NCBI RefSeq assembly: GCF_032854445.1 | Contig: NC_088298.1 | Location: forward strand, 4,212,160-4,276,159 | From: Liolophura sinensis | Lineage: Eukaryota > Mollusca > Polyplacophora > Chitonida > Chitonidae | Reading direction: 5' to 3' | Length of the DNA stretch: 64,000 nt | Program-made: the position numbers and the translations under genes | In this document: positions 1 through 64,000 of the stretch, in pieces | Numbering within the stretch: position 1 is the stretch's first letter | Layout: every line of letters starts with the position of its first letter | Notes under the pieces: model-generated | Told to the model about the DNA's origin: nothing | Seen by the model: only the letters and a program-made list of their open reading frames with translations | Databases searched by the model: none

Positions 1-135
1 AGCGCTTGTCGTTATATCATTGTGGCCAAAAAGCGCTTATTGTTATCGCATTGTGGCCAAAAACGCTTTTCTGCATAACACAGTGGCCAAAAACGCTTTT
101 CTTCATAACACAGTGGCCAAAAACGCTTCTTGTTA
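1..135. repeat. 30-bp minisatellite at window edge
   Basis: About four copies of a roughly 30-bp unit containing GTGGCCAAAAACGCTT follow each other up to about position 130. The array is cut by the window start, so its full length is unknown. The short open frame across it is only a by-product of the period being divisible by three. Confidence 0.8.
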
Positions 136-1138
136 TAATAGTGGGTCCATACTTCAGAATTTTTGTAATTATACGATAGCTATCAGTTTTATGACTGGAA
201 GAAACCAGAGTTACTGGCGAACTTTCCCACGTTTTTAGAACTGATTTCGATTCTTAACATTCATTCTATTTCCACCCGTACCCCTACGTTGTCTGCAGGA
301 GAGCTGTACGAGCGAGTATGCAGCATTGGACGGTGTCGCACGAGCACGCAGCAAGCAAGCATGCAATCCGATCTCTTCACATATCCCATTATCAGCTTTA
401 ATAAATGTGGACATCATTTTTGTGACATCCCTACTACATCTCCGCTTTGCTGTCTCCGTTTAAAACCGTAACAGTGACAGATATTGTCCTGGGCTTTGTT
501 ACTCGCTCCCCCCCCATCCCCCAACATTCCCAGAAGAAACCAATCTCGTTAACTGGGTTTCATATCAGGAGATCGACGACTGTGTGTTTCGCTGTGGAAC
601 AGGTCAAAAAGGGTCAGTCCCGTCGCTATATTACGCTGCCCCGGCCGTGCATCTGATTCCTTGTGTCCTGTACGTTAGCTGCGTTGAGAAAAAAAGAGCC
701 GCTAGCGACTCGTCATGCCACTTTAACATTTAACGCTCGTGTCACTCTTAATGGCAGCCATTTTGTTAGGGCGGCGGAGGAGGGTGGGGTCGTGAAACAG
801 ATAACAACTCATCTCTAGCCTACAGCTCAAGACTCTTGCATAATGATTGGGACTCCAAGTCCTTAAGATAAGATATGTGTTCATACAAACGAAACATGTG
901 TAATAGATTTCTGTTAATACAACATATCTTCATCATCAAAGTGGCATAAGTGCGCATAGCAACAACAATTCAGACACACCCTAACTTTATATATAAGATT
1001 CTTTATTTGTTTAAATAAGTTTTCTCACAATTTTTTTTTACGCCTACGGGCTCTTCCTAAGTGAAATAGGTTCTTCGAGTTAAGTGAAAACAATGTTGCG
1101 AAACACTTGTCCAGAGCTAAAGCCTCCTTAAATATAAC
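136..1138. other. Intergenic, no gene seen
   Basis: No frame here shows a conserved motif, splice structure or RNA gene that I can support. A GC-rich patch near 765-795 stands out from the AT-rich surroundings, but nothing links it to a transcript. Confidence 0.5.
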
Positions 1139-1240
1139 AGCATGGAGAGTAAAACCAGAGCAGCCACGATAGTGTGATAGTTGGCAAACGGTCACACGTA
1201 ATGGTGAAATATGACCTCTTGTCCATTTAACACCCGGCAA
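1139..1240 (-). mobile_element. Fragment of the dispersed 48-bp-unit family
   Basis: On the minus strand this carries the same succession as the complete copy at 3575-4565: a segment with TTTCACC, then GTGACC/ATTTGCCAACTATCACACT, then one monomer of the 48-bp unit (CGCTGCTCTGGTTTTACTCT type). Only one monomer is present, so it is a short or eroded copy. Confidence 0.6.
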
Positions 1241-2938
1241 AACAAACTAGCAACCTTAGTGAAATTAATTCAGTCCTAATTACGTCGAAGTTTAAGAGGT
1301 GAAGAATTTCTTAGTACGGTAGACATCAGTAGGAATACATATTACTAGCACGCACGTCAAAGACGCAGTGTCTCGCGGGATTCGGACGAGAGTTACAGTC
1401 CTCGTATACCACATGGCTAAACCACGTGTTATGTAACATGTAACAGATCTTGGACCAATCCAGGAACATCAATATCTTGTTAACTCGATTCCAAATTAAT
1501 ACAATCCTCAACGGCGTTCGTAAAAAAGGCGTGTGTATACGAAAGCGCAGATGTTATTATTTCGGACAAGCCGTATTACATCATATAACGAAAACTCCAA
1601 TTTCTGTCTACTTTATCTGATTACAGTATGGCATTTCCAACTCACTTATCTCATTATGTTATTTCGTGGAGAGATGAGTTGATAAATATTATGAGTGCTG
1701 TCTCCTTTGTCAGCCAGCTTTGTACAGAGCCCGATGTAGAGCTGTCAAGAAGTGCATGGCGCAATATTATTGTTCTTCATCGAAATTGAAGTTTATAACC
1801 TTGCTTTTAAACAATTGGTAACGACTTGATTATGTAATAACACAACGCTCTTATGTAACAGCCACTGCTGTGAAATCAATAAAGATAAATTTTAGCGGAT
1901 TGTAAGCCCTGTTATATATTATATCTTTTCCCGCTATAATAAAAAAAAAAAAAAGAAAAACATACACTGTGAAGTAGAGCAAGCCTTAATGTCGTAAATA
2001 ATATATATGCCGTAGCCCTTTTATTGATTACGGAACTTTGTGATAATGTCATGAGACACATTTATTGTCCGTGGTGACTGTGTGCGAAATCACATGGGTC
2101 GAGCATTAGCAGCAAATGTATACAGCAGGGTGGCCTCTCTTTCGCCAAGTCGTGAGTTCAATTCCCACCCTCGTCTTTTTGACAAAATAAGAATTTTTTA
2201 GCCTGTAGTGAACGAGTTTTAGATCAGCGTTCGATAAATATTATAACGTCAGTATTAAGGCTCTGTGTGGCCTCCCGAGGAGCGAAGTTGAGAGTTCGCT
2301 TCCGGCCATGGTTCATGTGTTTGTTGAGAACTTTTTAGTAAATGTTGTGGAGGAGTGTGTATGTGACCATTATTGCCAAATGCTCACATGATATGTCCTT
2401 TTGTTTCTTTTTTGACCACCGTCTTTTGGAAATATTGCCATTGACTAACATGATCAGACCTGTTACATAGTATATGTATTTGGTACAAGGCTTATGAGAG
2501 TGAACAGATTTAACACTAATGCTCGGCTGTGGCACACTCATGGAGTTAAAACTATAAAAAATGGCTAGTGTACCATGATGTTAGCTTGATGTTTTGAACT
2601 TTTTTCTTGCTAATTACGATTATTATGGTGTTACTTTATAGCACAAACATTCTCGAATTTCCCAGTGCATAAAATGCAGTTTGTGGCCACTTCTTTCAGT
2701 TTCGTTTTCTAGCCTAGCCCCTTGAGCGTTCTAACGTTCGTCGAAGAGCACTTGTTTCCCTCCAATGCGCATGTCTGTAAATCGAATGTGAGAAAGTTGG
2801 TCAGTAAATGTCGGTGGTTTACATCTATGAAAACTTACCCCAATCTCTTAAGTAAAAAGGTCTTGGGAATGCCGTTAGACAACATTCAAATAAAAAAAAT
2901 AACATGCCGATAAGTCCACGTATATAACATGTTACAGA
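1241..2938. other. Intergenic with tRNA-like fragments
   Basis: No gene is recognised. Around 2095-2165 and 2265-2310 are tRNA-like stretches with B-box-like motifs (GAGTTCAATTCCC and GAGTTCGCTTCC), possibly old SINE heads. I would not call them functional tRNAs, because no cloverleaf closes. A poly-A run lies near 1940-1955. Confidence 0.4.
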
Positions 2939-3212
2939 GGCCTCCGTGGCCGAGAGGGTTAACATGCAAGCGGGTCGCAATGACCTGGCTAGGAGCCTCT
3001 CACCAATGCGGCGGCTGTGAGTTGAAGTCCAGCTCATACTGGCTTTTTCTTCGACCGTACGTGGGAAGGTCTGGCAGTAACCTGTGGATGGTCGTGGGTT
3101 TCCCCAAGGCTGTGCCCGGTTTCCTCCCACCATAATGCTGGCTGACGTCGCATAAAAGAAATATTCTTGAGTACGGCGCAAAACACCAATCACACCAGTA
3201 AAATAAATAAAA
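2939..3212 (+). mobile_element. SINE, full length, tRNA-derived head
   Basis: The copy starts with GGCCTCCGTGGC, has a B-box-like stretch (GAGTTGAAGTCC) about 75 bases in, a central region with GGAAGGTCTGGCAGTAACCT, and the family tail AAATATTCTTGAGTACGGCG followed by an A-rich (AAAT) end. It is the first plus-strand copy of the window's dominant SINE. Internal substitutions mark it as moderately old. Confidence 0.85.
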
Positions 3213-3574
3213 TGACATATTATACTGACCTGATTGATATGTCTGTGACAGGTACAATTTCACGTCCATGCCGAACGACCTTGGTCACGAGCGTCAACAC
3301 GATGTCCATTTCGACTGATGTTCTCCGGAACATGGTAGAAGAAAAGGTGCTCTCCACATTCCAGGAGGTTCTTTGTGCCATGTTTTACCACGGTGTTCCT
3401 GGACTGGTCCGAGTGGGATGAGAGTGGAACATCCATGTAGACAAGACTGTGAAATAGTTAAAAATGTGTGAGTTGGCCTACGTCTATAATTATATTATAC
3501 TCCTGTATAAATCAGGATTCTAATCCTTGAGTTCTGGTCCCTTTGCCTTCTTTTAAATTTGAAATGTGAAGACA

Positions 3575-4565
3575 ACACATCGTTTTGAGTAATTCTAGAC
3601 CAGCGACCAGTCTAATAAATTGCAAATAACATCACTGCATTTCATATACGTAATTCTGCTTAAGGCATGGTGCTAGGGGGCATGTAATTCGCTACTATTT
3701 AAGCTTTTACACGAACAGATAGAATAAAACCCTAACTGACTTAAACTGACAGGAGGCCGTGTTTCACCGGTGGCGTGTGGCCATTTGCCAGCTGTCACAC
3801 TGTCGTCGCTGCTCTAGTTTTACTCTGTATGCTGTACGTCTATCACACTGTGGTCGCTGCTTTGGTTTTACTCTCTGCGCTGTACGTCTATTACACTGTC
3901 GTTGCTGCTCTGGTTTTACTCTCTATGCTGTAAGTCTATCACACTGTCGTCGCTGCTCTGGTTTTACTGTCTATGCTGTACGTGTATCACACTGTCATCG
4001 CTGCTTCGGTTTTACTCTCTACGCTGTACGGCTATCACACTGTCGTTGCTGCTCTGGTTTTACTGTCTATGCTGTACGTCTATCACACTATCGTCGCTGC
4101 TCTGGTTTTACTGTCTATGCTGTACGCCTATCACACTATCGTCGCTGCTCTGGTTTTACTGTCTATGATGTACGTCTATCACACTATCGTCGCTGCTCTG
4201 GTTTTACTGTCTATGCTGTACGGCTTTCACACTATCGTCGCTGCTCTGGTTTTACTCTCTATGCTGTACGTCTATCACACTGTCGTTGCTGCTCTAGTTT
4301 TACTCTATATGCTGTACGTCTATTACACTGTCGTTGCTGCTCTGGTTTTACTGTCCATGCTGTACGTCTATTACACTGTCGTTGCTGCTCTGGTTTTACT
4401 CTCTATGCTGTACGTCTATCACACTATCGTCGCTGCTCGGGTTTTACTGTCTATGCTGTACGTCTATCACACTGTCGTCGCTGCTCTGGTTTTACTCTCT
4501 GATCTGTACGTCTTTAATTACGTTACGGAGAGTATTCATTATTATATTATAATACTATTGGTTTT
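3575..4565 (+). mobile_element. Dispersed element with central 48-bp tandem array
   Basis: Unique-looking 5' flank (3575-3785) plus the array 3789-4515 plus a short AT-rich 3' end (TGTACGTCTTTAATTA). The same flank and end recur near 16245-16650, and reversed near 11755-12130 and 13640-14110, with different numbers of monomers. The unit is therefore a dispersed element, not a local satellite. No transposase frame or long terminal inverted repeat is visible. A central tandem array with conserved flanks is known from non-autonomous Helitron/Helentron-type elements of bivalves; assignment to that class is only inference. Confidence 0.6.
3789..4515 (+). repeat. 48-bp minisatellite, about 15 copies
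   Basis: Monomers of 48 bp repeat head to tail with few substitutions; a typical core is TATCACACTGTCGTCGCTGC. Because 48 is divisible by three, all three plus frames stay open and give 16-residue periodic peptides, which I do not regard as coding. Confidence 0.95.
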
Positions 4566-6317
4566 AATTGTTTAAAATACTATGCACAATTTGTTCACGT
4601 TTTAAAAGACTCTCAGGAGAAAAAATTAAAATCATCTGCGCGTAAAAAAAAACTTCCAATGTTGTGTCTGAAAACTAAAATTTATTTAACTATTAAAGCT
4701 GATGAACATGTAAAAGAGAAACAGTCATCAGTTTTCAATGATGCCTGGAACACAGTCGATATTCTGGGTATTACGTCCAATTCAAATTTAGAATTTCAAA
4801 TTCGTAATTTTCAGGTCGAAGGCAAACATGGGTATCTCAGTCGCACTTTTATTGCAACTGTTCATAAAATAATAAACATGGATGTTTATAGAGTCGCTTT
4901 AACTTGTAAAGTTTCGTATTTCTCTTCTTTTTTATTTGTCCTGCATTTAAAGCCTTACATGTCTGATGCCCCACCTCCCTATCTCATCACTTTCGTTTTA
5001 CGTCTTGTCTTGCAGGTTGTGAACATTACCTCAACAGAAGCGGAACTAACTGGCCACACTTCCTGTCATGTGACCGGCTACCGGATCACTCGTGCTTACA
5101 AATATCAGCTCCAGCAGCGCCCTCTATCGATATAATAATGGCACGTGATCCGATGGACAATGCTGCGACGTCTCAGTATTTGTTGACTCAAACCAACTAC
5201 CGACTTTTTATGACTTTACAAGCGGTCTTTTGTCTATATAGTGCAAAAGTGTTGTAATACAGTGTATATCGTGGATTGGGTTACCTCCCCTTGCTTCACC
5301 ATTAAAATCCCTCTATCGGTCGACTTTGGGCGGTCGATTTAGGGGGAGATCACCCATCAACGTATCATGTGGCGCACATAGACATAGGATATGTGGTTTT
5401 GCATTTTATTGAAGAGATTTTAATTTTTATTCAAAAATGTTGTGTATATTATTGCAATTTGTAAATATTTGGGCACTTTGTGGTCTGTTGAATAGATCAT
5501 CCGCTCTGCAGTTCAGCTATTTTCTCTCACGTTCTCGGTGTCAAGTGATAAAGAAAGTTGCATGAAATAATTTGTGTTAGCCTTGGTCAAGTCGTCGAGT
5601 TTGTAAAGCAAACTCCTCACAGGCGCGTGCTCCACTAGTTCGCTTACACCTCTGCCATCACTAACACATTTCGGACATAAATCTTGACCGACGTCATAGA
5701 GGCCGCATGGCCAGTGTCTACAGTGGTGGCAGAGATGCAAACACACGTATATATAGGTAGTCGCGCAGGCGCTGTCAAAACTGCGAATAGTGGTGGTACC
5801 GGTAGCGAAAAAAAAAAGCCCAGAGGTAGCGGCGTCCGTGCAGGGGAAAAGGTGAGATGACTCCAAACACACTGCTCTGTGCACGACTGCTGAGTGTCAA
5901 AACTCCTCTTGCAGCTGTGGCAAAATTTTCACCAGGTTTTAACAACTTTCATGTTCGTTAAATTTACAGATTTAACCGGTATTTATTTATATTAAAAAGC
6001 CAAAATTTCACCCCCCAAAAAATTTTTTATTCTGCTATGTAGAGAACGACATAATTATAGAATGACAGCAATAAAGCTGTTTTATGAATTGTTTCCAAAA
6101 TCTATGTGCTAAACATCTTTGTATGTAAACATGTGTTACGTTTTTATTCGACAAAGTGTGCATGTAATTTGTTTGCTTACGCTACTAAGCTGGAACTGTG
6201 CAGACAAAAGCGATTAAACAGAGCTGTTGTTTTATTGAACAGAACATGGTATATTGGTTATTAAAGTTTATTAAATATTAACTAAGATCACAGCTGTTGT
6301 TGGTTTTTGTATCGTGT
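4566..6317. other. Intergenic, two doubtful open frames
   Basis: A 158-codon plus frame (4659-5135) and a 123-codon minus frame (5513-5884) are open. The second includes a short Cys/His-rich stretch around CHHCRHWPCGLYDVG. Neither shows a domain I recognise, convincing flanking splice sites, or codon bias distinct from the AT-rich background. They could be exon remnants; I do not call them genes. Confidence 0.35.
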
Positions 6318-6461
6318 ATTAATTTATTTATTTGATTCGTGTTTTACGCCATACTCAAGAATATTTCACTTATACGTCAGCATTATGGCGGAAGGAAAGA
6401 ATGCAGAGCCAGGGGGAAAGCCCACGACCATCCGCAGGTTGCTGCTAAACCTTCCAACGTT
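6318..6461 (-). mobile_element. SINE, 5'-truncated
   Basis: Reverse-oriented 3' half: the (AAAT) tail, TTTTACGCC, the conserved CTCAAGAATATTTCACTTAT, then GGTTGCTG and CCTTCCAACG, where homology stops before the tRNA head. A small internal deletion removes part of the GGCGGCCAGCATTATGG block. Confidence 0.75.
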
Positions 6462-7084
6462 TGCATCGTGTACTGTACAATCCAAATTTTACTGAAACAA
6501 TTGGCTCGTCTTTCTGAATTCAGCTATACTATAGTCTATTTCTTTTAGCGAGTCGCCTATATCAGCTGTCTGTAAAATCAATCATACTGGCTACCAAAAT
6601 TGCATTTAGTCAGTTACACGTAACAACACAAGCTCTACACATGGATATGTTGTACGTCTGTATTATTACAAGGAAAATGCTGTTAGAATACATTTTCTAA
6701 TTCATAATGTTAAACTCCATAAGCCTGGTTTCCACACCAAGAACTCATTGCCTTGGGTGAACATCATATTAATTAAGTGCCGTACTGGGGAAGGGGCGTG
6801 GAGAGTAATTTGTTTGAAGTAGCTGGATCAGCATGTGGTTAGAACAAACGCCACGCAGTATTACAACTACAATTGTGTCTCAGCGAAAAGGCTACATTAT
6901 TTTTTTTATAACAGAATTTCCTAACATGCAACTCTAAAGCCATACTGCTGTGAGATCGTATACTACATGAGATAAAATATAATCATTCATGAAACCTATG
7001 TTATACTAAAACGTGCGAACAATGGCAATATGGCAATGTCAGAAACAGGATTAAAGTCGACAGCAGTTTAGGAAACAGTGTGTA
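6462..7084. other. Intergenic, nothing recognised
   Basis: AT-rich unique-looking sequence with no supported gene, RNA or repeat. Confidence 0.4.
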
Positions 7085-8710
7085 AATACATACACGTATG
7101 AACACGGCCTTATGATTCAGTTCCTATATACCCAGTGACGCCAGGAACAAAAAATTTGTCGGACATACACGTGTGAACACGGCATTTTGATTCGGTTTCT
7201 ATATACACAGTAACGCCAGCCACAAAAGGCTTGTCGAACATACACGTGTTAACACGGCCTTATGATTCAGTTCCTATATACCCAGTGACGACAGCAACAA
7301 AAGATTTGTCGGACATGCACGTGTTAACACGGGCCTTTTGATTCAGTCTCTATACATACAGTAACGCAGCAACAAAAGGCTTGTCGACCATACACGTGTG
7401 AACTCGGCCTTATGATTCAGTTCCTATATACACAGTATCGCCAGCCACAAAAGGCTTGTCCAACATACACGTGTGAACACGGCCTTATGATTCAGTTCTT
7501 ATATACACAGTAACACCAGCCACGAAAGGCTTGTCGAACATACACGTGTGAACACGGCCTTATGAACAGTTTCTTTACACACAGTAACGTCAGTCAGAAA
7601 AGGCTTGTTGAACATACACGTATGAACACGGCTTTATGAACAGTTTCTATATACACAGTAAGGTCAGTCAGAAAAGGCTTGTCGAACATACACGTGTGAA
7701 TACTACCTTATGATTCATTTCGTATATACACAGTTATGCCAGCCACAAAAGGCTTGTCGAACATACACGTGTGAACACGGCCTTATGATTCATTTCCTAT
7801 ATTCACAGTAACGCCAGCCACAAAAGGCTTGTCGAACATACACGTGTGAACACGGCCTTATGATTCATTTCCTACATTCACAGTAACGCCAGCCACAAAA
7901 GGCTTGTCGCACGAACACGTGTTAACACGGTCTTATGATTCAGTTCCTATGTACACAGTAACGTCAGTCAGAAAAGGCTTGTCGACCATACACGTGTGAA
8001 CACGGCCTTATGATTCATTTCGTATATACACAGTAACACCAGCCACAAAAGGCTTGTCGAACGTACACGTTTGAACACGGCCTTATGATTCATTTCCTCT
8101 ATACACAGTAACACCAGCCACAAAAGGCTTGTCGAAGATACACGTGTGAACACGGCCTTTTGATTCATTTCCTATTTACACAGTAACGCCAGCCACGAAA
8201 GGCTTGTCGAACATAAACTTGTGAACACGGCCTTATGATTCAGTTCCTACATACACAGTAACGCCAGCCACGAAAGGCTTGTCGAACATACACGTGTGAA
8301 CACGGCCTTATGAACAGTTTTTTTTTTTTTTTGATTGGTGTTTTACGCCGTACACAAGAATATTTCACTTATACGACGGCGGCCAGCATTATGGTGGGTG
8401 GAAACCGGGCACAACCCGGGGGAAACCCACGACCGTCCGCAGGTTGCTGCAGACCTTCCCACTTACGGCCGGAGGGGAAGCCAGCATGAGCTGGACTTGA
8501 ACTCACAGCGACCGCATTGGTGAGAGGCTCCTGGGTCATTACGCTGCGCTAGCGCGCTAACCGACTGAACTACGGAGGCCCCCGCCTTATGAACAGTTTC
8601 TATATACACAGTAACGTCAGTCAGAAAAGATTTAGTAACAGTAACGCCAGCCACGAAAGGCTTGTCGAACATACACGTGTGAACGCCAGCCACGAAAGGC
8701 TTGTTAATTC
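7085..8710. repeat. 75-bp minisatellite, about 18 copies, split by a SINE
   Basis: Unit of about 75 bp with the succession ACACGTGTGAACACGGCCTT, a TATGATTCAGTTCCTATATA segment, and CAGCCACAAAAGGCTTGTCG. The array runs 7085-8320 and resumes at 8584-8710 after a SINE insertion. Most monomers hold a CACGTG palindrome. Copies near 8000-8300 are the most alike, suggesting recent homogenisation there. Confidence 0.93.
8321..8583 (-). mobile_element. SINE, full length, with target-site duplication
   Basis: A complete reverse-oriented copy with a poly-T (minus-strand poly-A) end and a head ending in CGGAGGCCC. The flanks GCCTTATGAACAGTTT at 8305-8320 and 8584-8599 are identical 16-base target-site duplications, showing integration into the pre-existing minisatellite. 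Confidence 0.92.
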
Positions 8711-9219
8711 GTGGTGTAAATATGGTCTAAAAGTTAATGACAACTGTTTTCAATTTACCAGCAAAACAATACTTAAATTATACATGACACATCTGCAAAA
8801 ATTGACTCAAAAAATTGCACAGTGTATAGTTATCTGGTGTATGGTGACCTAGAATGAGCCAACATAGATATGCTACATGTATACATTGGCTTAATAGTGA
8901 CAGTTTGTTATATAGTGATTCGCATTGTTTCTGACAAATCAATTTACAACTTTAATGAGTGTTTTTGTGGTAATTGCTTTATTAGGACAAATTACAGGCC
9001 ATTTTACCGCCAGATAAATAAGAAATTGCGGCGCCGATAAATTAAACAAACCTGAAAAAAGGGGGCGAAAATCCACAAAAGGTTAGCATTTTGGCGCAGT
9101 TATGTGGCTTCCATGTATAATAAGCCACTGTGCCCTTTCCTCGACAGCAATGAATACGAGATGAATTTTGTTTCTGCTTTATCTCTGTATAGTTCTGATT
9201 TGACCGAGCAACTGCGCGT
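8711..9219. other. Intergenic, nothing recognised
   Basis: No supported gene or repeat; AT-rich with scattered short frames. Confidence 0.4.
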
Positions 9220-9475
9220 TGTGTCCAGTTCCTACAGCTGTGTCCAGTTCGTACAGTTGTGTCCAGTTCGTACAGTTGTGTCCAGTTCGTACAGTTGTGT
9301 CCAGTTCGTACAGTTGGGTCCAAGTTCGTACAGTTGTGTCCAGTTCGTACAGTTGTCTCCATTTCGTACAGTTGTCTCCAGTTCGTACAGTTGTCTCCAG
9401 TTGGTAGAGCCGGGTCAAATTCCTACAACTGGGCCCAATTCGTATAGCTGGGTCCACTTCTTACAGTAAGATGTG
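9220..9475. repeat. 19-bp minisatellite, about 13 copies
   Basis: Head-to-tail copies of a 19-bp unit (GTTCGTACAGTTGTGTCCA) that degenerate toward the right end. Frames stay open on both strands for 60 to 120 codons because of the periodic lack of stops; these are not genes. Confidence 0.93.
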
Positions 9476-9919
9476 CCTAAGAACGAAAAAGTACTTTGGC
9501 ACCGGCTGGGTAATACAGCCACACACATTAAGCTTGACTATTGATACAGGGTAAATTTCGACCCTGTTGTTTTGCACCTAGTTAAAATATATAAAAACTG
9601 TGTCTGCGTTGCATAGAACTGAAAACTGTTTGTCCATGTAGTGTTTCAACCCACCCATCTGGAGGTTGCCAACGTGACAAAATGCTGTGCTTTCATTTCC
9701 AACAACAACAGTGCTGGGATGGTTTTTGTTATATATCGTTGACGTTGACGCGTTGATTTTACTATATAAATGGTAAGTAAAATCAATGCTGTCGTGTAAC
9801 CAGTAACAAATCTAGAAGGCACCGTGCATATATTACTAACTCGAATTATTCATGTACCTACAAAACTGGACGACCCCATGCCGCTGGGGGCCGTTTGTCC
9901 AGAGGTGTATTAAAAAAAA
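9476..9919. other. Intergenic, nothing recognised
   Basis: No supported gene. The right end grades into a truncated SINE. Confidence 0.4.
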
Positions 9920-10052
9920 GGTGCCGTACGCGGGAAGGTCCCTCAGCAACCTGTGAATGTTCGTGGGTTTCTCCCTCTCATTGCAGGGTTTCCTCCCACC
10001 ATAATGCAGGCCACCATCTTATAAATGAAATATTCTTGAGCATTAATGAAGA
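9920..10052 (+). mobile_element. SINE, 5'-truncated
   Basis: Begins within the SINE body (CCGTACGCGGGAAGGTCC) and ends with AAATATTCTTGAGCATTAAT. The tRNA-like head is absent and the tail is eroded. Confidence 0.7.
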
Positions 10053-10269
10053 ATGCGTGTTTATATTATATTAACAGAATAACCTGCTGCAATAACAGAA
10101 TACATTCTAACATCACTCAGACGACACACGTAAAATTAATAGAATTTTTTTAGTGTAGAAGCTCTCTGATTACTTTTAAAGAATGTCTTTCTTACCCAAA
10201 TATTTTTCACCTATAAAATGTTATTCAAGGCGTGTCTCGCCTGGGTTGAATTCTCTCTGTTTACATCTC

Positions 10270-10600
10270 ATGTTTATCATCTTCTCGCGTGACCACAGAG
10301 AGCGCCAATGATTTTCTCAGGGCAGCTATCTCGTCCTCACGTGACCACAGAGAGGGCTGATGATTTGCTCAGAGCAGTTATCACATCCTCACGTGACAAC
10401 AGAGAGTGCTGATGATTTGCTTAGAGCAGCTATCACATCCTCACGTGACAACAGAGAATGCTGATGATGTGCTCAGACCAGCTATCACATCCTCACGTGA
10501 CCACAGAGAGTGCTCAGGGCGGTTATCACATCCTCACGTGACCACAGAGGGTGCTGATGATTTGCTTAGAGCAGTTATCACGTCGCTACAAAACTATGAT
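10270..10600. repeat. About 55-bp minisatellite with E-boxes
   Basis: Five to six degenerate copies of a unit that includes CATCCTCACGTGACCACAGA and GCTGATGATTTGCTCAGAGC. Five monomers keep a TCACGTGA palindrome; the first has CGCGTGA. Confidence 0.85.
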
Positions 10601-10769
10601 TAGAATACGGTAATATTGTGATTTATGACAGCAGCTGCTGGGTTAATAGCCAGATGCTGTGTGGAAGTCCGTTAAAGGCCATGACCTTAGCATCGCCATA
10701 CGAAGCCAGGTATATGTGAAGCGATAGCACGATGGCACGAAACCATGACACGACAACCATCGCTTCTTA

Positions 10770-11130
10770 TACTTGTCCCCCGGCGCCGCTCATTTGTCCC
10801 CCGGCGTCGTGCTTTTGTCCAGTGGCGTCGTGCACTTGTCCCATGCTATCGTGCATTTATCACATAGCGTCGTACACTTGTCCCAAGCCTTAATGCATGA
10901 GCTTCAAAGCGTTGTGTACTAATCCCATGGCGTCGTTCACTTGTCCCATAACGTCTTGCATTTGTCCCATGGCGTAGTACACTTGTCCCATGATGTCTTG
11001 CATTTGTCACATGGCGTCGTACACTTGTTCCGGGGCTTCATGCACTTGCTCCAAGGTGTCGTGTACTTATCCCATGACGTCTTGCATTTGTCACATGGCG
11101 TCTTGCATTTGTCACATGGTGTTGTGCCAG
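10770..11130. repeat. 22-bp minisatellite, about 16 degenerate copies
   Basis: Repeats of the type CACTTGTCCCATGGCGTCGT with many substitutions and small length changes. It is part of a run of unrelated minisatellites between 7 and 11.4 kb. Confidence 0.85.
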
Positions 11131-11401
11131 CACCAGGCGATATATACTACAATGGCATGAGGATTGCCTTAACCGGCTTCCGTAGTTATTTGCAGATCGT
11201 GTGTTAAGTCAGACTGAACTACAGAAACATATAGTCACATCAAATATGACGAAGTTGTCTTCTATTCTTCGAGGCAAGACCACAATCATTTTCCACACTC
11301 ACCATGTATATAAATACTTCGTATTCCCCCTCAACCAACCGTGATAACCAACCGTGATAACCAACCATGATAACCCACCAGGACAACAAACCATGCTAAC
11401 T

Positions 11402-11674
11402 TTTTTTTTTTGATTGTTGTTTTACGCGGTACTCAAGAATATTTCACTTATGCGACGGCGGCCAGCATTATGGTGGGTGGAAAGGGGGAGGACCCGGGGG
11501 AAATCCACGACCATCCGCAGGTTGCTGACAGAACTTACCACGTACGGCCGGAGAGGAAGCCAGCATAAGCTGGTCTTGAACTCACAGCGACCGCATTGGT
11601 GAGAGGCTTCTGGGTCACTACGCTGCGCTAGCGCGCTAACCGACTGAGCCACGGAGGCTCCCCCCCCCCCCCCC
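11402..11674 (-). mobile_element. SINE, full length, with target-site duplication
   Basis: Reverse-oriented complete copy with a T-rich start, and with the head followed by a run of C. CCATGCTAACT occurs at 11391-11401 and again at 11675-11685, an 11-base target-site duplication. The long C run at the 5' end of the element is not part of the family consensus. Confidence 0.92.
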
Positions 11675-11754
11675 CCATGCTAACTAATATTATGAGGCCA
11701 TGAGTACGCACAATGCATGCATTTGATTAAACACTTTCACTCTAAGTTTCTAAA

Positions 11755-12130
11755 CTTTTTCATTGAGTATAATATAATTAAAGACGTACAGCAGAGACGA
11801 CAGTGTAAAAGCTGGCAAGTGGTCACATTTGTGAAAACCGGTGAAATACGGCCTCCTATCGTAGTCAGGGTTTTATTCTGACTGTTCATGTAAACGCATC
11901 CATAGTTGCAATTTACACGCCCTTTTAAATGCAATTTATTAGACGTCACTGGTTCAGAATTACTCAAAATGCTGTGCTGTCATCACGTTTAATATACAAT
12001 CATGTTAAAACAATGAAAAGGGACCAGGCCTCGAGAAGCTTTGTCCACCAGCAGAGTCCTAGTTTATGCAGGAATACAATATAACGAGATGCGTACAGCA
12101 CAGAGAGTGAAACCAAAGCAACGAAGTAAA
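11755..12130 (-). mobile_element. Copy of the 48-bp-unit family, reversed
   Basis: On the minus strand this has the family end TGTACGTCTTTAATTATATT, one 48-bp-type monomer, the TTTCACCGGTTT segment, and the flank with TGAGTAATTCTGAACCAGTG. The sequence at 11955-12130 also matches 13925-14110, so the element is longer than its array. Confidence 0.6.
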
Positions 12131-12668
12131 TAATGGACAGAGTGTTCAGAATCTCTTGCACTCTACTTCATGATTGTGTCTAATTCCGCTCAACTTTGGG
12201 CCTAGGGGCTATGCATTCATCGTGTTGAATTAGATAGTTACATAAGATATATGAACAGTTACAAACAAAGCGCAACTGAGGTGCATATTTTATTATCGAT
12301 ACCAGCATGTTACAAGATTTGAACACTGATTCAACTCAATCGCCTATAATACACCTAGCGCCTGTTTAACATCAGTGAAAACTGATAACTACATCGCTTT
12401 GCCTGACTCCATCCTAATTTCGTACTATATATACTTCCTTAGTTCTTTGCTTATTTGCTAGGTGTCGTGACGGGAATTGGCCTTGCGATTATTGATCTGG
12501 AGTGTCCTTATTGGTTGACGACTGGCACACGAATACCTGTTTCGACGCATAGATTCAGTTTCATCTAAATTGCCAACATTTTTCATGGCAGAGTTATAAC
12601 AGCAATAAGCGTTTATCAATCCTAAACAGTGCTATTTTGCTATTTGTAACAGATGATATCACTCTCCT

Positions 12669-12699
<31 letters not shown>

Positions 12700-13640
12700 C
12701 AGAAAAAAACCCGCAAAAAACAAAGGTCACGAAGGTTTGTTGAAAAAGGCATGAGTAGTAATTTCAGAAGTGTCAGATTTGTCGGCAGTTGGCGTTGTCG
12801 ATGCAGACAGTTCCGGAACAGCGTCTCCAGTCGTCTGCGCACATCCCATCCAAAACAACTCAATAACAAAAGGTTAACACCTTTGCCGCTCGTTTTGTCC
12901 GCCAGATGTCGTGTCGTGGTAGTTGTGACAGAGACATTACTCCGAGGTCATTGAGGATACGTTATTTTACGACTGGCCTTAATTGGCCGGGAAAAACAAT
13001 GTGCTTTCACCTCCGTCCCCGCCAACAATAACCCCGCAAAACACATCAAACGCTTTTATAGGAGAATGGAAACAAGATTTTGCGGCAAATAGCGGACCTA
13101 AAATATGCAACAGAATAAATTTCCAATCCATCGGCGGGTAACAGCTTGGCTTGAATAAACAGCACTTGGAACTTTGAGGTCTGGGTTATGTATAAACCGG
13201 ACCTGGAGCACGACACAAGCTATGCGCGTAATAAATCTGAATTCGGACTACTCGTACTCTGGGTGACAGGTGCTACTGTCGATATTGTGTCGAATTTGAA
13301 CAAGAACTATTGTTTTCGCTTTTGATCTATAGCAAAGTAAACATGATATGTTTAACTGATAGCCGACAGGAACACGCAACTGAATCGTTATTTCTTCCTC
13401 AGACGAATTAATCGCCAACAGGATAAAGGCTTCGGGAGTACACGTAGTCCTAACCATAGACCAAGATCGCTATAATACCAGCATACCTTCTCATTTAACA
13501 TCTGTACGTTTGTTGACCTATATGTGTATACAGACATACACGGACTATTGTAGATGAGATCGTGGGAAAATGTCAGCGGGTTTCGTTATCTGTCTTTCAT
13601 GGATGAAGGAGTATGGCTTTACGCCACCCCGGTAGTATTT
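12131..13640. other. Intergenic, poly-A run
   Basis: No gene is supported. A long A run sits at 12671-12698 without a recognisable retroposon body next to it. The rest is unique-looking AT-rich DNA. Confidence 0.4.
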
Positions 13641-14110
13641 CAGCCATATGTCGTGGAGATACGTATATACCACTGACGAATATTGCGTGAATACAACAAC
13701 ATGGGACAGAGAGTAATACCAGAGCAGCGACGATCGACAGTGTGATAGCTGGTAAATGGTCACACGTATGTAACGGGTGAACTACAGGCTCTAATTCTTT
13801 GAGCTAGGGTTTCATTCTCTAACAGCTCATATCAGTGCTTAAACGTAGCAAGTTGCTTAAGCATAGCTGTGTAAAAACACTAGTGATGCTAATAACAATT
13901 TATTAGACTGCACTGGTCTAGAATTACTCAAAATGCCGTGTTGTCATCACTTTTAACAATAACTCAGAAATAATGCAAAAGAACCAGGCACAGGGCTTAT
14001 AGGTGATGCTTAGGCCACAGGCAGAATCTTGCTTCATGCAGAAATACAATATAAAAGTCTAGAACATGGAGTGTAAGATCGGAGCTGTTTACCTCAGGGT
14101 TTTATTCTAA
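13641..14110 (-). mobile_element. Copy of the 48-bp-unit family, reversed
   Basis: Minus-strand order: a flank matching 11955-12130, a segment with TGAGTAATTCTAGACCAGTG (shared with 3585-3605), a TTTCACCCGTTAC-like stretch, and about one monomer with CGCTGCTCTGGTATTACTCT. It lacks an expanded array. Confidence 0.55.
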
Positions 14111-14289
14111 CTGTTCAAATTGCTTAAATGCTAAAAGAGTAGCAGCTTATATGCCCTCTGGCACGTGTTCAATATTGTATATATAGCTATACCTTACTTA
14201 ATGTAATATGTGGAAGATGACAGTTTTACAGGGCGCATTTACTGCTGATAGTTTTATTTATTTATCATACTGCATGATGTTTAACGACC

Positions 14290-14505
14290 TAATTGTAAAA
14301 CATTTTACTCGTATGACTGAGATGAGGTTGCTGCATGATGGGTGGAGGAAAAAAAAGAGTTCCTTGTACTACTAACAAACCACCCTCTCAATTGTAGTAT
14401 ATCCAATAAACTTCTTGATTTGCGGCGAGAGCTAGGATCGAACACCCGACCTCCTTGCTCAAGGGCTTCACAGTTGCAGCTACTACCGCCCTTTTTTATG
14501 CAAAC
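14290..14505 (-). mobile_element. Possible second tRNA-headed SINE
   Basis: The minus strand reads like a tRNA head, with a B-box (GGTGTTCGATCC) preceded by AGTAGCTGCAACTGTGAAGC, followed by a non-tRNA body. It does not match the dominant SINE. With only one copy seen, this could be a degraded tRNA-derived repeat; a functional tRNA is unlikely because the arms do not pair well. Confidence 0.35.
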
Positions 14506-15542
14506 TCGCACTTGACAAACATCCTGGTAAAGCAGAAGTCAATTCGTGAGAGCTGGAGTCAAAAAGTCACCCGTTAGTCATCCAGGCAAACCCGTTGTGA
14601 CAAAACCATTGCTTTAAGCAAGCTACATGAGTTTGGGGACGATGCTGGGATTTCATGTACAGGTTATGCATGGGGTACATTTCACCCGCACAGCTTGGTG
14701 ACTCGGGTCGAAACTGTATTGGATGTTTTCCTCTTTTAAAGTTTACATATGAACGCTAACCAATTGTTTTACAAAAATGCACGCGGTACATATTTCCACG
14801 CAGTGGAGATACGGGTCCAAGTTGAATTGAACCTTTTCTTCTTTTAAAATCAGACCTATTTATGACGCTTAGCTATTGTTTTAGCTTGCCATCATACTTT
14901 TAAGGGAATTAATGATTTACCCGTGTCTCGATGTCTGCAGGCATTAGTTATGGTTAGGTCTTTTGGCCTACCGAGTGTACACTGGTTTTGTTTTAAAATT
15001 GAACTCTCAAACTCTCGACTTCAGCATTCTGAAGGGTGCAATCTGCAGTTTAGCTCACCGATCACCGATGTCATTAAATGAATGCTTTGGAAGTGAAGCT
15101 TTCGCAGGGTAAAACATCGGCCATTAGCAAGTTACTGACGAAGTTTTCTGCGAGAGGCGGACCGACATGCGTGTCATATTCGGAGAAGACAAGTGGTTTT
15201 CAACCAACTTTAGACTGCGCCAACCTGCACAAAACCATTATCACACCAAGGCCTCATTAAAAGTGAGAAAGGAGGAGGGGGGGGGGGGTGTGGGGGTACA
15301 AACTACCTGCCCAAAGCCGGTACTGAGCCCATATACTTCGTGTGTTTTACAATCGCATTAGATCATTGTGACCAAACTTAATGCATTTACCACATACCAG
15401 GACACCTATGTATTCATAAACTAGACAAGCAGAACGCGCGGGAAATGATCGCACTTCCAATGTTACCAGACAAACATCCTGATGTAAAGCCATATTAAAG
15501 TCAGCCAACCATGCCGTGAGATCACCTACCCCCTATACCGAG
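14506..15542. other. Intergenic, nothing recognised
   Basis: No gene is supported. Short frames around 15078-15361 lack motifs. A G-rich stretch lies near 15275-15295. Confidence 0.4.
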
Positions 15543-15624
15543 CAAACTAGAGTATTGTAGCAGCTCCAACAAAAGATACATCGCCTTGTACCTTTTGTTG
15601 CAGTTACCACAATACTCTACTTTG
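15543..15624. ncRNA. Candidate hairpin RNA (fold-back)
   Basis: Two 38-base arms (15543-15580 and 15587-15624) are reverse complements at 32 positions with one G:U wobble, closing a 6-base loop (TCGCCT). Left-arm core is AGAGTATTGTAGCAGCTCCA. Size and pairing fit a small-RNA precursor, but a short palindromic transposon would look the same. No known miRNA is recognised. Strand is undecided. Confidence 0.3.
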
Positions 15625-15911
15625 TGGAAATGGAAAAACTATACCGAGCAGATTGCAAACTATGGGGAACCCTCACTTTAAAAACAAATCTGTTAAATTA
15701 ACTGAACATCATGTTTACAGAGCAATGGCGGCTCAGTAGATTATGTTACTGCTGCAACCGGTTATGTTATGCATGCCACATTTGTTCCGCTGTTCCAACA
15801 AAATGCTTTTGTTCGTGTAGCTGTTTATTGTGCTGTTCATAATGTAATGCTATTTTGCAGTTACATAATCTATTCTGCGCAACACTCTACTAGCGCCGCA
15901 ATGCGGTTAAA

Positions 15912-16100
15912 TCAGTGTGATGAACTTCAGCTCATGCTGGCTTACTCTCCGGTCGTGCGTGAGAAGGGTCTTCTAGTAACCTGTCAGCTGATGGCCGTGG
16001 GTTTACCCCGGGCACTGTCCGGTTTCCTCCCGCCATAATGTCGCCGCCGTGAAATGCTCTTGAGTTCCGTGTAAAGCTAAAATGAAATAAATAAATGTAA
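15912..16100 (+). mobile_element. SINE, diverged, head partly lost
   Basis: Aligns with the dominant family from CTTCAGCTCATGCTGGCTTA through GGTTTCCTCCCGCCATAATG to an (AAAT) tail. It has many substitutions and an eroded 5' head, so it is an old copy. Confidence 0.7.
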
Positions 16101-16244
16101 AAATTGCATCACTCAGAAAACATAATACTATGTTAAATTTAACAAGCTAGAACACAAGAGGACAATAGTCAGTCCAGCTTGGACCCGAAGCGCCACTACG
16201 TGGGAAAATGTATCTCAACGGCCAACGAATAAAATGGCTATGTT

Positions 16245-16650
16245 GAACCGCGGCCTGGACCTTAAATTGCAATAAACATCAGTGCATTTTTTGTACCTAA
16301 TTCTGCTTAAGCCATGATGCTAGGGGGGCGTGTAAATTGCTACTATTTATGCCTTTACATGAACAGTCAGAATAAAACCCTGGCTAAGGTGAATTGACAA
16401 GAGGCCGTATTTCACCGGTTACACGTGACCATTTGCCAACTCTCACTATGTCGTCGCTGCCCTGGCTTTACTTTCTATATTGTACGTCTATCACACTGTC
16501 GTCCCTTCTCTGGTCTTACTCTCCATGCTGAGCGTCTATCACACTGTTGTCGCTGCTCTGGCTTTACCCTCTATGCTGTACGTCTATGACACTGTTGTCA
16601 CTGCTCTGGACGTCTATCACACTGTTGTCGCTGCTCTGCTTCACAATCAC
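16245..16650 (+). mobile_element. Second forward copy of the 48-bp-unit family
   Basis: The flank matches the 3600-3785 flank (for example AATTCTGCTTAAGCCATGAT) and is followed by TTTCACCGGTTACACGTGAC and about four 48-bp-type monomers, the last shortened. The lower monomer number than at 3789 shows that the array length varies between copies. Confidence 0.65.
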
Positions 16651-17507
16651 TGCACTAGAGAAACATACGTTTTACACAGCTTATAACCGGCATGTTCGAC
16701 TGGAACCCATATTTTTAATGCAAAATGTCACTCAGAGAGAAGGGGTTACGACATATGGTAAACTCATGAACTTGTGTCTAACAAATGCCAAATGGGGGTG
16801 ATGACATAATGGGCGAGGCCGGCAAAATGGATAAGAGCGATACAGAGTGCCCACCATAATATCACAATCAATTTTTACTCTTCGGTAAAACCTGACCTAA
16901 AATGCCAAACGATTCAGCAACAGCGGGATGTGAACCTTCGACCTCATACACTGGTTAATCATACACTGGTTAATCCCATAAGGGCCCTGTATACATTGTA
17001 AATGGGGTTTTATGCGCATTAATCAATCGGGCATGTTCAGTTTTGGATTCTGCGGAGACATTTTCTGTTAGGTGAAGATCTCAGATTTTTAATAAAGGTA
17101 CTGAATAAAGTAACTGAATAAGGTCTACACAAGCACAGACGGATATAGACTTCTGCATTCTGGAAGCATTGGCCTGTACATATACGCTTATCCTGCATCA
17201 GACAAAATGCCCCGCTTTTCATTGGGCAACAACGGTCACGTGGGGGACGTGTATGTTCTATCCTGCAGACTACGTCAAATGTATCTACTGTGTAGGTTGT
17301 CTCCCTCTGTTCCCTCTGATAACAGTCGCGGACAGACCTTCGTAAGCGTTTTATTAGGTTGGAAAAATTCTACAAAAAATATAAAAAGAACTATTTTCCC
17401 AGGCAGTGTTTAATCTGCCAAACATATGTATTTCATTGTAGTGATTTTCTTTGCTGTCCATGCATATTATCAGGTGATGGCTGTTCTATCCACCATGTTG
17501 GGAGCAT
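16651..17507. other. Intergenic, nothing certain
   Basis: No gene is supported. A tRNA-like B-box on the minus strand near 16925-16945 (AGGTTCACATCCC) may be a SINE remnant; a 16-bp direct repeat around CATACACTGGTTAATC lies beside it. Confidence 0.35.
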
Positions 17508-17741
17508 GATGTGGTCTAATGGTTAGAAGCACTAGCATTTCAATAGCTATGACCGATAAACTGCTGATTCAAACCCGGTCTTGGTCAGCGAAATTTTCGC
17601 TTTGATTACCGGAAGGCCTACCTATCAGATCTTTGTGACAGTAATTAAGCTGTCGACCACTCTCTGTTGGTTTAACGCTCCTTAGGCCTATAAGTGAAAA
17701 ACTCTTGAGTATGGCGTAAAGCAACAATAAAACAAATAAAT
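17508..17741 (+). mobile_element. SINE of a different head, same tail
   Basis: The head is unlike the dominant SINE: GATGTGGTCTAATGGTTAGA with a B-box GATTCAAACCC. Yet the 3' end (TATAAGTGAAAAACTCTTGA, then the GTATGGCGTAAAG region and AAATAAA) is the dominant family's tail. Shared tails normally mean the same LINE machinery mobilises both; that LINE is not in this window. Confidence 0.65.
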
Positions 17742-18022
17742 TATTTGATTGGTGTTTTACGCCTTAATCGAAAATATTTCCCTTATATTACCGCGGCAAG
17801 CGTTATGGTGGGAGGAAACCGGGCAATGCCCGAATGTAACCTACGACCATCCGTAAGTTGCTTTAGGACCTTCCCCAAAACGGCTACAGAGGAAGCTAAC
17901 ATGAGCTGGACTTGAACTGAGAGCGACAGCATAACCGCGTGAGAGGGTCCTGGGTCATTGTGCTGGGTTTTCACCTGAACTACCTCGCCCGCGGAGGCTT
18001 CCAAATAAATAAATAAATAAAC
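17742..18022 (-). mobile_element. SINE, full length, diverged
   Basis: Complete reverse-oriented copy abutting the previous SINE tail to tail; both ends are AT-rich repeats. Substitutions in the A-box region (ACCTCGCCCGCGGAGGC) suggest it is old. Confidence 0.8.
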
Positions 18023-18289
18023 AAACATTCAACATAACGTCCCTTAGCCTCCTCAGCCGCCAAATAGATCTACAATGATGAATTGTTCGAGAAATTTAGT
18101 TAGACTTTCTTTTTACGCTCCTACTGAAGAATTGCTCATTTGGCTGCATGCCAATGCTACTAAACGGGCGTAGAGAACATTCCTAGAGACAGTGCGGTTA
18201 ACGGAAGGGGCATAACTTGGCAAAGACTCAGAAAAGTTTCTTTTAACGAAGAAAGTAGCCTCCCTTTAAAACATCAATCTCTCATGATA

Positions 18290-18375
18290 TAAAACATCAG
18301 CATAAAAGTGCAGCAGATACGACAGTGTGATGGTTGACAAATGGTCACACGTAACTGGTGAAGTACCGGTACGCT
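18290..18375 (-). mobile_element. Fragment of the 48-bp-unit family
   Basis: On the minus strand GTGACCATTTGTCAACCATC precedes a partial monomer. Only a short piece of the element is left. Confidence 0.5.
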
Positions 18376-18657
18376 CTTCTGATATCCTTTTGCGTTTGTT
18401 TATCCATCAAGGGTATTTTTCAAAAGAGTTAGCGGATAGACACGCCATCAGCCTGTCAGTTTTTTAAGTCAAAGCATACAGAAATCAGCTGGTTCGAAAT
18501 TGCATTTTCGAAATTTGTAGCAAATATTTATGTAAAATAAAGCAAATGGAAATCTACAATTGTTGACATCCCCAGTATTTAATGTTGCCTTACACTCTGG
18601 CCACACCTTTAGTGAATGGCCTCTACTATAAGATGAGACACCGATATCTATAAAGTT

Positions 18658-18775
18658 AAATTTATTTATTTATTTGATTGGTGTTTTACGCCCCACTTAA
18701 GAATATGTAAATTATACGACGGCGGCCAGCATTATTGTGGAAAGAAACCGGGCATAGCCCAGGGGAAACCCATTA
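18658..18775 (-). mobile_element. SINE, 5'-truncated
   Basis: Reverse-oriented tail and body (TGATTGGTGTTTTACGCC to GGGGAAACCC); homology stops abruptly at about 18775. No target-site duplication is recognised. Confidence 0.75.
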
Positions 18776-20227
18776 AAGGGTGTTTTGTAATACGGTATTA
18801 CAAATTGCAACTCCCATTGTGTTTTTTTCCAGTTGGGTTGAACATTACGTACCTTACCCGGCCAGTTCCCATTTGAGGTTTTGTTTACTTATATGATTGA
18901 TTGTTTCACTTTTTAAAAAAATTAGTATTATTTTTCTACAAACGTTGAGCGAGTAAATGTATGCACGCCCATACGCCATCACAGTTGTGAATTAGATCAG
19001 ATTTATCGAGTCTGGAGTGCCTTTAATTTTGTGATCCGTTCGGGCGTTTTCCAGACCTGTTGGCGGCTCCGGATTTCAAATGCACCCAGTAAGGGATGTA
19101 ATTCTTGTCTGAACTTGAAATTTTCTTGTTTAACGAATTTTCAGCGTTTGGCATCGCATAGCAGCTCTGCCACTCTGTCGTCGTGGTAAGTACAGTTCTT
19201 TGTGCAAACCTCTATTCTTGTTTCGCCTTAACAAGAGATATTGAAAGCGTTACTATGAAGTTTGGCTAGATTAAGAACACGTTAAATGGCCTAGCATCGG
19301 AAACTGGACCTCGAATAACCATCGATGTGTTGAGAAATCAAGATATGAGTCAAGTTTTACTCATATCTTGTTTTCCTTTTATACCCAGCTTTCACATATG
19401 CTGCTTTGAAGATTACTTTCGTTTTCCAATTAAACTCATCAGGTAGAAGTGGCTAACGTCATTGTCTGTCACAAATTGCCCTATTCTTGAAAAAATTCTT
19501 TTTGAATTTCAGTTGTGTTTTTCTCACCTTTGTTCTGTTGAAAAGGTTTTTACAACTGAGAACGAGATGATTGGTACGTTTGAATTTCATGTTTCGTTGA
19601 AGAGACAATGTAAGCCTAAAGTTATCTGAAAAACCTACAACATACTTCGTTTTTGTGGCAGATCTCTGATAACCTTGAAAAAAATAATGAATTCACAACT
19701 CTTAAGGACCTTTAGGCCTGCATACGTGTACTTTGGGGATTGTGATTGTTTCAGTTAGTTTTTATCAAAATGATGAGCTGATGTAATTGCTTATTTAAAA
19801 TTACAGCCGTACATTTATGATCCATTTTGAACAAATTAACTCCATAACGCAAGCGCAGAATTTCCACAGGGGAAAGGGGCATATGCAAATTAGTAAATTA
19901 CCCAGGCAGTTTTTCATGTGAATCAGAAATTTTTGTAGTGATATCACTTAACCTACTCTTTCTTTGCGATCACTTCAAACTGTCAGAGCAAGGAAATTTC
20001 ATTGGATAACAGACAGCCCTTTTATCTCACAAGATTTTCAATTTCATTGTATTTTGGATGAGAGCACGGTTTCATACTCATCACCTAATCCATGCAGTTT
20101 ATAATTCGGACATCCTTAAATATCTCTCAAAAAAATCTAAGAAACATCAAAAATGATACACCAAAGAAGGATGTTGAAGCTGTTGCAAATTTTTTGGTGT
20201 CACACTTATTTGGTTTTTATCTTGGCT
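18776..20227. other. Intergenic; one perfect short hairpin
   Basis: No coding region is supported. At 19339-19370 a perfect 12-base inverted repeat (CAAGATATGAGT and its complement) encloses an 8-base loop; it is too short for a typical animal miRNA precursor. Confidence 0.4.
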
Positions 20228-20400
20228 CATCTGCACTGCTGTTATTTGGGCACACCTGTTGGTGCACATCAGCACTGCTGTTATTTGGGCACACCTGTTG
20301 GTGCACATCAGCACTGCTGTTATTTGGGCACACCTTTTGGTGCACATCAGCACTGCTATTATTTGGGCACATCAGTACGGCTGTTATTTGGGAACACCTG
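20228..20400. repeat. 39-bp minisatellite, about 4 copies
   Basis: Unit includes ATCAGCACTGCTGTTATTTG and GGCACACCTGTTGGTGCA. Copies are nearly identical except the shortened last ones, suggesting recent expansion. Confidence 0.9.
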
Positions 20401-20537
20401 TTTGCTTAACTTAGTATATATGATCGTTCCATTGTTACGCGATATAGGAATGGGTATACCATTTTGTGATCACTGGTCTAATTTGGTTATTAATTTACAC
20501 TTATACCTGCTGAATTTCATTGTTATACACATAGTAA

Positions 20538-20627
20538 ATGCTGGAGGATGGGATAGCAGGAATTGTCAGAGGCCATGTTCAGCTAGTGTCGAGACCTGAT
20601 AATTCCTGATATCCAGTCCCCCAGCAT
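20538..20627. ncRNA. Candidate miRNA-like hairpin
   Basis: Arms 20538-20570 and 20595-20627 pair at 28 of 33 positions plus two G:U wobbles around a 24-base loop, total 90 bases. On the plus strand the 5' arm contains AGCAGGAATTGTCAGA and the 3' arm CCTGATAATTCCTGAT. Isolated mismatches, arm length and loop size fit an animal pre-miRNA. I do not recognise the seed. The element occurs once in the window, which argues mildly against a common palindromic transposon. Confidence 0.4.
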
Positions 20628-22139
20628 GCACCAGTTGTTCTATTATACCAAAAAGCAAATCAGAAAAGAAACCAAAAAAAAAACAGTGTACTTGCTCAAT
20701 TGGCACTTCAAAGGTGGAGAAAACATAAAAATGACATAAAGTTCAGATGAAAGAGTACGAAAAGCTATTCCTAAATGTGGTCTTCAATATTCTGATTTCT
20801 CCTTAAGGAGAGAAAGACACTCGAAATTATTTTTGTATGGTATGTATTTGGGACCACCTTTTGGTATTTATAGTTTGTTTATTAATGTGATAAATGGGGA
20901 TGTAACACAGGTTTAATAAATATTTTTGCAATAGAATTTGTTCTTTTCAGCTAACAAATGTATTAAACCTCAATTTGGATCATATTTATATTTTTAATAC
21001 GCTCATAAATATTATCATAATTTAGGTTTAATGCAAAAGTTTCAATATAAACAACATATTTATATTCAAATAAATTTATTAGACAAGCATCACGTTCTTA
21101 TTTAGAACATTATTATGCAACAAAGATAAATACCAAAAGTTGGTCCCAAATACCCACCATACAAAAATATTTTCAAATACCCTTTTCTCTTGGAAAAAAA
21201 AATCCAAAAAATATTGAAGATCTTGTTTGCAAATAAGTTTTGACGTTCTTTCATCTGATTTTGACATCATTTTTATGTTTTCTACTCCTTTAAATTGTTG
21301 AATTTGTACATTGATAATGGAGCTAACCATTGCCTGGTTGTTTACTGTACAAACAATCAGATGTCAGAGAGGCAAACTGCAGTAGAATAAACTCCTGTGA
21401 TTGTTGAATATTAGCTTAGATGACTGGCTGTTGCCACCTGAACATGTGATACATTGTATTACATTGGTTGAACGCATGATCAGTGCACATCATGTTTTGC
21501 AAAATGTCATGTGACTGTATATTGACCAATGGAAAACAAGAATCACTCTATGAAGTATAATAATACATCATATTTGGGCATGCTGGCTTGGTTGCTAAGG
21601 TAGGAAGAAAACTGTTTCAAAATAAGTCCCCCAGGCCATTTGTAAAAAAATTCTTTGTTGGCGGTAACCTATCACAAAAAATAGGATATTTCAGTAGGGA
21701 CATTCTTTTTTTTAAAGGAAAACAGTAGGGATTTTAAAGAAATTGTACATACATACATGCATACATACATACATACATACATGCATACGTACATACATGT
21801 AGTGACAAATGAAAGTTTTGGTTTCATACAGTATATTATTGACCACTTGTGGGTATTTGTTCGTAAGATGTTCTGTTCAGCACACCTCGTACAATTCACA
21901 TAGTGGTCTTTGCAGGGGCAGATATTTTCTCAATGGGTGTGTAGGGCGTGTGCGGGCCAAGATGGGATCCCACACGGGTTAATGTAGGCCTAGATGTTGA
22001 CATCGAACATAGATACTCGAAAGTGAAAATCGTCAGCAGGAGTTTGTAACAATAGCCAGGTATAAAGCTGTCACAGAAGATGATATGCCATACACTGTAC
22101 ATGTAGATCCTCAGTCTGTTATAGTGGCCCTTGGCAGGC
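20628..22139. other. Intergenic; CATA microsatellite
   Basis: No gene is supported. A (CATA)n-type microsatellite with CATG interruptions occupies about 21748-21796. The rest is AT-rich. Confidence 0.5.
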
Positions 22140-22470
22140 TGTGTTTGCCCTTGGCTTTGTTCCTGGCCATACAGGCACCTTGGATCAGTACAGTGTGCCC
22201 TGGGCCAGTGCCTTGGGCCAGTACAGAACGCTTTGGGTAAGTGCAGTGTGCCCTGGGCCAAAGCGTCGTACCTTGGGCCAATAAAGCATGCCCTAGGCCA
22301 ATAAAGCGTGCCCTGGGCCTATACAGTGTGCCTTGGGACAATACAGCGTGCACAGGGCCAATACAACACGCACAGGGCCAATACAGCACACACAGGGCCA
22401 ATGCAGTGTGCCTTGGGCCTACACAGCACTCCCTGGGCCAATACCGTGTGCTTTGGGCCAATACGACAGA
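22140..22470 (+). repeat. 20-bp minisatellite of CCAAT boxes
   Basis: Degenerate 20-bp monomers such as GGGCCAATACAGCGTGCCTT. At least seven monomers keep CCAAT on the plus strand and another CCAAT lies at about 22501. The array ends about 200 bases before the first ATG of the zinc-finger gene, so it may lie in its promoter, 5' UTR or a 5' intron. It stays open in several frames without coding meaning. Confidence 0.85.
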
Positions 22471-22665
22471 TCTTGGACGTACATGTGTGAAGTTAGCAAG
22501 GCCAATAGAAAACAACCGTTTAAACATTTTTTTATTTTATTTTTGGTCATAAACAAAGAACAAAAAACAAAAAAAACATCGCTTCTATCATTTCCCAACA
22601 TCTTGATTAATGCAATTAACCTTATTTGCTTTTTTTCTACTTTGAAAGTTTTGAAGAGAACAGAG

Positions 22666-24312
22666 ATGATGGAAACTGAGGGAGCTTTCACACTGGAGGT
22701 TCAGATATATGTGAACACATCCACCCCCAGTCGTATCCAGACGGTCACGCTGTGTAATGTGTTGTCATTTGTCTGCCGATGTCCTACATGCAGTAAGACT
22801 TTCAACTCTCACCTCACACTGAAAGCTCACATGAAAACTCATCTCCAAACCTTCGAAAACATCGAACAAGTTGTCACGGAAACGGAAAAGCTGAAATCAG
22901 CAGAGGAAAACTACACCTGTGTAGCCGCGGTACAAAGCGGAGAGCAGCATTTTATATTCATTACGCAGGATCCAGACATGGAGCAAAATGAGGAGAATGT
23001 AGACGGGTTGGGCAGAGTTCTGCAGCCATCAAAGAAGCCAAGGGTCAAGAAGGATTCTGTCGACCCTACTGGAACTCCGATGAGACGGCATCCTTGTACA
23101 GAGTGTGACTTGTCTTTCCCGACCCGCACAAAGCTGGATATTCACATCCGCACACACACCGGGGAGAAACCGTTCTCTTGTGACACCTGTGGAAAAAGGT
23201 TTGTTACCCGCGGAGAACTGACAGTGCACGTGCGAGTTCACACGGGCGACAAGCCGTACAAGTGCAACCAGTGCGGGACGTTCCACCGCACACGCAGCAG
23301 TCTGCACGGCCACATTCACCGCTACCATCAGGAAAAGGCGTACATGTGCACTGTCTGCGAGAAGAAATTTGCCATTAAAAGCTACTACATGGCTCACATG
23401 AGGATCCATGATGAAAGCAATCCGTTCAAATGCCATTTCTGTGAGAAAGTCTTTGCTTACAAGAGCTTCTTGGACAAACATGTGAAAACACATGGCAGTC
23501 AGGATCCCCCTGCCGCGATGCAGTCACCGATGAAAAAGAGGAAGAAGAAAGAAAGGAAGGGGAAAGGTAAAAAGGCAAAGAAGAACGAGGATTCTGATGA
23601 AGAGGAAAGCGGTATAGTGTCGACGGCAGAGAAAGAGAAAATTGCGGTTGAGGTGTTGCAGCAAGGACGGGCAGCTGGCGATGCTGCGCATCAAGGGAAA
23701 GCTGTGGAAAATGTGGAAATGAATGCATCAGAGCAGGGCATAATGATGACCAATCAAGAGCAAGGTACAAGTCAGGGAACAGCGACTGGTACACAAGTGG
23801 TCATGCCGGGTAATTCGCAGCTACCTCCGCCCCCACATTCCATCAAGCTCTTGGAAGCGGAGACGGGCAAAGAAACTGTGTTTGAATTAGAAACGACCAA
23901 AAATGGAACGTCAGAAACTATATACGTGGCTCTGGCGGAAGCAGATTTGAATGCTGCGGTATCAGGGCAGCCAATGGGTTTGCAAGTAGTCCCAGTGGAT
24001 GAGCAGCAAGCTGTCCAAGCTGTCTTGTCACAGGCAGACTTAGCTGGGCAGAAAATTCAGTTTGTGTCCGATCCAGAAATGGGGATGATGGTGGTGACGG
24101 GTGACATGCCTGGGGTCGTCCTGGGTGATGCCATTCAGTCACAGAGCACCATTCAGACAGTTACCCCGCAAGTGGACGCCATTTTGGGTGGCGCAGGAGT
24201 GCATGTTACGACGGAGACGCAGCCACAGGAAGACGTCACGGCCTCGGAGTATGCAAGGCGTGTCGACGCTGTTGTACAAGAGCTTGAGAAGCGCATCAAC
24301 ACGAGTGAATGA
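22666..24312 (+). CDS. C2H2 zinc-finger protein, probable transcription factor
   Basis: A 548-codon uninterrupted frame. Six C2H2 fingers are visible: residues 39-59, 144-164, 172-192, 200-221 (H-x4-H), 228-248 and 256-276. Fingers 2 to 4 are joined by classical TGEKPF and TGDKPYK linkers, the hallmark of sequence-specific DNA binding. A lysine-rich stretch at about 290-307 is a likely nuclear localisation signal, followed by an acidic patch (SDEEES). The rest (about 320-548) is Gln/Val-rich and low in charge, as in activation regions, ending in a short helical-looking tail. The start is the first of two adjacent ATGs. The frame is open farther upstream through a minisatellite, but that part looks non-coding, and an acceptor-like T-rich stretch ending in GAAAG just before 22650 suggests an upstream exon. 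The orthologue is not identified. Confidence 0.88.
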   Translation: MMETEGAFTLEVQIYVNTSTPSRIQTVTLCNVLSFVCRCPTCSKTFNSHLTLKAHMKTHLQTFENIEQVVTETEKLKSAEENYTCVAAVQSGEQHFIFITQDPDMEQNEENVDGLGRVLQPSKKPRVKKDSVDPTGTPMRRHPCTECDLSFPTRTKLDIHIRTHTGEKPFSCDTCGKRFVTRGELTVHVRVHTGDKPYKCNQCGTFHRTRSSLHGHIHRYHQEKAYMCTVCEKKFAIKSYYMAHMRIHDESNPFKCHFCEKVFAYKSFLDKHVKTHGSQDPPAAMQSPMKKRKKKERKGKGKKAKKNEDSDEEESGIVSTAEKEKIAVEVLQQGRAAGDAAHQGKAVENVEMNASEQGIMMTNQEQGTSQGTATGTQVVMPGNSQLPPPPHSIKLLEAETGKETVFELETTKNGTSETIYVALAEADLNAAVSGQPMGLQVVPVDEQQAVQAVLSQADLAGQKIQFVSDPEMGMMVVTGDMPGVVLGDAIQSQSTIQTVTPQVDAILGGAGVHVTTETQPQEDVTASEYARRVDAVVQELEKRINTSE

Positions 24313-24517
24313 CTGATGTGACTGAGTGTGTGAGTGAAATCCTTATTTACATATCTCCCGATGGGTCAAATAGCACTTTGCACCCTGTGAAAATGAGATG
24401 TGGTTCCTATGACCGTGTAAAAACTGAAATACAGTGAACTGTCTCCTGGTCTCATACGGTAACATGAGAGGCCTGTTGTACAAACTGTACATTTGTTGTG
24501 CCTTCAGAGCAATAAGT

Positions 24518-24552
24518 AATAAATGTAGCATGGCTGAGGTCATTCTAATAAA
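24518..24552 (+). promoter_or_regulatory. Polyadenylation signals of the zinc-finger gene
   Basis: Two AATAAA hexamers (24518-24523 and 24547-24552) lie 200 to 240 bases beyond the stop codon at 24312, the usual place for 3' end formation in an animal gene. Confidence 0.6.
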
Positions 24553-26567
24553 CACATCATGTTTTTGGCCATAACCCCGCTGATCCGTCACTGGCCTGTT
24601 CCACTAAGCGTAAACCATTGGCACCTTCCGCAACTTCCATGACATGATACGTCACCATGGTAAGGGCAGTTGATGTAGCATCATGACAGCTTTGTTAGAC
24701 GGGCTCCTTACTAACTCCAGGGGGCCACTTTCACAAAACTTTATACATGAAAGTCATATTCCTTGTAACTTTTCATGATTAATATTGGTTATGTTAACAA
24801 GAAAAGTTGCAGAAATTTGATATACATTGCTTTGTTATAAATGTGTCCAGCTCCAACATGTTTTGTCTCTTTGAATGCGCATTTTCTTATATGAATACAG
24901 GTATTTATTTCTGCAACATTTAATTTTCACGAAAAGATTTCTGAACAAGTGAAAGAAATTTTGAATTTCCAACTAAATTTACGAGTTAAAGGAAAACCAT
25001 TGTGGTATGATGCACAACGATTAATGAAGTTGTGAACAAGGGTGAACTGGTCCCAGATCAGTCATGCTTCCTTGATTTAATAGTTTTATAATGCCCTTGT
25101 TCACTGGACTATGCATTCTTTATCAGCTTCAGTTTTCTTAAGTCCAATGTTTTTCGAGCATTTTGTTGTATTATGCAGTTGTTGTTGTCTTAAAAGCTTG
25201 AAATCTGTTCACAACTTGTTGTTTTGCATTTAATATTTGGGGGCAGGGGGAGAGGATTACATGTATTTAAGGGGTAACAGAATTGATGATGATTGACTTT
25301 TGTGTGAGATAGGCAAGGATTGGTTGATGTTCAGATACTGTAGATTTCCAGTAAGTATTGTATGACCAAGGTTAAAGGCTGTAACCCAGGATGCCGTATG
25401 TCCACTGTTATCCAATCAGAATCAGTTGTGCGTGCCTCCAATGTAAATGTACGACATTGTTAAAGTATTTCTGTGGGATTGAGTCATTGACACATGGTTC
25501 TGTTGCTTACAATAAAACACACCAGGTGTGAGTTCCTGTCTCTGGAAGGGTGATGGAGATTCAGAATCTTCCGCTGTTCTCAGAGCCTTTGCAGTTACAG
25601 GGGAGTTTTGAGTTTTAAGTGTAAAAAAAAATTAATCTAATGTAAAAAAAAAAAAAAAGTGACTTCAAAAATTTTAGGCAGCTATTACCTAGACCATTAC
25701 AAAGGCATCTGAAAATTGTTTACAGTGCAAGATGAACAATGGAGAAAATTGAGAATTTGCGAAGGAGGTGTCGTTTGTTGCCTGTGGAATGGGTAATCGG
25801 TGAATTAATGTCAGCAAAAATTGCCCAACACTTTTGAAAAGTCGTATGATACTGTAGGACTTTTTAACCTTTAGCGACTAAGAGTTCAATTTGAGCTCTT
25901 GCTCTATTAAGCAGCCACCTTCACCGATGTGGCTGGATGTTTCCAGGCAGTCTTACATGAATTTCACTGGAGGTCACATTGAATCGCCTTCCACCGCCCA
26001 TACTACATGTAGCTGCTTTAACATTTTAGTTTGAATAAGGAACAGTTTCTCAATCGTTATATATAATAATATTCTGACAGAAATAACTTGATAAAACCTT
26101 TGAAGTCATCAGCTAATTATTATGCATAAAGAACATTTTTGTTATTATCATAATTAATTGTTTTCCTGCCCAAACCAGTCATGTTATCAGGCCTCAAATG
26201 TGGGAAAGATCAAGTGTGAGAACGTTTCTCTGTTACTTGCCAAAAACCAGAGGTTTACCCCAGGCACAATGGTTTCTTCCACATATAAAACTGACTGCCC
26301 TTGTAGCTTACATGCATTTATAAGTGAAATACCCTTGAACTAAGTGTTACACATACCGTATCATGAAAGTATGGAAGTACAGTATTTTTGCATTTGAAAA
26401 TGTTAGTGCTAACAATATTTTGCAGATTGCCATAGCCGTCATAGATTCAGCAAGAATTTGATATCAGGGTTTCTCGTTTCCAATTCTTCTCCTTTTCTTC
26501 CTATCTCTTGATTGTTAATTTGTGAGAGTAGGGTGTCACACTGGGCAACCCCTGGCTAAGCCTTTGA
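24553..26567. other. Intergenic, nothing recognised
   Basis: AT-rich DNA without a supported gene; an A run lies at about 25643-25658. Some of it could be extended 3' UTR of the upstream gene. Confidence 0.4.
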
Positions 26568-26833
26568 TTTATTTATTTGATTGGTGTTTTATGCCGTACT
26601 CAAAAATATTTCACTTATACAATGGCAGTGGCCAGCATTATGGTGGGAGGAATCAGGGCAGAGCCCGGAGGAAACCCACGACCATCTGCAGGTTGCTTGT
26701 AGACCTTCCCATGTACAGCCGGAGAGGAAGCCAGTATGAGCTGGACTTGAACTGACGGCGACTGCATTGGTGAGAGGCTCCTGGGTCACTACGCTGCGCT
26801 AGCGTGCTAACCAACTGAGCCACGGAGGCCCTC
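26568..26833 (-). mobile_element. SINE, full length, with target-site duplication
   Basis: Complete reverse-oriented copy. CTAAGCCTTTGA at 26556-26567 is repeated at 26834-26845 as a 12-base target-site duplication. Confidence 0.92.
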
Positions 26834-26845
26834 CTAAGCCTTTGA

Positions 26846-27299
26846 GCTAAAAGTAAAAATGATTAACAGTGATTTGAAAATGAAAATTGTGGTATAAACC
26901 TTGAAACAGTGTCACCGATAATCTGTATACATGTATGTAGGTGAAGCTCAGAAGTGTTCATTTTTCTTACAGGGTGTGCAGCAACCTTTGCCGCAGTTTA
27001 TTCTTTTATGAGAATAGTTTAGCTCGATTCAAAGTTGCAGTTTGATCTGGTTTGCCAAGTACGTGTATTGTTGTCAGTTGAGACTGTTGTTTAAGTTGAA
27101 AATTTGCTTCATTGTAAAACTCAGAATAGTAAAGTTACTTTCTTTTTTGACCAGACTTTGTGATGGACAGCTCTGTCATTGCTTTGTACTTCCTGTTTTT
27201 TTGTTTGGTATGATCATCACCAAGACTTTAGGCAAAATTGGCAATATTTGTAGGTCAGCAGCTCACCATAGTAAGTTGTTTGACTACGAGTTGGTAGGG
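26846..27299. other. Intergenic, nothing recognised
   Basis: No gene is supported; a 102-codon frame across 27042-27350 lacks motifs. Confidence 0.4.
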
Positions 27300-27960
27300 T
27301 GTCATGTCTGGTGTCCGATTATGATGGGTGTTGTGACTAGTGTCAGATGACGGAGTCGTGGCTGGGCACCATACGTCACGCCCCACCCATGACTGATGCC
27401 CTTTTAATATGACACAAGATCTCTATCACATCTGTTGTCAGATTACTGATTGGGTCGCAGGTGGGGTTTCATGTCTGGCCTCAGATTACTGGGTCATGGG
27501 TGGAAGTTCATATCTTGTCAGTATACTGTGACTTGGTGGGGTGTCATGTCTAGTGTCATATTACTGTGGGTTTTGGAGGAGATATCTGGTGTCAAATTAT
27601 TGTGTAGTGAGTGCAGTGTCATGGCTGGTGTAAGACAACTGTGTCCGGGTTGCTGGGGGAGACATCAGGTTTCAGATTGAAAGGACATCAGTCGTAGGGG
27701 GAATATGTCTTTCTGGTGTCAGATTGCTGTGACTGGGGTTATGGGTGGGATTCATGTCTGGTGTCTGATGGCTGTGACTGCAGTTATGGGTGGAATGTCT
27801 CAGATTGCTGTGGGTTATGGGTGGGGTGTCATGTGTGGTGTCAGATTGCTGTGATTGGAAGGGTCTCATGCCTGGTGTCAGATTTATGTGACGGGTGATG
27901 GGTGGGTGTCATGTCTGGTGTCAGATTGCTGTGACTGGGGTTATATTTTTATGATTTTTT
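27300..27960. repeat. Degenerate minisatellite
   Basis: Irregular copies of a unit with GGGTGTCATGTCTGGTGTCA and GATTGCTGTGACTGGGGTTA; spacing varies between about 40 and 70 bases, so it is an old array. Confidence 0.8.
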
Positions 27961-28219
27961 TCACATTTACTGTACAGTTTTAGCTGGAATGTCCTTTCAG
28001 CATTATTTATATAGCCAAAAATACTTTAGTTACTATGTTTCAACTAGTTTAGCATTTTTCAGGTCTCACAATTAGGTTGACCCTGATTGATTCTTTGACT
28101 GTAGGGGTTTTTGTGAAGTTTCATTACTTTCTTATCACAAAAATTTAAGAGTTGGCCTCAGAGGTATTATTTGGAAGCCTTTATGTGCATTTTGACGTGC
28201 TAAACTTCAAATGAAATAC

Positions 28220-28880
28220 AGTAAATGATGGCCGTCAGTTTTAAGGGGTTGAGGAAACCAGAGTGCTTTCTATACACCATCGACCTTTGGCAAACTTTAC
28301 CATGATCAGTTTTAATTTATCGAGGAAAAAGTGCTTGGCATAAACCGACCTTTGGCAAACTTTCCCATGATCAGTTGTAATGGGCTGAGAAAAAAGTGTT
28401 TGGCATAAACCGACCTTTGGCAGACTTTACTATGATCAGTTTTAATTTATCGAGGAAAAAGTGCTTGGCATAAACCGACCTTTGGCAAACTTTCCCATGA
28501 TCAGTTTTATTTATTTATTTATTTATTTATTTGATTGGTGTTTTACGCCGTACTCAAGAATATTTCACTTATACGACGGCGGCCAGCATTATGGTGGGAG
28601 GAAACCGGGCAGAGCCCGGGAGAAACCCACAACCATCCGCAGGTTACTGGAAGACCTTCCCACATACGACCGGAGAGGAAGCCAGCATGAGCTGGACTTG
28701 AACTCACAGCGACCGCATTGGTGAGAGACTCCTGGGTCATTACGCTGCTCTAGCGCGCTAACCGACTGAGCCACGGAGGCCCCGATGATCAATTTTAATT
28801 TATCGAGGAAAAAGTGCTTGGCATACACCGACCTGGCAAACTTTCCCATGATCAGTTTTAACGGGTTGAGGAAACTACCG
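28220..28880. repeat. About 67-bp minisatellite, split by a SINE
   Basis: Units with AAACCGACCTTTGGCAAACT, CCCATGATCAGTTTTAATTT and CGAGGAAAAAGTGCTTGGCA, about five copies, interrupted at 28508-28783. Confidence 0.88.
28508..28783 (-). mobile_element. SINE, full length, inside a minisatellite
   Basis: Complete reverse copy close to the apparent consensus. The flanks ATGATCAGTTTTAT and ATGATCAATTTTAA are an imperfect target-site duplication; alternatively they are simply two adjacent monomers of the array. Confidence 0.88.
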
Positions 28881-29017
28881 AACTTCACACAACCAGCTTT
28901 AATGTATTACGGAAACCAGAGTGCTTGACATAAACCACCAAACCTTTGGCAAACTTTAACCTTCAAAGTCCCCATCCTTGAATACAACATGGCTGATAAT
29001 ATCCATGTTCTTATTAG

Positions 29018-29210
29018 GCTGATGCAGCTCATGCTGGCTTCTTCTCCGGCTCCGGCTGTGGGAAGGTCTGCCAGCAACCTGCACAGGGCCATGGGTTTCC
29101 CCCTGGTTCTGCCCAGTTTCCTCTCATCATAATGCTGGCTGGCGCCGTATAAGTGAAATATTCTTGAGTAGGGTGTAAAACACCAATGAAATAAATAAAT
29201 AAATAAATTT
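29018..29210 (+). mobile_element. SINE, 5'-truncated
   Basis: Starts in the body at GCAGCTCATGCTGGCTTCTT and runs to a clean (AAAT)n tail. Confidence 0.8.
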
Positions 29211-31702
29211 AAGACTAATGAAAAGCCTGCATCAGGGATTAATGTTTGCTTCATTAAACAAGAAATAACTCCTTTCTGGACATAAAATTTAATGCCATTT
29301 AAGCTGAACATGATCTTTCAAAAACATATTTTGCATGGTAAAAAAATGGACATCACTTGCTTTCACACAGCACGTGCTTATTATGTCGTAGCATACATAC
29401 TCATGTACTTTAAACAGATTACCAACTCGCTCGTAAATGTACATCACATGACCTTAAATGAGAATTAGAACATCAAATCTGCAACAGATTCGTCCGTGTA
29501 TTTAAGGACGTTGTACAAAGCTTTAAATCAGGCAGAATACACGACTGTGAAAATCGCCATGCTTTGCAAACGTGAACAGCTGGTACCATGTATTACAACC
29601 CTTGCTAAATACAAGAATGAGCGCACAGTCTGCTTAACATAATACAACAAACTAGGCCCCATCTTTACTGGGGTATAAAGACCTGTACTCCACATACACG
29701 CAGTAACTATCTCGGCACAATTAGTTCATGTAGGCCCTACTCCCAAGTGATCCGCAAATGGCCCTCAAATTTGGTTATTGAAAATGCGTCTTTGCTGTTC
29801 AAATTGAAATTAACAGCTATTGTGTCAGACTCGAGTGAATTTGATTTTAAGACTTTTAAGAAATATGTACCTCAGTGGGAAATTACCAACAACTGTATTA
29901 TTGCTATGTGGTACACAAATATGTATACTACCACGCTGGGCAAGAAGCCTTTAATGAATAGTAAACTGCTTAACTAGCTACATGAGCATCATCCACTGTG
30001 TTTGTGTCTTGTCACCAAGGACCCAGCGATAGTAGTTCAGATTGCTCTGAAGTCAGGCTTGGCAAAATCTTGATCAGTCAAGAATGGTCCAATACCAAAG
30101 TCAGAGCATGCTTCATGAAAAACCTGTTGCAGTTACCTGTTCTTGTCAAATATGTCCAAGCTGTCAGTACGCTCATTCACTTTGAGCATCACCAAAGAAT
30201 CTCGGGTCAACGCGGCCTGGAAAATAACTGCTTGATGTTGTGCTTGTGATACAAATAAGAGATGAAAAGACAAAGAAGATATCAGGTCTTCAGGTCTGCA
30301 GACAGATGGAGGCGTTTTTGATGGAGTGCGTTCTGACGTTGTTTTGTGGTCATCCTTGGACGCACAAAATTTTACCAAACCTGACGTCAGAGGAACCTCG
30401 GACTAAAACCGTGAAAGCGAGGCAATCCGCACATTCAATGTCCATCTCTTACATGTTCATTGTTTCTAATCAAAAACAGAGAGCAGCAAGATTTCTTTCT
30501 TTACTCTAGAATACTTCACTTACATGACGGTGACAGGACCCAGTTGAGACAACTTTAATATAAGTGTCCATGCCACTCTTGCATCATGGCCAGCCTGTGT
30601 GGTCTAAAACATTAACTGAATATGAAATTTTTATCTCCAGCAGTTTCTTATTATTCCAAACAAAACTATGAAACACAAAATGGTATTCACTTTGAAGGCG
30701 TAGAAAACACTAAATTGATGTGTGTACATATGAAATAAAAAAAACATTAAACATTGGTTCAGGAAAACAGCTTATAAACAAGTAAAATGGATTTAAAAAT
30801 CGGTGTCTGTAATGACTCACAAGTGGAAACAAGACAATCTAAAATATCTGGTTCAACAAAGGTAGTGGAACTGATCCTATTTGGAGGATGACAGTCATGT
30901 TCATGTGAGTGCAAAGTACAGCAAAAATAGTTCTTGGTCAAGAAAAGATAACTCATTCTGAACATTACGACAACACGGATGTTACATCACAAGGCCATTG
31001 CTGTCAGCCCATCAACACAAACAGAACAAAGTCATAACAAAAAGCATTAAAAAAAAAAACAAATTCTACACAACAATTTTAACACTTTCAACTCCGGTTT
31101 ATCCCACATATACTACACTGAACTACATACGTATATGTCAATTAAAATATATCAGCCGTCTTGTTCATATCAAATTATAATAAATTTGGTCAAGTATTCC
31201 AGAATTAGCATGCAACAGTACAAATCCTTCCATGACCACCTTTTAAAATGGAGCCCATAGTAATTATACAAAGCTGTTCTTAATTAAATCAGTGAAGTTT
31301 ACCGTTATATTAACATTACATGTAAATCAATTTATGAGTCGATTCTTTTTTCTGCATGTAGCCTACAATGAAGCTAATTAATGCATTAAAATATGGAGAA
31401 AAGGAGTCTCGGACTAATGAAAGGCAGGAGTATGACCCTTGTCCACCAGGTGGCTCTACTATTTTGGGGGACATATCATGATATTGGAATGTCACATAGC
31501 AATCCATTATTGTTTTCCAACAATCCACAGTGGAAACATCCAGAGAACAAGGGAAGATTTTACACTCAACAATTCTGAGAAGTGAAAACATCTTTAAATC
31601 TATTAGAAATTAAACTATATGTACATGTATCCTATAATGACTGGCTTACTTAATGGGATGCACTGGAGGTGTGACTTTCTGACTTTGACCCCAAGAATTA
31701 TA
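29211..31702. other. Intergenic, nothing recognised
   Basis: Several 60 to 90 codon frames exist on both strands but none shows a domain, a convincing splice pattern or a homologue I know. I see no repeats of note. Confidence 0.4.
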
Positions 31703-31815
31703 TTTATTTATCTGATTGGTGTTTTACGCCGTACTCAAGAATATTTCCCTTATACGACGGCGGCCAGCTGACTGGTGGGAGGAAACCGGGCAGAGCCCGG
31801 GGGAAACCCACGACT
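31703..31815 (-). mobile_element. SINE, 3' half only, with target-site duplication
   Basis: Reverse copy holding only tail and body, ending at GGGGAAACCCACGACT. Flanks CCAAGAATTATA at 31691-31702 and 31816-31827 are identical, so this is a genuine short insertion and not a later deletion product. Confidence 0.85.
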
Positions 31816-31827
31816 CCAAGAATTATA

Positions 31828-33117
31828 AGCCACAATCTTTGGAAGACTGGTATAAATGAATCTCAGCCACAAACTGTAGATGATACTACACATGCAGGGA
31901 AAATCAGTGACTTGTTGGTAACTCTTATAAAACATACTACAGGACAATTCTGCAGGCATTTATCTCCCAGATTAGACATGAGCAGCGTGAAAGAAAAGTG
32001 CAATACCTCTCCTGATTTTACTCACGGGGATAAAAACTTGACCTGATTACGAATGGGAAAGATAATAACATCTTAAACCTCAACTTAAAGAAATTATACG
32101 GAATTTAACTATTAAACTATGTACAGATGTCTGAACAATGGCTCAGTAACTAATTAAACTTGCACGTACAAAATGCTGTTCACACTCAACTAACAGTGAT
32201 TATTGCAACTGGCATGAATCAATGATCACACAAAACACTGTCTTAACAGATTTAATGAACGCTCATTATTTTTCTTTTGTTACCAATAGTTTGTGAAGAG
32301 AATGAGAGTTTAATAGCATTACTGTGTTTTACACCGTCAAATTGTTCCCGTAATTTAGGAAAGCTCAACAAGAAGTAAGAAATTCCACACTCCTTACAGT
32401 GCATGCACGGCTCTGAACGTTTGCTTTACATCACTACCACCACTAGCTAAATTTGTACCGAAATCTTGAACAATTGTCACTGGGGTTACAGTGTCCTCAG
32501 CAGGAAGAGATGTCAGAAAAAAGAAAACACAGTCTCAATATTTGCTTCTAATAATACCTCAAACGTGTGCCTTCCCTTCATCTAAACTTCATGTATGCAT
32601 TACAGGATTCTAACCAACAAGTTATTTCATATCTGGCTACTGATTAAATAGTTCCACGTGAGGGCACCAGTGGCGAGGCAAAGTCTAACCAAGCCTACGG
32701 GTATTGCACAGGCTCCAAAGGTCAAGTTTGTCTAGTGGTGGCAGTGATGTAAACCGAGTGTGGAGAGCAGCACATGCGCTGTAAAGAGTACATGCATGAA
32801 TACTTCCACAGCTCTTGAATGAATTTTTGTTACATGAACAGAGTCTCATTTCCACAAAAAACAGACACATGTATTGCCAATTGTTCATATACATAGCTCC
32901 ATGTAAAGAGCAACACATTCGTACATTGAGCACAATTTCTAAAAAAGAAAGCATTCCTCCATAAAAGTATCTTTACATGTAGTCTTCACCTTAAGAAAAA
33001 ACTCATCAGATCAGAATTCCACTGGTTTGTCACCTTCAACCAGTTCGATGAAACTTCAGCAGGAACTGCAGCTACAGCTGGATAAGAACTCTCTTGACAC
33101 ACTTCTTCATCCATGGG
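31828..33117. other. Possible 3' UTR of the minus-strand gene
   Basis: This lies downstream of the last exon of the poly-zinc-finger gene. No other gene is seen. ATTAAA occurs on the minus strand near 32243-32248, but no polyadenylation site can be fixed. Confidence 0.35.
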
Positions 33118-34626
33118 TTATGGTAAATTTCCAGGATCCATGGTTACCTTGGCAGAAGTCTCAACGTGACTGACTAAAACTACACTGCACGCCTCCTTTA
33201 TGGAACTCTGCAGATTAGCCACTTTTTCAAGATCCAAGGTTACCTTTGGCAGAAGTCTCAACGTGACTGACTAAAATTTCACTGCACGCCTCCTTCATGG
33301 AACTACGCATATTAGCCACATTTGCAGGATCCAAAGACACATCTTCGGCACTGTAAATATGGTTGGCTAAAATTTCACTGCATGGCTTGCTCTTTGAACT
33401 CTGAAAGTCATCTTCTTGCCCTTCCAAAGGCTCTAGGATTTGGTCATAACTTCCTACAGTAGGCTTCCTACAAACTGGACTGTTTCCATGGGCTCTGAAG
33501 ATACTGAGGGCAATGTATCCCTCTCTTTGACATGATAGGGAATATCTTGTTCCATAGGGAGCTCTGCATCGCCATCCTCCATCGCTGAGCCAATGCCTTG
33601 ATCTAGTGCTGCCCCACACTTACCATCAAGCTCCTCAAAACGCTTTTCAACCTTTTCTCCATCTGTCAGTAACTTGGTTTCTCTCAAAAGGTCAGGAGAA
33701 CTGTCTAATCCATCATGATATGCTGAACATACAGGCTCGTAAAGTTCTTCACCTTCTGTCTGAGACTCAGCACTTCTCTGTACGTCTACATGTGCAGAAC
33801 TGTTCAGTCTGTCCTGATCTTTTACACAAGGTTGTTCCATGGACTTTTCAGTCGCTAAGGTATGATCCACAGAAAGGTTTTCTTTTCTTTCCTCATTTTC
33901 CCTAGACATTTCATTTTCACCACCTGGAACATCTACTGAGCTGTCCACATTTGCTATTTGTTCCACGTCACATTCCACATTTGCTATTTGCTCCACATCA
34001 CATTCCACATTTGCTGTTTGTTCCACATCCCATTCCACATTTGCTGTTTGTTCCACAACACATTCCACATTTGCTGTTTGTTCCACAACACATTCCTCAT
34101 TTGCACGAATCACAAAAACATCTGCATTTGATCCCTGTCCTTCAGGCGTTTCCATAGATGGTTGTTCCTTAGGAATTTCACTTTTACACAGTTCTACATT
34201 TTCTTGACAAGCTTCATTCGCTTGTTCATCTACAGAAATACCTCCATTATCAGAACAGCTTTCTGTTCTCTCATCATTTGCTTCACATTTTTCTGCATTG
34301 GACACATTTTCTGTCACTTCTTCCACATCAGAGACCTTTTCTTTCTGACCATGAGCAATTCCTGAATCTGTCTGACCTTCAGCATTAACTTTAGACTCCT
34401 CCTGTTGATCTGAGGACACACTCCCAGATGGTTCCTTTTCAGGGTCCATCTGATTTTTGGTCCCAGGTTTAGGTTCCTCTTCTTTGTCATCCACATCCAC
34501 ATCAGATTCTTCTGCCTCCGACGAGACATCGCCCGTGGCCTTGTCAGAATTTTCCCTGCTGTCTTGCTCTTGCTTTGAAGTCTTATCTAGGTTGGATACA
34601 TCATAAGTGACACTCTTCTTGGCAGA
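33118..34626 (-). CDS. Exon 20 (last): acidic tail with two internal repeats
   Basis: The acceptor (ACTTGCAG) leads into a Ser/Glu/Asp-rich region without fingers. A decapeptide repeat of the NVECDVEQIA type occurs five to six times (33945-34106). The frame from the acceptor stops at 33454-33456. Just past a likely 1-base gap at about 33462-33471, a second frame continues into a 32-codon repeat: unit 1 at 33287-33382 (96 nt), unit 2 at 33190-33286 (97 nt, one surplus A at 33245-33247) and unit 3 at 33118-33189, ending in TAA. The two changes cancel: total length 1509 nt is divisible by three and the terminal stop is in the original frame. So either the gene ends at 33454, or the sequence has two compensating indels and the tail is about 502 residues. 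Confidence 0.7.
33945..34106 (-). repeat. 30-bp coding repeat in exon 20
   Basis: Five to six tandem copies of a 30-base unit code for a decapeptide with alternating acidic residues and a Cys/Trp position (consensus NVECxVEQxA). In-frame length keeps the protein open. Copies are very similar, so repeat number may vary between individuals. Confidence 0.85.
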
Positions 34627-34799
34627 CTGCAAGTATAAAAAATTTATTTATTTGATTTTTGTCATGTTCAATATTTTTTACTCAAAACGTCGGTCAGTTT
34701 CATGAGAGATCACATTTGCAAATAAGATTTCAGGCTCTTTCATTTGATTTTGGCATCATTTTTATGTTTTTTTCTCTGTTACTACAATGAGCACACCAC

Positions 34800-34965
34800 T
34801 AGCAGCCTTCACACCAGTGGACCCTCATGCTGACTTCCTATGTGGATTGTTGTGGACTTACCTCTGATGTCTACTCGGTTTCCTCCCACCATAATGCTGG
34901 TCACCATAGAATAAGTGAAATATTCTTGAGTACAGCATAACACACCAATAACCAATAAAAAAAAA
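34800..34965 (+). mobile_element. SINE, degenerate, antisense to the gene
   Basis: Body and tail (GGTTTCCTCCCACCATAATG, AAATATTCTTGAGTACAGCA) are recognisable, followed by an A-rich run. It lies in the intron between exons 19 and 20. Confidence 0.65.
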
Positions 34966-35069
34966 AAAAACAAAAACAAAAAAAAAAATCTCCTGTCCAT
35001 GGCTGGGATTGAACCCGCACTTCAACCACTAAGGCATGACCTGTTCCCTTTCCACTTGATTAAACTTAC

Positions 35070-35309
35070 AGCCAGAGTGATGGAGTAGTCCTTATCAGCC
35101 CCTTTCTCCCCACTGTGGCATTTCTTCAGGTGGAAATCTAAGTAGCTCCTCTTGCTGAAACCAGCCTTGCATACTGTGCAGCGGTAACGGATGCTCCTGT
35201 GCTGCACGTTTCTGTGCTGCACCATGTTCTTGTGGTGTGCAAACGACGCAGAGCATATAGGACATTCATAGCGACCGTCTGGGCCGGGTTTCGGGAGTTC
35301 AGGCTTGGG
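35070..35309 (-). CDS. Exon 19: two C2H2 fingers
   Basis: 80 codons, phase 0 at both ends, acceptor TTCTTTAG and donor GTAAGT. Finger 1: C16, C19, H32, H37; finger 2: C44, C47, H60, H65. The spacing of 28 between finger starts equals that of the other two-finger exons. A short Pro/Lys-rich lead (PKPELPKPGPDG) precedes finger 1. Confidence 0.88.
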
Positions 35310-35784
35310 CTAAAGAATAAAAAATAACGTCAAAAAATAATGTCAAAAAATTATTCTTCAGCTAGTCGATTCAGTGACAGGATGAAAAGAGATCAAACTG
35401 AAAGAAACGGTCAAACAACTTCCACACATTTCCATCTGCCAACATGGTGTAACATGAGAAACAGAAAGGCAATGTTTGGGCCGAACAACAAAATCAAAAA
35501 CATTGAGATTCAATCCTTATAAAAACTTTTTTTTTTGCTTAAAATATAAAAATGCATGCTTTGTTTCAGTACAAGCATCTTGATAATTTGATATTGGAAT
35601 AAAAAATAGTTTACGCATTCGAAAACAATACTGATCATCCCAAAGTGTTAGTATTTCCTATGATTTACATCTGGGTTTACTGTGTCCGACACGCAAGCTG
35701 GAATTTAAAGCTATAACAAATGAGCCAACAAAACCTAATCTTATCTTTTCCAAAACAAGCAATAAAACAGCAACAGATCCAGTG

Positions 35785-36420
35785 CACATAATACAGACCT
35801 GGCAATACAGCATCAAATTCTGACCTGGCAATACACCATCAAATTCTGACCAGGAAATACACCACCAAATCCTGACCAGTCAATACAGCATCAAATCCTA
35901 CCCTGGCAATACGACATCAACATCAAATCTGGATCAGGCAATATAGAATCAAATCTTGACCAGGCAATACGACATCAAATCTGGACCAGGCAATACAGAA
36001 TCAAATCCTACCCAGGCAATACGACAATTCGACATCGACATCAAACTCTGACCAGGCAATACAGAATCAAATCCTACCCAGGCAATACGACAATATGACA
36101 TCGACATCAACATCAAACTCTGACCAGGCACTACAGAATCAAATCCTACCCAGGCAATATGACATCGACATCAAACTCTGACCAGGCAATACAGAATCAA
36201 ATCCTACCCAGGCAATATGACAATATGACATCGACATCAAACTCTGACCAAGCAATACAACATCAAATCGTCAACAGGGCCATGCATTGTCAAATCATCA
36301 GCTGGCAATTTCACATCACATTCTGACGACAAAGCATAACCTTGAATCCACTGGCAGTAACACAACATCAAATCATCACTAACCACCAGACACCACCAGA
36401 CATGACCGGACACCACCGGA
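35785..36420. repeat. Intronic minisatellite after exon 18
   Basis: Irregular repeats with CAATACAGAATCAAATCCTA, CAATACGACATCAAATCTGG and CATCGACATCAAACTCTGAC. Nearest the exon donor is a tighter run of about 10-base units (CACCACCAGA, CACCACCGGA types) at about 36380-36425. Confidence 0.85.
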
Positions 36421-36430
36421 CACGACTTGC

Positions 36431-36652
36431 CTTTTCCACCTCAACTATAACACCATGTTGGACTTTGAGATGATGCCTATAGTAACTCTGTGACATGAAT
36501 CCTGCATCACAGTGAGGACAAGTGAAGAGAGAGTTCGTATGCCCGTGCTGTTCTCGTACGTGGTGCCTTATAGACGACAGGTTAAGGAAAGCCGCCTTGC
36601 AGACAGAACAGACGTGTTTCCTCTCAGCAGGAATTTTACACTTTTCCTCAAG
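36431..36652 (-). CDS. Exon 18: two C2H2 fingers, GC donor
   Basis: 74 codons in phase 0. Finger 1: C15, C18, H31, H36; finger 2: C45, C48, H61, H66, two residues farther apart than in sister exons. The acceptor is CTATTACAG. At the 3' end the frame reads GTG GAA AAG and is followed by GCAAGT, the classic strong GC-type donor. An alternative GT donor nine bases upstream (GAG then GTGGAA) is a poorer match but would also be phase 0. Confidence 0.85.
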
Positions 36653-37752
36653 CTGTAATAGAGAAGATGTGGTGCAAGAGAGTGTGGGGAGACTGGGTTA
36701 AACTTCCTCACATAACGAATTTGTGGATTCCCTGGATTCCCCGGATTCTTACTGTTTGTGGGCATGCGAGTAACAATAAACATGAAGTTTTCATAAGAGA
36801 GAAAAACAGATTTAAATATTGTCATTTCCTACAAAATCCACACATTCCAGGCGCATTAAAAGTCTTGCCATGTTTTAGGCTTGTCCAATGACAAGCCTCT
36901 TTTCTTCCTCTTGAATATTCATTGTGATGTCAAGGTGCTCAACGTTTTACTCTTACCATATGATCAATGTGCATTTCCAGCTTCAGTTAAAAACATACGT
37001 ACATTGTGATAATCGTGGATTTTAAGGTCTGTGAAAGCCAACTTTAAGAAGGAAGAGTTTGGGATATACTAGAGGACCCCATCATGCCTACATACGTGGC
37101 TGCTGTCTACCAAAAAAGCTGTCTTGAAGCACTACTTGGCAACGCTAAGCATGACGACGTATGTAATACGTTCAAATGGTGGCGTAATGGAGACTTCTAA
37201 GCCTTCGATGTTTAACTATTAAATACTCAAATAACAAGCCCTGCTAATAGAAAATTTAGACATTTTATTGCACCTTAAGTATAGCCCCTCATTTAAGGTA
37301 TAGGTTGTATGCTTGAGGTCTTACGTCATACTTTAACAATTGTTCAGTCATATGACGATGAGGAGTCATTAGGTGTGTGTACATATACTGTGCCTTCTTG
37401 TGGCAGGGCAAATCCATGCTGCCACAGTGCTGTTGCCACTAAAGTATTTTGCCACAGACATCAAACATGACACCCCACCTAGTCACATTATATTGGCAAC
37501 GTGCCAACCAGTTCTGTCTTCGTGGTGTGAGATTTATTGATGAAAGTCTGAAATCCTTGGCTTTCTGATCAATTGAGAAAAATAAAATTTCATGTGAACG
37601 TTGATAACATATCTACTTATTGACTGCTTCATTGAACTTGAGACAGAAAGCATATTTCACGGAATTTCAGTGTTAAGAAATCCCCAAAAGGCCCATCTGA
37701 TTTACGTTAGAAAAACTGAGAAAATCAGGATATTGTCTGTCTTTGACAGAGT

Positions 37753-38313
37753 ACTGGTATGCTTCCCGATCAAATTTCACAAGAAAGGATTACACCAACC
37801 AAAAGAGCAAAGTGAAAAAAGTACACATACCACATTATTTGGGAGTCGGAAGCACAAATTCCAAGTTCTTGGAAGTAATGTACGAGCTACTTCTGCAATA
37901 GTTTCCTCTCTGAGCATGTGCACAAGAGTTTGGGGCAATCCTGTGTGAACACACAGAGCCTATAGGCCTACACTTTGTGTCATACCATTCATATATAGTA
38001 AGGACGTGGTCTGACACAAGTCACAATATAACTTCTGCTGGCATGCAGTCATGTTTAAAAACCTCTACACTTGTTATTTCACAGGCTTAACCTTACCTGG
38101 GGGCCTCCGTGGCTCAGTCGGTTAGCGTGCTAGCGCAGCGTAATGACAGCGTAATGTGAGTCAGCGTAATGTGAGTCTCTCACCAATGCGGTCGCTACGA
38201 GTTCAAGTCCAGCTCATGCTGACTTCCTCTCCAGCTGTAAGTGGGAAGGTCCGCTAGCAACCTGCGGATGGTCGTGGGTTTCCCCCGGGCTGTGCCCGGT
38301 TTCCTCCCACCAT
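37753..38313. repeat. 561-bp tandem duplication, first copy
   Basis: Nearly identical to 38314-38874, head to tail, with only a few substitutions and small changes. It includes unique intron DNA plus the 5' part of a SINE. The junction falls in the shared TACTGG. Confidence 0.93.
38101..38313 (+). mobile_element. SINE, 3'-truncated by a tandem duplication
   Basis: Full head and body but no tail: the copy stops at CCTCCCACCAT where the second 561-bp unit starts. It shares an internal stutter of AGCGTAATG units with the intact copy at 38661. Confidence 0.88.
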
Positions 38314-38874
38314 ACTGGTATGCTTCCCGATCAAATTTCACAAGAAAGGATTACACCAACCAAAAGAGCAAAATGAAAAAAGTACACATACCACATTATT
38401 TGGGAGTCGGAAGCACAAATTCCAAGTTCTTGGAAGTAATGTACGAGCTACTTCTGCAATATTTTCCTCTCTGAGCATGTGCACAAGAGTTTGGGGCAAT
38501 CCGGCGTGAGCACACAGAGCCTATAGGCCTACACTTTGTGTCATACCATTCATATATAGTAAGGACGTGGTCTGACACAAGTCACAATATAACTTCTCCT
38601 GGCATGCAGTCATGTTTAAAAACCTCTACACTTGTTATTTCACAGGCTTAACCTTACCTGGGGGCCTCCGTGGCTCAGTCGGTTAGCGTGCTAGCGCAGC
38701 GTAATGACAGCATAATGTGAGTCAGTGTAATGTGAGTCTCTCACCAATGCGGTCGCTGTGAGTTCAAGTCCAGCTCATGCTGGCTTCCTCTCCAGCTGTA
38801 AGTGGGAAGGTCCGCTAGCAACCTGCGGATGGTCGTGGGTTTCCCCCGGGCTCTGCCCGGTTTCCTTCCACCAT
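38314..38874. repeat. 561-bp tandem duplication, second copy
   Basis: Second unit, ending inside the intact SINE. The intact SINE tail lies just beyond, so this right-hand position is the original insertion site and the left unit is the derived one. Confidence 0.93.
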
Positions 38875-38948
38875 AATGCTGGCCGCCGTCGTATAAGTGA
38901 AATATTCTTGAGTACGGCGTAAAACAGCAATCAAATAAATAAATAAAT
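38661..38948 (+). mobile_element. SINE, full length, with target-site duplication
   Basis: Complete copy with an (AAAT)n tail. AACCTTACCTG is present at 38650-38660 and 38949-38959. It lies antisense in the intron between exons 17 and 18. Confidence 0.92.
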
Positions 38949-40069
38949 AACCTTACCTGTTGGTGATACTGGAAACACCATTGTTGCATGCATGGGTGTA
39001 GGGGTACATACACGCAGACTTTCAGGCTTACTGCTCAGCTGCAGCAAGGATGGGGCTAGTAGCTTTAATAAATATTTATCTAATAGACAAAATTAGAAAT
39101 ATCTGCAATGATCCAGATTTATACCTCGTTTCCGACATAACCCGTGCTGATCGAACTGTTTCTAAAATTTTGTAACCCGCTTTATAAACTGAAGAAACTT
39201 TATTACCACTTTTGAACAGTAACACGAGCAAAGACACGGTATTATTGCTGCATGGTTGACTTTTTTTCTTTTTTCCAACAATCTCCGGTACAGCCTTATG
39301 AACTGAAACTTAACTGAACTATTGCTGTGCAATTTTTGTCGCAAAGTTTAGAAAATCCATTTCTTTTCAGTGTTGAATACCAAACTTCATAATGCATCAC
39401 AATAAACATAATAATGACCAGTACCTCCGAGTTTGTTCCAAACTGAACCTAATAAACCGGTAGGAACGCATCAACCACAAACATGTAAATTATCAGATTT
39501 ACTGAATCTTCTATAATAAGCTGATAAATCCGTCAAATTGAGTAACTGTAGATCACCATTAGAAGCCTAACCCTCTAGGCCTTTGATTCCGGGAATTTTC
39601 CTTTCTTACTGCAAAGAAGGCATAAAGGACGCTAATCAAAGAACCATCAATAATTCACATGATTTCCATTTTCAGAAACTTGAATATTACACATGTGCGT
39701 GTATTTTCTGCTTTATTTGTGTCATTTCAAGATCAAGACGCCTGCCAATCCTTTCTTTGTCTTCTTAGTCTGCTTATTTGCCAATATACAACCAGCTTCA
39801 ATGTTCAAAACATTTATTTATTTCCATTTCAACCTAAAACCCCAAACAGAAGCACACAAACTTACAGGCGTTGTCCGCAGATCACCACGAGCTTGACTTA
39901 AGTTTTTATCAGAACACGTGTCCTGGCCGTTCACCTGCGACAGCCTTGAGAGCACTTGCACCAAGGCCTGACCAGTTGGACAGCTCTAATCTCCTGTCAC
40001 ATCAGAGAGCAGCCACCATGCTGTGGGTAACGTACTTTAAACACTTTGAAGCCTCATAGCTGTGCGTCC

Positions 40070-41456
40070 ATCTAGTCTACCTCTGAGGCCTATCATATCA
40101 CTTACTGGTGTTGGTGTAGGGGTCTGAGACCTATCATAACACTTACAGGTGTTGGTGTAGGGGTCGGAGACCTGTGATAACACTAACTGGTGTTGATGTA
40201 GAGGTCTGAGACCTGTGATAACACTTACTGGTGTTGGTGTAGGGGTCGGAGACCTATCATAACACTTACAGGTGGAAGTGTAAGTCTGAGGCCTATCATA
40301 ACACTTACAGGTGTTGGTGTAGGGGTCTGACACCTATCGCAACACTTACCGGTGATGGTGTAGAGGTCTGAGACCTATCATAACACTTGCCAGTGTTAAT
40401 GTAGAGGTCTGAGACCTATCATAACACTTACCTGTGTTGGTGTCGGAGTCTGAGACCTATCATAACACTTACTGGTGTTGGTGTAGGGGTCTGAGACCTA
40501 TCATAACACTTACCAGTGTTGGTGTAGGGGTCTGAGACCTATAATAACACTTACCGATGTTGGTGTAGGGGTCTGAGACCTATTATAACACTTACCGGTG
40601 TTGATGTAGGGGTCTGAGATCTATCATAACACTTACCGGTGTTGATGTAGGGGTACAAGACCTAACATAACAGTAACTGGTGTTAATGTAGGGGTCTGAG
40701 ACCTATCATAACACTTACTGGTGTTGGTGTAGGGGTCTGAGACCTATCATAACACTTACTGGTGTTGGTGTAGGGGTCCGAGGCCTATCATAACACTTAC
40801 CAGTGTTGGTGTAGGGGTCTGAGACCTATCATAACACTTACCGGTGTTGGTGTAGGGGTCTGAGACCTATAATAACACTTACTGGTGTTGATGTTGGGGT
40901 CTGAGACCTGTGATAACACTTACTGGTGTTGGTGTAGGGGTCTGAGACCTGTGATAACACTTACTGGTGTTGGTGTAGGGGTCTGAGACCTATCATAACA
41001 CTTACCGGTGTTGGTGTAGGGGTCGGAGACCTGTGATAACACTTACTGGTGTTGGTGTAGGGGCCCGAGACCTGTGATAACACTTACTGGTGTTGGTGTA
41101 GGGGTCTGAGACCTGTGATAACACTTACTGGTGTTGGTGTAGGGGTCGGAGACCTGTGATAACACTTACTGGTTTTGGTGTAGGGGTCTGAGACCTGTGA
41201 TAACACTTAATGGTGTTGGTGTAGGGGTCCGAGACCTGTGATAACACTTACTGGTGTTGGTGTAGGGGTCTGAGACCTGTGATAACACTTACTGGTGTTG
41301 GTGTAGGGGTCGGAGACCTATTGTAACACTTACCAGTGTTGGTGTAGGGGTCGGAGACCTGTGATAACACTAACTGGTGTTGATGTAGAGGTCTGAGACC
41401 TGTGATAACACTTACTGGTGTTGGTGTAGGGGTCGGAGACCTATCATAACACTTAC
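40070..41456. repeat. 41-bp minisatellite carrying splice-donor copies
   Basis: About 33 head-to-tail monomers of 41 bp. In gene sense (minus strand) each contains ACACCAGTAAGTGTTAT or a close variant, followed by a segment with AGGTCTCAGACCCCTACA. The array begins exactly at the exon 17 donor, whose exon end (CCTACACAG) and intron start (GTAAGTGTTATGATAGGTCT) match the monomer. Confidence 0.95.
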
Positions 41457-41675
41457 CTGTGTAGGGATCTTCCTGACAACACCATGCTGATTCTTGAGGT
41501 GCTGGCAGAGGTAGAGCACTGTGGTAAAGCCAGCTGGACACTCAGAACAGTGATGGTTGATGACTTCGTGCTGAGACAGCTTGTGGGGACGTAGGCTTTT
41601 CTTGCAGAAGAACTTTGCTCCGCAGATGTCACACTCTGTTGGCGACTTCTCATCTGGTTTGCTGGTAGGCGTTTT
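41457..41675 (-). CDS. Exon 17: two C2H2 fingers
   Basis: 73 codons in phase 0, acceptor CTCATTTCAG, donor CAG/GTAAGT. Finger 1: C15, C18, H31, H36; finger 2: C43, C46, H59, H64. Finger 2 shows the Ala-Gly-Phe and Tyr-Leu signature shared with exons 13 to 19. The donor is the first of a long tandem series of near-identical donors. Confidence 0.9.
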
Positions 41676-42026
41676 CTGAAATGAGTGACAGGAAACTGCA
41701 GGTGTGTTTGTTTTCTCTGCTCACTGCTTTAAAATATACTTTTCGGAAAATGGAGATTTTAAACTGTTTCTCAATGGTGTACATTTATTTAAGTGTCCTA
41801 CAAGTGACTGTTCCATGCATACTTTAACCCAGCTGAGATAGGCACTAAAGAAGATTTTAGCATAAAAAGTGAAAAAAAGAGAAAATTGGAAAGTACTCAA
41901 GATGTATCTAGCCTTCAGATAAGATATTTTCAATGTCTTGAAATACTTAAAACTTTAGCAATTGGCAAAAATCCGCATTTTGCCCATTTAGCTCCATGTT
42001 ATTTATCACCTCCTGCCTTGCCTTAC

Positions 42027-42245
42027 CTTGACAATGACCTCCCCTTCCTCCATTCCATGCTGCCTGTTTAGGTGATACAGCAGGTAACTATGCGTTTTGA
42101 ATCGTGCGCCGCACACGTGACACCCACACGTCGTCTCCCTGTGCTGTTTGTTGTGATGTTCTCTCAGCGACTTATGCAGCTTGAATAGTGACCCACAAAC
42201 TTGGCACCTGTAACTCCCTCGGCCTTTCTTGGACTTATTCATAAA
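42027..42245 (-). CDS. Exon 16: two C2H2 fingers
   Basis: 73 codons in phase 0, acceptor TATCCCCAG, donor AAG/GTAAGG. Finger 1: C14, C17, H30, H35; finger 2: C42, C45, H58, H63. A basic lead (NKSKKGRG) precedes finger 1. About 250 bases upstream lies intron DNA homologous to that upstream of exon 15. Confidence 0.9.
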
Positions 42246-42398
42246 CTGGGGATAAAATGATGTCACCACTAGTTAATGAAAGGGATCTCTCGCTCTCTCT
42301 CTCAACTGATTCATCCACTTACTGCTTATAGTTTTAGGCATTTAACCTGACACACATGAGATTGGCTTTTGGTCAAAAAAAAAAAAAAAAAGAAAAAA

Positions 42399-42505
42399 AC
42401 CGGCGTACTCAAGAATATTTCACTTATATGATGGTGGCCAGCATTATGGTGGGAGGAAACTGAACAGAGCCCAGGTAAGAACCCAGGACCATCGGCCAGG
42501 TTTAT
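42399..42505 (-). mobile_element. SINE, fragment
   Basis: Tail and body only (CGTACTCAAGAATATTTCAC to GGTGGGAGGAAACTG), preceded by an A-rich run. It lies in the intron between exons 15 and 16. Confidence 0.65.
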
Positions 42506-42740
42506 GATCAGACATAAGGCCTAACATGCCTGAAGAATTGTGCATGTAGCAAGTTAGATCTATTGCATGTTGCACTAATAATCCGCTTTGCTACATTGGA
42601 AATTTGCCTTGGAATTTCCTTTGTTCCACTTAGAATTTCCATTCTTACACTTGGTATTTCCTATGTTACTCTATGCATGTTACTACCCTGGGAATTGGCT
42701 TTGCTACTTTTTTCAAAGTGTCTACAAGTGCAATTGTTTG
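42506..42740. repeat. Duplicated intron segment, copy 1
   Basis: Shares long similarity with 44950-45190: both contain GCCTAACATGCCTGA, a GTGCATGTAGCAAGTT-type stretch, GCACTAATAATCCG and TGGAAATTTGCCTTGGAATT in the same order. Each copy lies upstream, in gene sense, of a zinc-finger exon (16 and 15). Confidence 0.85.
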
Positions 42741-43871
42741 CTACTTTAGTGGTTAATGCTTCAAATTTGCCAGCTAATTCACTTCCCAGTACCATGTAAC
42801 TTTCTTTTTGTGTGTACTACCCCCTGAAGAAGAAAAGAATACTGTATTTCACCTAAATTGACCTCTAAAACTGCGCACTTAGAAGAGTATAAAGACTACA
42901 AAATAACATCTTTTAGTTTTTCTGATAAGAAGTCAATCAAACTAAAAAAAAAAAAAACTCCCGGAGAAACACGCACACAAGCTATGTAAATGTACCTCCT
43001 GGCGTAAACATGCAGCTATGCAGCTGAACTGGTGCCAGCTCAATTGTATTAGGAGGTCTTTTCAGGGGCACAGAATTGATTCTGATTGGCAGATGTGAGA
43101 GATAGCAAAGTCCACGCTATGCTTCATCCCTCAAATTTTGGTAGGTGCATTTATTCAAGCATGACCAAGGCTGCTCCACTGTCAGCTACAAGTAATCAGC
43201 TTCAATTCTGTATCCCTTTAAGCCTAGTGGTCTCCACAGAGAATCCATTATACCACTTGGCCAACAAGGATAAGACAAGCAGTAGAAGAGGAGAAAACAG
43301 TCTATATGAGAATGAAGATTAGGGATGTTCTATATTAGCTTGTAGAAGCATCAAGCCTGACAAAAAAAAAAATCCTGTAAATTTTTTTCAAACTTGGCTA
43401 AACAAGTTTGGTTGTGCAGTGAGAATCTGAAAGCTGTACACCACTAAGTATGTCAAGCAACAGTTTCGAAGGCTTTACAGAGAGATGGCATCAAAAGAAT
43501 TCTGCCATTGTTCAACAAACTTTCTGGATTGACAATGTGGACAGCTGTATACTAGACCGAACCCCAAGAAAATAGCTGAAGCTTCTTTATCCAACACGTA
43601 ATTGAAAAAAGCCGATTTGAAAAAAAAAAATTTCCGCAGAAAGAAATTTAGAGGAAATGGCTCCTGCAGATATTTAAGATGAAAACGACTGCTCGTGTAA
43701 CATCTTTGGGAATTTCAAACCAAAAAACAGACGCCCCTTGTGTTTCTTCGTTACAATTGCAGTTACAAGGCTAAAATACTGCCTATGTGGCATTAAACTC
43801 TAATCATTCTTCCTTCCTTATAAATACTGACTAGTGACTTGAACAAATGGGGACTCCTGAACTTGTCACAC

Positions 43872-44150
43872 CTTCAAATTTTGAAAACTCTTTAGTGACA
43901 AAGCTTTTCTTCGCAGTTCATCTTTTGGACTTTGGAGGCTGGCGTGTGAACCTCCCTCTGTCTGACGGCTCTTACTTGAACCCCCCTCACATTGCTCATC
44001 ATCCAGGTCGTCAATGCCATGGAGTGTGTTAAGGTGGTAGCGAAGGTAGAACATAGTCCTGAAGCCGACAGTGCAGAAGGGACAGGTATAGCGATGACCA
44101 GTATCCGCGAAAGAGGAGGGAATGTCATGAAGATTGCGGTCTTTATTTCT
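43872..44150 (-). CDS. Exon 15: one C2H2 finger plus charged tail
   Basis: 93 codons in phase 0, acceptor GACGTTGCAG. The single finger is C23, C26, H39, H44, with the Tyr-Leu-Arg-Tyr-His signature of second fingers in sister exons; the first finger appears to have been lost or replaced by a Ser/Asp lead. The donor AAG/GTGTGA is weaker than the others; reading on would give one Val and a stop, so this exon could also end an isoform. Confidence 0.8.
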
Positions 44151-44449
44151 CTGCAACGTCAACAATGATTGAGTAGAGGTTACCGTAATTTTGTTTAAAA
44201 AGCTTTTCGAGCTTAAAAATGACAAACTTTTACACTTACCAAAAAGCTCTGGATTAATTATATTGACAATTCCAAACCTGAGGATTTTCAGTCTCATGTG
44301 TTGAATACAATAATCTGACCTTAAAAATTGTTTCAATCACACCTTCTATTTATATAACATTCGGGATAAATTATGGAAACAATTCTATACCTAAATATTT
44401 TCCGTCATGTCCAATACGGTAATCAAATGTTCCAATCACACCTTTTATT

Positions 44450-44830
44450 TATATTGGCCTGCTTCCTATTTATGGGCCTACTTCCTATTTATGGGCCTGT
44501 TTCCATTTATGGGTCGGCTTCCTACTTATTGGCCTGCTTCCTATTTATGGGCCTGTTTCCATTTATGGGCCTGCTTCCTATTTATGGGCCTGCTTCCATT
44601 TATGGGCCTGTTTCCTATTTATGGGCCCGTTTCCTATTTATGGGCCTGCTTCCATTTATGGGCCTGCTTCCTATTTATGGGCCTGTTTCCATTTAAGGGT
44701 CGGCTTCCTATTTATGGACCTGCTTCCTATTTATGGGCCTGTTTCCATTTATGGGCCTGCTTCCTATTTATGGGCCTGTTTCCATTTATGGGCCTGCTTC
44801 CTATTTATGGGCCTGCTTCCTATATCATAA
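44450..44830. repeat. About 20-bp minisatellite in intron 14
   Basis: About 19 copies of TTTATGGGCCTGCTTCCTA-type units, alternating between a slightly longer and a shorter form. All plus frames stay open, giving periodic FMGLLPIYG-like peptides with no coding meaning. Confidence 0.93.
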
Positions 44831-44949
44831 ATATTTCTGATGAAACTTGCTCAGTCTTCATGGAACAGAATCAGACTGACATCTTTTCAAAGCACATAAT
44901 AATCAGTCTGTGGTTTGCTCATCTCATATTTTTAACCAATATCTAAGGG

Positions 44950-45190
44950 TTTTGGATCGGGCATAGGGCCTAACATGCCTGAGGAATTGTGTATGTAGCA
45001 AGTTTGATCTGTTGCTTGCTGCACTAATAATCCGATTTGCTACGATGGAAATTTGCCTTGGAATTTCTTTTGTTCCACTTACAATTTCCACTGTAACACT
45101 TGGTATTTCCTTTCTTACTCTACGCACTGACTTTACCACTTGGGAAATGTTCCTTGATACACTTAAAATCTGGGTTTGCTACACTGGGAA
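44950..45190. repeat. Duplicated intron segment, copy 2
   Basis: Partner of 42506-42740, lying upstream of exon 15 in gene sense. Confidence 0.85.
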
Positions 45191-45430
45191 TGTCCTTTGC
45201 TAGACTGGGGATGTCCTTTCCCACACTGGGATATATCCTTCGCAACATTGGGGATGTCCTTTGTTACACTGGGAATGTCATATTTTACACTGGAGATGTC
45301 CTTTGCTACACTGGGACTGTCCTTTGCTACGCTTGGGATGTTCTTTGCTACACTTGGAATGTTCTTTGCTACACTTGGAATGTTCTTTGCTACACTTGGA
45401 ATGTTCTTTGCTACACAAGGGATTTATTTT
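45191..45430. repeat. 21-bp minisatellite in intron 14
   Basis: Units of the type TTTGCTACACTTGGAATGTTC, about 11 copies, grown out of the right end of the duplicated intron segment, which already holds single TTTGCTAC...GGAA motifs. Confidence 0.88.
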
Positions 45431-46728
45431 GTTAAACAGGAATTTGCTCTCCTACACTGGGAATTTACTTTACTTATTTGTTCACACAACGTAACAGGAA
45501 TTTTCTTATTTCAAATACCCATAGAAAAAGAAAAAAACCAGGCACAAAAAAAAAGAGGAAGTAATTCATGCAGTCCTTCTGAAGGAAAAAAGATCCAAAT
45601 CACCCAGTTTTCAGCAAGAAGAAAAGATTAGCAAAGCTATTCATGCAAGGAATAATCATGCTTATTTCATTAGAGAAAAACCAGCAACAACTGCACAACC
45701 AGACCAGGTTTTCACGACATTTTCACATCTAGTACAGCAAGTCAATGTGACAATGTTCATAAAGTAAAGCCAAGTCAATAAAGTGAAAGAAATATAACAC
45801 AAAAGAAAAAAAATAACAACAAGACATCAGACAAAACACATTTTATTCACAGTATTTAAGGCAACGATTTGAGACGGAAAATTGTGTAAAATCTTAGGTA
45901 ATGCAGTTTCAGCACAGAAAAAAAAAAAAGAAATGAAAATGCATAATGCCATTTGCTTCATGATCCTTGTTAAAGACACCTTGTATTGACCATTGCACAA
46001 GCAAATGACTTTGCCACAAAATTCATTTCTAAATGTCATTACCAACCCTAAATGACCTCAAATTTCACCCACAAAAGTGCATTATTAAAGTGACAATAAA
46101 TGTCACAAAATATTATTTTTGGTTATGAAACTTACAATTTTCCAGTAGAATATCATTCCACATTCCAAGCAAACCTCAAAACGCCTTACTAAAATCAATA
46201 AAACTCTTAAAATCAGGAAAAATGGGCAAGTTAGTCATGGACGAAATTTATGGTCATTTCATGTACTGCTTTCTGAAATCCTCCTACTTCTCCAAAAAAC
46301 CTTTCTAGCATTAATAAAACTCTCTGAATCAGGCTAAAAGTGCAACTTAGTAATTGGCAACATTTTAGGTTAGTGCAAGACACACTCGTGTGAAACAAAT
46401 TCATCATCTAAAAACCAGGCTATGGCTTCTCAGTGGCAAGTCACAAGCTCACCATAAGCACACTTTCAGCGGGATTCTAGCATTCCATGAACATTCACTT
46501 ACATACATGTACATGTATATGTAGACTACATGTAGATGTGTTAAAGTTATAGGAATACTTCTGTGGTTTCTGGATATCTTAACAATTCAACTAAATCACT
46601 ATTTTAAAGCTTCTCAATCATTTGACTCGCTCAAAAGTCTAGGGTCCATGATTAGTACTACCTGTTTAGGTAAGGTTGTTCACTTCTATACGAACTTCAA
46701 GACTGCTTAAGGATTTGACACTGTCGTA
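45431..46728. other. Intron, nothing recognised
   Basis: AT-rich intron DNA between exons 14 and 15. No finger exon was found on either strand. Confidence 0.4.
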
Positions 46729-46862
46729 TTGGTGTTTGTTGCGTAACCTGATACCGCTGAACCTTTTCGTACCGAGTCAAATCCCAAGAATGTGCGCAGC
46801 ATTCAAGGGATGTGATGAGGTACGAATAAGGTTCAGTGGTATATGGTTGTACGACCAACACT
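46729..46862. repeat. Long imperfect inverted repeat
   Basis: Arms of about 60 bases with interruptions. The best core pairs ATACCGCTGAACCTTTTCGT with its near complement at about 46831-46852, and CAAATCCCAAGAATG with CATTCAAGGGATGTG flanks the loop. This resembles a palindromic MITE. Confidence 0.6.
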
Positions 46863-46959
46863 GAGACAAAGTCTATTTTGCACCCAAACATGAAGAAAAT
46901 GAGGCAAAAACTGCATTGCTTCACACAGCTTTTGCTACTGTACCTTGTGCATAGGTCAC

Positions 46960-47180
46960 GCATTTTAGACCAATCAATAGTAAGCTTAGGCCATTGCAGT
47001 TGATCTAGACACATAAAAGCTGCATGTACATGACATTGTGTCTTTTTGTTGCTTAATGCAGGAATGTAAAAGTTTTAGAACAATCAAGCTTATGCCATAG
47101 CAGTTGACCTAGATAGGTCAAAGCTGCGTATGCAGGTCGTGTCTTATTGTTGCGTAACGCAGGAATGTACAAGTTTACTG
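46960..47180. repeat. About 105-bp tandem duplication
   Basis: Two diverged copies with AGTTGATCTAGA/AGTTGACCTAGA and TTGTTGC..AATGCAGGAATGTA in the same order. Confidence 0.7.
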
Positions 47181-47614
47181 TACATGTATTATGACGTCAT
47201 ATCTCTGAGGTCAGACTGGAGTGTCATGAAACAAATGTTTCTTTTTCCTAGTCATGGCATCTGGGTGTAAACTATCAAAAATGTTACAGGAAAAGTGATA
47301 CCTATCAACTATGCAAAGTGACACTCTTATGACTGAAGGAAATTCCGATAGTTTCACATTTATAGAAATCATAAAAGCAAACCTAATAAGTAAACCTAAC
47401 TCAAATTCTTTTGTTTGTAGAAATAAGCACCATGAACTGATATTATTCAGGGAGGTAAACACACCCACCAGTGTGTTACGCGACACACTTGATGTAGTTT
47501 GAAAGGTTACCTCTATTTAATACGCATTTCTGCAAATGGGCTGAATCTGCTAAAAGGGGTAGAATAATGCACACAATCCTAAGAGCAGGTAATCCCACAT
47601 CTAACCATGTTACT

Positions 47615-47847
47615 ACGTTTTTATTTCATTGGTATTTTTACACCATACTTAAGACCATTCATTTATACTACGGTGGCCAGCAGTATGGTGGGAAGAAAAT
47701 AGGCAGATCCAGGGATAAACCCATGACAATCCACAGGTTGCTGGCAGAATTTACCATGTATGGCCACAGAGGAAACCACCATGAGCTGGACTCACAGCAA
47801 CTCCTGTGTCACTCCACTGTGCTGACCACAACGGCCACTGAGGCCCC
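47615..47847 (-). mobile_element. SINE, old full-length copy
   Basis: All blocks of the dominant family are recognisable in reverse orientation, but with many substitutions and small deletions. It lies about 50 bases downstream of exon 14 in gene sense. Confidence 0.75.
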
Positions 47848-47900
47848 ATTTTAATCCTTAAATTCTCTGTACAGCAAAGATCAATCAGGTTTGAGCCTAC

Positions 47901-48164
47901 CTTATCTGAGATGGGACTTTGTGTGCGTCCTGCAGTTGCCACTGGGCGCTCTGTCTCTGGGTCTGTAATACCGTGCTGACGTTTACAGTGGTAGTTCAGG
48001 TATACACGCGTCCTGAATCCAGCGGGGCACTTCGGGCATCTATGTCGAATCATGCTATGTTGCACTTTCTGATGTTGCACCAGAGATCTCAAGGTTTGGA
48101 AGAGAGCACCGCAGTTCTTGCACTGGTACCGTCCATCTTCAATCTGTATGAAAGATTTTGGTCG
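47901..48164 (-). CDS. Exon 14: two C2H2 fingers
   Basis: 88 codons in phase 0, acceptor TTTTTTCCAG, donor AAG/GTAGGC. Finger 1: C15, C18, H31, H36; finger 2: C43, C46, H59, H64. After the fingers comes a Thr/Glu/Ser-rich linker (ITDPETERPVATAGRTQSPI). Confidence 0.9.
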
Positions 48165-48842
48165 CTGGAAAAAGTCAAAGTAAAATTTATTTGCATTCAA
48201 AATTTACAATGCACTAAAGACTTTTTCAAGAATTTTTTTTTTATGCTCAATCTCTCTTTATTATGCTAAATACTTGGCAAACTTCGTTTCTGTTTCTTTT
48301 TTTTTTTTTTGGAATTTTTAAATGCTTCTCAAAAAATAAAGACAGAATTCTGAAATTAAATGATCACTTTGAACATTTACAGCCCCATAAAAAAGACCGT
48401 TTCCTTATTCAAATACTACAGATATTGATACATCTATCTTCATACACCACTAAGCCATGTATGAGATGTCTTTGTTTTCTCCCTAGATGTGACAAGTAGC
48501 CCTCTGGGAGGACAGCGTTGTTGTTGTTCCGGCTGGTGTTCTTATTGTTCTGGATTGTGGGGTGTATTTTGAAACAGACGTGCGTTACAAGCACATCAGC
48601 CACTTTTTCTTGTTACTGAATTATTAAGAACATACAGGTATTTAAATATTTATAAAACCTTTGTTATTTTTCTTTACAGCTTAAACAAGACAGCGTTGTT
48701 GTTGTTCTTGTTGTGACTCTTGGTGTATTTTTTGATCATGGGGTTGCTTATAGGAACAGTGGCTATATCACAGCTTGTGACTGAGCATCCATCATTTTTC
48801 TTGTTTTGTAACAAAAACAAGACCAACAACTTCCCCACTCAC

Positions 48843-49316
48843 CTGTCCTTCAGAACTGGCCTCTGAATCTCCTGACCCAGACCTCCTATCCGCCTCTCCC
48901 ACACTCGAGGGTACTGCTGCTCCTGGGGAGAAGTCCTTGGGTTCCGTCTTCACCACAGCCACAGGGTCACTCTCCCCTTCACGCATTACAACCGCCAACT
49001 CATTACCAGACGTACACGGTTCATCCAGCCGTTCTGTCTTAATCCTGACGGCCTGATTGGCCACAGCTTGACCGATGGGGCGAACCAAAGGCTCTGAGGC
49101 TCCGTGCTGGTCTTCATCACTCCCTTTGTTCGCATGCTTTCTCTTGATGTGGTACCGCAGATAGTTAAGCGTCCTGAAGGTGGCGCGACAGAACTTGCAC
49201 GTGTGGACGGCATTGCGGTGTTGTTGTCTGTGATGGCGGACAAGGGTGTCAAGCTGAGAGAACGACTCCTTGCAGACTTCGCACTTGTACCGCTCGCATT
49301 CGCCTTCTTCCTGTTT
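48843..49316 (-). CDS. Exon 13: two C2H2 fingers and long linker
   Basis: 158 codons in phase 0, donor CAG/GTGAGT. Finger 1: C12, C15, H28, H33; finger 2: C40, C43, H56, H61. The remaining 95 residues are disordered-looking and acidic, with two motifs of the form hydrophobic-Lys-x-Glu (IKTE and VKTE) that match the SUMO-acceptor consensus. The acceptor may be TCTGACAG or the AAACAG six bases later; both keep phase 0. Confidence 0.88.
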
Positions 49317-49499
49317 CTGTCAGACAAAATTTAGTCGTAAAATGATAGGTGTGTTATGCCATATGTAAACGGGTCAAACAAAACATAACAATGAAGTATT
49401 CCTTTAAGAGATGAACTACATGTGTAATCTACTTCTGTTTAATGGACAATCTATGTCAAACTGTTATGGCAACACAAGAATGAAGTAAGTATTTTACTC

Positions 49500-49590
49500 A
49501 TCTGGTTGTAGTCAACACCATATTCAAGAATTTTTCGCTTATACAATGGTGATCAGTTTTATGGGTGGAAAAACCAGTGTCCTGTCACCA
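49500..49590 (-). mobile_element. SINE remnant
   Basis: Only ATTCAAGAATTTTTCGCTTA and the following ATGG block are recognisable; strongly decayed. Confidence 0.4.
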
Positions 49591-50024
49591 TCAGAAGACA
49601 GAACTTTAATTTAGAAATGGTAGCAAGGCTACCAAACAGTTCGCCTGTGGAAGGCAAATAAATGCAAAACTTCAGCTCAATACATAACGTACTGAAATGG
49701 TGAATTTGGTAATTTACGATAACTACTATGCACACAGAGCATCAGCGATGGAATATCCCCCTTGTGTCACCGTGCTTTTTATGTATGCAGGTTAAATTTC
49801 AGGTCAATGCATGCTGTCCTTTTTTGAGGTTTCCATTCCTACCATTTTGTTTAACTATGATTACAATACACAATACACTCAGTCAGGAATTCAGTGATTT
49901 AAGGTATTTAATATATACACTCCAAATCAATGATGGAATATCCTCCTCATTGTGCCCTACACATGTGCAAACCCTGAGCTCAACACAGAGTACTTTTTGA
50001 GAAACCACCCCTCATGCTATTGTG

Positions 50025-50505
50025 CTCTCCATGTGTGAAAACCTTGATCTCAATACATGCCGTACTTTTGGAAATACCACCTCTAACACTAAGTCAGGAA
50101 TTCAGTAATTTAGGGTATTTAATATTTACACACCGAATCAATGACGGAGTATCCCCCTTGTGTTATTGTGCTCTACATGTGTGGCAACCCTGAGCTCAAT
50201 ACATACCGTACTTTTGGAAATACCACCTCTAACACTAAGTCAGGAATTCAGTAATTTAGGGTATTTAATATTTACACACCGAATCAACGACAGAGTATCC
50301 CCCTTGTGTTATTGTGCTCTACATGTGTGGCAACCCTGAGCTCAATACATGCCGTACTTTTGGAAATACCACCTCTAACACTAAGTCAGGAATTCAGTAA
50401 TTTAGGGTATTTAATATTTACACACCGAATCAATGACGGAGTATCCCCCTTGTGTTATTGTGCTCTACATGTGTGGCAACCCTGAGCTCAATACATACCG
50501 TACTT
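50025..50505. repeat. About 123-bp tandem repeat, 4 copies
   Basis: Nearly identical monomers with GGAATTCAGTAATTTAGGGT, TATTTAATATTTACACACCG and GTGTGGCAACCCTGAGCTCA; more diverged half-copies flank it from about 49730. It lies in the intron between exons 12 and 13. Confidence 0.92.
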
Positions 50506-51144
50506 TTTAAGATAACACCCCTAACATTTTGTTAACCATTACTTTCACTGTTATTGGACACAGCCACCAATGCTCACTGTACGCTATAAGCTGTACAGAC
50601 GATCTAATAACTGTATGTGAATATCCCTTTCTTTTTGGAGGTAGAATTTGCTTTCACTAAATTAGATGCAGTCAGATGCAGGGTTGGCCAATTGGAACGT
50701 ACTGATACCGTACTTTGCAATGTCTCCTTGAATTTTTCAGATTTGCTTTTCCATACGCAGCCAGACATTACCATCAGTACAGTTCACAAGAATTTGGCAT
50801 TCCAACAATTTTGCGACATAAGAAAAATATGTAATTGTGTCTGTTATCTGTTGATGGTGAGGAACTGTATAAATCATTCCTGGATCTGCATCCAGATCCA
50901 GAAGCAGGTCAGAATTCAGATCCAGAACAAAAGATCGATCAAGATCCACACCCGCCACTAAATATAAACACCACCACTAAAATATACACTGTAATGGACT
51001 GGCACCAGGACAAAATCCAAGCTGTGCAAAAAATTCATCCAAGTCTTCTTCCATAAAGTTACAGATAGACAAAGACAAATAAACGCGAGCAAAAACTTAA
51101 TCTCCTTGGCAGAGGTAAAGGTAATCAATAAATCAAATCACATT

Positions 51145-51252
51145 TACCTGTCATGTACATCACATTTACCTGTCATGTACATCACGTTTACCTGTTATGT
51201 ACATCACATTTATCTGTCATGTACATCACATTTACCTGTCATGCACATCACC
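51145..51252. repeat. 24-bp intronic array with donor-like motifs
   Basis: About five copies of ACATTTACCTGTCATGTACATC-type units. In gene sense each reads ATGACAGGTAAATGTGATG, which contains a good CAG/GTAAAT donor match. It starts about 55 bases beyond the exon 12 donor. Confidence 0.88.
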
Positions 51253-51307
51253 AAGTCGTTCTATTCAATGTCCCCGTAAGTAGTGATTGTTAGAAATCTT
51301 TTCCTAC

Positions 51308-51514
51308 CTGTGGTGCAGATTCGCACCCTTCCGCATAATGCACGCTGAGTGCCTGGCAGCTGCGGAATCCTGCCCCACACTTCTTACAAATGCGCCTTTT
51401 CTCCTGGAGCAAAGTGTTCTGGTGCCTCAACAGGGAGTTGGCCAACCAGAAGCCACAGTTGCAGATAGGACACACATAGTCAAACTTCTCATCAGCACTC
51501 GAGTCCAATAGGCC
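51308..51514 (-). CDS. Exon 12: one degenerate finger and one C2HC finger
   Basis: 69 codons in phase 0, acceptor TATCTCCAG, donor CAG/GTAGGA. Finger 1 has C15, C18 and H31, but Leu36 where the second His should be. Finger 2 is C43, C46, H59, C64, a C2HC variant. The 28-residue spacing matches the other two-finger exons, so this is a diverged member. The acceptor's pyrimidine tract lies partly in a SINE head. Confidence 0.85.
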
Positions 51515-51523
51515 CTGGAGATA

Positions 51524-51592
51524 CATAGGAGAGGCTCCTGGGTCATTGTGTTGCACTAGCACGCTAAACACATATGTCATGGAGGCCCTAAT
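51524..51592 (-). mobile_element. SINE head fragment at the exon 12 acceptor
   Basis: In gene sense it reads GGGCCTCCATGACATATGTG onward to CCCAGGAGCCTCTCC, the tRNA-like 5' head of the dominant SINE, and breaks off where the family continues with ACCAATGCGG. Ten bases later comes the exon. The frame stays open through it. Confidence 0.8.
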
Positions 51593-51689
51593 GGTGCAGG
51601 TGAATGCACTGCGAGCAGCTGATTAAGTTTCATCAAAGCTGTGTGTAAAAAACTTTGTGCTCTTCAGTCAGTAAATGTTGCAATGATTG

Positions 51690-51830
51690 ATTTGTTCATT
51701 TATTTGATTGTTTTTTTTGTTTTTTTTTTTACTCAAGAATATTTCACTTATTCGATGACGGCCAGCATTATGGTGGGAGGAAACCGGGCTGGGAAATCCT
51801 ATGACCATCCGCAGGTTTCTGGCAAATGCT
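51690..51830 (-). mobile_element. SINE, 5'-truncated
   Basis: T-rich start, CTCAAGAATATTTCACTTAT, GGCCAGCATTATGGTGGGAG, then GGTTTCTGGCAAATGC where homology ends; it lacks the GAGCCC block. Confidence 0.75.
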
Positions 51831-51965
51831 TCATTGATTACAGACTTTGACCAAACTGCCAAAGATGTGTTTGGTTTTTAGATTAAAACCAGCACAGACA
51901 TAAAATGAAGGACCAGGCTTTCTCTGTCAGAAAATTTGAATCAAACAGGAACAACATTTACTCAC

Positions 51966-52388
51966 AATGCCAGGCAGTGACGTCGTTGCAGTCCTGGATG
52001 TCACTGGTGTTGTGGGAACTTTGTCCGTCGTCAAATCACTGTCGATTGGTTTTATCTTCACAAGCAACTTTGACCCCTTCACAATAGAAAACGATCCCAC
52101 TGACTTGGAAGAGCCTCGTGCCTCACTGGAATTTGGCGACTTCATGGAAATTGGTGACTTCACGGAATGTGGTAACCGTGCCAAACTGGGTAACTTAGTA
52201 ATCTTCGGCGACATTCCAGAGTTCTTGACATGGCAAGTTTTTGGGATCAGGGTTTTGGCCGAATGAGGTCTGCCACAATGCCTGTTGATTGCCCTTAATA
52301 ACAAGCGGCTACGGATGCAAGTCAAGCAGGGCTTGGGACCAAATGTTGTCTGCAGCTGCTTCCAAATGTATGTCCGCAAAAGCAAAAT
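51966..52388 (-). CDS. Exon 11: one C2H2 finger plus basic Ser/Pro-rich linker
   Basis: 141 codons in phase 0, donor ATT/GTGAGT. The finger is C21, C24, H37, H42, with an unusual core lacking the usual aromatic residue after the second Cys. About 95 residues follow, rich in Ser, Pro, Lys and Thr. The acceptor AAATAG follows a T run and an (AT)n microsatellite at about 52400-52424, so the pyrimidine tract may vary in length. Confidence 0.82.
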
Positions 52389-52391
52389 CTA

Positions 52392-52423
<32 letters not shown>

Positions 52424-52427
52424 ACAT

Positions 52428-52575
52428 ATTTATTTATGCAATTGATGTTTAATGCCACACTAAATTACTTTTCACTTACATGTATATGATGGCAACCAGT
52501 TTGGTGTGGAGGACACCAAAGTGCTTGGTTCAAACCAACCACCTCTGGCAGGTTACTGACAAACTTTCCCACATG
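52428..52575 (-). mobile_element. SINE remnant
   Basis: Strongly decayed tail and body (ATTGATGTTTAATGCC, TTTTCACTTAC); recognised only by block order. Confidence 0.45.
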
Positions 52576-53896
52576 TGCATATTAATAAGAAAGACAACGA
52601 AACAGCACGAACTTTAATTTGCTCTGTGACTTGTCTCTGTGAAGGCATGTACCAAGTCGTAATTCAGAATAAAAGTTTCAAAAAAAAAAAAAGTTCAAAA
52701 GAGGACAAAAACAGTCTCAATTCTGTCTCAAAAAGAATGAAACATCCCGAAACTTGAACTTTTTTTTAACAATTCACCAATAATATTATTCAACTTCACA
52801 AACTACTGTACAAAACAAATGGAAGTCAAGAAACACAGTTTCTGATTTATTTACAAGAGTATTTGTATTCATGTACAGCCTACACTTTCAAAGCGTCATG
52901 ACTTCAAAGCCGACTTGTTCACTATGTTGAGTGAATTAATCAATCACTGGGTAGGGTGGGCCTGTGTTTGATGCCAGGAAAGGTTATAATCAGTGTGATA
53001 GGAAGTATAAACAATGTCCACTCAGCTGACGACAAGTGCTAGCGGTTCAACCTAACTGAAAAGATTAAAGAACCCATTTCCTGATTCCCCACCAGACCTC
53101 ACTTGAAATCTGTACAGGGAAAATGTGAGCATACCTGTCATCTATCACATACAAACGACGTATATTTCATATGGCACCTGTATCCCCGTAAGGTGCGAGG
53201 TTCTGGAAGGTATCCCTCAATTTCCGACACAACATTGATTGTTGCCTGTCCTAATATCCTAATATGCGTATGTGTATTTATACTAATCATCCTAGAACAT
53301 GTTACCTCTTTTCCCATCTCTCGAAAGCCTCAACTCAGACTTGGATTGAACCGAACCATAGCGACACAACGTACGTATGGATTAGATCAGACTGAATGAC
53401 AACTGGTACAGGTATTTACTTTAGAAATTATTATCAAACACAAAACAAAAAGGCAGGATTACAAGATTATTTGAGAATTCAGACAAAAGCTGAAGTTGTC
53501 AGCTTGTATGTAGCCTGCGGAGATTTTTAAGAGGCTTTCCGTAATCATCTGAACATCGCGGAGATTTTTAAGAGGCTTTCCGTAATCATCTGTACATCCC
53601 CTGGTAGCCCTACTCACGCGCACATGTACTTGTACCGTGTACCCAAGGCCTGTATGAGTTTCTGGCAAATATGTTCGACCACATATTTAGGCCTATATAT
53701 ATAAATCGTTTAAACCAAATGAGCAAGCGAAGGGTTAAGATCGAATTCAATTTTTCACAGAAAAAAAAAACTGAACGAATGCAAACGATTTATGGGGGGA
53801 TGGTACCTCATGGATTTTTAGTGTTGGCTCACCCGTAATACACACAAAAAAAATAATGTTGCCTTAGCTGAAATCCCACGAATCCAGTGGACTCAC
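52576..53896. other. Intron, mostly unique
   Basis: No finger exon is visible. A two-copy direct repeat around GAGATTTTTAAGAGGCTTTC lies at about 53515-53600. Confidence 0.4.
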
Positions 53897-54025
53897 CTGG
53901 GCCTTAAGGTTCTGACTGTCCCAGGCCCCTAGTCGTAGACCATGTGACACATGGAGATGTCGCCGGAGTTCACGCGTCCTCACGATGAATTTCACACAGA
54001 GGGGGCATTCATTGGCCGGCGTGCT
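53897..54025 (-). CDS. Exon 10: one C2H2 finger
   Basis: 43 codons in phase 0, acceptor TTTGCCCAG, donor CAG/GTGAGT. Finger: C7, C10, H23, H28, with a basic recognition region (VRTRELRR). It opens with the same Ser-Thr-Pro triplet as exon 5, hinting at common origin. Confidence 0.88.
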
Positions 54026-54084
54026 CTGGGCAAACAGAGAAACAAATAAAAGATTTCGCTGCAGTCCATCACCACAGTGCCAAT

Positions 54085-54370
54085 AGAACTGGCATTACTC
54101 CATAATCATTCAATCATTCTGGCTTCATCGCTACGACATGGCTCTAAATTTAACTGGTGTTACGCCATAATCATTCAATCATTCTGGCTTCATCGCTACG
54201 ACATGGCTCTAAATTTAACTGGTGTTACGCCATAATCATTCAATCATTCTGGCTTCATCGCTACGACATGGCTCTAAATTTAACTGGTGTTACGCCATAA
54301 TCATTCAATCATTCTGGCTTCATCGCTACGACATGGCTCTAAATTTAACTGGTGTTACGCCATAATCATA
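54085..54370. repeat. 65-bp tandem repeat, 4 copies
   Basis: Almost identical monomers containing CTGGCTTCATCGCTACGACA and TGGCTCTAAATTTAACTGGT, in the intron just upstream of exon 10. Confidence 0.94.
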
Positions 54371-54414
54371 CATTCATTTATTCATCTGGAGTGCAGCTAT
54401 GGGTTTCTTACGTT

Positions 54415-54530
54415 GATGGATTAATGTTTAGTGCCATTCTCAAGAAACTTTCACTTAGATAATGGCAATCGCTATTATGGCTGCAGGAAACCAGCGATCT
54501 TCAGTTACTGATGATCTTTCCTACAGACTT
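54415..54530 (-). mobile_element. SINE remnant
   Basis: Decayed block order of the dominant family (CTCAAGAAACTTTCACTTAG, GGAAACC, TTACTGATGATCTTTCC). Confidence 0.5.
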
Positions 54531-54920
54531 GCACATCATATTGATGGAAGACAAGTGGTCCACAGTCTTCAACAAACATAAGATGGCAAAAATGACCCTT
54601 AAAGAGGTGTGAAGAGCCAGAGCCCACTCGAGCCACGTGTGGCAAGGCGCAATCAGCAATAGAGTCCAAAAATAAAGGACTTCTTACAATGAGATTTTTC
54701 ATCATGCCACAAAATAGTTTATGCGACATTCCAAAAGAACATTGGAGAAATGCATACAAAGTATATCCCTGAAACATCTTAACACTAAAGTCAAAACTTC
54801 AACCACATCAACAATAAAATATGTTGTACTCAGGGAAGTTTAAATTTGGTACATTGATTCTTTTTTCAAAACCAACTACAACTTAACATTCTAACTCCTA
54901 GAGAGCCCACAACTGCTTAC

Positions 54921-55100
54921 CCCTTTAGGTGAAGTCATTGGGGTCTGTGCCTTACTTCCTGGGGTCCCCATGGCCCCTGGTTTTGGCAAGCCCTTGACGT
55001 TGCTGACCTTGTGGATGTCTTTCATGTGGCGGGTCACATTTCCTAAGCTGGAGTATGCCCTGTCACAAATTCGACATTTGAACTTCTCTGACGCAGTGTT
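54921..55100 (-). CDS. Exon 9: one C2H2 finger
   Basis: 60 codons in phase 0, acceptor TATTTCAG, donor GGG/GTAAGC. Finger: C9, C12, H25, H30. The linker is Gly/Pro/Lys-rich (KPGAMGTPGSKAQTP) and probably flexible. Confidence 0.88.
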
Positions 55101-55196
55101 CTGAAATACATATAATTTATGTCACATTTAACATCACACAGATGTAATTAAATATTGCATTTTTTTCACCATGGGATTCAACTTTCATCATTTGAT

Positions 55197-55325
55197 ATAT
55201 TTATTTGTTTATCTGATTGCTGCTCTATGCCGTACTTGAGAATATTTCACTTATATGACAGCTGCAAGCATTATGGTGGGAGGAAACTGGGCAGAGACCA
55301 GAGGAAACCCATGACCATCCCACAA
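55197..55325 (-). mobile_element. SINE, 5'-truncated
   Basis: Tail (TTTATCTGATTGCTGC) through GGAAACTGGGCAGAGACCAG to CCATGACCATCC. Confidence 0.7.
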
Positions 55326-55509
55326 CCATCCACTATAAAGCAGAATTGCCTTGTCTTCTTTTTTTCTTTTGTTAAATCCCATAAATACCATATAAATACC
55401 ATAAATAAAATCTGCTCATTAAAGCACAATGCTGAGGATATAAAACAATGCTGAGGATATAAAATCAACTTTTCTACTTCTTAAACAAAATACGAAAATA
55501 ATTTTTCTT

Positions 55510-55630
55510 TTCAATGTTGTTTTTACGCCATATGCAAGAATATTTCACCTATATGATAGCCACCAACATTGTGGTGGGAGGAACCTAGGCAGAGCCCGGG
55601 GGGAAATCCACGACCATCGGCAGGTTTTCT
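55510..55630 (-). mobile_element. SINE, 5'-truncated
   Basis: Second decayed copy in the same intron: TTTTTACGCCATATGCAAGA to CCACGACCATCGGCAGG. Confidence 0.7.
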
Positions 55631-56082
55631 TTTCAATTAACACTCTTGTTGTTTCATAAGAGACTAATGGATTTGCCAAACATATTTGTGATTAAATCGA
55701 AATGACAAAAGTTAAAGCATTTCTGTTTCTTAATACGGGACTCTTTAACTCTTTGACACTGAAGGTAAACAAAAAAAAATAGTCTGATTATATCATGTGA
55801 CTTGTCAAAAATGCAAGGGCACCCTTTGTTGACATTAATATACCAATCCCCATCTCACAATGTTTCTGAGGTATATATGACAACATTTAGCACCTTAGTT
55901 TCCTCTATTTTTTATATACTCTTTAACTTCTTGTAAAACTTTTTTCAATGCCTGTGTTATAGTTTTTAAAATGTGATCTAAGATAGTTGCGTAACATATC
56001 TGAGTCACATGATACAGTATGACTTTATTTTTACCTCTGGCAATTAAAAGAACTCAACCTCCAAACTCCAATAATTACCTAC

Positions 56083-56208
56083 CTTCACGTGATGGTCATC
56101 AATCTTGTGGGCCACTGTGGCATGCCGACGCAGATTTACAAAGTCGGGGAACCATTCTCCACATCTAGGACATGTGTATAAATTTGGGCGTCGTCTTGCA
56201 TTCCGAAT
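56083..56208 (-). CDS. Exon 8: one C2H2 finger
   Basis: 42 codons in phase 0, acceptor TTTCATCAG, donor AAG/GTAGGT. Finger: C13, C16, H29, H34, preceded by a basic lead (RNARRRP). Confidence 0.9.
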
Positions 56209-56382
56209 CTGATGAAACAGACACATGTAATAACAAAGCAAAACCTGATAGAGATCACATAATTAACACCTTGCAGAATCTTATCTGTCTCGCATTAATG
56301 GTGTAGTGTCAGGCAGACACTCTCACTTCTCAATACAACAACAACACTCATACAACTCAGACTGGCTTTACAGGAAGACTTA

Positions 56383-56470
56383 TTTATTTATTTATGCCTT
56401 GCATGTTTTACGCCCTACTTAAGAACAGTTCACATACAAGACGAAAGCCAGCATTATGATGGTGGGAAGA
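56383..56470 (-). mobile_element. SINE, fragment
   Basis: Tail and first body block only (TTTTACGCCCTACTTAAGAA, AGCCAGCATTATGATGG). Confidence 0.6.
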
Positions 56471-56566
56471 ATGACCCATTATCTTGGATGTGGCTAACAC
56501 AGTATCTGCTTTAGGAAGAAGGACCCATTATCTTAGATGTGGCTACACAGTATCTCTTTTCAGAAG

Positions 56567-56827
56567 CGGGGCCTCCGTGGCTCAGATGGTTAGCGCACTA
56601 GCGCAGCGTTATGACCCAGGAGTCTCTCACCAATGCGGTTGCTGTGAGTTCAAGTCCAGCTCATGCTGGCTTCCTCTCCGGCCCTATATGGGAAGGTCTG
56701 TCAGCAACCTGCGGATGGTCATGGGTTTTCCCCGGATTCTGTCTGATTTCCTCCCACCATAATGCTGGCCGCTGTTGTATAAGTGAAATATTCTTGAGTA
56801 CGGCTAAAACACCAATCAAATAAATAA
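56567..56827 (+). mobile_element. SINE, full length
   Basis: Complete forward copy with clear A-box (TGGCTCAGATGG) and B-box (GAGTTCAAGTCC) and an A-rich tail; antisense to the host gene, 120 bases from exon 7. Confidence 0.92.
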
Positions 56828-56949
56828 TAAAATACTCTTCTCAGAAACAGACAGGAAAGGATCCACTTTGTGTCAATATAACACAGGGAGATCACTGCCC
56901 CTGCCAGACACGGTATATATGATTCCGGTTCATTTTGTTCCCACTTTAC

Positions 56950-57057
56950 CTTGGACAGAAGTTTCACTTTGCTCTGGTGAACAGCCACATAATGTTTCCT
57001 CATGCTGGTCTCCGTCTCAAATTCTTTAGGACAAACTTTGCACTTTGTTCCCAAAAC
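56950..57057 (-). CDS. Exon 7: one C2H2 finger
   Basis: 36 codons in phase 0, acceptor TTTTACCAG, donor AAG/GTAAAG. Finger: C6, C9, H22, H27. It is the shortest finger exon. Its acceptor phase does not fit the phase-2 end of exon 6, but does fit a direct splice from exon 5. Confidence 0.88.
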
Positions 57058-57424
57058 CTGGTAAAACCAAGTTCCACATTAATTTAATAGGCACTCAAAA
57101 ACAGACTTTGTGAAAACAGCAGCTAACCCTGGGGAAAGGGCCATGAATCTTTGCAACTTAGAATTCAAAATGTAACATTTTTTGAGGATTTTAATTACCT
57201 ACAATTAGATATGTCATCACAAGTCAGCAATTCTACATTACCTGTAAAATACAGTTATCTCCCTTGATAAATGGACAGGTCAAAATTGGTTTTATTTTTT
57301 TTTTACAATGATTCAGCTGTAGGAAAATGTAATGGTCAGAGTGAATCTTTCTCCTTTCAACTTGTATTAATTTCTTCAGGCAGAACCACTCTTCATACAA
57401 CATCCACATAATTACATTTATTAA

Positions 57425-57545
57425 TTTATTTATTTCATTGAAATCTTATGCTGTACTCAAGAATATTTCACTTATACAATGGCCACCAAAAATTATGTTG
57501 AGAGGAAACTTGGCAGAGCCCCTTAGAAATCCACAACCATCACTT
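57425..57545 (-). mobile_element. SINE, 5'-truncated
   Basis: Tail and body with substitutions (GTACTCAAGAATATTTCACT, GAGAGGAAACTTGGCAGAGC). Confidence 0.7.
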
Positions 57546-57559
57546 TACCTCTTGTCTTT

Positions 57560-58385
57560 CAAACACTGATTTGCCTTGCATACTCCAACCAACTATCTAG
57601 CTTTCTGATTTTCTTTCCCCTTGTTTTATCAGGTTGATTGGCCTTGCACACTCCAAAGAGCTCTCTAGCTTTGTGATTTTCTTTCCCTTTGTCTTTCGAA
57701 CACTAATTTGCCTTGCATACCCCAAACAGCTCTCTAGCTTTCTGATTTTCTTTCCCCTTGTTTTATCAGGGTTGAATGGCCTTGCACACTCCAAACAGCT
57801 ACCTAGCTTTAAGATTTGCTTAGCCTTTGTCTTTCGAACACTGATTTGCCTTGCATACCCCAAACAGCTCTCTAGCTTTCTGATTTTCTTTCCCCTTGTT
57901 TTATCAGGGTTGAATGGCCTTGCACACTCCTAACAGCTACCTAGCTTTAAGATTTGCTTAGCCTTTGTCTTTCGAACACTGATTTGCCTTGCATACCCAA
58001 ACAGCTCTCTAGCTTTCTGATTTTCTTTCCCCTTGTTTTATCAGGGTTGAATGGCCTTGCACACTCCAAACAGCTACCTAGCTTTGTGATTTGCTTAGCC
58101 TTTGTCTTTCGAACACTGATTTGCCTTACATACCCCAAACAGCTACCTAGCTTTCTGATTTCTTTCCCCTTGTTTTATCAGGTTGATTGGCCTTGCACAC
58201 TCCAAACAGCTATCTAGCTTTGCAATTTGCTTAGCCTTTGTCTTTCGAACACTAATTTGCCTTGCATGCCCCAAACAGCTATCTAGTTCTGTGATTTGCT
58301 TACCCCTTGTCTATCCAGGACTGATTAGCCTTGCACAACTGAACAGCTATCTAGCTTTGTGATTTGCTTACCCCTTGTCTTTCAG
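57560..58385. repeat. About 69/138-bp minisatellite containing the exon 6 donor
   Basis: Roughly 12 half-units of about 69 bp in two alternating forms (138-bp higher-order unit). In gene sense the units contain AGACAAGGGGTAAGCAAATC or decayed forms (CAAAGGCTAAGC, CAAGGGGAAAGAAAATC) and AGCTAGATAGCTGTT. The array starts inside exon 6, whose last 14 bases and donor form the first monomer's left end. Confidence 0.92.
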
Positions 58386-58475
58386 GTCTGATTTCATCTT
58401 GTGAATAACCTTCTTGTGTCGCTGTAAAGTGGCTCGGGTTGCATAGCGGCGTCCACACCTCTCACAGGTAAACGT
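58372..58475 (-). CDS. Exon 6: one C2H2 finger, non-symmetric
   Basis: 104 bases, starting in phase 0 (acceptor AAATTTCAG). Finger: C4, C7, H20, H25. The only good donor (GGG/GTAAGC) leaves two surplus bases, so joining to exon 7 shifts the frame. Options are a missing G in the GGGG run, an unseen partner exon, or an alternative exon whose inclusion changes the frame. Confidence 0.8.
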
Positions 58476-58908
58476 CTGAAATTTACAGCACATTGATTTC
58501 ATAATTTACACACAGTGTAATTCATGTTGATTTTAGGACAGATATTAGTGCTGTAATTCTTCAACCTTTTTCGAATGTTTGCAAAGGTGTTTCTTCAAGC
58601 ATGTTCTAAATGCATTATTCTGTGAACACCGATAAAATTATACTTTTTGTGAAGCCCTGAAGCTGACTTAAACTTTTCTTGCCTTCATTCACAAAAAATG
58701 TGTAATGATTCAGCAGCTAACAATGACATGTGAAAACCCTTCCTCTCACATTTTTTGATCTGAACTTATAGTATCTCATAGCAATCACATGAATAAATAA
58801 AGTAATAAATAAATACAAATATCCTTCTGAATGTATTCAAATTAAAATGCACCCACCATACCTCCACCCCCACCAAAGAAGAAATAAAGCAAGTATGGCA
58901 ATACTCAC

Positions 58909-59163
58909 CTTATCCTCTGCATGTTTTCCTCCTCCCTCCTTCTGACCGTCCTCCTCCTCCTGACCTTCCTCCTCTTGATTCTCCTCTTGATCCTCTTTGG
59001 ACTCTTCCTCGTCTTCACTGCTCGCCTCAGATGCCACATCCACTAGTTTCTTGGCCATTTTCCGCTTGTGGTCCACGGCGATGTGCTTCATCAGGTGGGC
59101 GAAGTCTGTGAACCTTTCCCCACATTTACAAGTGTAACAAGGTGCGTCAGGCTTAGGCGTGCT
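58909..59163 (-). CDS. Exon 5: one finger plus Glu-rich region
   Basis: 85 codons in phase 0, acceptor CCTGACCAG, donor AAG/GTGAGT. The finger region has three Cys (9, 12, 14) before H27 and H32; spacing to the following Phe points to C9 (x4) or C12 (x1) pairing with C14, a variant of the usual C-x2-C. Then about 40 residues, mostly Glu, Asp, Gln and Lys. Confidence 0.87.
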
Positions 59164-59285
59164 CTGGTCAGGGAAAAGAAAGGCGCATATTTATTTGTCT
59201 TAGATGACAAACTTTTACACCCATGACTACCTCGTACACTGTGCCCAATTCTGTGAGCTCCATTGAGATTAGAAAGGTGTCTTGA

Positions 59286-59481
59286 TTTTTTTTTTTTTTT
59301 TTTTTTGATTGGTGTTTTACGCCGTACTCAAGAATATTTCACTTATATGACGGCGGCCAGCATTATGGTGGGTGGAAACCGGGAACAGCCTGGGGGAAAC
59401 CCACGACCATCCGCAGGTTGTTGACAGACCTTCCCACTTACGGCTGTGCTAGCGCGCTAACCGACTGAGCCACGGAGGCCA
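59286..59481 (-). mobile_element. SINE with internal deletion
   Basis: T-rich start, all 3' blocks, then a jump from CCACTTACGGC to the A-box region GCGCGCTAACCGACTGAGCC; the B-box segment is deleted. Confidence 0.88.
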
Positions 59482-59789
59482 AAGGTGTTTTGAGGTTTGT
59501 ATTGAAGGATTTGGATTTGTTTCCTTCTGAAAATCAAATTTTTGAGGGCAAAATTTTAGGTTATATACTGTATTTGATTGACAATGAACAGGTCTTATTC
59601 TGGTATTACCTTCTGGTATTAAACATGTTCTTACAACAATATGGCTGCAATTCTGCTGATGTGAAATTAACCAATAATCATTCACTCATTCCAATGTAGT
59701 CAGTCACAAAAAGCTACCATTACATCTAATTCTGAGTGAGATTTATATCCATATATATAAATACATTAAAATTTCACCACTGGTTTCAC

Positions 59790-60021
59790 CTTCTCTGTTT
59801 TCACTTTCTGTTTCTCCGGTGTCACTTTCACTTTCGGTTTCTCCGGTGTTGTTTTCACTTTCACTTTCTGTGTTGTTACTTCCACTTTTGCTTTCTCTGC
59901 CAAACCAGCTTGGTTGTGTAAAGGCGTCAGCACCTTGCCATTGATGCTTCAGCTGATGCCTCTTCAGGTTGGCGAGGTTAGAATATCTCTGGCCACACTG
60001 ACGACAAAACAGATCCCTCTG
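59790..60021 (-). CDS. Exon 4: one C2H2 finger, frame problem
   Basis: The finger is C6, C9, H22, H26 after a tandem acceptor (CCAG/CAG). Downstream two frames are open. The finger's own frame gives a Ser/Glu/Thr repeat without a phase-0 donor. The other frame gives a Lys/Val/Pro-rich stretch (KVTPEKQKVKTEKVK) that reaches donor AAG/GTGAAA in phase 0, as exon 5 requires. Length 232 is one base more than 231, so a single surplus base near 59943 would reconcile everything. Confidence 0.72.
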
Positions 60022-60768
60022 CTGGACTGTGATAAACAGAAACACCAAGGATTCAAACATTTTCCACCATCACTCCTTTCAATTATTTTACACTACGGAG
60101 AACAAAGAAAATGTTCTTCTAAAACATTCAGCAGTACAAGAAGTGGTCAATGTCAGAAAAATGTCACTATCAGTACCCCAAGACAAACCCCAATAAAACA
60201 ATAGCTGAGCGAGAAGCAGTTGAGTCAAGCAGCAAGTTCGGCTGAGGGTGTAGAAACCAACATACTAATATGCCTTCCTTGTGATGATGACATAAAAAGA
60301 TAACCTAATATTTCCATGTTCAACCTTTAACCAGCTCATACCAAAGGGAAGAATGCATGTAGCATATCTGTAAACACTATCTCTTCAGTTTTTTCAAAAA
60401 ACATGGCCATGAGTAACACGGAGGCACACGCACACACACAGGGGGCATATTAAAAAGAACCACACGACAGGACCCAACTGTTCAAAAGTGTATTAGCTAA
60501 TACCAGTATTAAGACATGTTTTATATTTAAGCTTTAAGCCAAATTCAGCAGCCAATGCAGTTGTCCAACATCAGAGTGTAAAAGCAGAAGTTCATTTTCA
60601 TATTTAATATATTGTTACACAATTATTTTGGGGCAAATTACAAACTGAAGACTTACCCTAGAGCTAAATCTGGTATTAAATTTTCACACAGTTTCGAACA
60701 ACCGGCCCCTGGTGTCTAACAACTCTAACTTCTTCAGAATTAAAACGCTATGCCAGAAAAGAGCTTAC

Positions 60769-60977
60769 TGGTGAAAATGGTGGTTCGTCACTCTGAGAGG
60801 TTCCACGTTTACTCTCCGCGGAGCTGTCTTTTGTCGGTGTTCTCTCAACGGAAACCTTGGTCGTGCCCCACCGCCAGGCTTGTGTTTGTCTCGGACGTGA
60901 AGGAGAAGGCTGGACATGTCTGGACACAGCTCCTGACACCTACTACATTTTAGGCCCTTCTTGCCTTCTGTCGCACC
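60769..60977 (-). CDS. Exon 3: one C2H2 finger, frame problem
   Basis: Acceptor ACAATAG in phase 0; finger C11, C14, H27, H32. In the finger's frame a stop follows soon after the donor position, and the donor (CCA/GTAAGC) would be phase 2. Past the GGGG at 60866-60869 another frame reads a Ser/Thr/Glu-rich linker (TPTKDSSAESK) and meets the same donor in phase 0. Length is 209, one short of 210: one missing G fits. Confidence 0.75.
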
Positions 60978-61437
60978 CTATTGTTACAAAAACATAACAC
61001 TTATTTTGGTATCAAATTTTATTTATTTGTTTATTTTCCTTTATATTATTTATAAAAAGCTATGCTAAAAAATTTTCGACTTGCCGTAATTCACCTAATA
61101 TTTGGCATGTAAAAATGCACTTCCTGAAGCAGATAAAGGCCTCAAAATGAAATGATGCAAAGACTTCAGCTTTTTTGGATAACAAATTAATCGTCACAAA
61201 AAAGATTAAAGTGGCCCCATCAGGCAGATGAATTAATCAGAATCAAGCAAAATGTGCAACGTGAAAAAAGCTAACCCACAGGTAAAATACACTAATCCAA
61301 TAGCAGTCAGTTTTATGGATATTTGCAGTGCTTTTTAAGATACCAACTGTAACATGTACTTCAACACTGCTTTCCCTGTTATTGGATGCTGGTGCTCACG
61401 CTGACACTCAAAGTGTGAAATAGGCTACACCTGTACA

Positions 61438-61713
61438 AAGTATTTATTTATTTATTTATTTTTTTTTTTTGATTGGTGTTTTACGCCGTACTCAAGAATA
61501 TTTCACTTATACGACGGTGGCCAGCATTATGGTGGGTGGAAACCGGGCAGAGCCCGGGGGAAACCCACGACCATCCGCAGGTTGCTGGCAGACCTTCTCA
61601 CGTACGGCCGCCAGCATGAGCTGGACTTGAACTCACAGCGACCGCATTGGTGAGAGACTCCTGGGTCATTACGCTGCGCTAGCGCTTTAACCGATTGAGC
61701 CACGGAGGCCCCT
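61438..61713 (-). mobile_element. SINE, nearly full length
   Basis: Reverse copy with an (AAAT)n/poly-T start and all blocks; it lacks only the CGGAGAGGAAG stretch. It lies in the intron between exons 2 and 3. Confidence 0.92.
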
Positions 61714-62112
61714 ATATTTATTTATTTAAGCTATAAATGTATGCATGAAAGTGCAGAGTTCATTTAGCTTTATTAGATGTACATTTGTGAACCCCATTTT
61801 AATAGCGTACAAGCATCTCATCACGGCTCCGATTTTACCAAACCATTTTAAAGGCTTGTTTACCCTAATACTTTTAATTTTTGGGACACCTGGTCTTCTG
61901 TTTTAGCCAATATACACGTACATTTAACTGCAGCAGGGATATTTAGTTTCTGTTTTTTCACATAGTTTGTCCATCTAATGAACAACATATTCATATCGCA
62001 GCTTTTCCAAAAGGCTCGTAAAGAAATGTAATTTTTTGCTTTCAGCACTAATAATATCTGTCCTAAAATTAGAAGAATTAGGGTATGCCTCAGGTGTGTC
62101 CCATATCCTCAC

Positions 62113-62256
62113 CTGTGCTGAGACAGCTTTGCTGGATTCCCGTTCAGGCTTGGGCGGAAGTTTCCCTGTGTGAATCTTGTGGATGACGCGGACATGCTGG
62201 TGAAAACATTTACTGCTGCTGAAGGTTTTATCACACTTCCAGCAATAGGTGTTCTC
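62113..62256 (-). CDS. Exon 2: one C2H2 finger
   Basis: 48 codons in phase 0, acceptor TTATTTTCAG, donor CAG/GTGAGG. Finger: C5, C8, H21, H26, followed by a Lys/Pro/Glu-rich linker. Confidence 0.9.
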
Positions 62257-62294
62257 CTGAAAATAACAATAAACTGATGAATTGGTTGATTGTT

Positions 62295-62420
62295 GGTGAA
62301 CATAAATATATTTCACTTATAATGGTGGCCGTCAATGTCTTAGGTGGGAGACACCACAGTGACAGTTATAAACACACTGGCCTTTGGCAAGTAAGTGATG
62401 AACTTTTCCACAAATCACAC
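62295..62420 (-). mobile_element. SINE remnant
   Basis: Decayed body (ATATTTCACTTATAATGGTG, GGTGGGAGACACC), recognised by block order only. Confidence 0.4.
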
Positions 62421-63404
62421 ACAGACTTTCAAGTGACCTCAGACAAGCTTCCTGAGAATAGTGGATACAAGGGAAAACTCCTTCACCAAGGCTGGGATGA
62501 GCTCATGGTGCATTTCCCACGGCCATGCGATTGCGTTTATGATGAAGAATAAGAATTACAACTACGCCGGACTGTTTCAACTCACTGCATTTGATTCTAT
62601 AACGCACACATTAACCCAGAGCGAAAGGAAAAAGTCCCATTTTTCAACGTATCGGATAAGGACTTCCCGCTGAGCTAAACTGACGAAGTAGAATCACAGT
62701 TGTTAACATATGAGCCGTGGATACACTATAATGAAAGCGTTAAGTAATCGAAGTAAGTAATACAAACGCAAATTGCATGTCCGTGGAAACACGGCCTGCT
62801 ACATATTATTACATTATTAATTGAAAGAAAAGTATTTTAATTCCCTTGCCACAAATCTGCATCCTACCAACGGTTACAATTCAGAGCTACAGTGTATACA
62901 TGGGTGCTGCACTTGTTGTTTGGGCCACACAGATTTAAATAAAAATAAAAATGAAAAATGTAATAAAAATAAATACAACTGGAAAATCATCTAATTTGGC
63001 AGTCATGGGGACTGTTCCAACTATTGTTAGGGTTAAAGCTTGGAAATGTGATTGGAAAGCCTTGAAAAACATAAAAAAAACCCACTAGGATCAGACAAAG
63101 TCAAAAAAGTGGATTCTGGGGGGATTTTTTCATGTCAACACAAAATAAACTTCACGTCACCTTACAAAAGTTTTGTACTTAATGGCATTTTGAGACAAAA
63201 ATACATGTACAATGTATACGGAGTAGTTCACACTGTCTCACTTTCCTCTGAAAATTTTAAAAAAATAATAAAAATAAAGCCACATTCTTCAAAAATTAAT
63301 TAGATTATCATCAGCGTACCCAAATTCGAACAGTCTTAAGCCATAATTATTCAGTCATCTCAAAACTGGTCAAAAGTAAAAGCCACAAGGTTGTTTCGTT
63401 TTAC
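62421..63404. other. Intron, nothing recognised
   Basis: Intron between exons 1 and 2 of the visible gene. It is AT-rich with no finger motif on either strand. Confidence 0.4.
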
Positions 63405-63602
63405 CTTTTCAACATTCCGGCGAATGACGAGAACCCCAAGTTTGCGTCTGTGCACCCTGACGATGTGTTTGTAGCATGAGCGTCTGTCTTTGTAAATCAT
63501 CTGACACGACGGACACTGGTATGCATCCTCAACCTGCGCAACCTTCAGGCCACCTTCACCTGGTTTTGAACTCGTTTTTTGCTGGGGCTTGGAAACTGTC
63601 TG
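63405..63602 (-). CDS. Exon 1 of the visible part: one C2H2 finger
   Basis: 66 codons in phase 0 with a tandem acceptor (TTCAG then CAG) and donor AAG/GTAAAA. Finger: C30, C33, H46, H51. The lead is Lys/Ser/Gly-rich. Since it begins with a splice acceptor, more exons lie beyond the window; 63603-64000 looks like intron. Confidence 0.87.
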
Positions 63603-64000
63603 CTGAAGAGTTGATTGAATGGTTGCTAAACAGTTGACAGTTTCTTGATTTCATAATGAAACAGTTTCAAAACATTTCACCAAAATTAGTTCCAAATTTT
63701 CTCAAATAATTTACACAATTTTCCATATTTTATAATATATTTTACTGAGCTTTTGTCAAAATTATCTTGATATTATAACACAATTAAAATATTCAGTTAA
63801 TTGGTCTGATTTTTGGTTGATTGGTTAACGAATTTAATATTTTACTGAAAATGAAAACCACTTTCAAGTGAACTACAATAATTGTTTGTAGAATTCATAA
63901 TAAACTGAATGTACCAAATATTTATCAAAATTATTCCCACATTTTATAACATATTTCACACCTTTTTTCATATTTTTCAATATGCTTAACCGAACAATCG

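What the first reader, a model, noticed from the sequence alone, without database searches (positions are those of the whole stretch)
40060..41480. Minisatellite made of about 33 copies of the exon 17 splice donor
The 41-bp array starts exactly at the donor, and every monomer repeats the junction region including AGTAAGTGTTAT, most with CAG-, CCA- or CCG-like bases before GTAAGT. The intron thus opens with a long ladder of strong 5' splice sites. They could act as U1 decoys, spread donor choice over 1.4 kb, or protect the real site.
Basis: partly seen in the sequence, partly recalled or inferred. Interest (0 to 1): 0.78.

Follow-up and report, generated by a model that had tools for sequence, protein, structure and literature searches.

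The report
Splice-donor minisatellite in a chiton gene
A 41-letter stretch holding the end of a coding piece and the signal that starts an intron has been copied head to tail about 34 times in a chiton zinc-finger gene; arrays of this kind were described before in lancelets, and it looks like a tolerated by-product of repeat growth rather than a splicing device.

Summary
The array is real: window 40082-41456, 41 bp x 33.6 copies. Read on the minus strand it begins at the donor of a C2H2 zinc-finger exon. Twelve of the last 14 exon bases align to the unit (11 match), and 29 of 34 in-register sites read GTAAGT. The ladder is weaker than claimed. The exon-proximal CAG|GTAAGT has the joint top score; of 33 downstream copies, 24 score below the lower quartile of 78 donors mapped in this genome and 1 equals the real site. 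None of the 33 would keep the reading frame. The genome matches the chiton Liolophura japonica. The sampled gene regions are rich in minisatellites, and other arrays straddle donors in CCT, myosin and dynein genes. A neutral model, in which a duplicated unit straddles a donor by chance, predicts 1.8 donor-edge arrays outside the window; 5 were seen (p 0.024). Tandem repeats over exon-intron boundaries are known from amphioxus as 'mirages', with splicing reported as normal. Verdict: a new member of a known kind, in a mollusc. Most likely it is a passive intronic expansion, with the first donor used. No RNA data were available.

The parts
41457..41675 (-). Coding exon with C2H2 zinc-finger sequence, phase-0 donor; AGATCCCTACAC, the 12 bases that end 2 bases before its donor, match the repeat unit
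   Evidence: Sequence; Pfam zf-C2H2_4 4.2e-06; tail-to-unit alignment 11 of 12 matches, score 20 against at most 16 for 78 other exon tails
41456..41456 (-). Exon-proximal splice donor CAG|GTAAGT (first intron base)
   Evidence: PWM score 13.14: above 77 of 78 other donors and equal to one, in L039
40082..41456 (-). 41-bp minisatellite, 33.6 copies, nearly each with a donor-like site; intronic
   Evidence: TRF; register cut
40431..40431 (-). The single downstream copy with a full CAG|GTAAGT
41334..41456 (-). Units 1-3, repeated almost exactly as units 30-32
   Evidence: 0, 0 and 2 mismatches
40147..40269 (-). Units 30-32, near-copy of units 1-3 at the far end of the array
36431..36652 (-). Next coding exon, to which the exon at 41457-41675 is inferred to splice in phase 0
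   Evidence: Pfam zf-C2H2 8.9e-06

Best explanation
This is a 'mirage'-type minisatellite. A short stretch covering roughly the last 14 bases of a coding exon (about 20 bases in the present unit) and the first 21 or so of its intron was tandemly duplicated, then grew by slippage or unequal exchange to about 34 units. It was tolerated because the first copy still carries the whole exon and a top-scoring donor, so everything downstream is removed as intron. The spliceosome most likely uses only the exon-proximal CAG|GTAAGT: it has the joint top score, lies nearest the exon, and every other choice meets a stop codon. Shown here: anatomy, shared exon/unit sequence, donor ranking, loss of frame, similar arrays at other donors. 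Inferred: order of events (exon to unit, or unit to exon), mutational mechanism, actual donor use.
For: Exon tail and unit match over 12 bases (11 of 12), better than any of 78 other exon tails. Real donor has the joint top score; 24 of 33 copies fall below the lower quartile (8.1) of 78 donors and 1 of 33 equals the real site. 0 of 33 downstream donors keep an open frame: 32 meet a TAA 42 nt past the exon, the first shifts frame and stops 123 nt past it. Similar layout at L004 (109-bp unit, array edge 93 bases inside the exon), L005, L019 and L039 and at 58.38 kb in this gene. Tandem arrays cover 16.1% of 252,872 bases sampled, window included, and chance straddling predicts 1.78 of 21 arrays outside the window against 5 seen. 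Local origin: only this locus matched in the genome search. Units 1-3 recur as 30-32 with 0, 0 and 2 mismatches, a sign of array turnover. Amphioxus mirages are reported not to disturb regular splicing (passages of PMC3087553, and PMC3902484).
Against: Donor-edge arrays exceed the neutral straddling expectation (5 vs 1.78, p 0.024; with the window 7 vs 2.05, p 0.0024, but the window was chosen because of its array). If arrays may lie only inside introns the excess is much larger at donors (7 vs 0.35 among 22 array-bearing introns, p 2e-4, the smallest value 5000 placements can give) and present at acceptors (3 vs 0.35, p 0.0044). Nine of 33 copies are as strong as a median real donor and one equals the real site, so some use cannot be excluded. 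No RNA evidence was available.
Confidence: 0.82

Rival explanations
1. The copies act as U1-binding decoys or a U1 sink that protects the donor or the transcript, so array length tunes splicing or premature polyadenylation of this gene.
For: 29 of 34 sites read GTAAGT and 9 of 33 copies score at or above the median real donor. At other boundary arrays copies can be strong: at or above the real score in 3 of 6 (L004), 10 of 11 (L005) and 1 of 1 (L039).
Against: Most copies here (19 of 34 CCA) lack the -1 G and -2 A. Donor columns are not unusually conserved (10 of 41 windows, the donor's own included, as conserved; 32 units). Triplets of GTAAGT in tandem spacing (9,467) are rarer than those of three hexamers with the same letters (20,008, 20,736 and 24,180; not normalised for hexamer frequency). 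Amphioxus cases are reported without disturbed splicing.
Confidence: 0.08
2. Downstream donors are used and yield unproductive transcripts, so the array is a poison-isoform (NMD) regulator of the zinc-finger gene.
For: Every downstream choice brings a stop codon: 32 of 33 meet a TAA 42 nt past the exon end, the other one at 123 nt.
Against: The in-frame TAA is simply part of GTAAGT in this frame; the exon-proximal donor has the joint top score of the donors mapped. No RNA data.
Confidence: 0.06
3. Minisatellites in this genome arise preferentially at 5' splice sites because of a mutational hotspot at donors (for example transcription-linked breaks), beyond neutral straddling.
For: 5 of 21 non-window arrays at the donor edge vs 1.78 expected, p 0.024. 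Acceptor edges: 3 of 21, p 0.26.
Against: With arrays of period 20 or more and length 100 or more: 4 of 13 vs 1.51, p 0.051. One of the five (L038) is a 42-bp AT-rich array. Donor-like units are not clearly sense-biased (8 sense vs 5 antisense of 62 arrays in loci with a kept junction).
Confidence: 0.2

Closest known systems
Amphioxus 'mirages' (Adh3; globins BflGb6 and BflGb9; also PGBD5 and troponin C)
   Same: Minisatellite-like tandem duplications spanning an exon-intron boundary; many but not all units contain AG/GT splice signals; either boundary can be affected; regular splicing reported (passages of PMC3087553; PMC3902484).
   Different: Different phylum (chiton mollusc). About 34 copies here, against 6 and 3 units in two BflGb6 haplotypes. 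Splicing was checked there by RT-PCR and is untested here. Length instability, somatic at Adh3, was reported there and is untested here.
Internal tandem repeats at exon-intron boundaries in human segmental duplications
   Same: Minisatellite growth at an exon-intron boundary; the paper says it may cause formation of novel introns (passages of PMC2812944).
   Different: Human paralogs, with half of the variable repeats in coding sequence; here an existing intron is lengthened.
Intron gain by tandem duplication of AGGT proto-splice sites
   Same: Duplication of sequence holding a splice signal (discussed in a passage of PMC3087553; other papers seen only in the search listing).
   Different: The array lies in one inferred intron; no new intron was identified. 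AGGT occurs 32 times in the array, but acceptors there were not scored.

Membership tests
[quoted passage not shown]
   TRF array starts at donor 41456; 12 of the last 14 exon bases align to the unit, 11 match. The TRF edge itself does not enter the exon.
Mirage (minisatellite over an exon-intron boundary) | Units carry the splice signal | tested here: met
   32 of 34 positions GT, 29 of 34 GTAAGT
Mirage (minisatellite over an exon-intron boundary) | Regular mRNA splicing is not disturbed | not testable with these tools
   No RNA data; only the frame consequence was computed
Mirage (minisatellite over an exon-intron boundary) | Length instability between alleles or cells | not testable with these tools
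   One assembly only; units 1-3 recurring as 30-32 suggests past turnover
Recursive (ratcheting) splice sites | Acceptor AG directly followed by donor GT in each unit | tested here: inconclusive
   At the GTAAGT position only 2 of 34 sites read AG|GT. Elsewhere in the array AGGT occurs 32 times, 29 of them as AGGTCT, a poor donor sequence; acceptor strength was not scored.
Dispersed satellite or transposon | Related copies elsewhere in the genome | tested here: not met
   8 matches in the genome, all in this array; the tool states that its counts are lower bounds and that withheld stretches read N

The most novel reading that the evidence does not exclude
In this chiton, 5' splice sites are preferred birthplaces of minisatellites, more than chance straddling allows, so a sizeable share of intron growth proceeds by copying exon-intron junctions and leaves many genes with ladders of decoy donors that the spliceosome must ignore by exon proximity.
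Probability: 0.2. Interest if true: 0.6.

Novelty: new member of a known kind. Interest (0 to 1): 0.33.

Why it matters
Such arrays are natural experiments on donor choice: up to 33 copies of a donor, some as good as the real one, lie just downstream of it. If RNA shows only the first is used, it shows how strongly exon proximity governs the choice. Finding mirage-like arrays in several genes of a mollusc suggests that the amphioxus 'mirages' may be a general outcome of a minisatellite-rich genome rather than a lancelet peculiarity.

Tried and rejected
Genome-wide donor amplification: triplets of GTAAGT at 20-50 base gaps give 9,467 hits; the reversed hexamer TGAATG gives 20,008, AGTGTA 20,736 and ATGTGA 24,180. 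So there is no excess; the counts are of overlapping triplets and were not normalised for hexamer frequency.

Selection on the donor columns: not supported (10 of 41 six-column windows, the donor's own included, as conserved as GTAAGT, over 32 units). General weakening of decoys: not general. Copies at or above the real score are 10 of 11 in L005, 1 of 1 in L039, 3 of 6 in L004, 1 of 17 in L019 and 1 of 33 here.

Sense bias of donor-like units: 8 sense vs 5 antisense of 62 arrays in loci with a kept junction, window left out, not convincing.

Molluscan precedent: the cone-snail intron paper listed was checked by passages only; its one 'minisatellite' hit is in the reference list and the passages describe microsatellites.

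Rows dropped before counts: 47 of 50 CCT rows, 60 of 81 myosin rows and 80 of 86 dynein rows were given to the junction finder (my count of the lists). Of CCT and myosin exon pairs, 45 gave a junction, 32 were skipped and 4 gave none (counted by me from the printed lines); 35 passed the score filter. For dynein 52 were found, 8 skipped, 3 none, 36 kept. Eight window introns were picked by hand. The window introns upstream of the exon ending at 51308, including the 58.38 kb boundary array, and the plus-strand gene were not in the counts.

Full report
What is there. TRF finds a 41-bp array at 40082-41456 with 33.6 copies and 89% matches. The gene runs on the minus strand. The exon 41675-41457 encodes C2H2 zinc-finger sequence (Pfam zf-C2H2_4, 4.2e-06) and ends ...CCCTACACAG|GTAAGTGTTATG, with the first intron base at 41456. 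The array begins at that base. Cutting the array in 41-base register gives 34 donor positions, one unit being 39 bases: 29 read GTAAGT, 32 have GT, 1 GC and 1 TT. The exon end shares sequence with the repeat: AGATCCCTACAC, which stops 2 bases before the donor, matches the unit in 11 of 12 positions. That alignment scores 20, while the best of 78 other exon tails scores 16.

Genome and gene. G000 has 632 contigs and 609,464,459 bases, and its contig lengths 96,433,062, 28,395,274, 27,489,247 and 25,057,479 equal those printed for the chiton Liolophura japonica, whose assembly has 632 scaffolds, 609,495,693 bases and HiFi reads averaging 8,347 bp (passages of PMC11068029). The reads are on average longer than the array, so its length is plausible.

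How strong are the copies? A position weight matrix from 78 donors mapped in this genome (the real site left out) gives the real donor CAGGTAAGT 13.14; 77 of the 78 score lower and one, in L039, is identical. Fifteen copies read CCAGTAAGT, which scores 5.41, below the lower quartile of real donors (8.1). Nine of 33 copies reach the median (9.1), and one, at 40431, equals the real site. So the ladder exists but most rungs are weak, because the exon-side bases of the unit are mostly CCA rather than CAG.

What would their use do? Extending the exon to any of the 33 downstream donors and joining the next exon (225 bases of it) in phase 0 always meets a stop: 32 meet a TAA 42 nt beyond the exon end (the TAA lies in the second unit's GTAAGT), and the first shifts the frame and stops 123 nt beyond it. 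No full-length coding isoform can come from the array in this model. The phase-0 junction to the exon at 36652 is inferred from sequence, not from RNA.

How the array behaves. Units 1-3 recur as units 30-32 with 0, 0 and 2 mismatches, which points to exchange within the array. Columns of GTAAGT are conserved but not exceptionally: 10 of 41 six-column windows, the donor's own included, are as conserved (32 units). The whole-genome search with a 242-base piece found 8 matches, all inside this array, so it looks like a local product.

Is it special in this genome? I mapped exon junctions in CCT, myosin-head and dynein genes from Pfam matches, fetched 43 loci and ran TRF. Tandem arrays (period 10 or more) cover 16.1% of the first 252,872 bases, window included. 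Of 79 introns kept (8 from the window), 22 hold arrays and 7 of these have an array edge within 5 bases of the donor or over it, 3 likewise at the acceptor. If arrays could only lie inside introns, 0.35 would be expected at each end (p 2e-4 at donors, 0.0044 at acceptors). A fairer null lets a duplicated unit straddle the boundary by chance: outside the window 1.78 of 21 arrays are expected at the donor, 5 are seen (p 0.024), and 3 at the acceptor (p 0.26). With the stricter cut (period at least 20, length at least 100) it is 4 of 13 against 1.51 at donors (p 0.051). So there are other boundary arrays, and a good part of their number is what a minisatellite-rich genome gives. A modest donor excess remains and is not explained. 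One of the five (L038) is a short AT-rich array.

Other examples. In L004 (a CCT gene) the array edge lies 93 bases inside the exon and the unit is 109 bp, so coding sequence and donor are copied together; L005, L019 and L039 also start inside the exon. Copies at or above the real donor's score: L005 10 of 11, L004 3 of 6, L039 1 of 1, L019 1 of 17. In the window gene itself the exon near 58.4 kb ends GACAAGGGGTAAGC and the array at 57543-58383 repeats that junction.

Known kind. Tandem repeats spanning exon-intron boundaries were named 'mirages' in amphioxus Adh3 and found in globin genes; the authors report that the data suggest no interference with regular splicing, and that mirages vary in length (passages of PMC3087553; reference 68 of that paper, PMC117041, is not held). 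PGBD5 and troponin C are further lancelet cases (passages of PMC3902484). I found no report for molluscs in the searches, nor in passages of the cone-snail intron paper PMC3862624; that covers only the held library.

Mechanism. Most likely the array is passive: a junction-straddling duplication, grown by slippage or unequal exchange, removed as intron because the first copy keeps the exon and a top-scoring donor. Hairpin-forming units may help growth: as single-stranded DNA the first four units fold better than 199 of 200 shuffles (z -3.06), and GGTCTCAGACC occurs 18 times; the link to growth is an inference. Direct evidence on donor use is missing.

Noticed in passing
window 57543-58383 (-): A second boundary array in the same gene: 69/137-bp units repeat the exon end and donor GACAAGGGGTAAGC directly after the zinc-finger exon near 58.4 kb; copies at the far end are decayed.
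   Followed up: partly
window 36430 (-): The next exon appears to use a GC donor (AAG|GCAAGT), with a short 10-bp array 4 bases after it and a 26/52-bp array further on.
   Followed up: partly
window 51137-51251 (-): A 22-bp array with units like ACAGGTAAATGTG, 56 bases after the donor at 51307.
   Followed up: no
L004, donor at 5263 of the reverse strand: A CCT gene with a 109-bp unit copying about 93 bases of coding exon together with the donor.
   Followed up: partly
L015 near 2697 (+) and L018 near 903 (+): Arrays overlapping the acceptor side of myosin-head exons (units with TGTTTGTAGGTTTGA in L015).
   Followed up: partly
window 38100-38900 and 28500-28790: Dispersed repeats with a tRNA-like stretch and the tail ATTCTTGAGTACGGCGTAAAACACCAATCAAATAAATAAAT, probably SINEs (recalled type, not tested; sequence).
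   Followed up: no
window 22297-24312 (+): A 671-residue open frame with several C2H2 patterns: apparently a second zinc-finger gene on the other strand.
   Followed up: no
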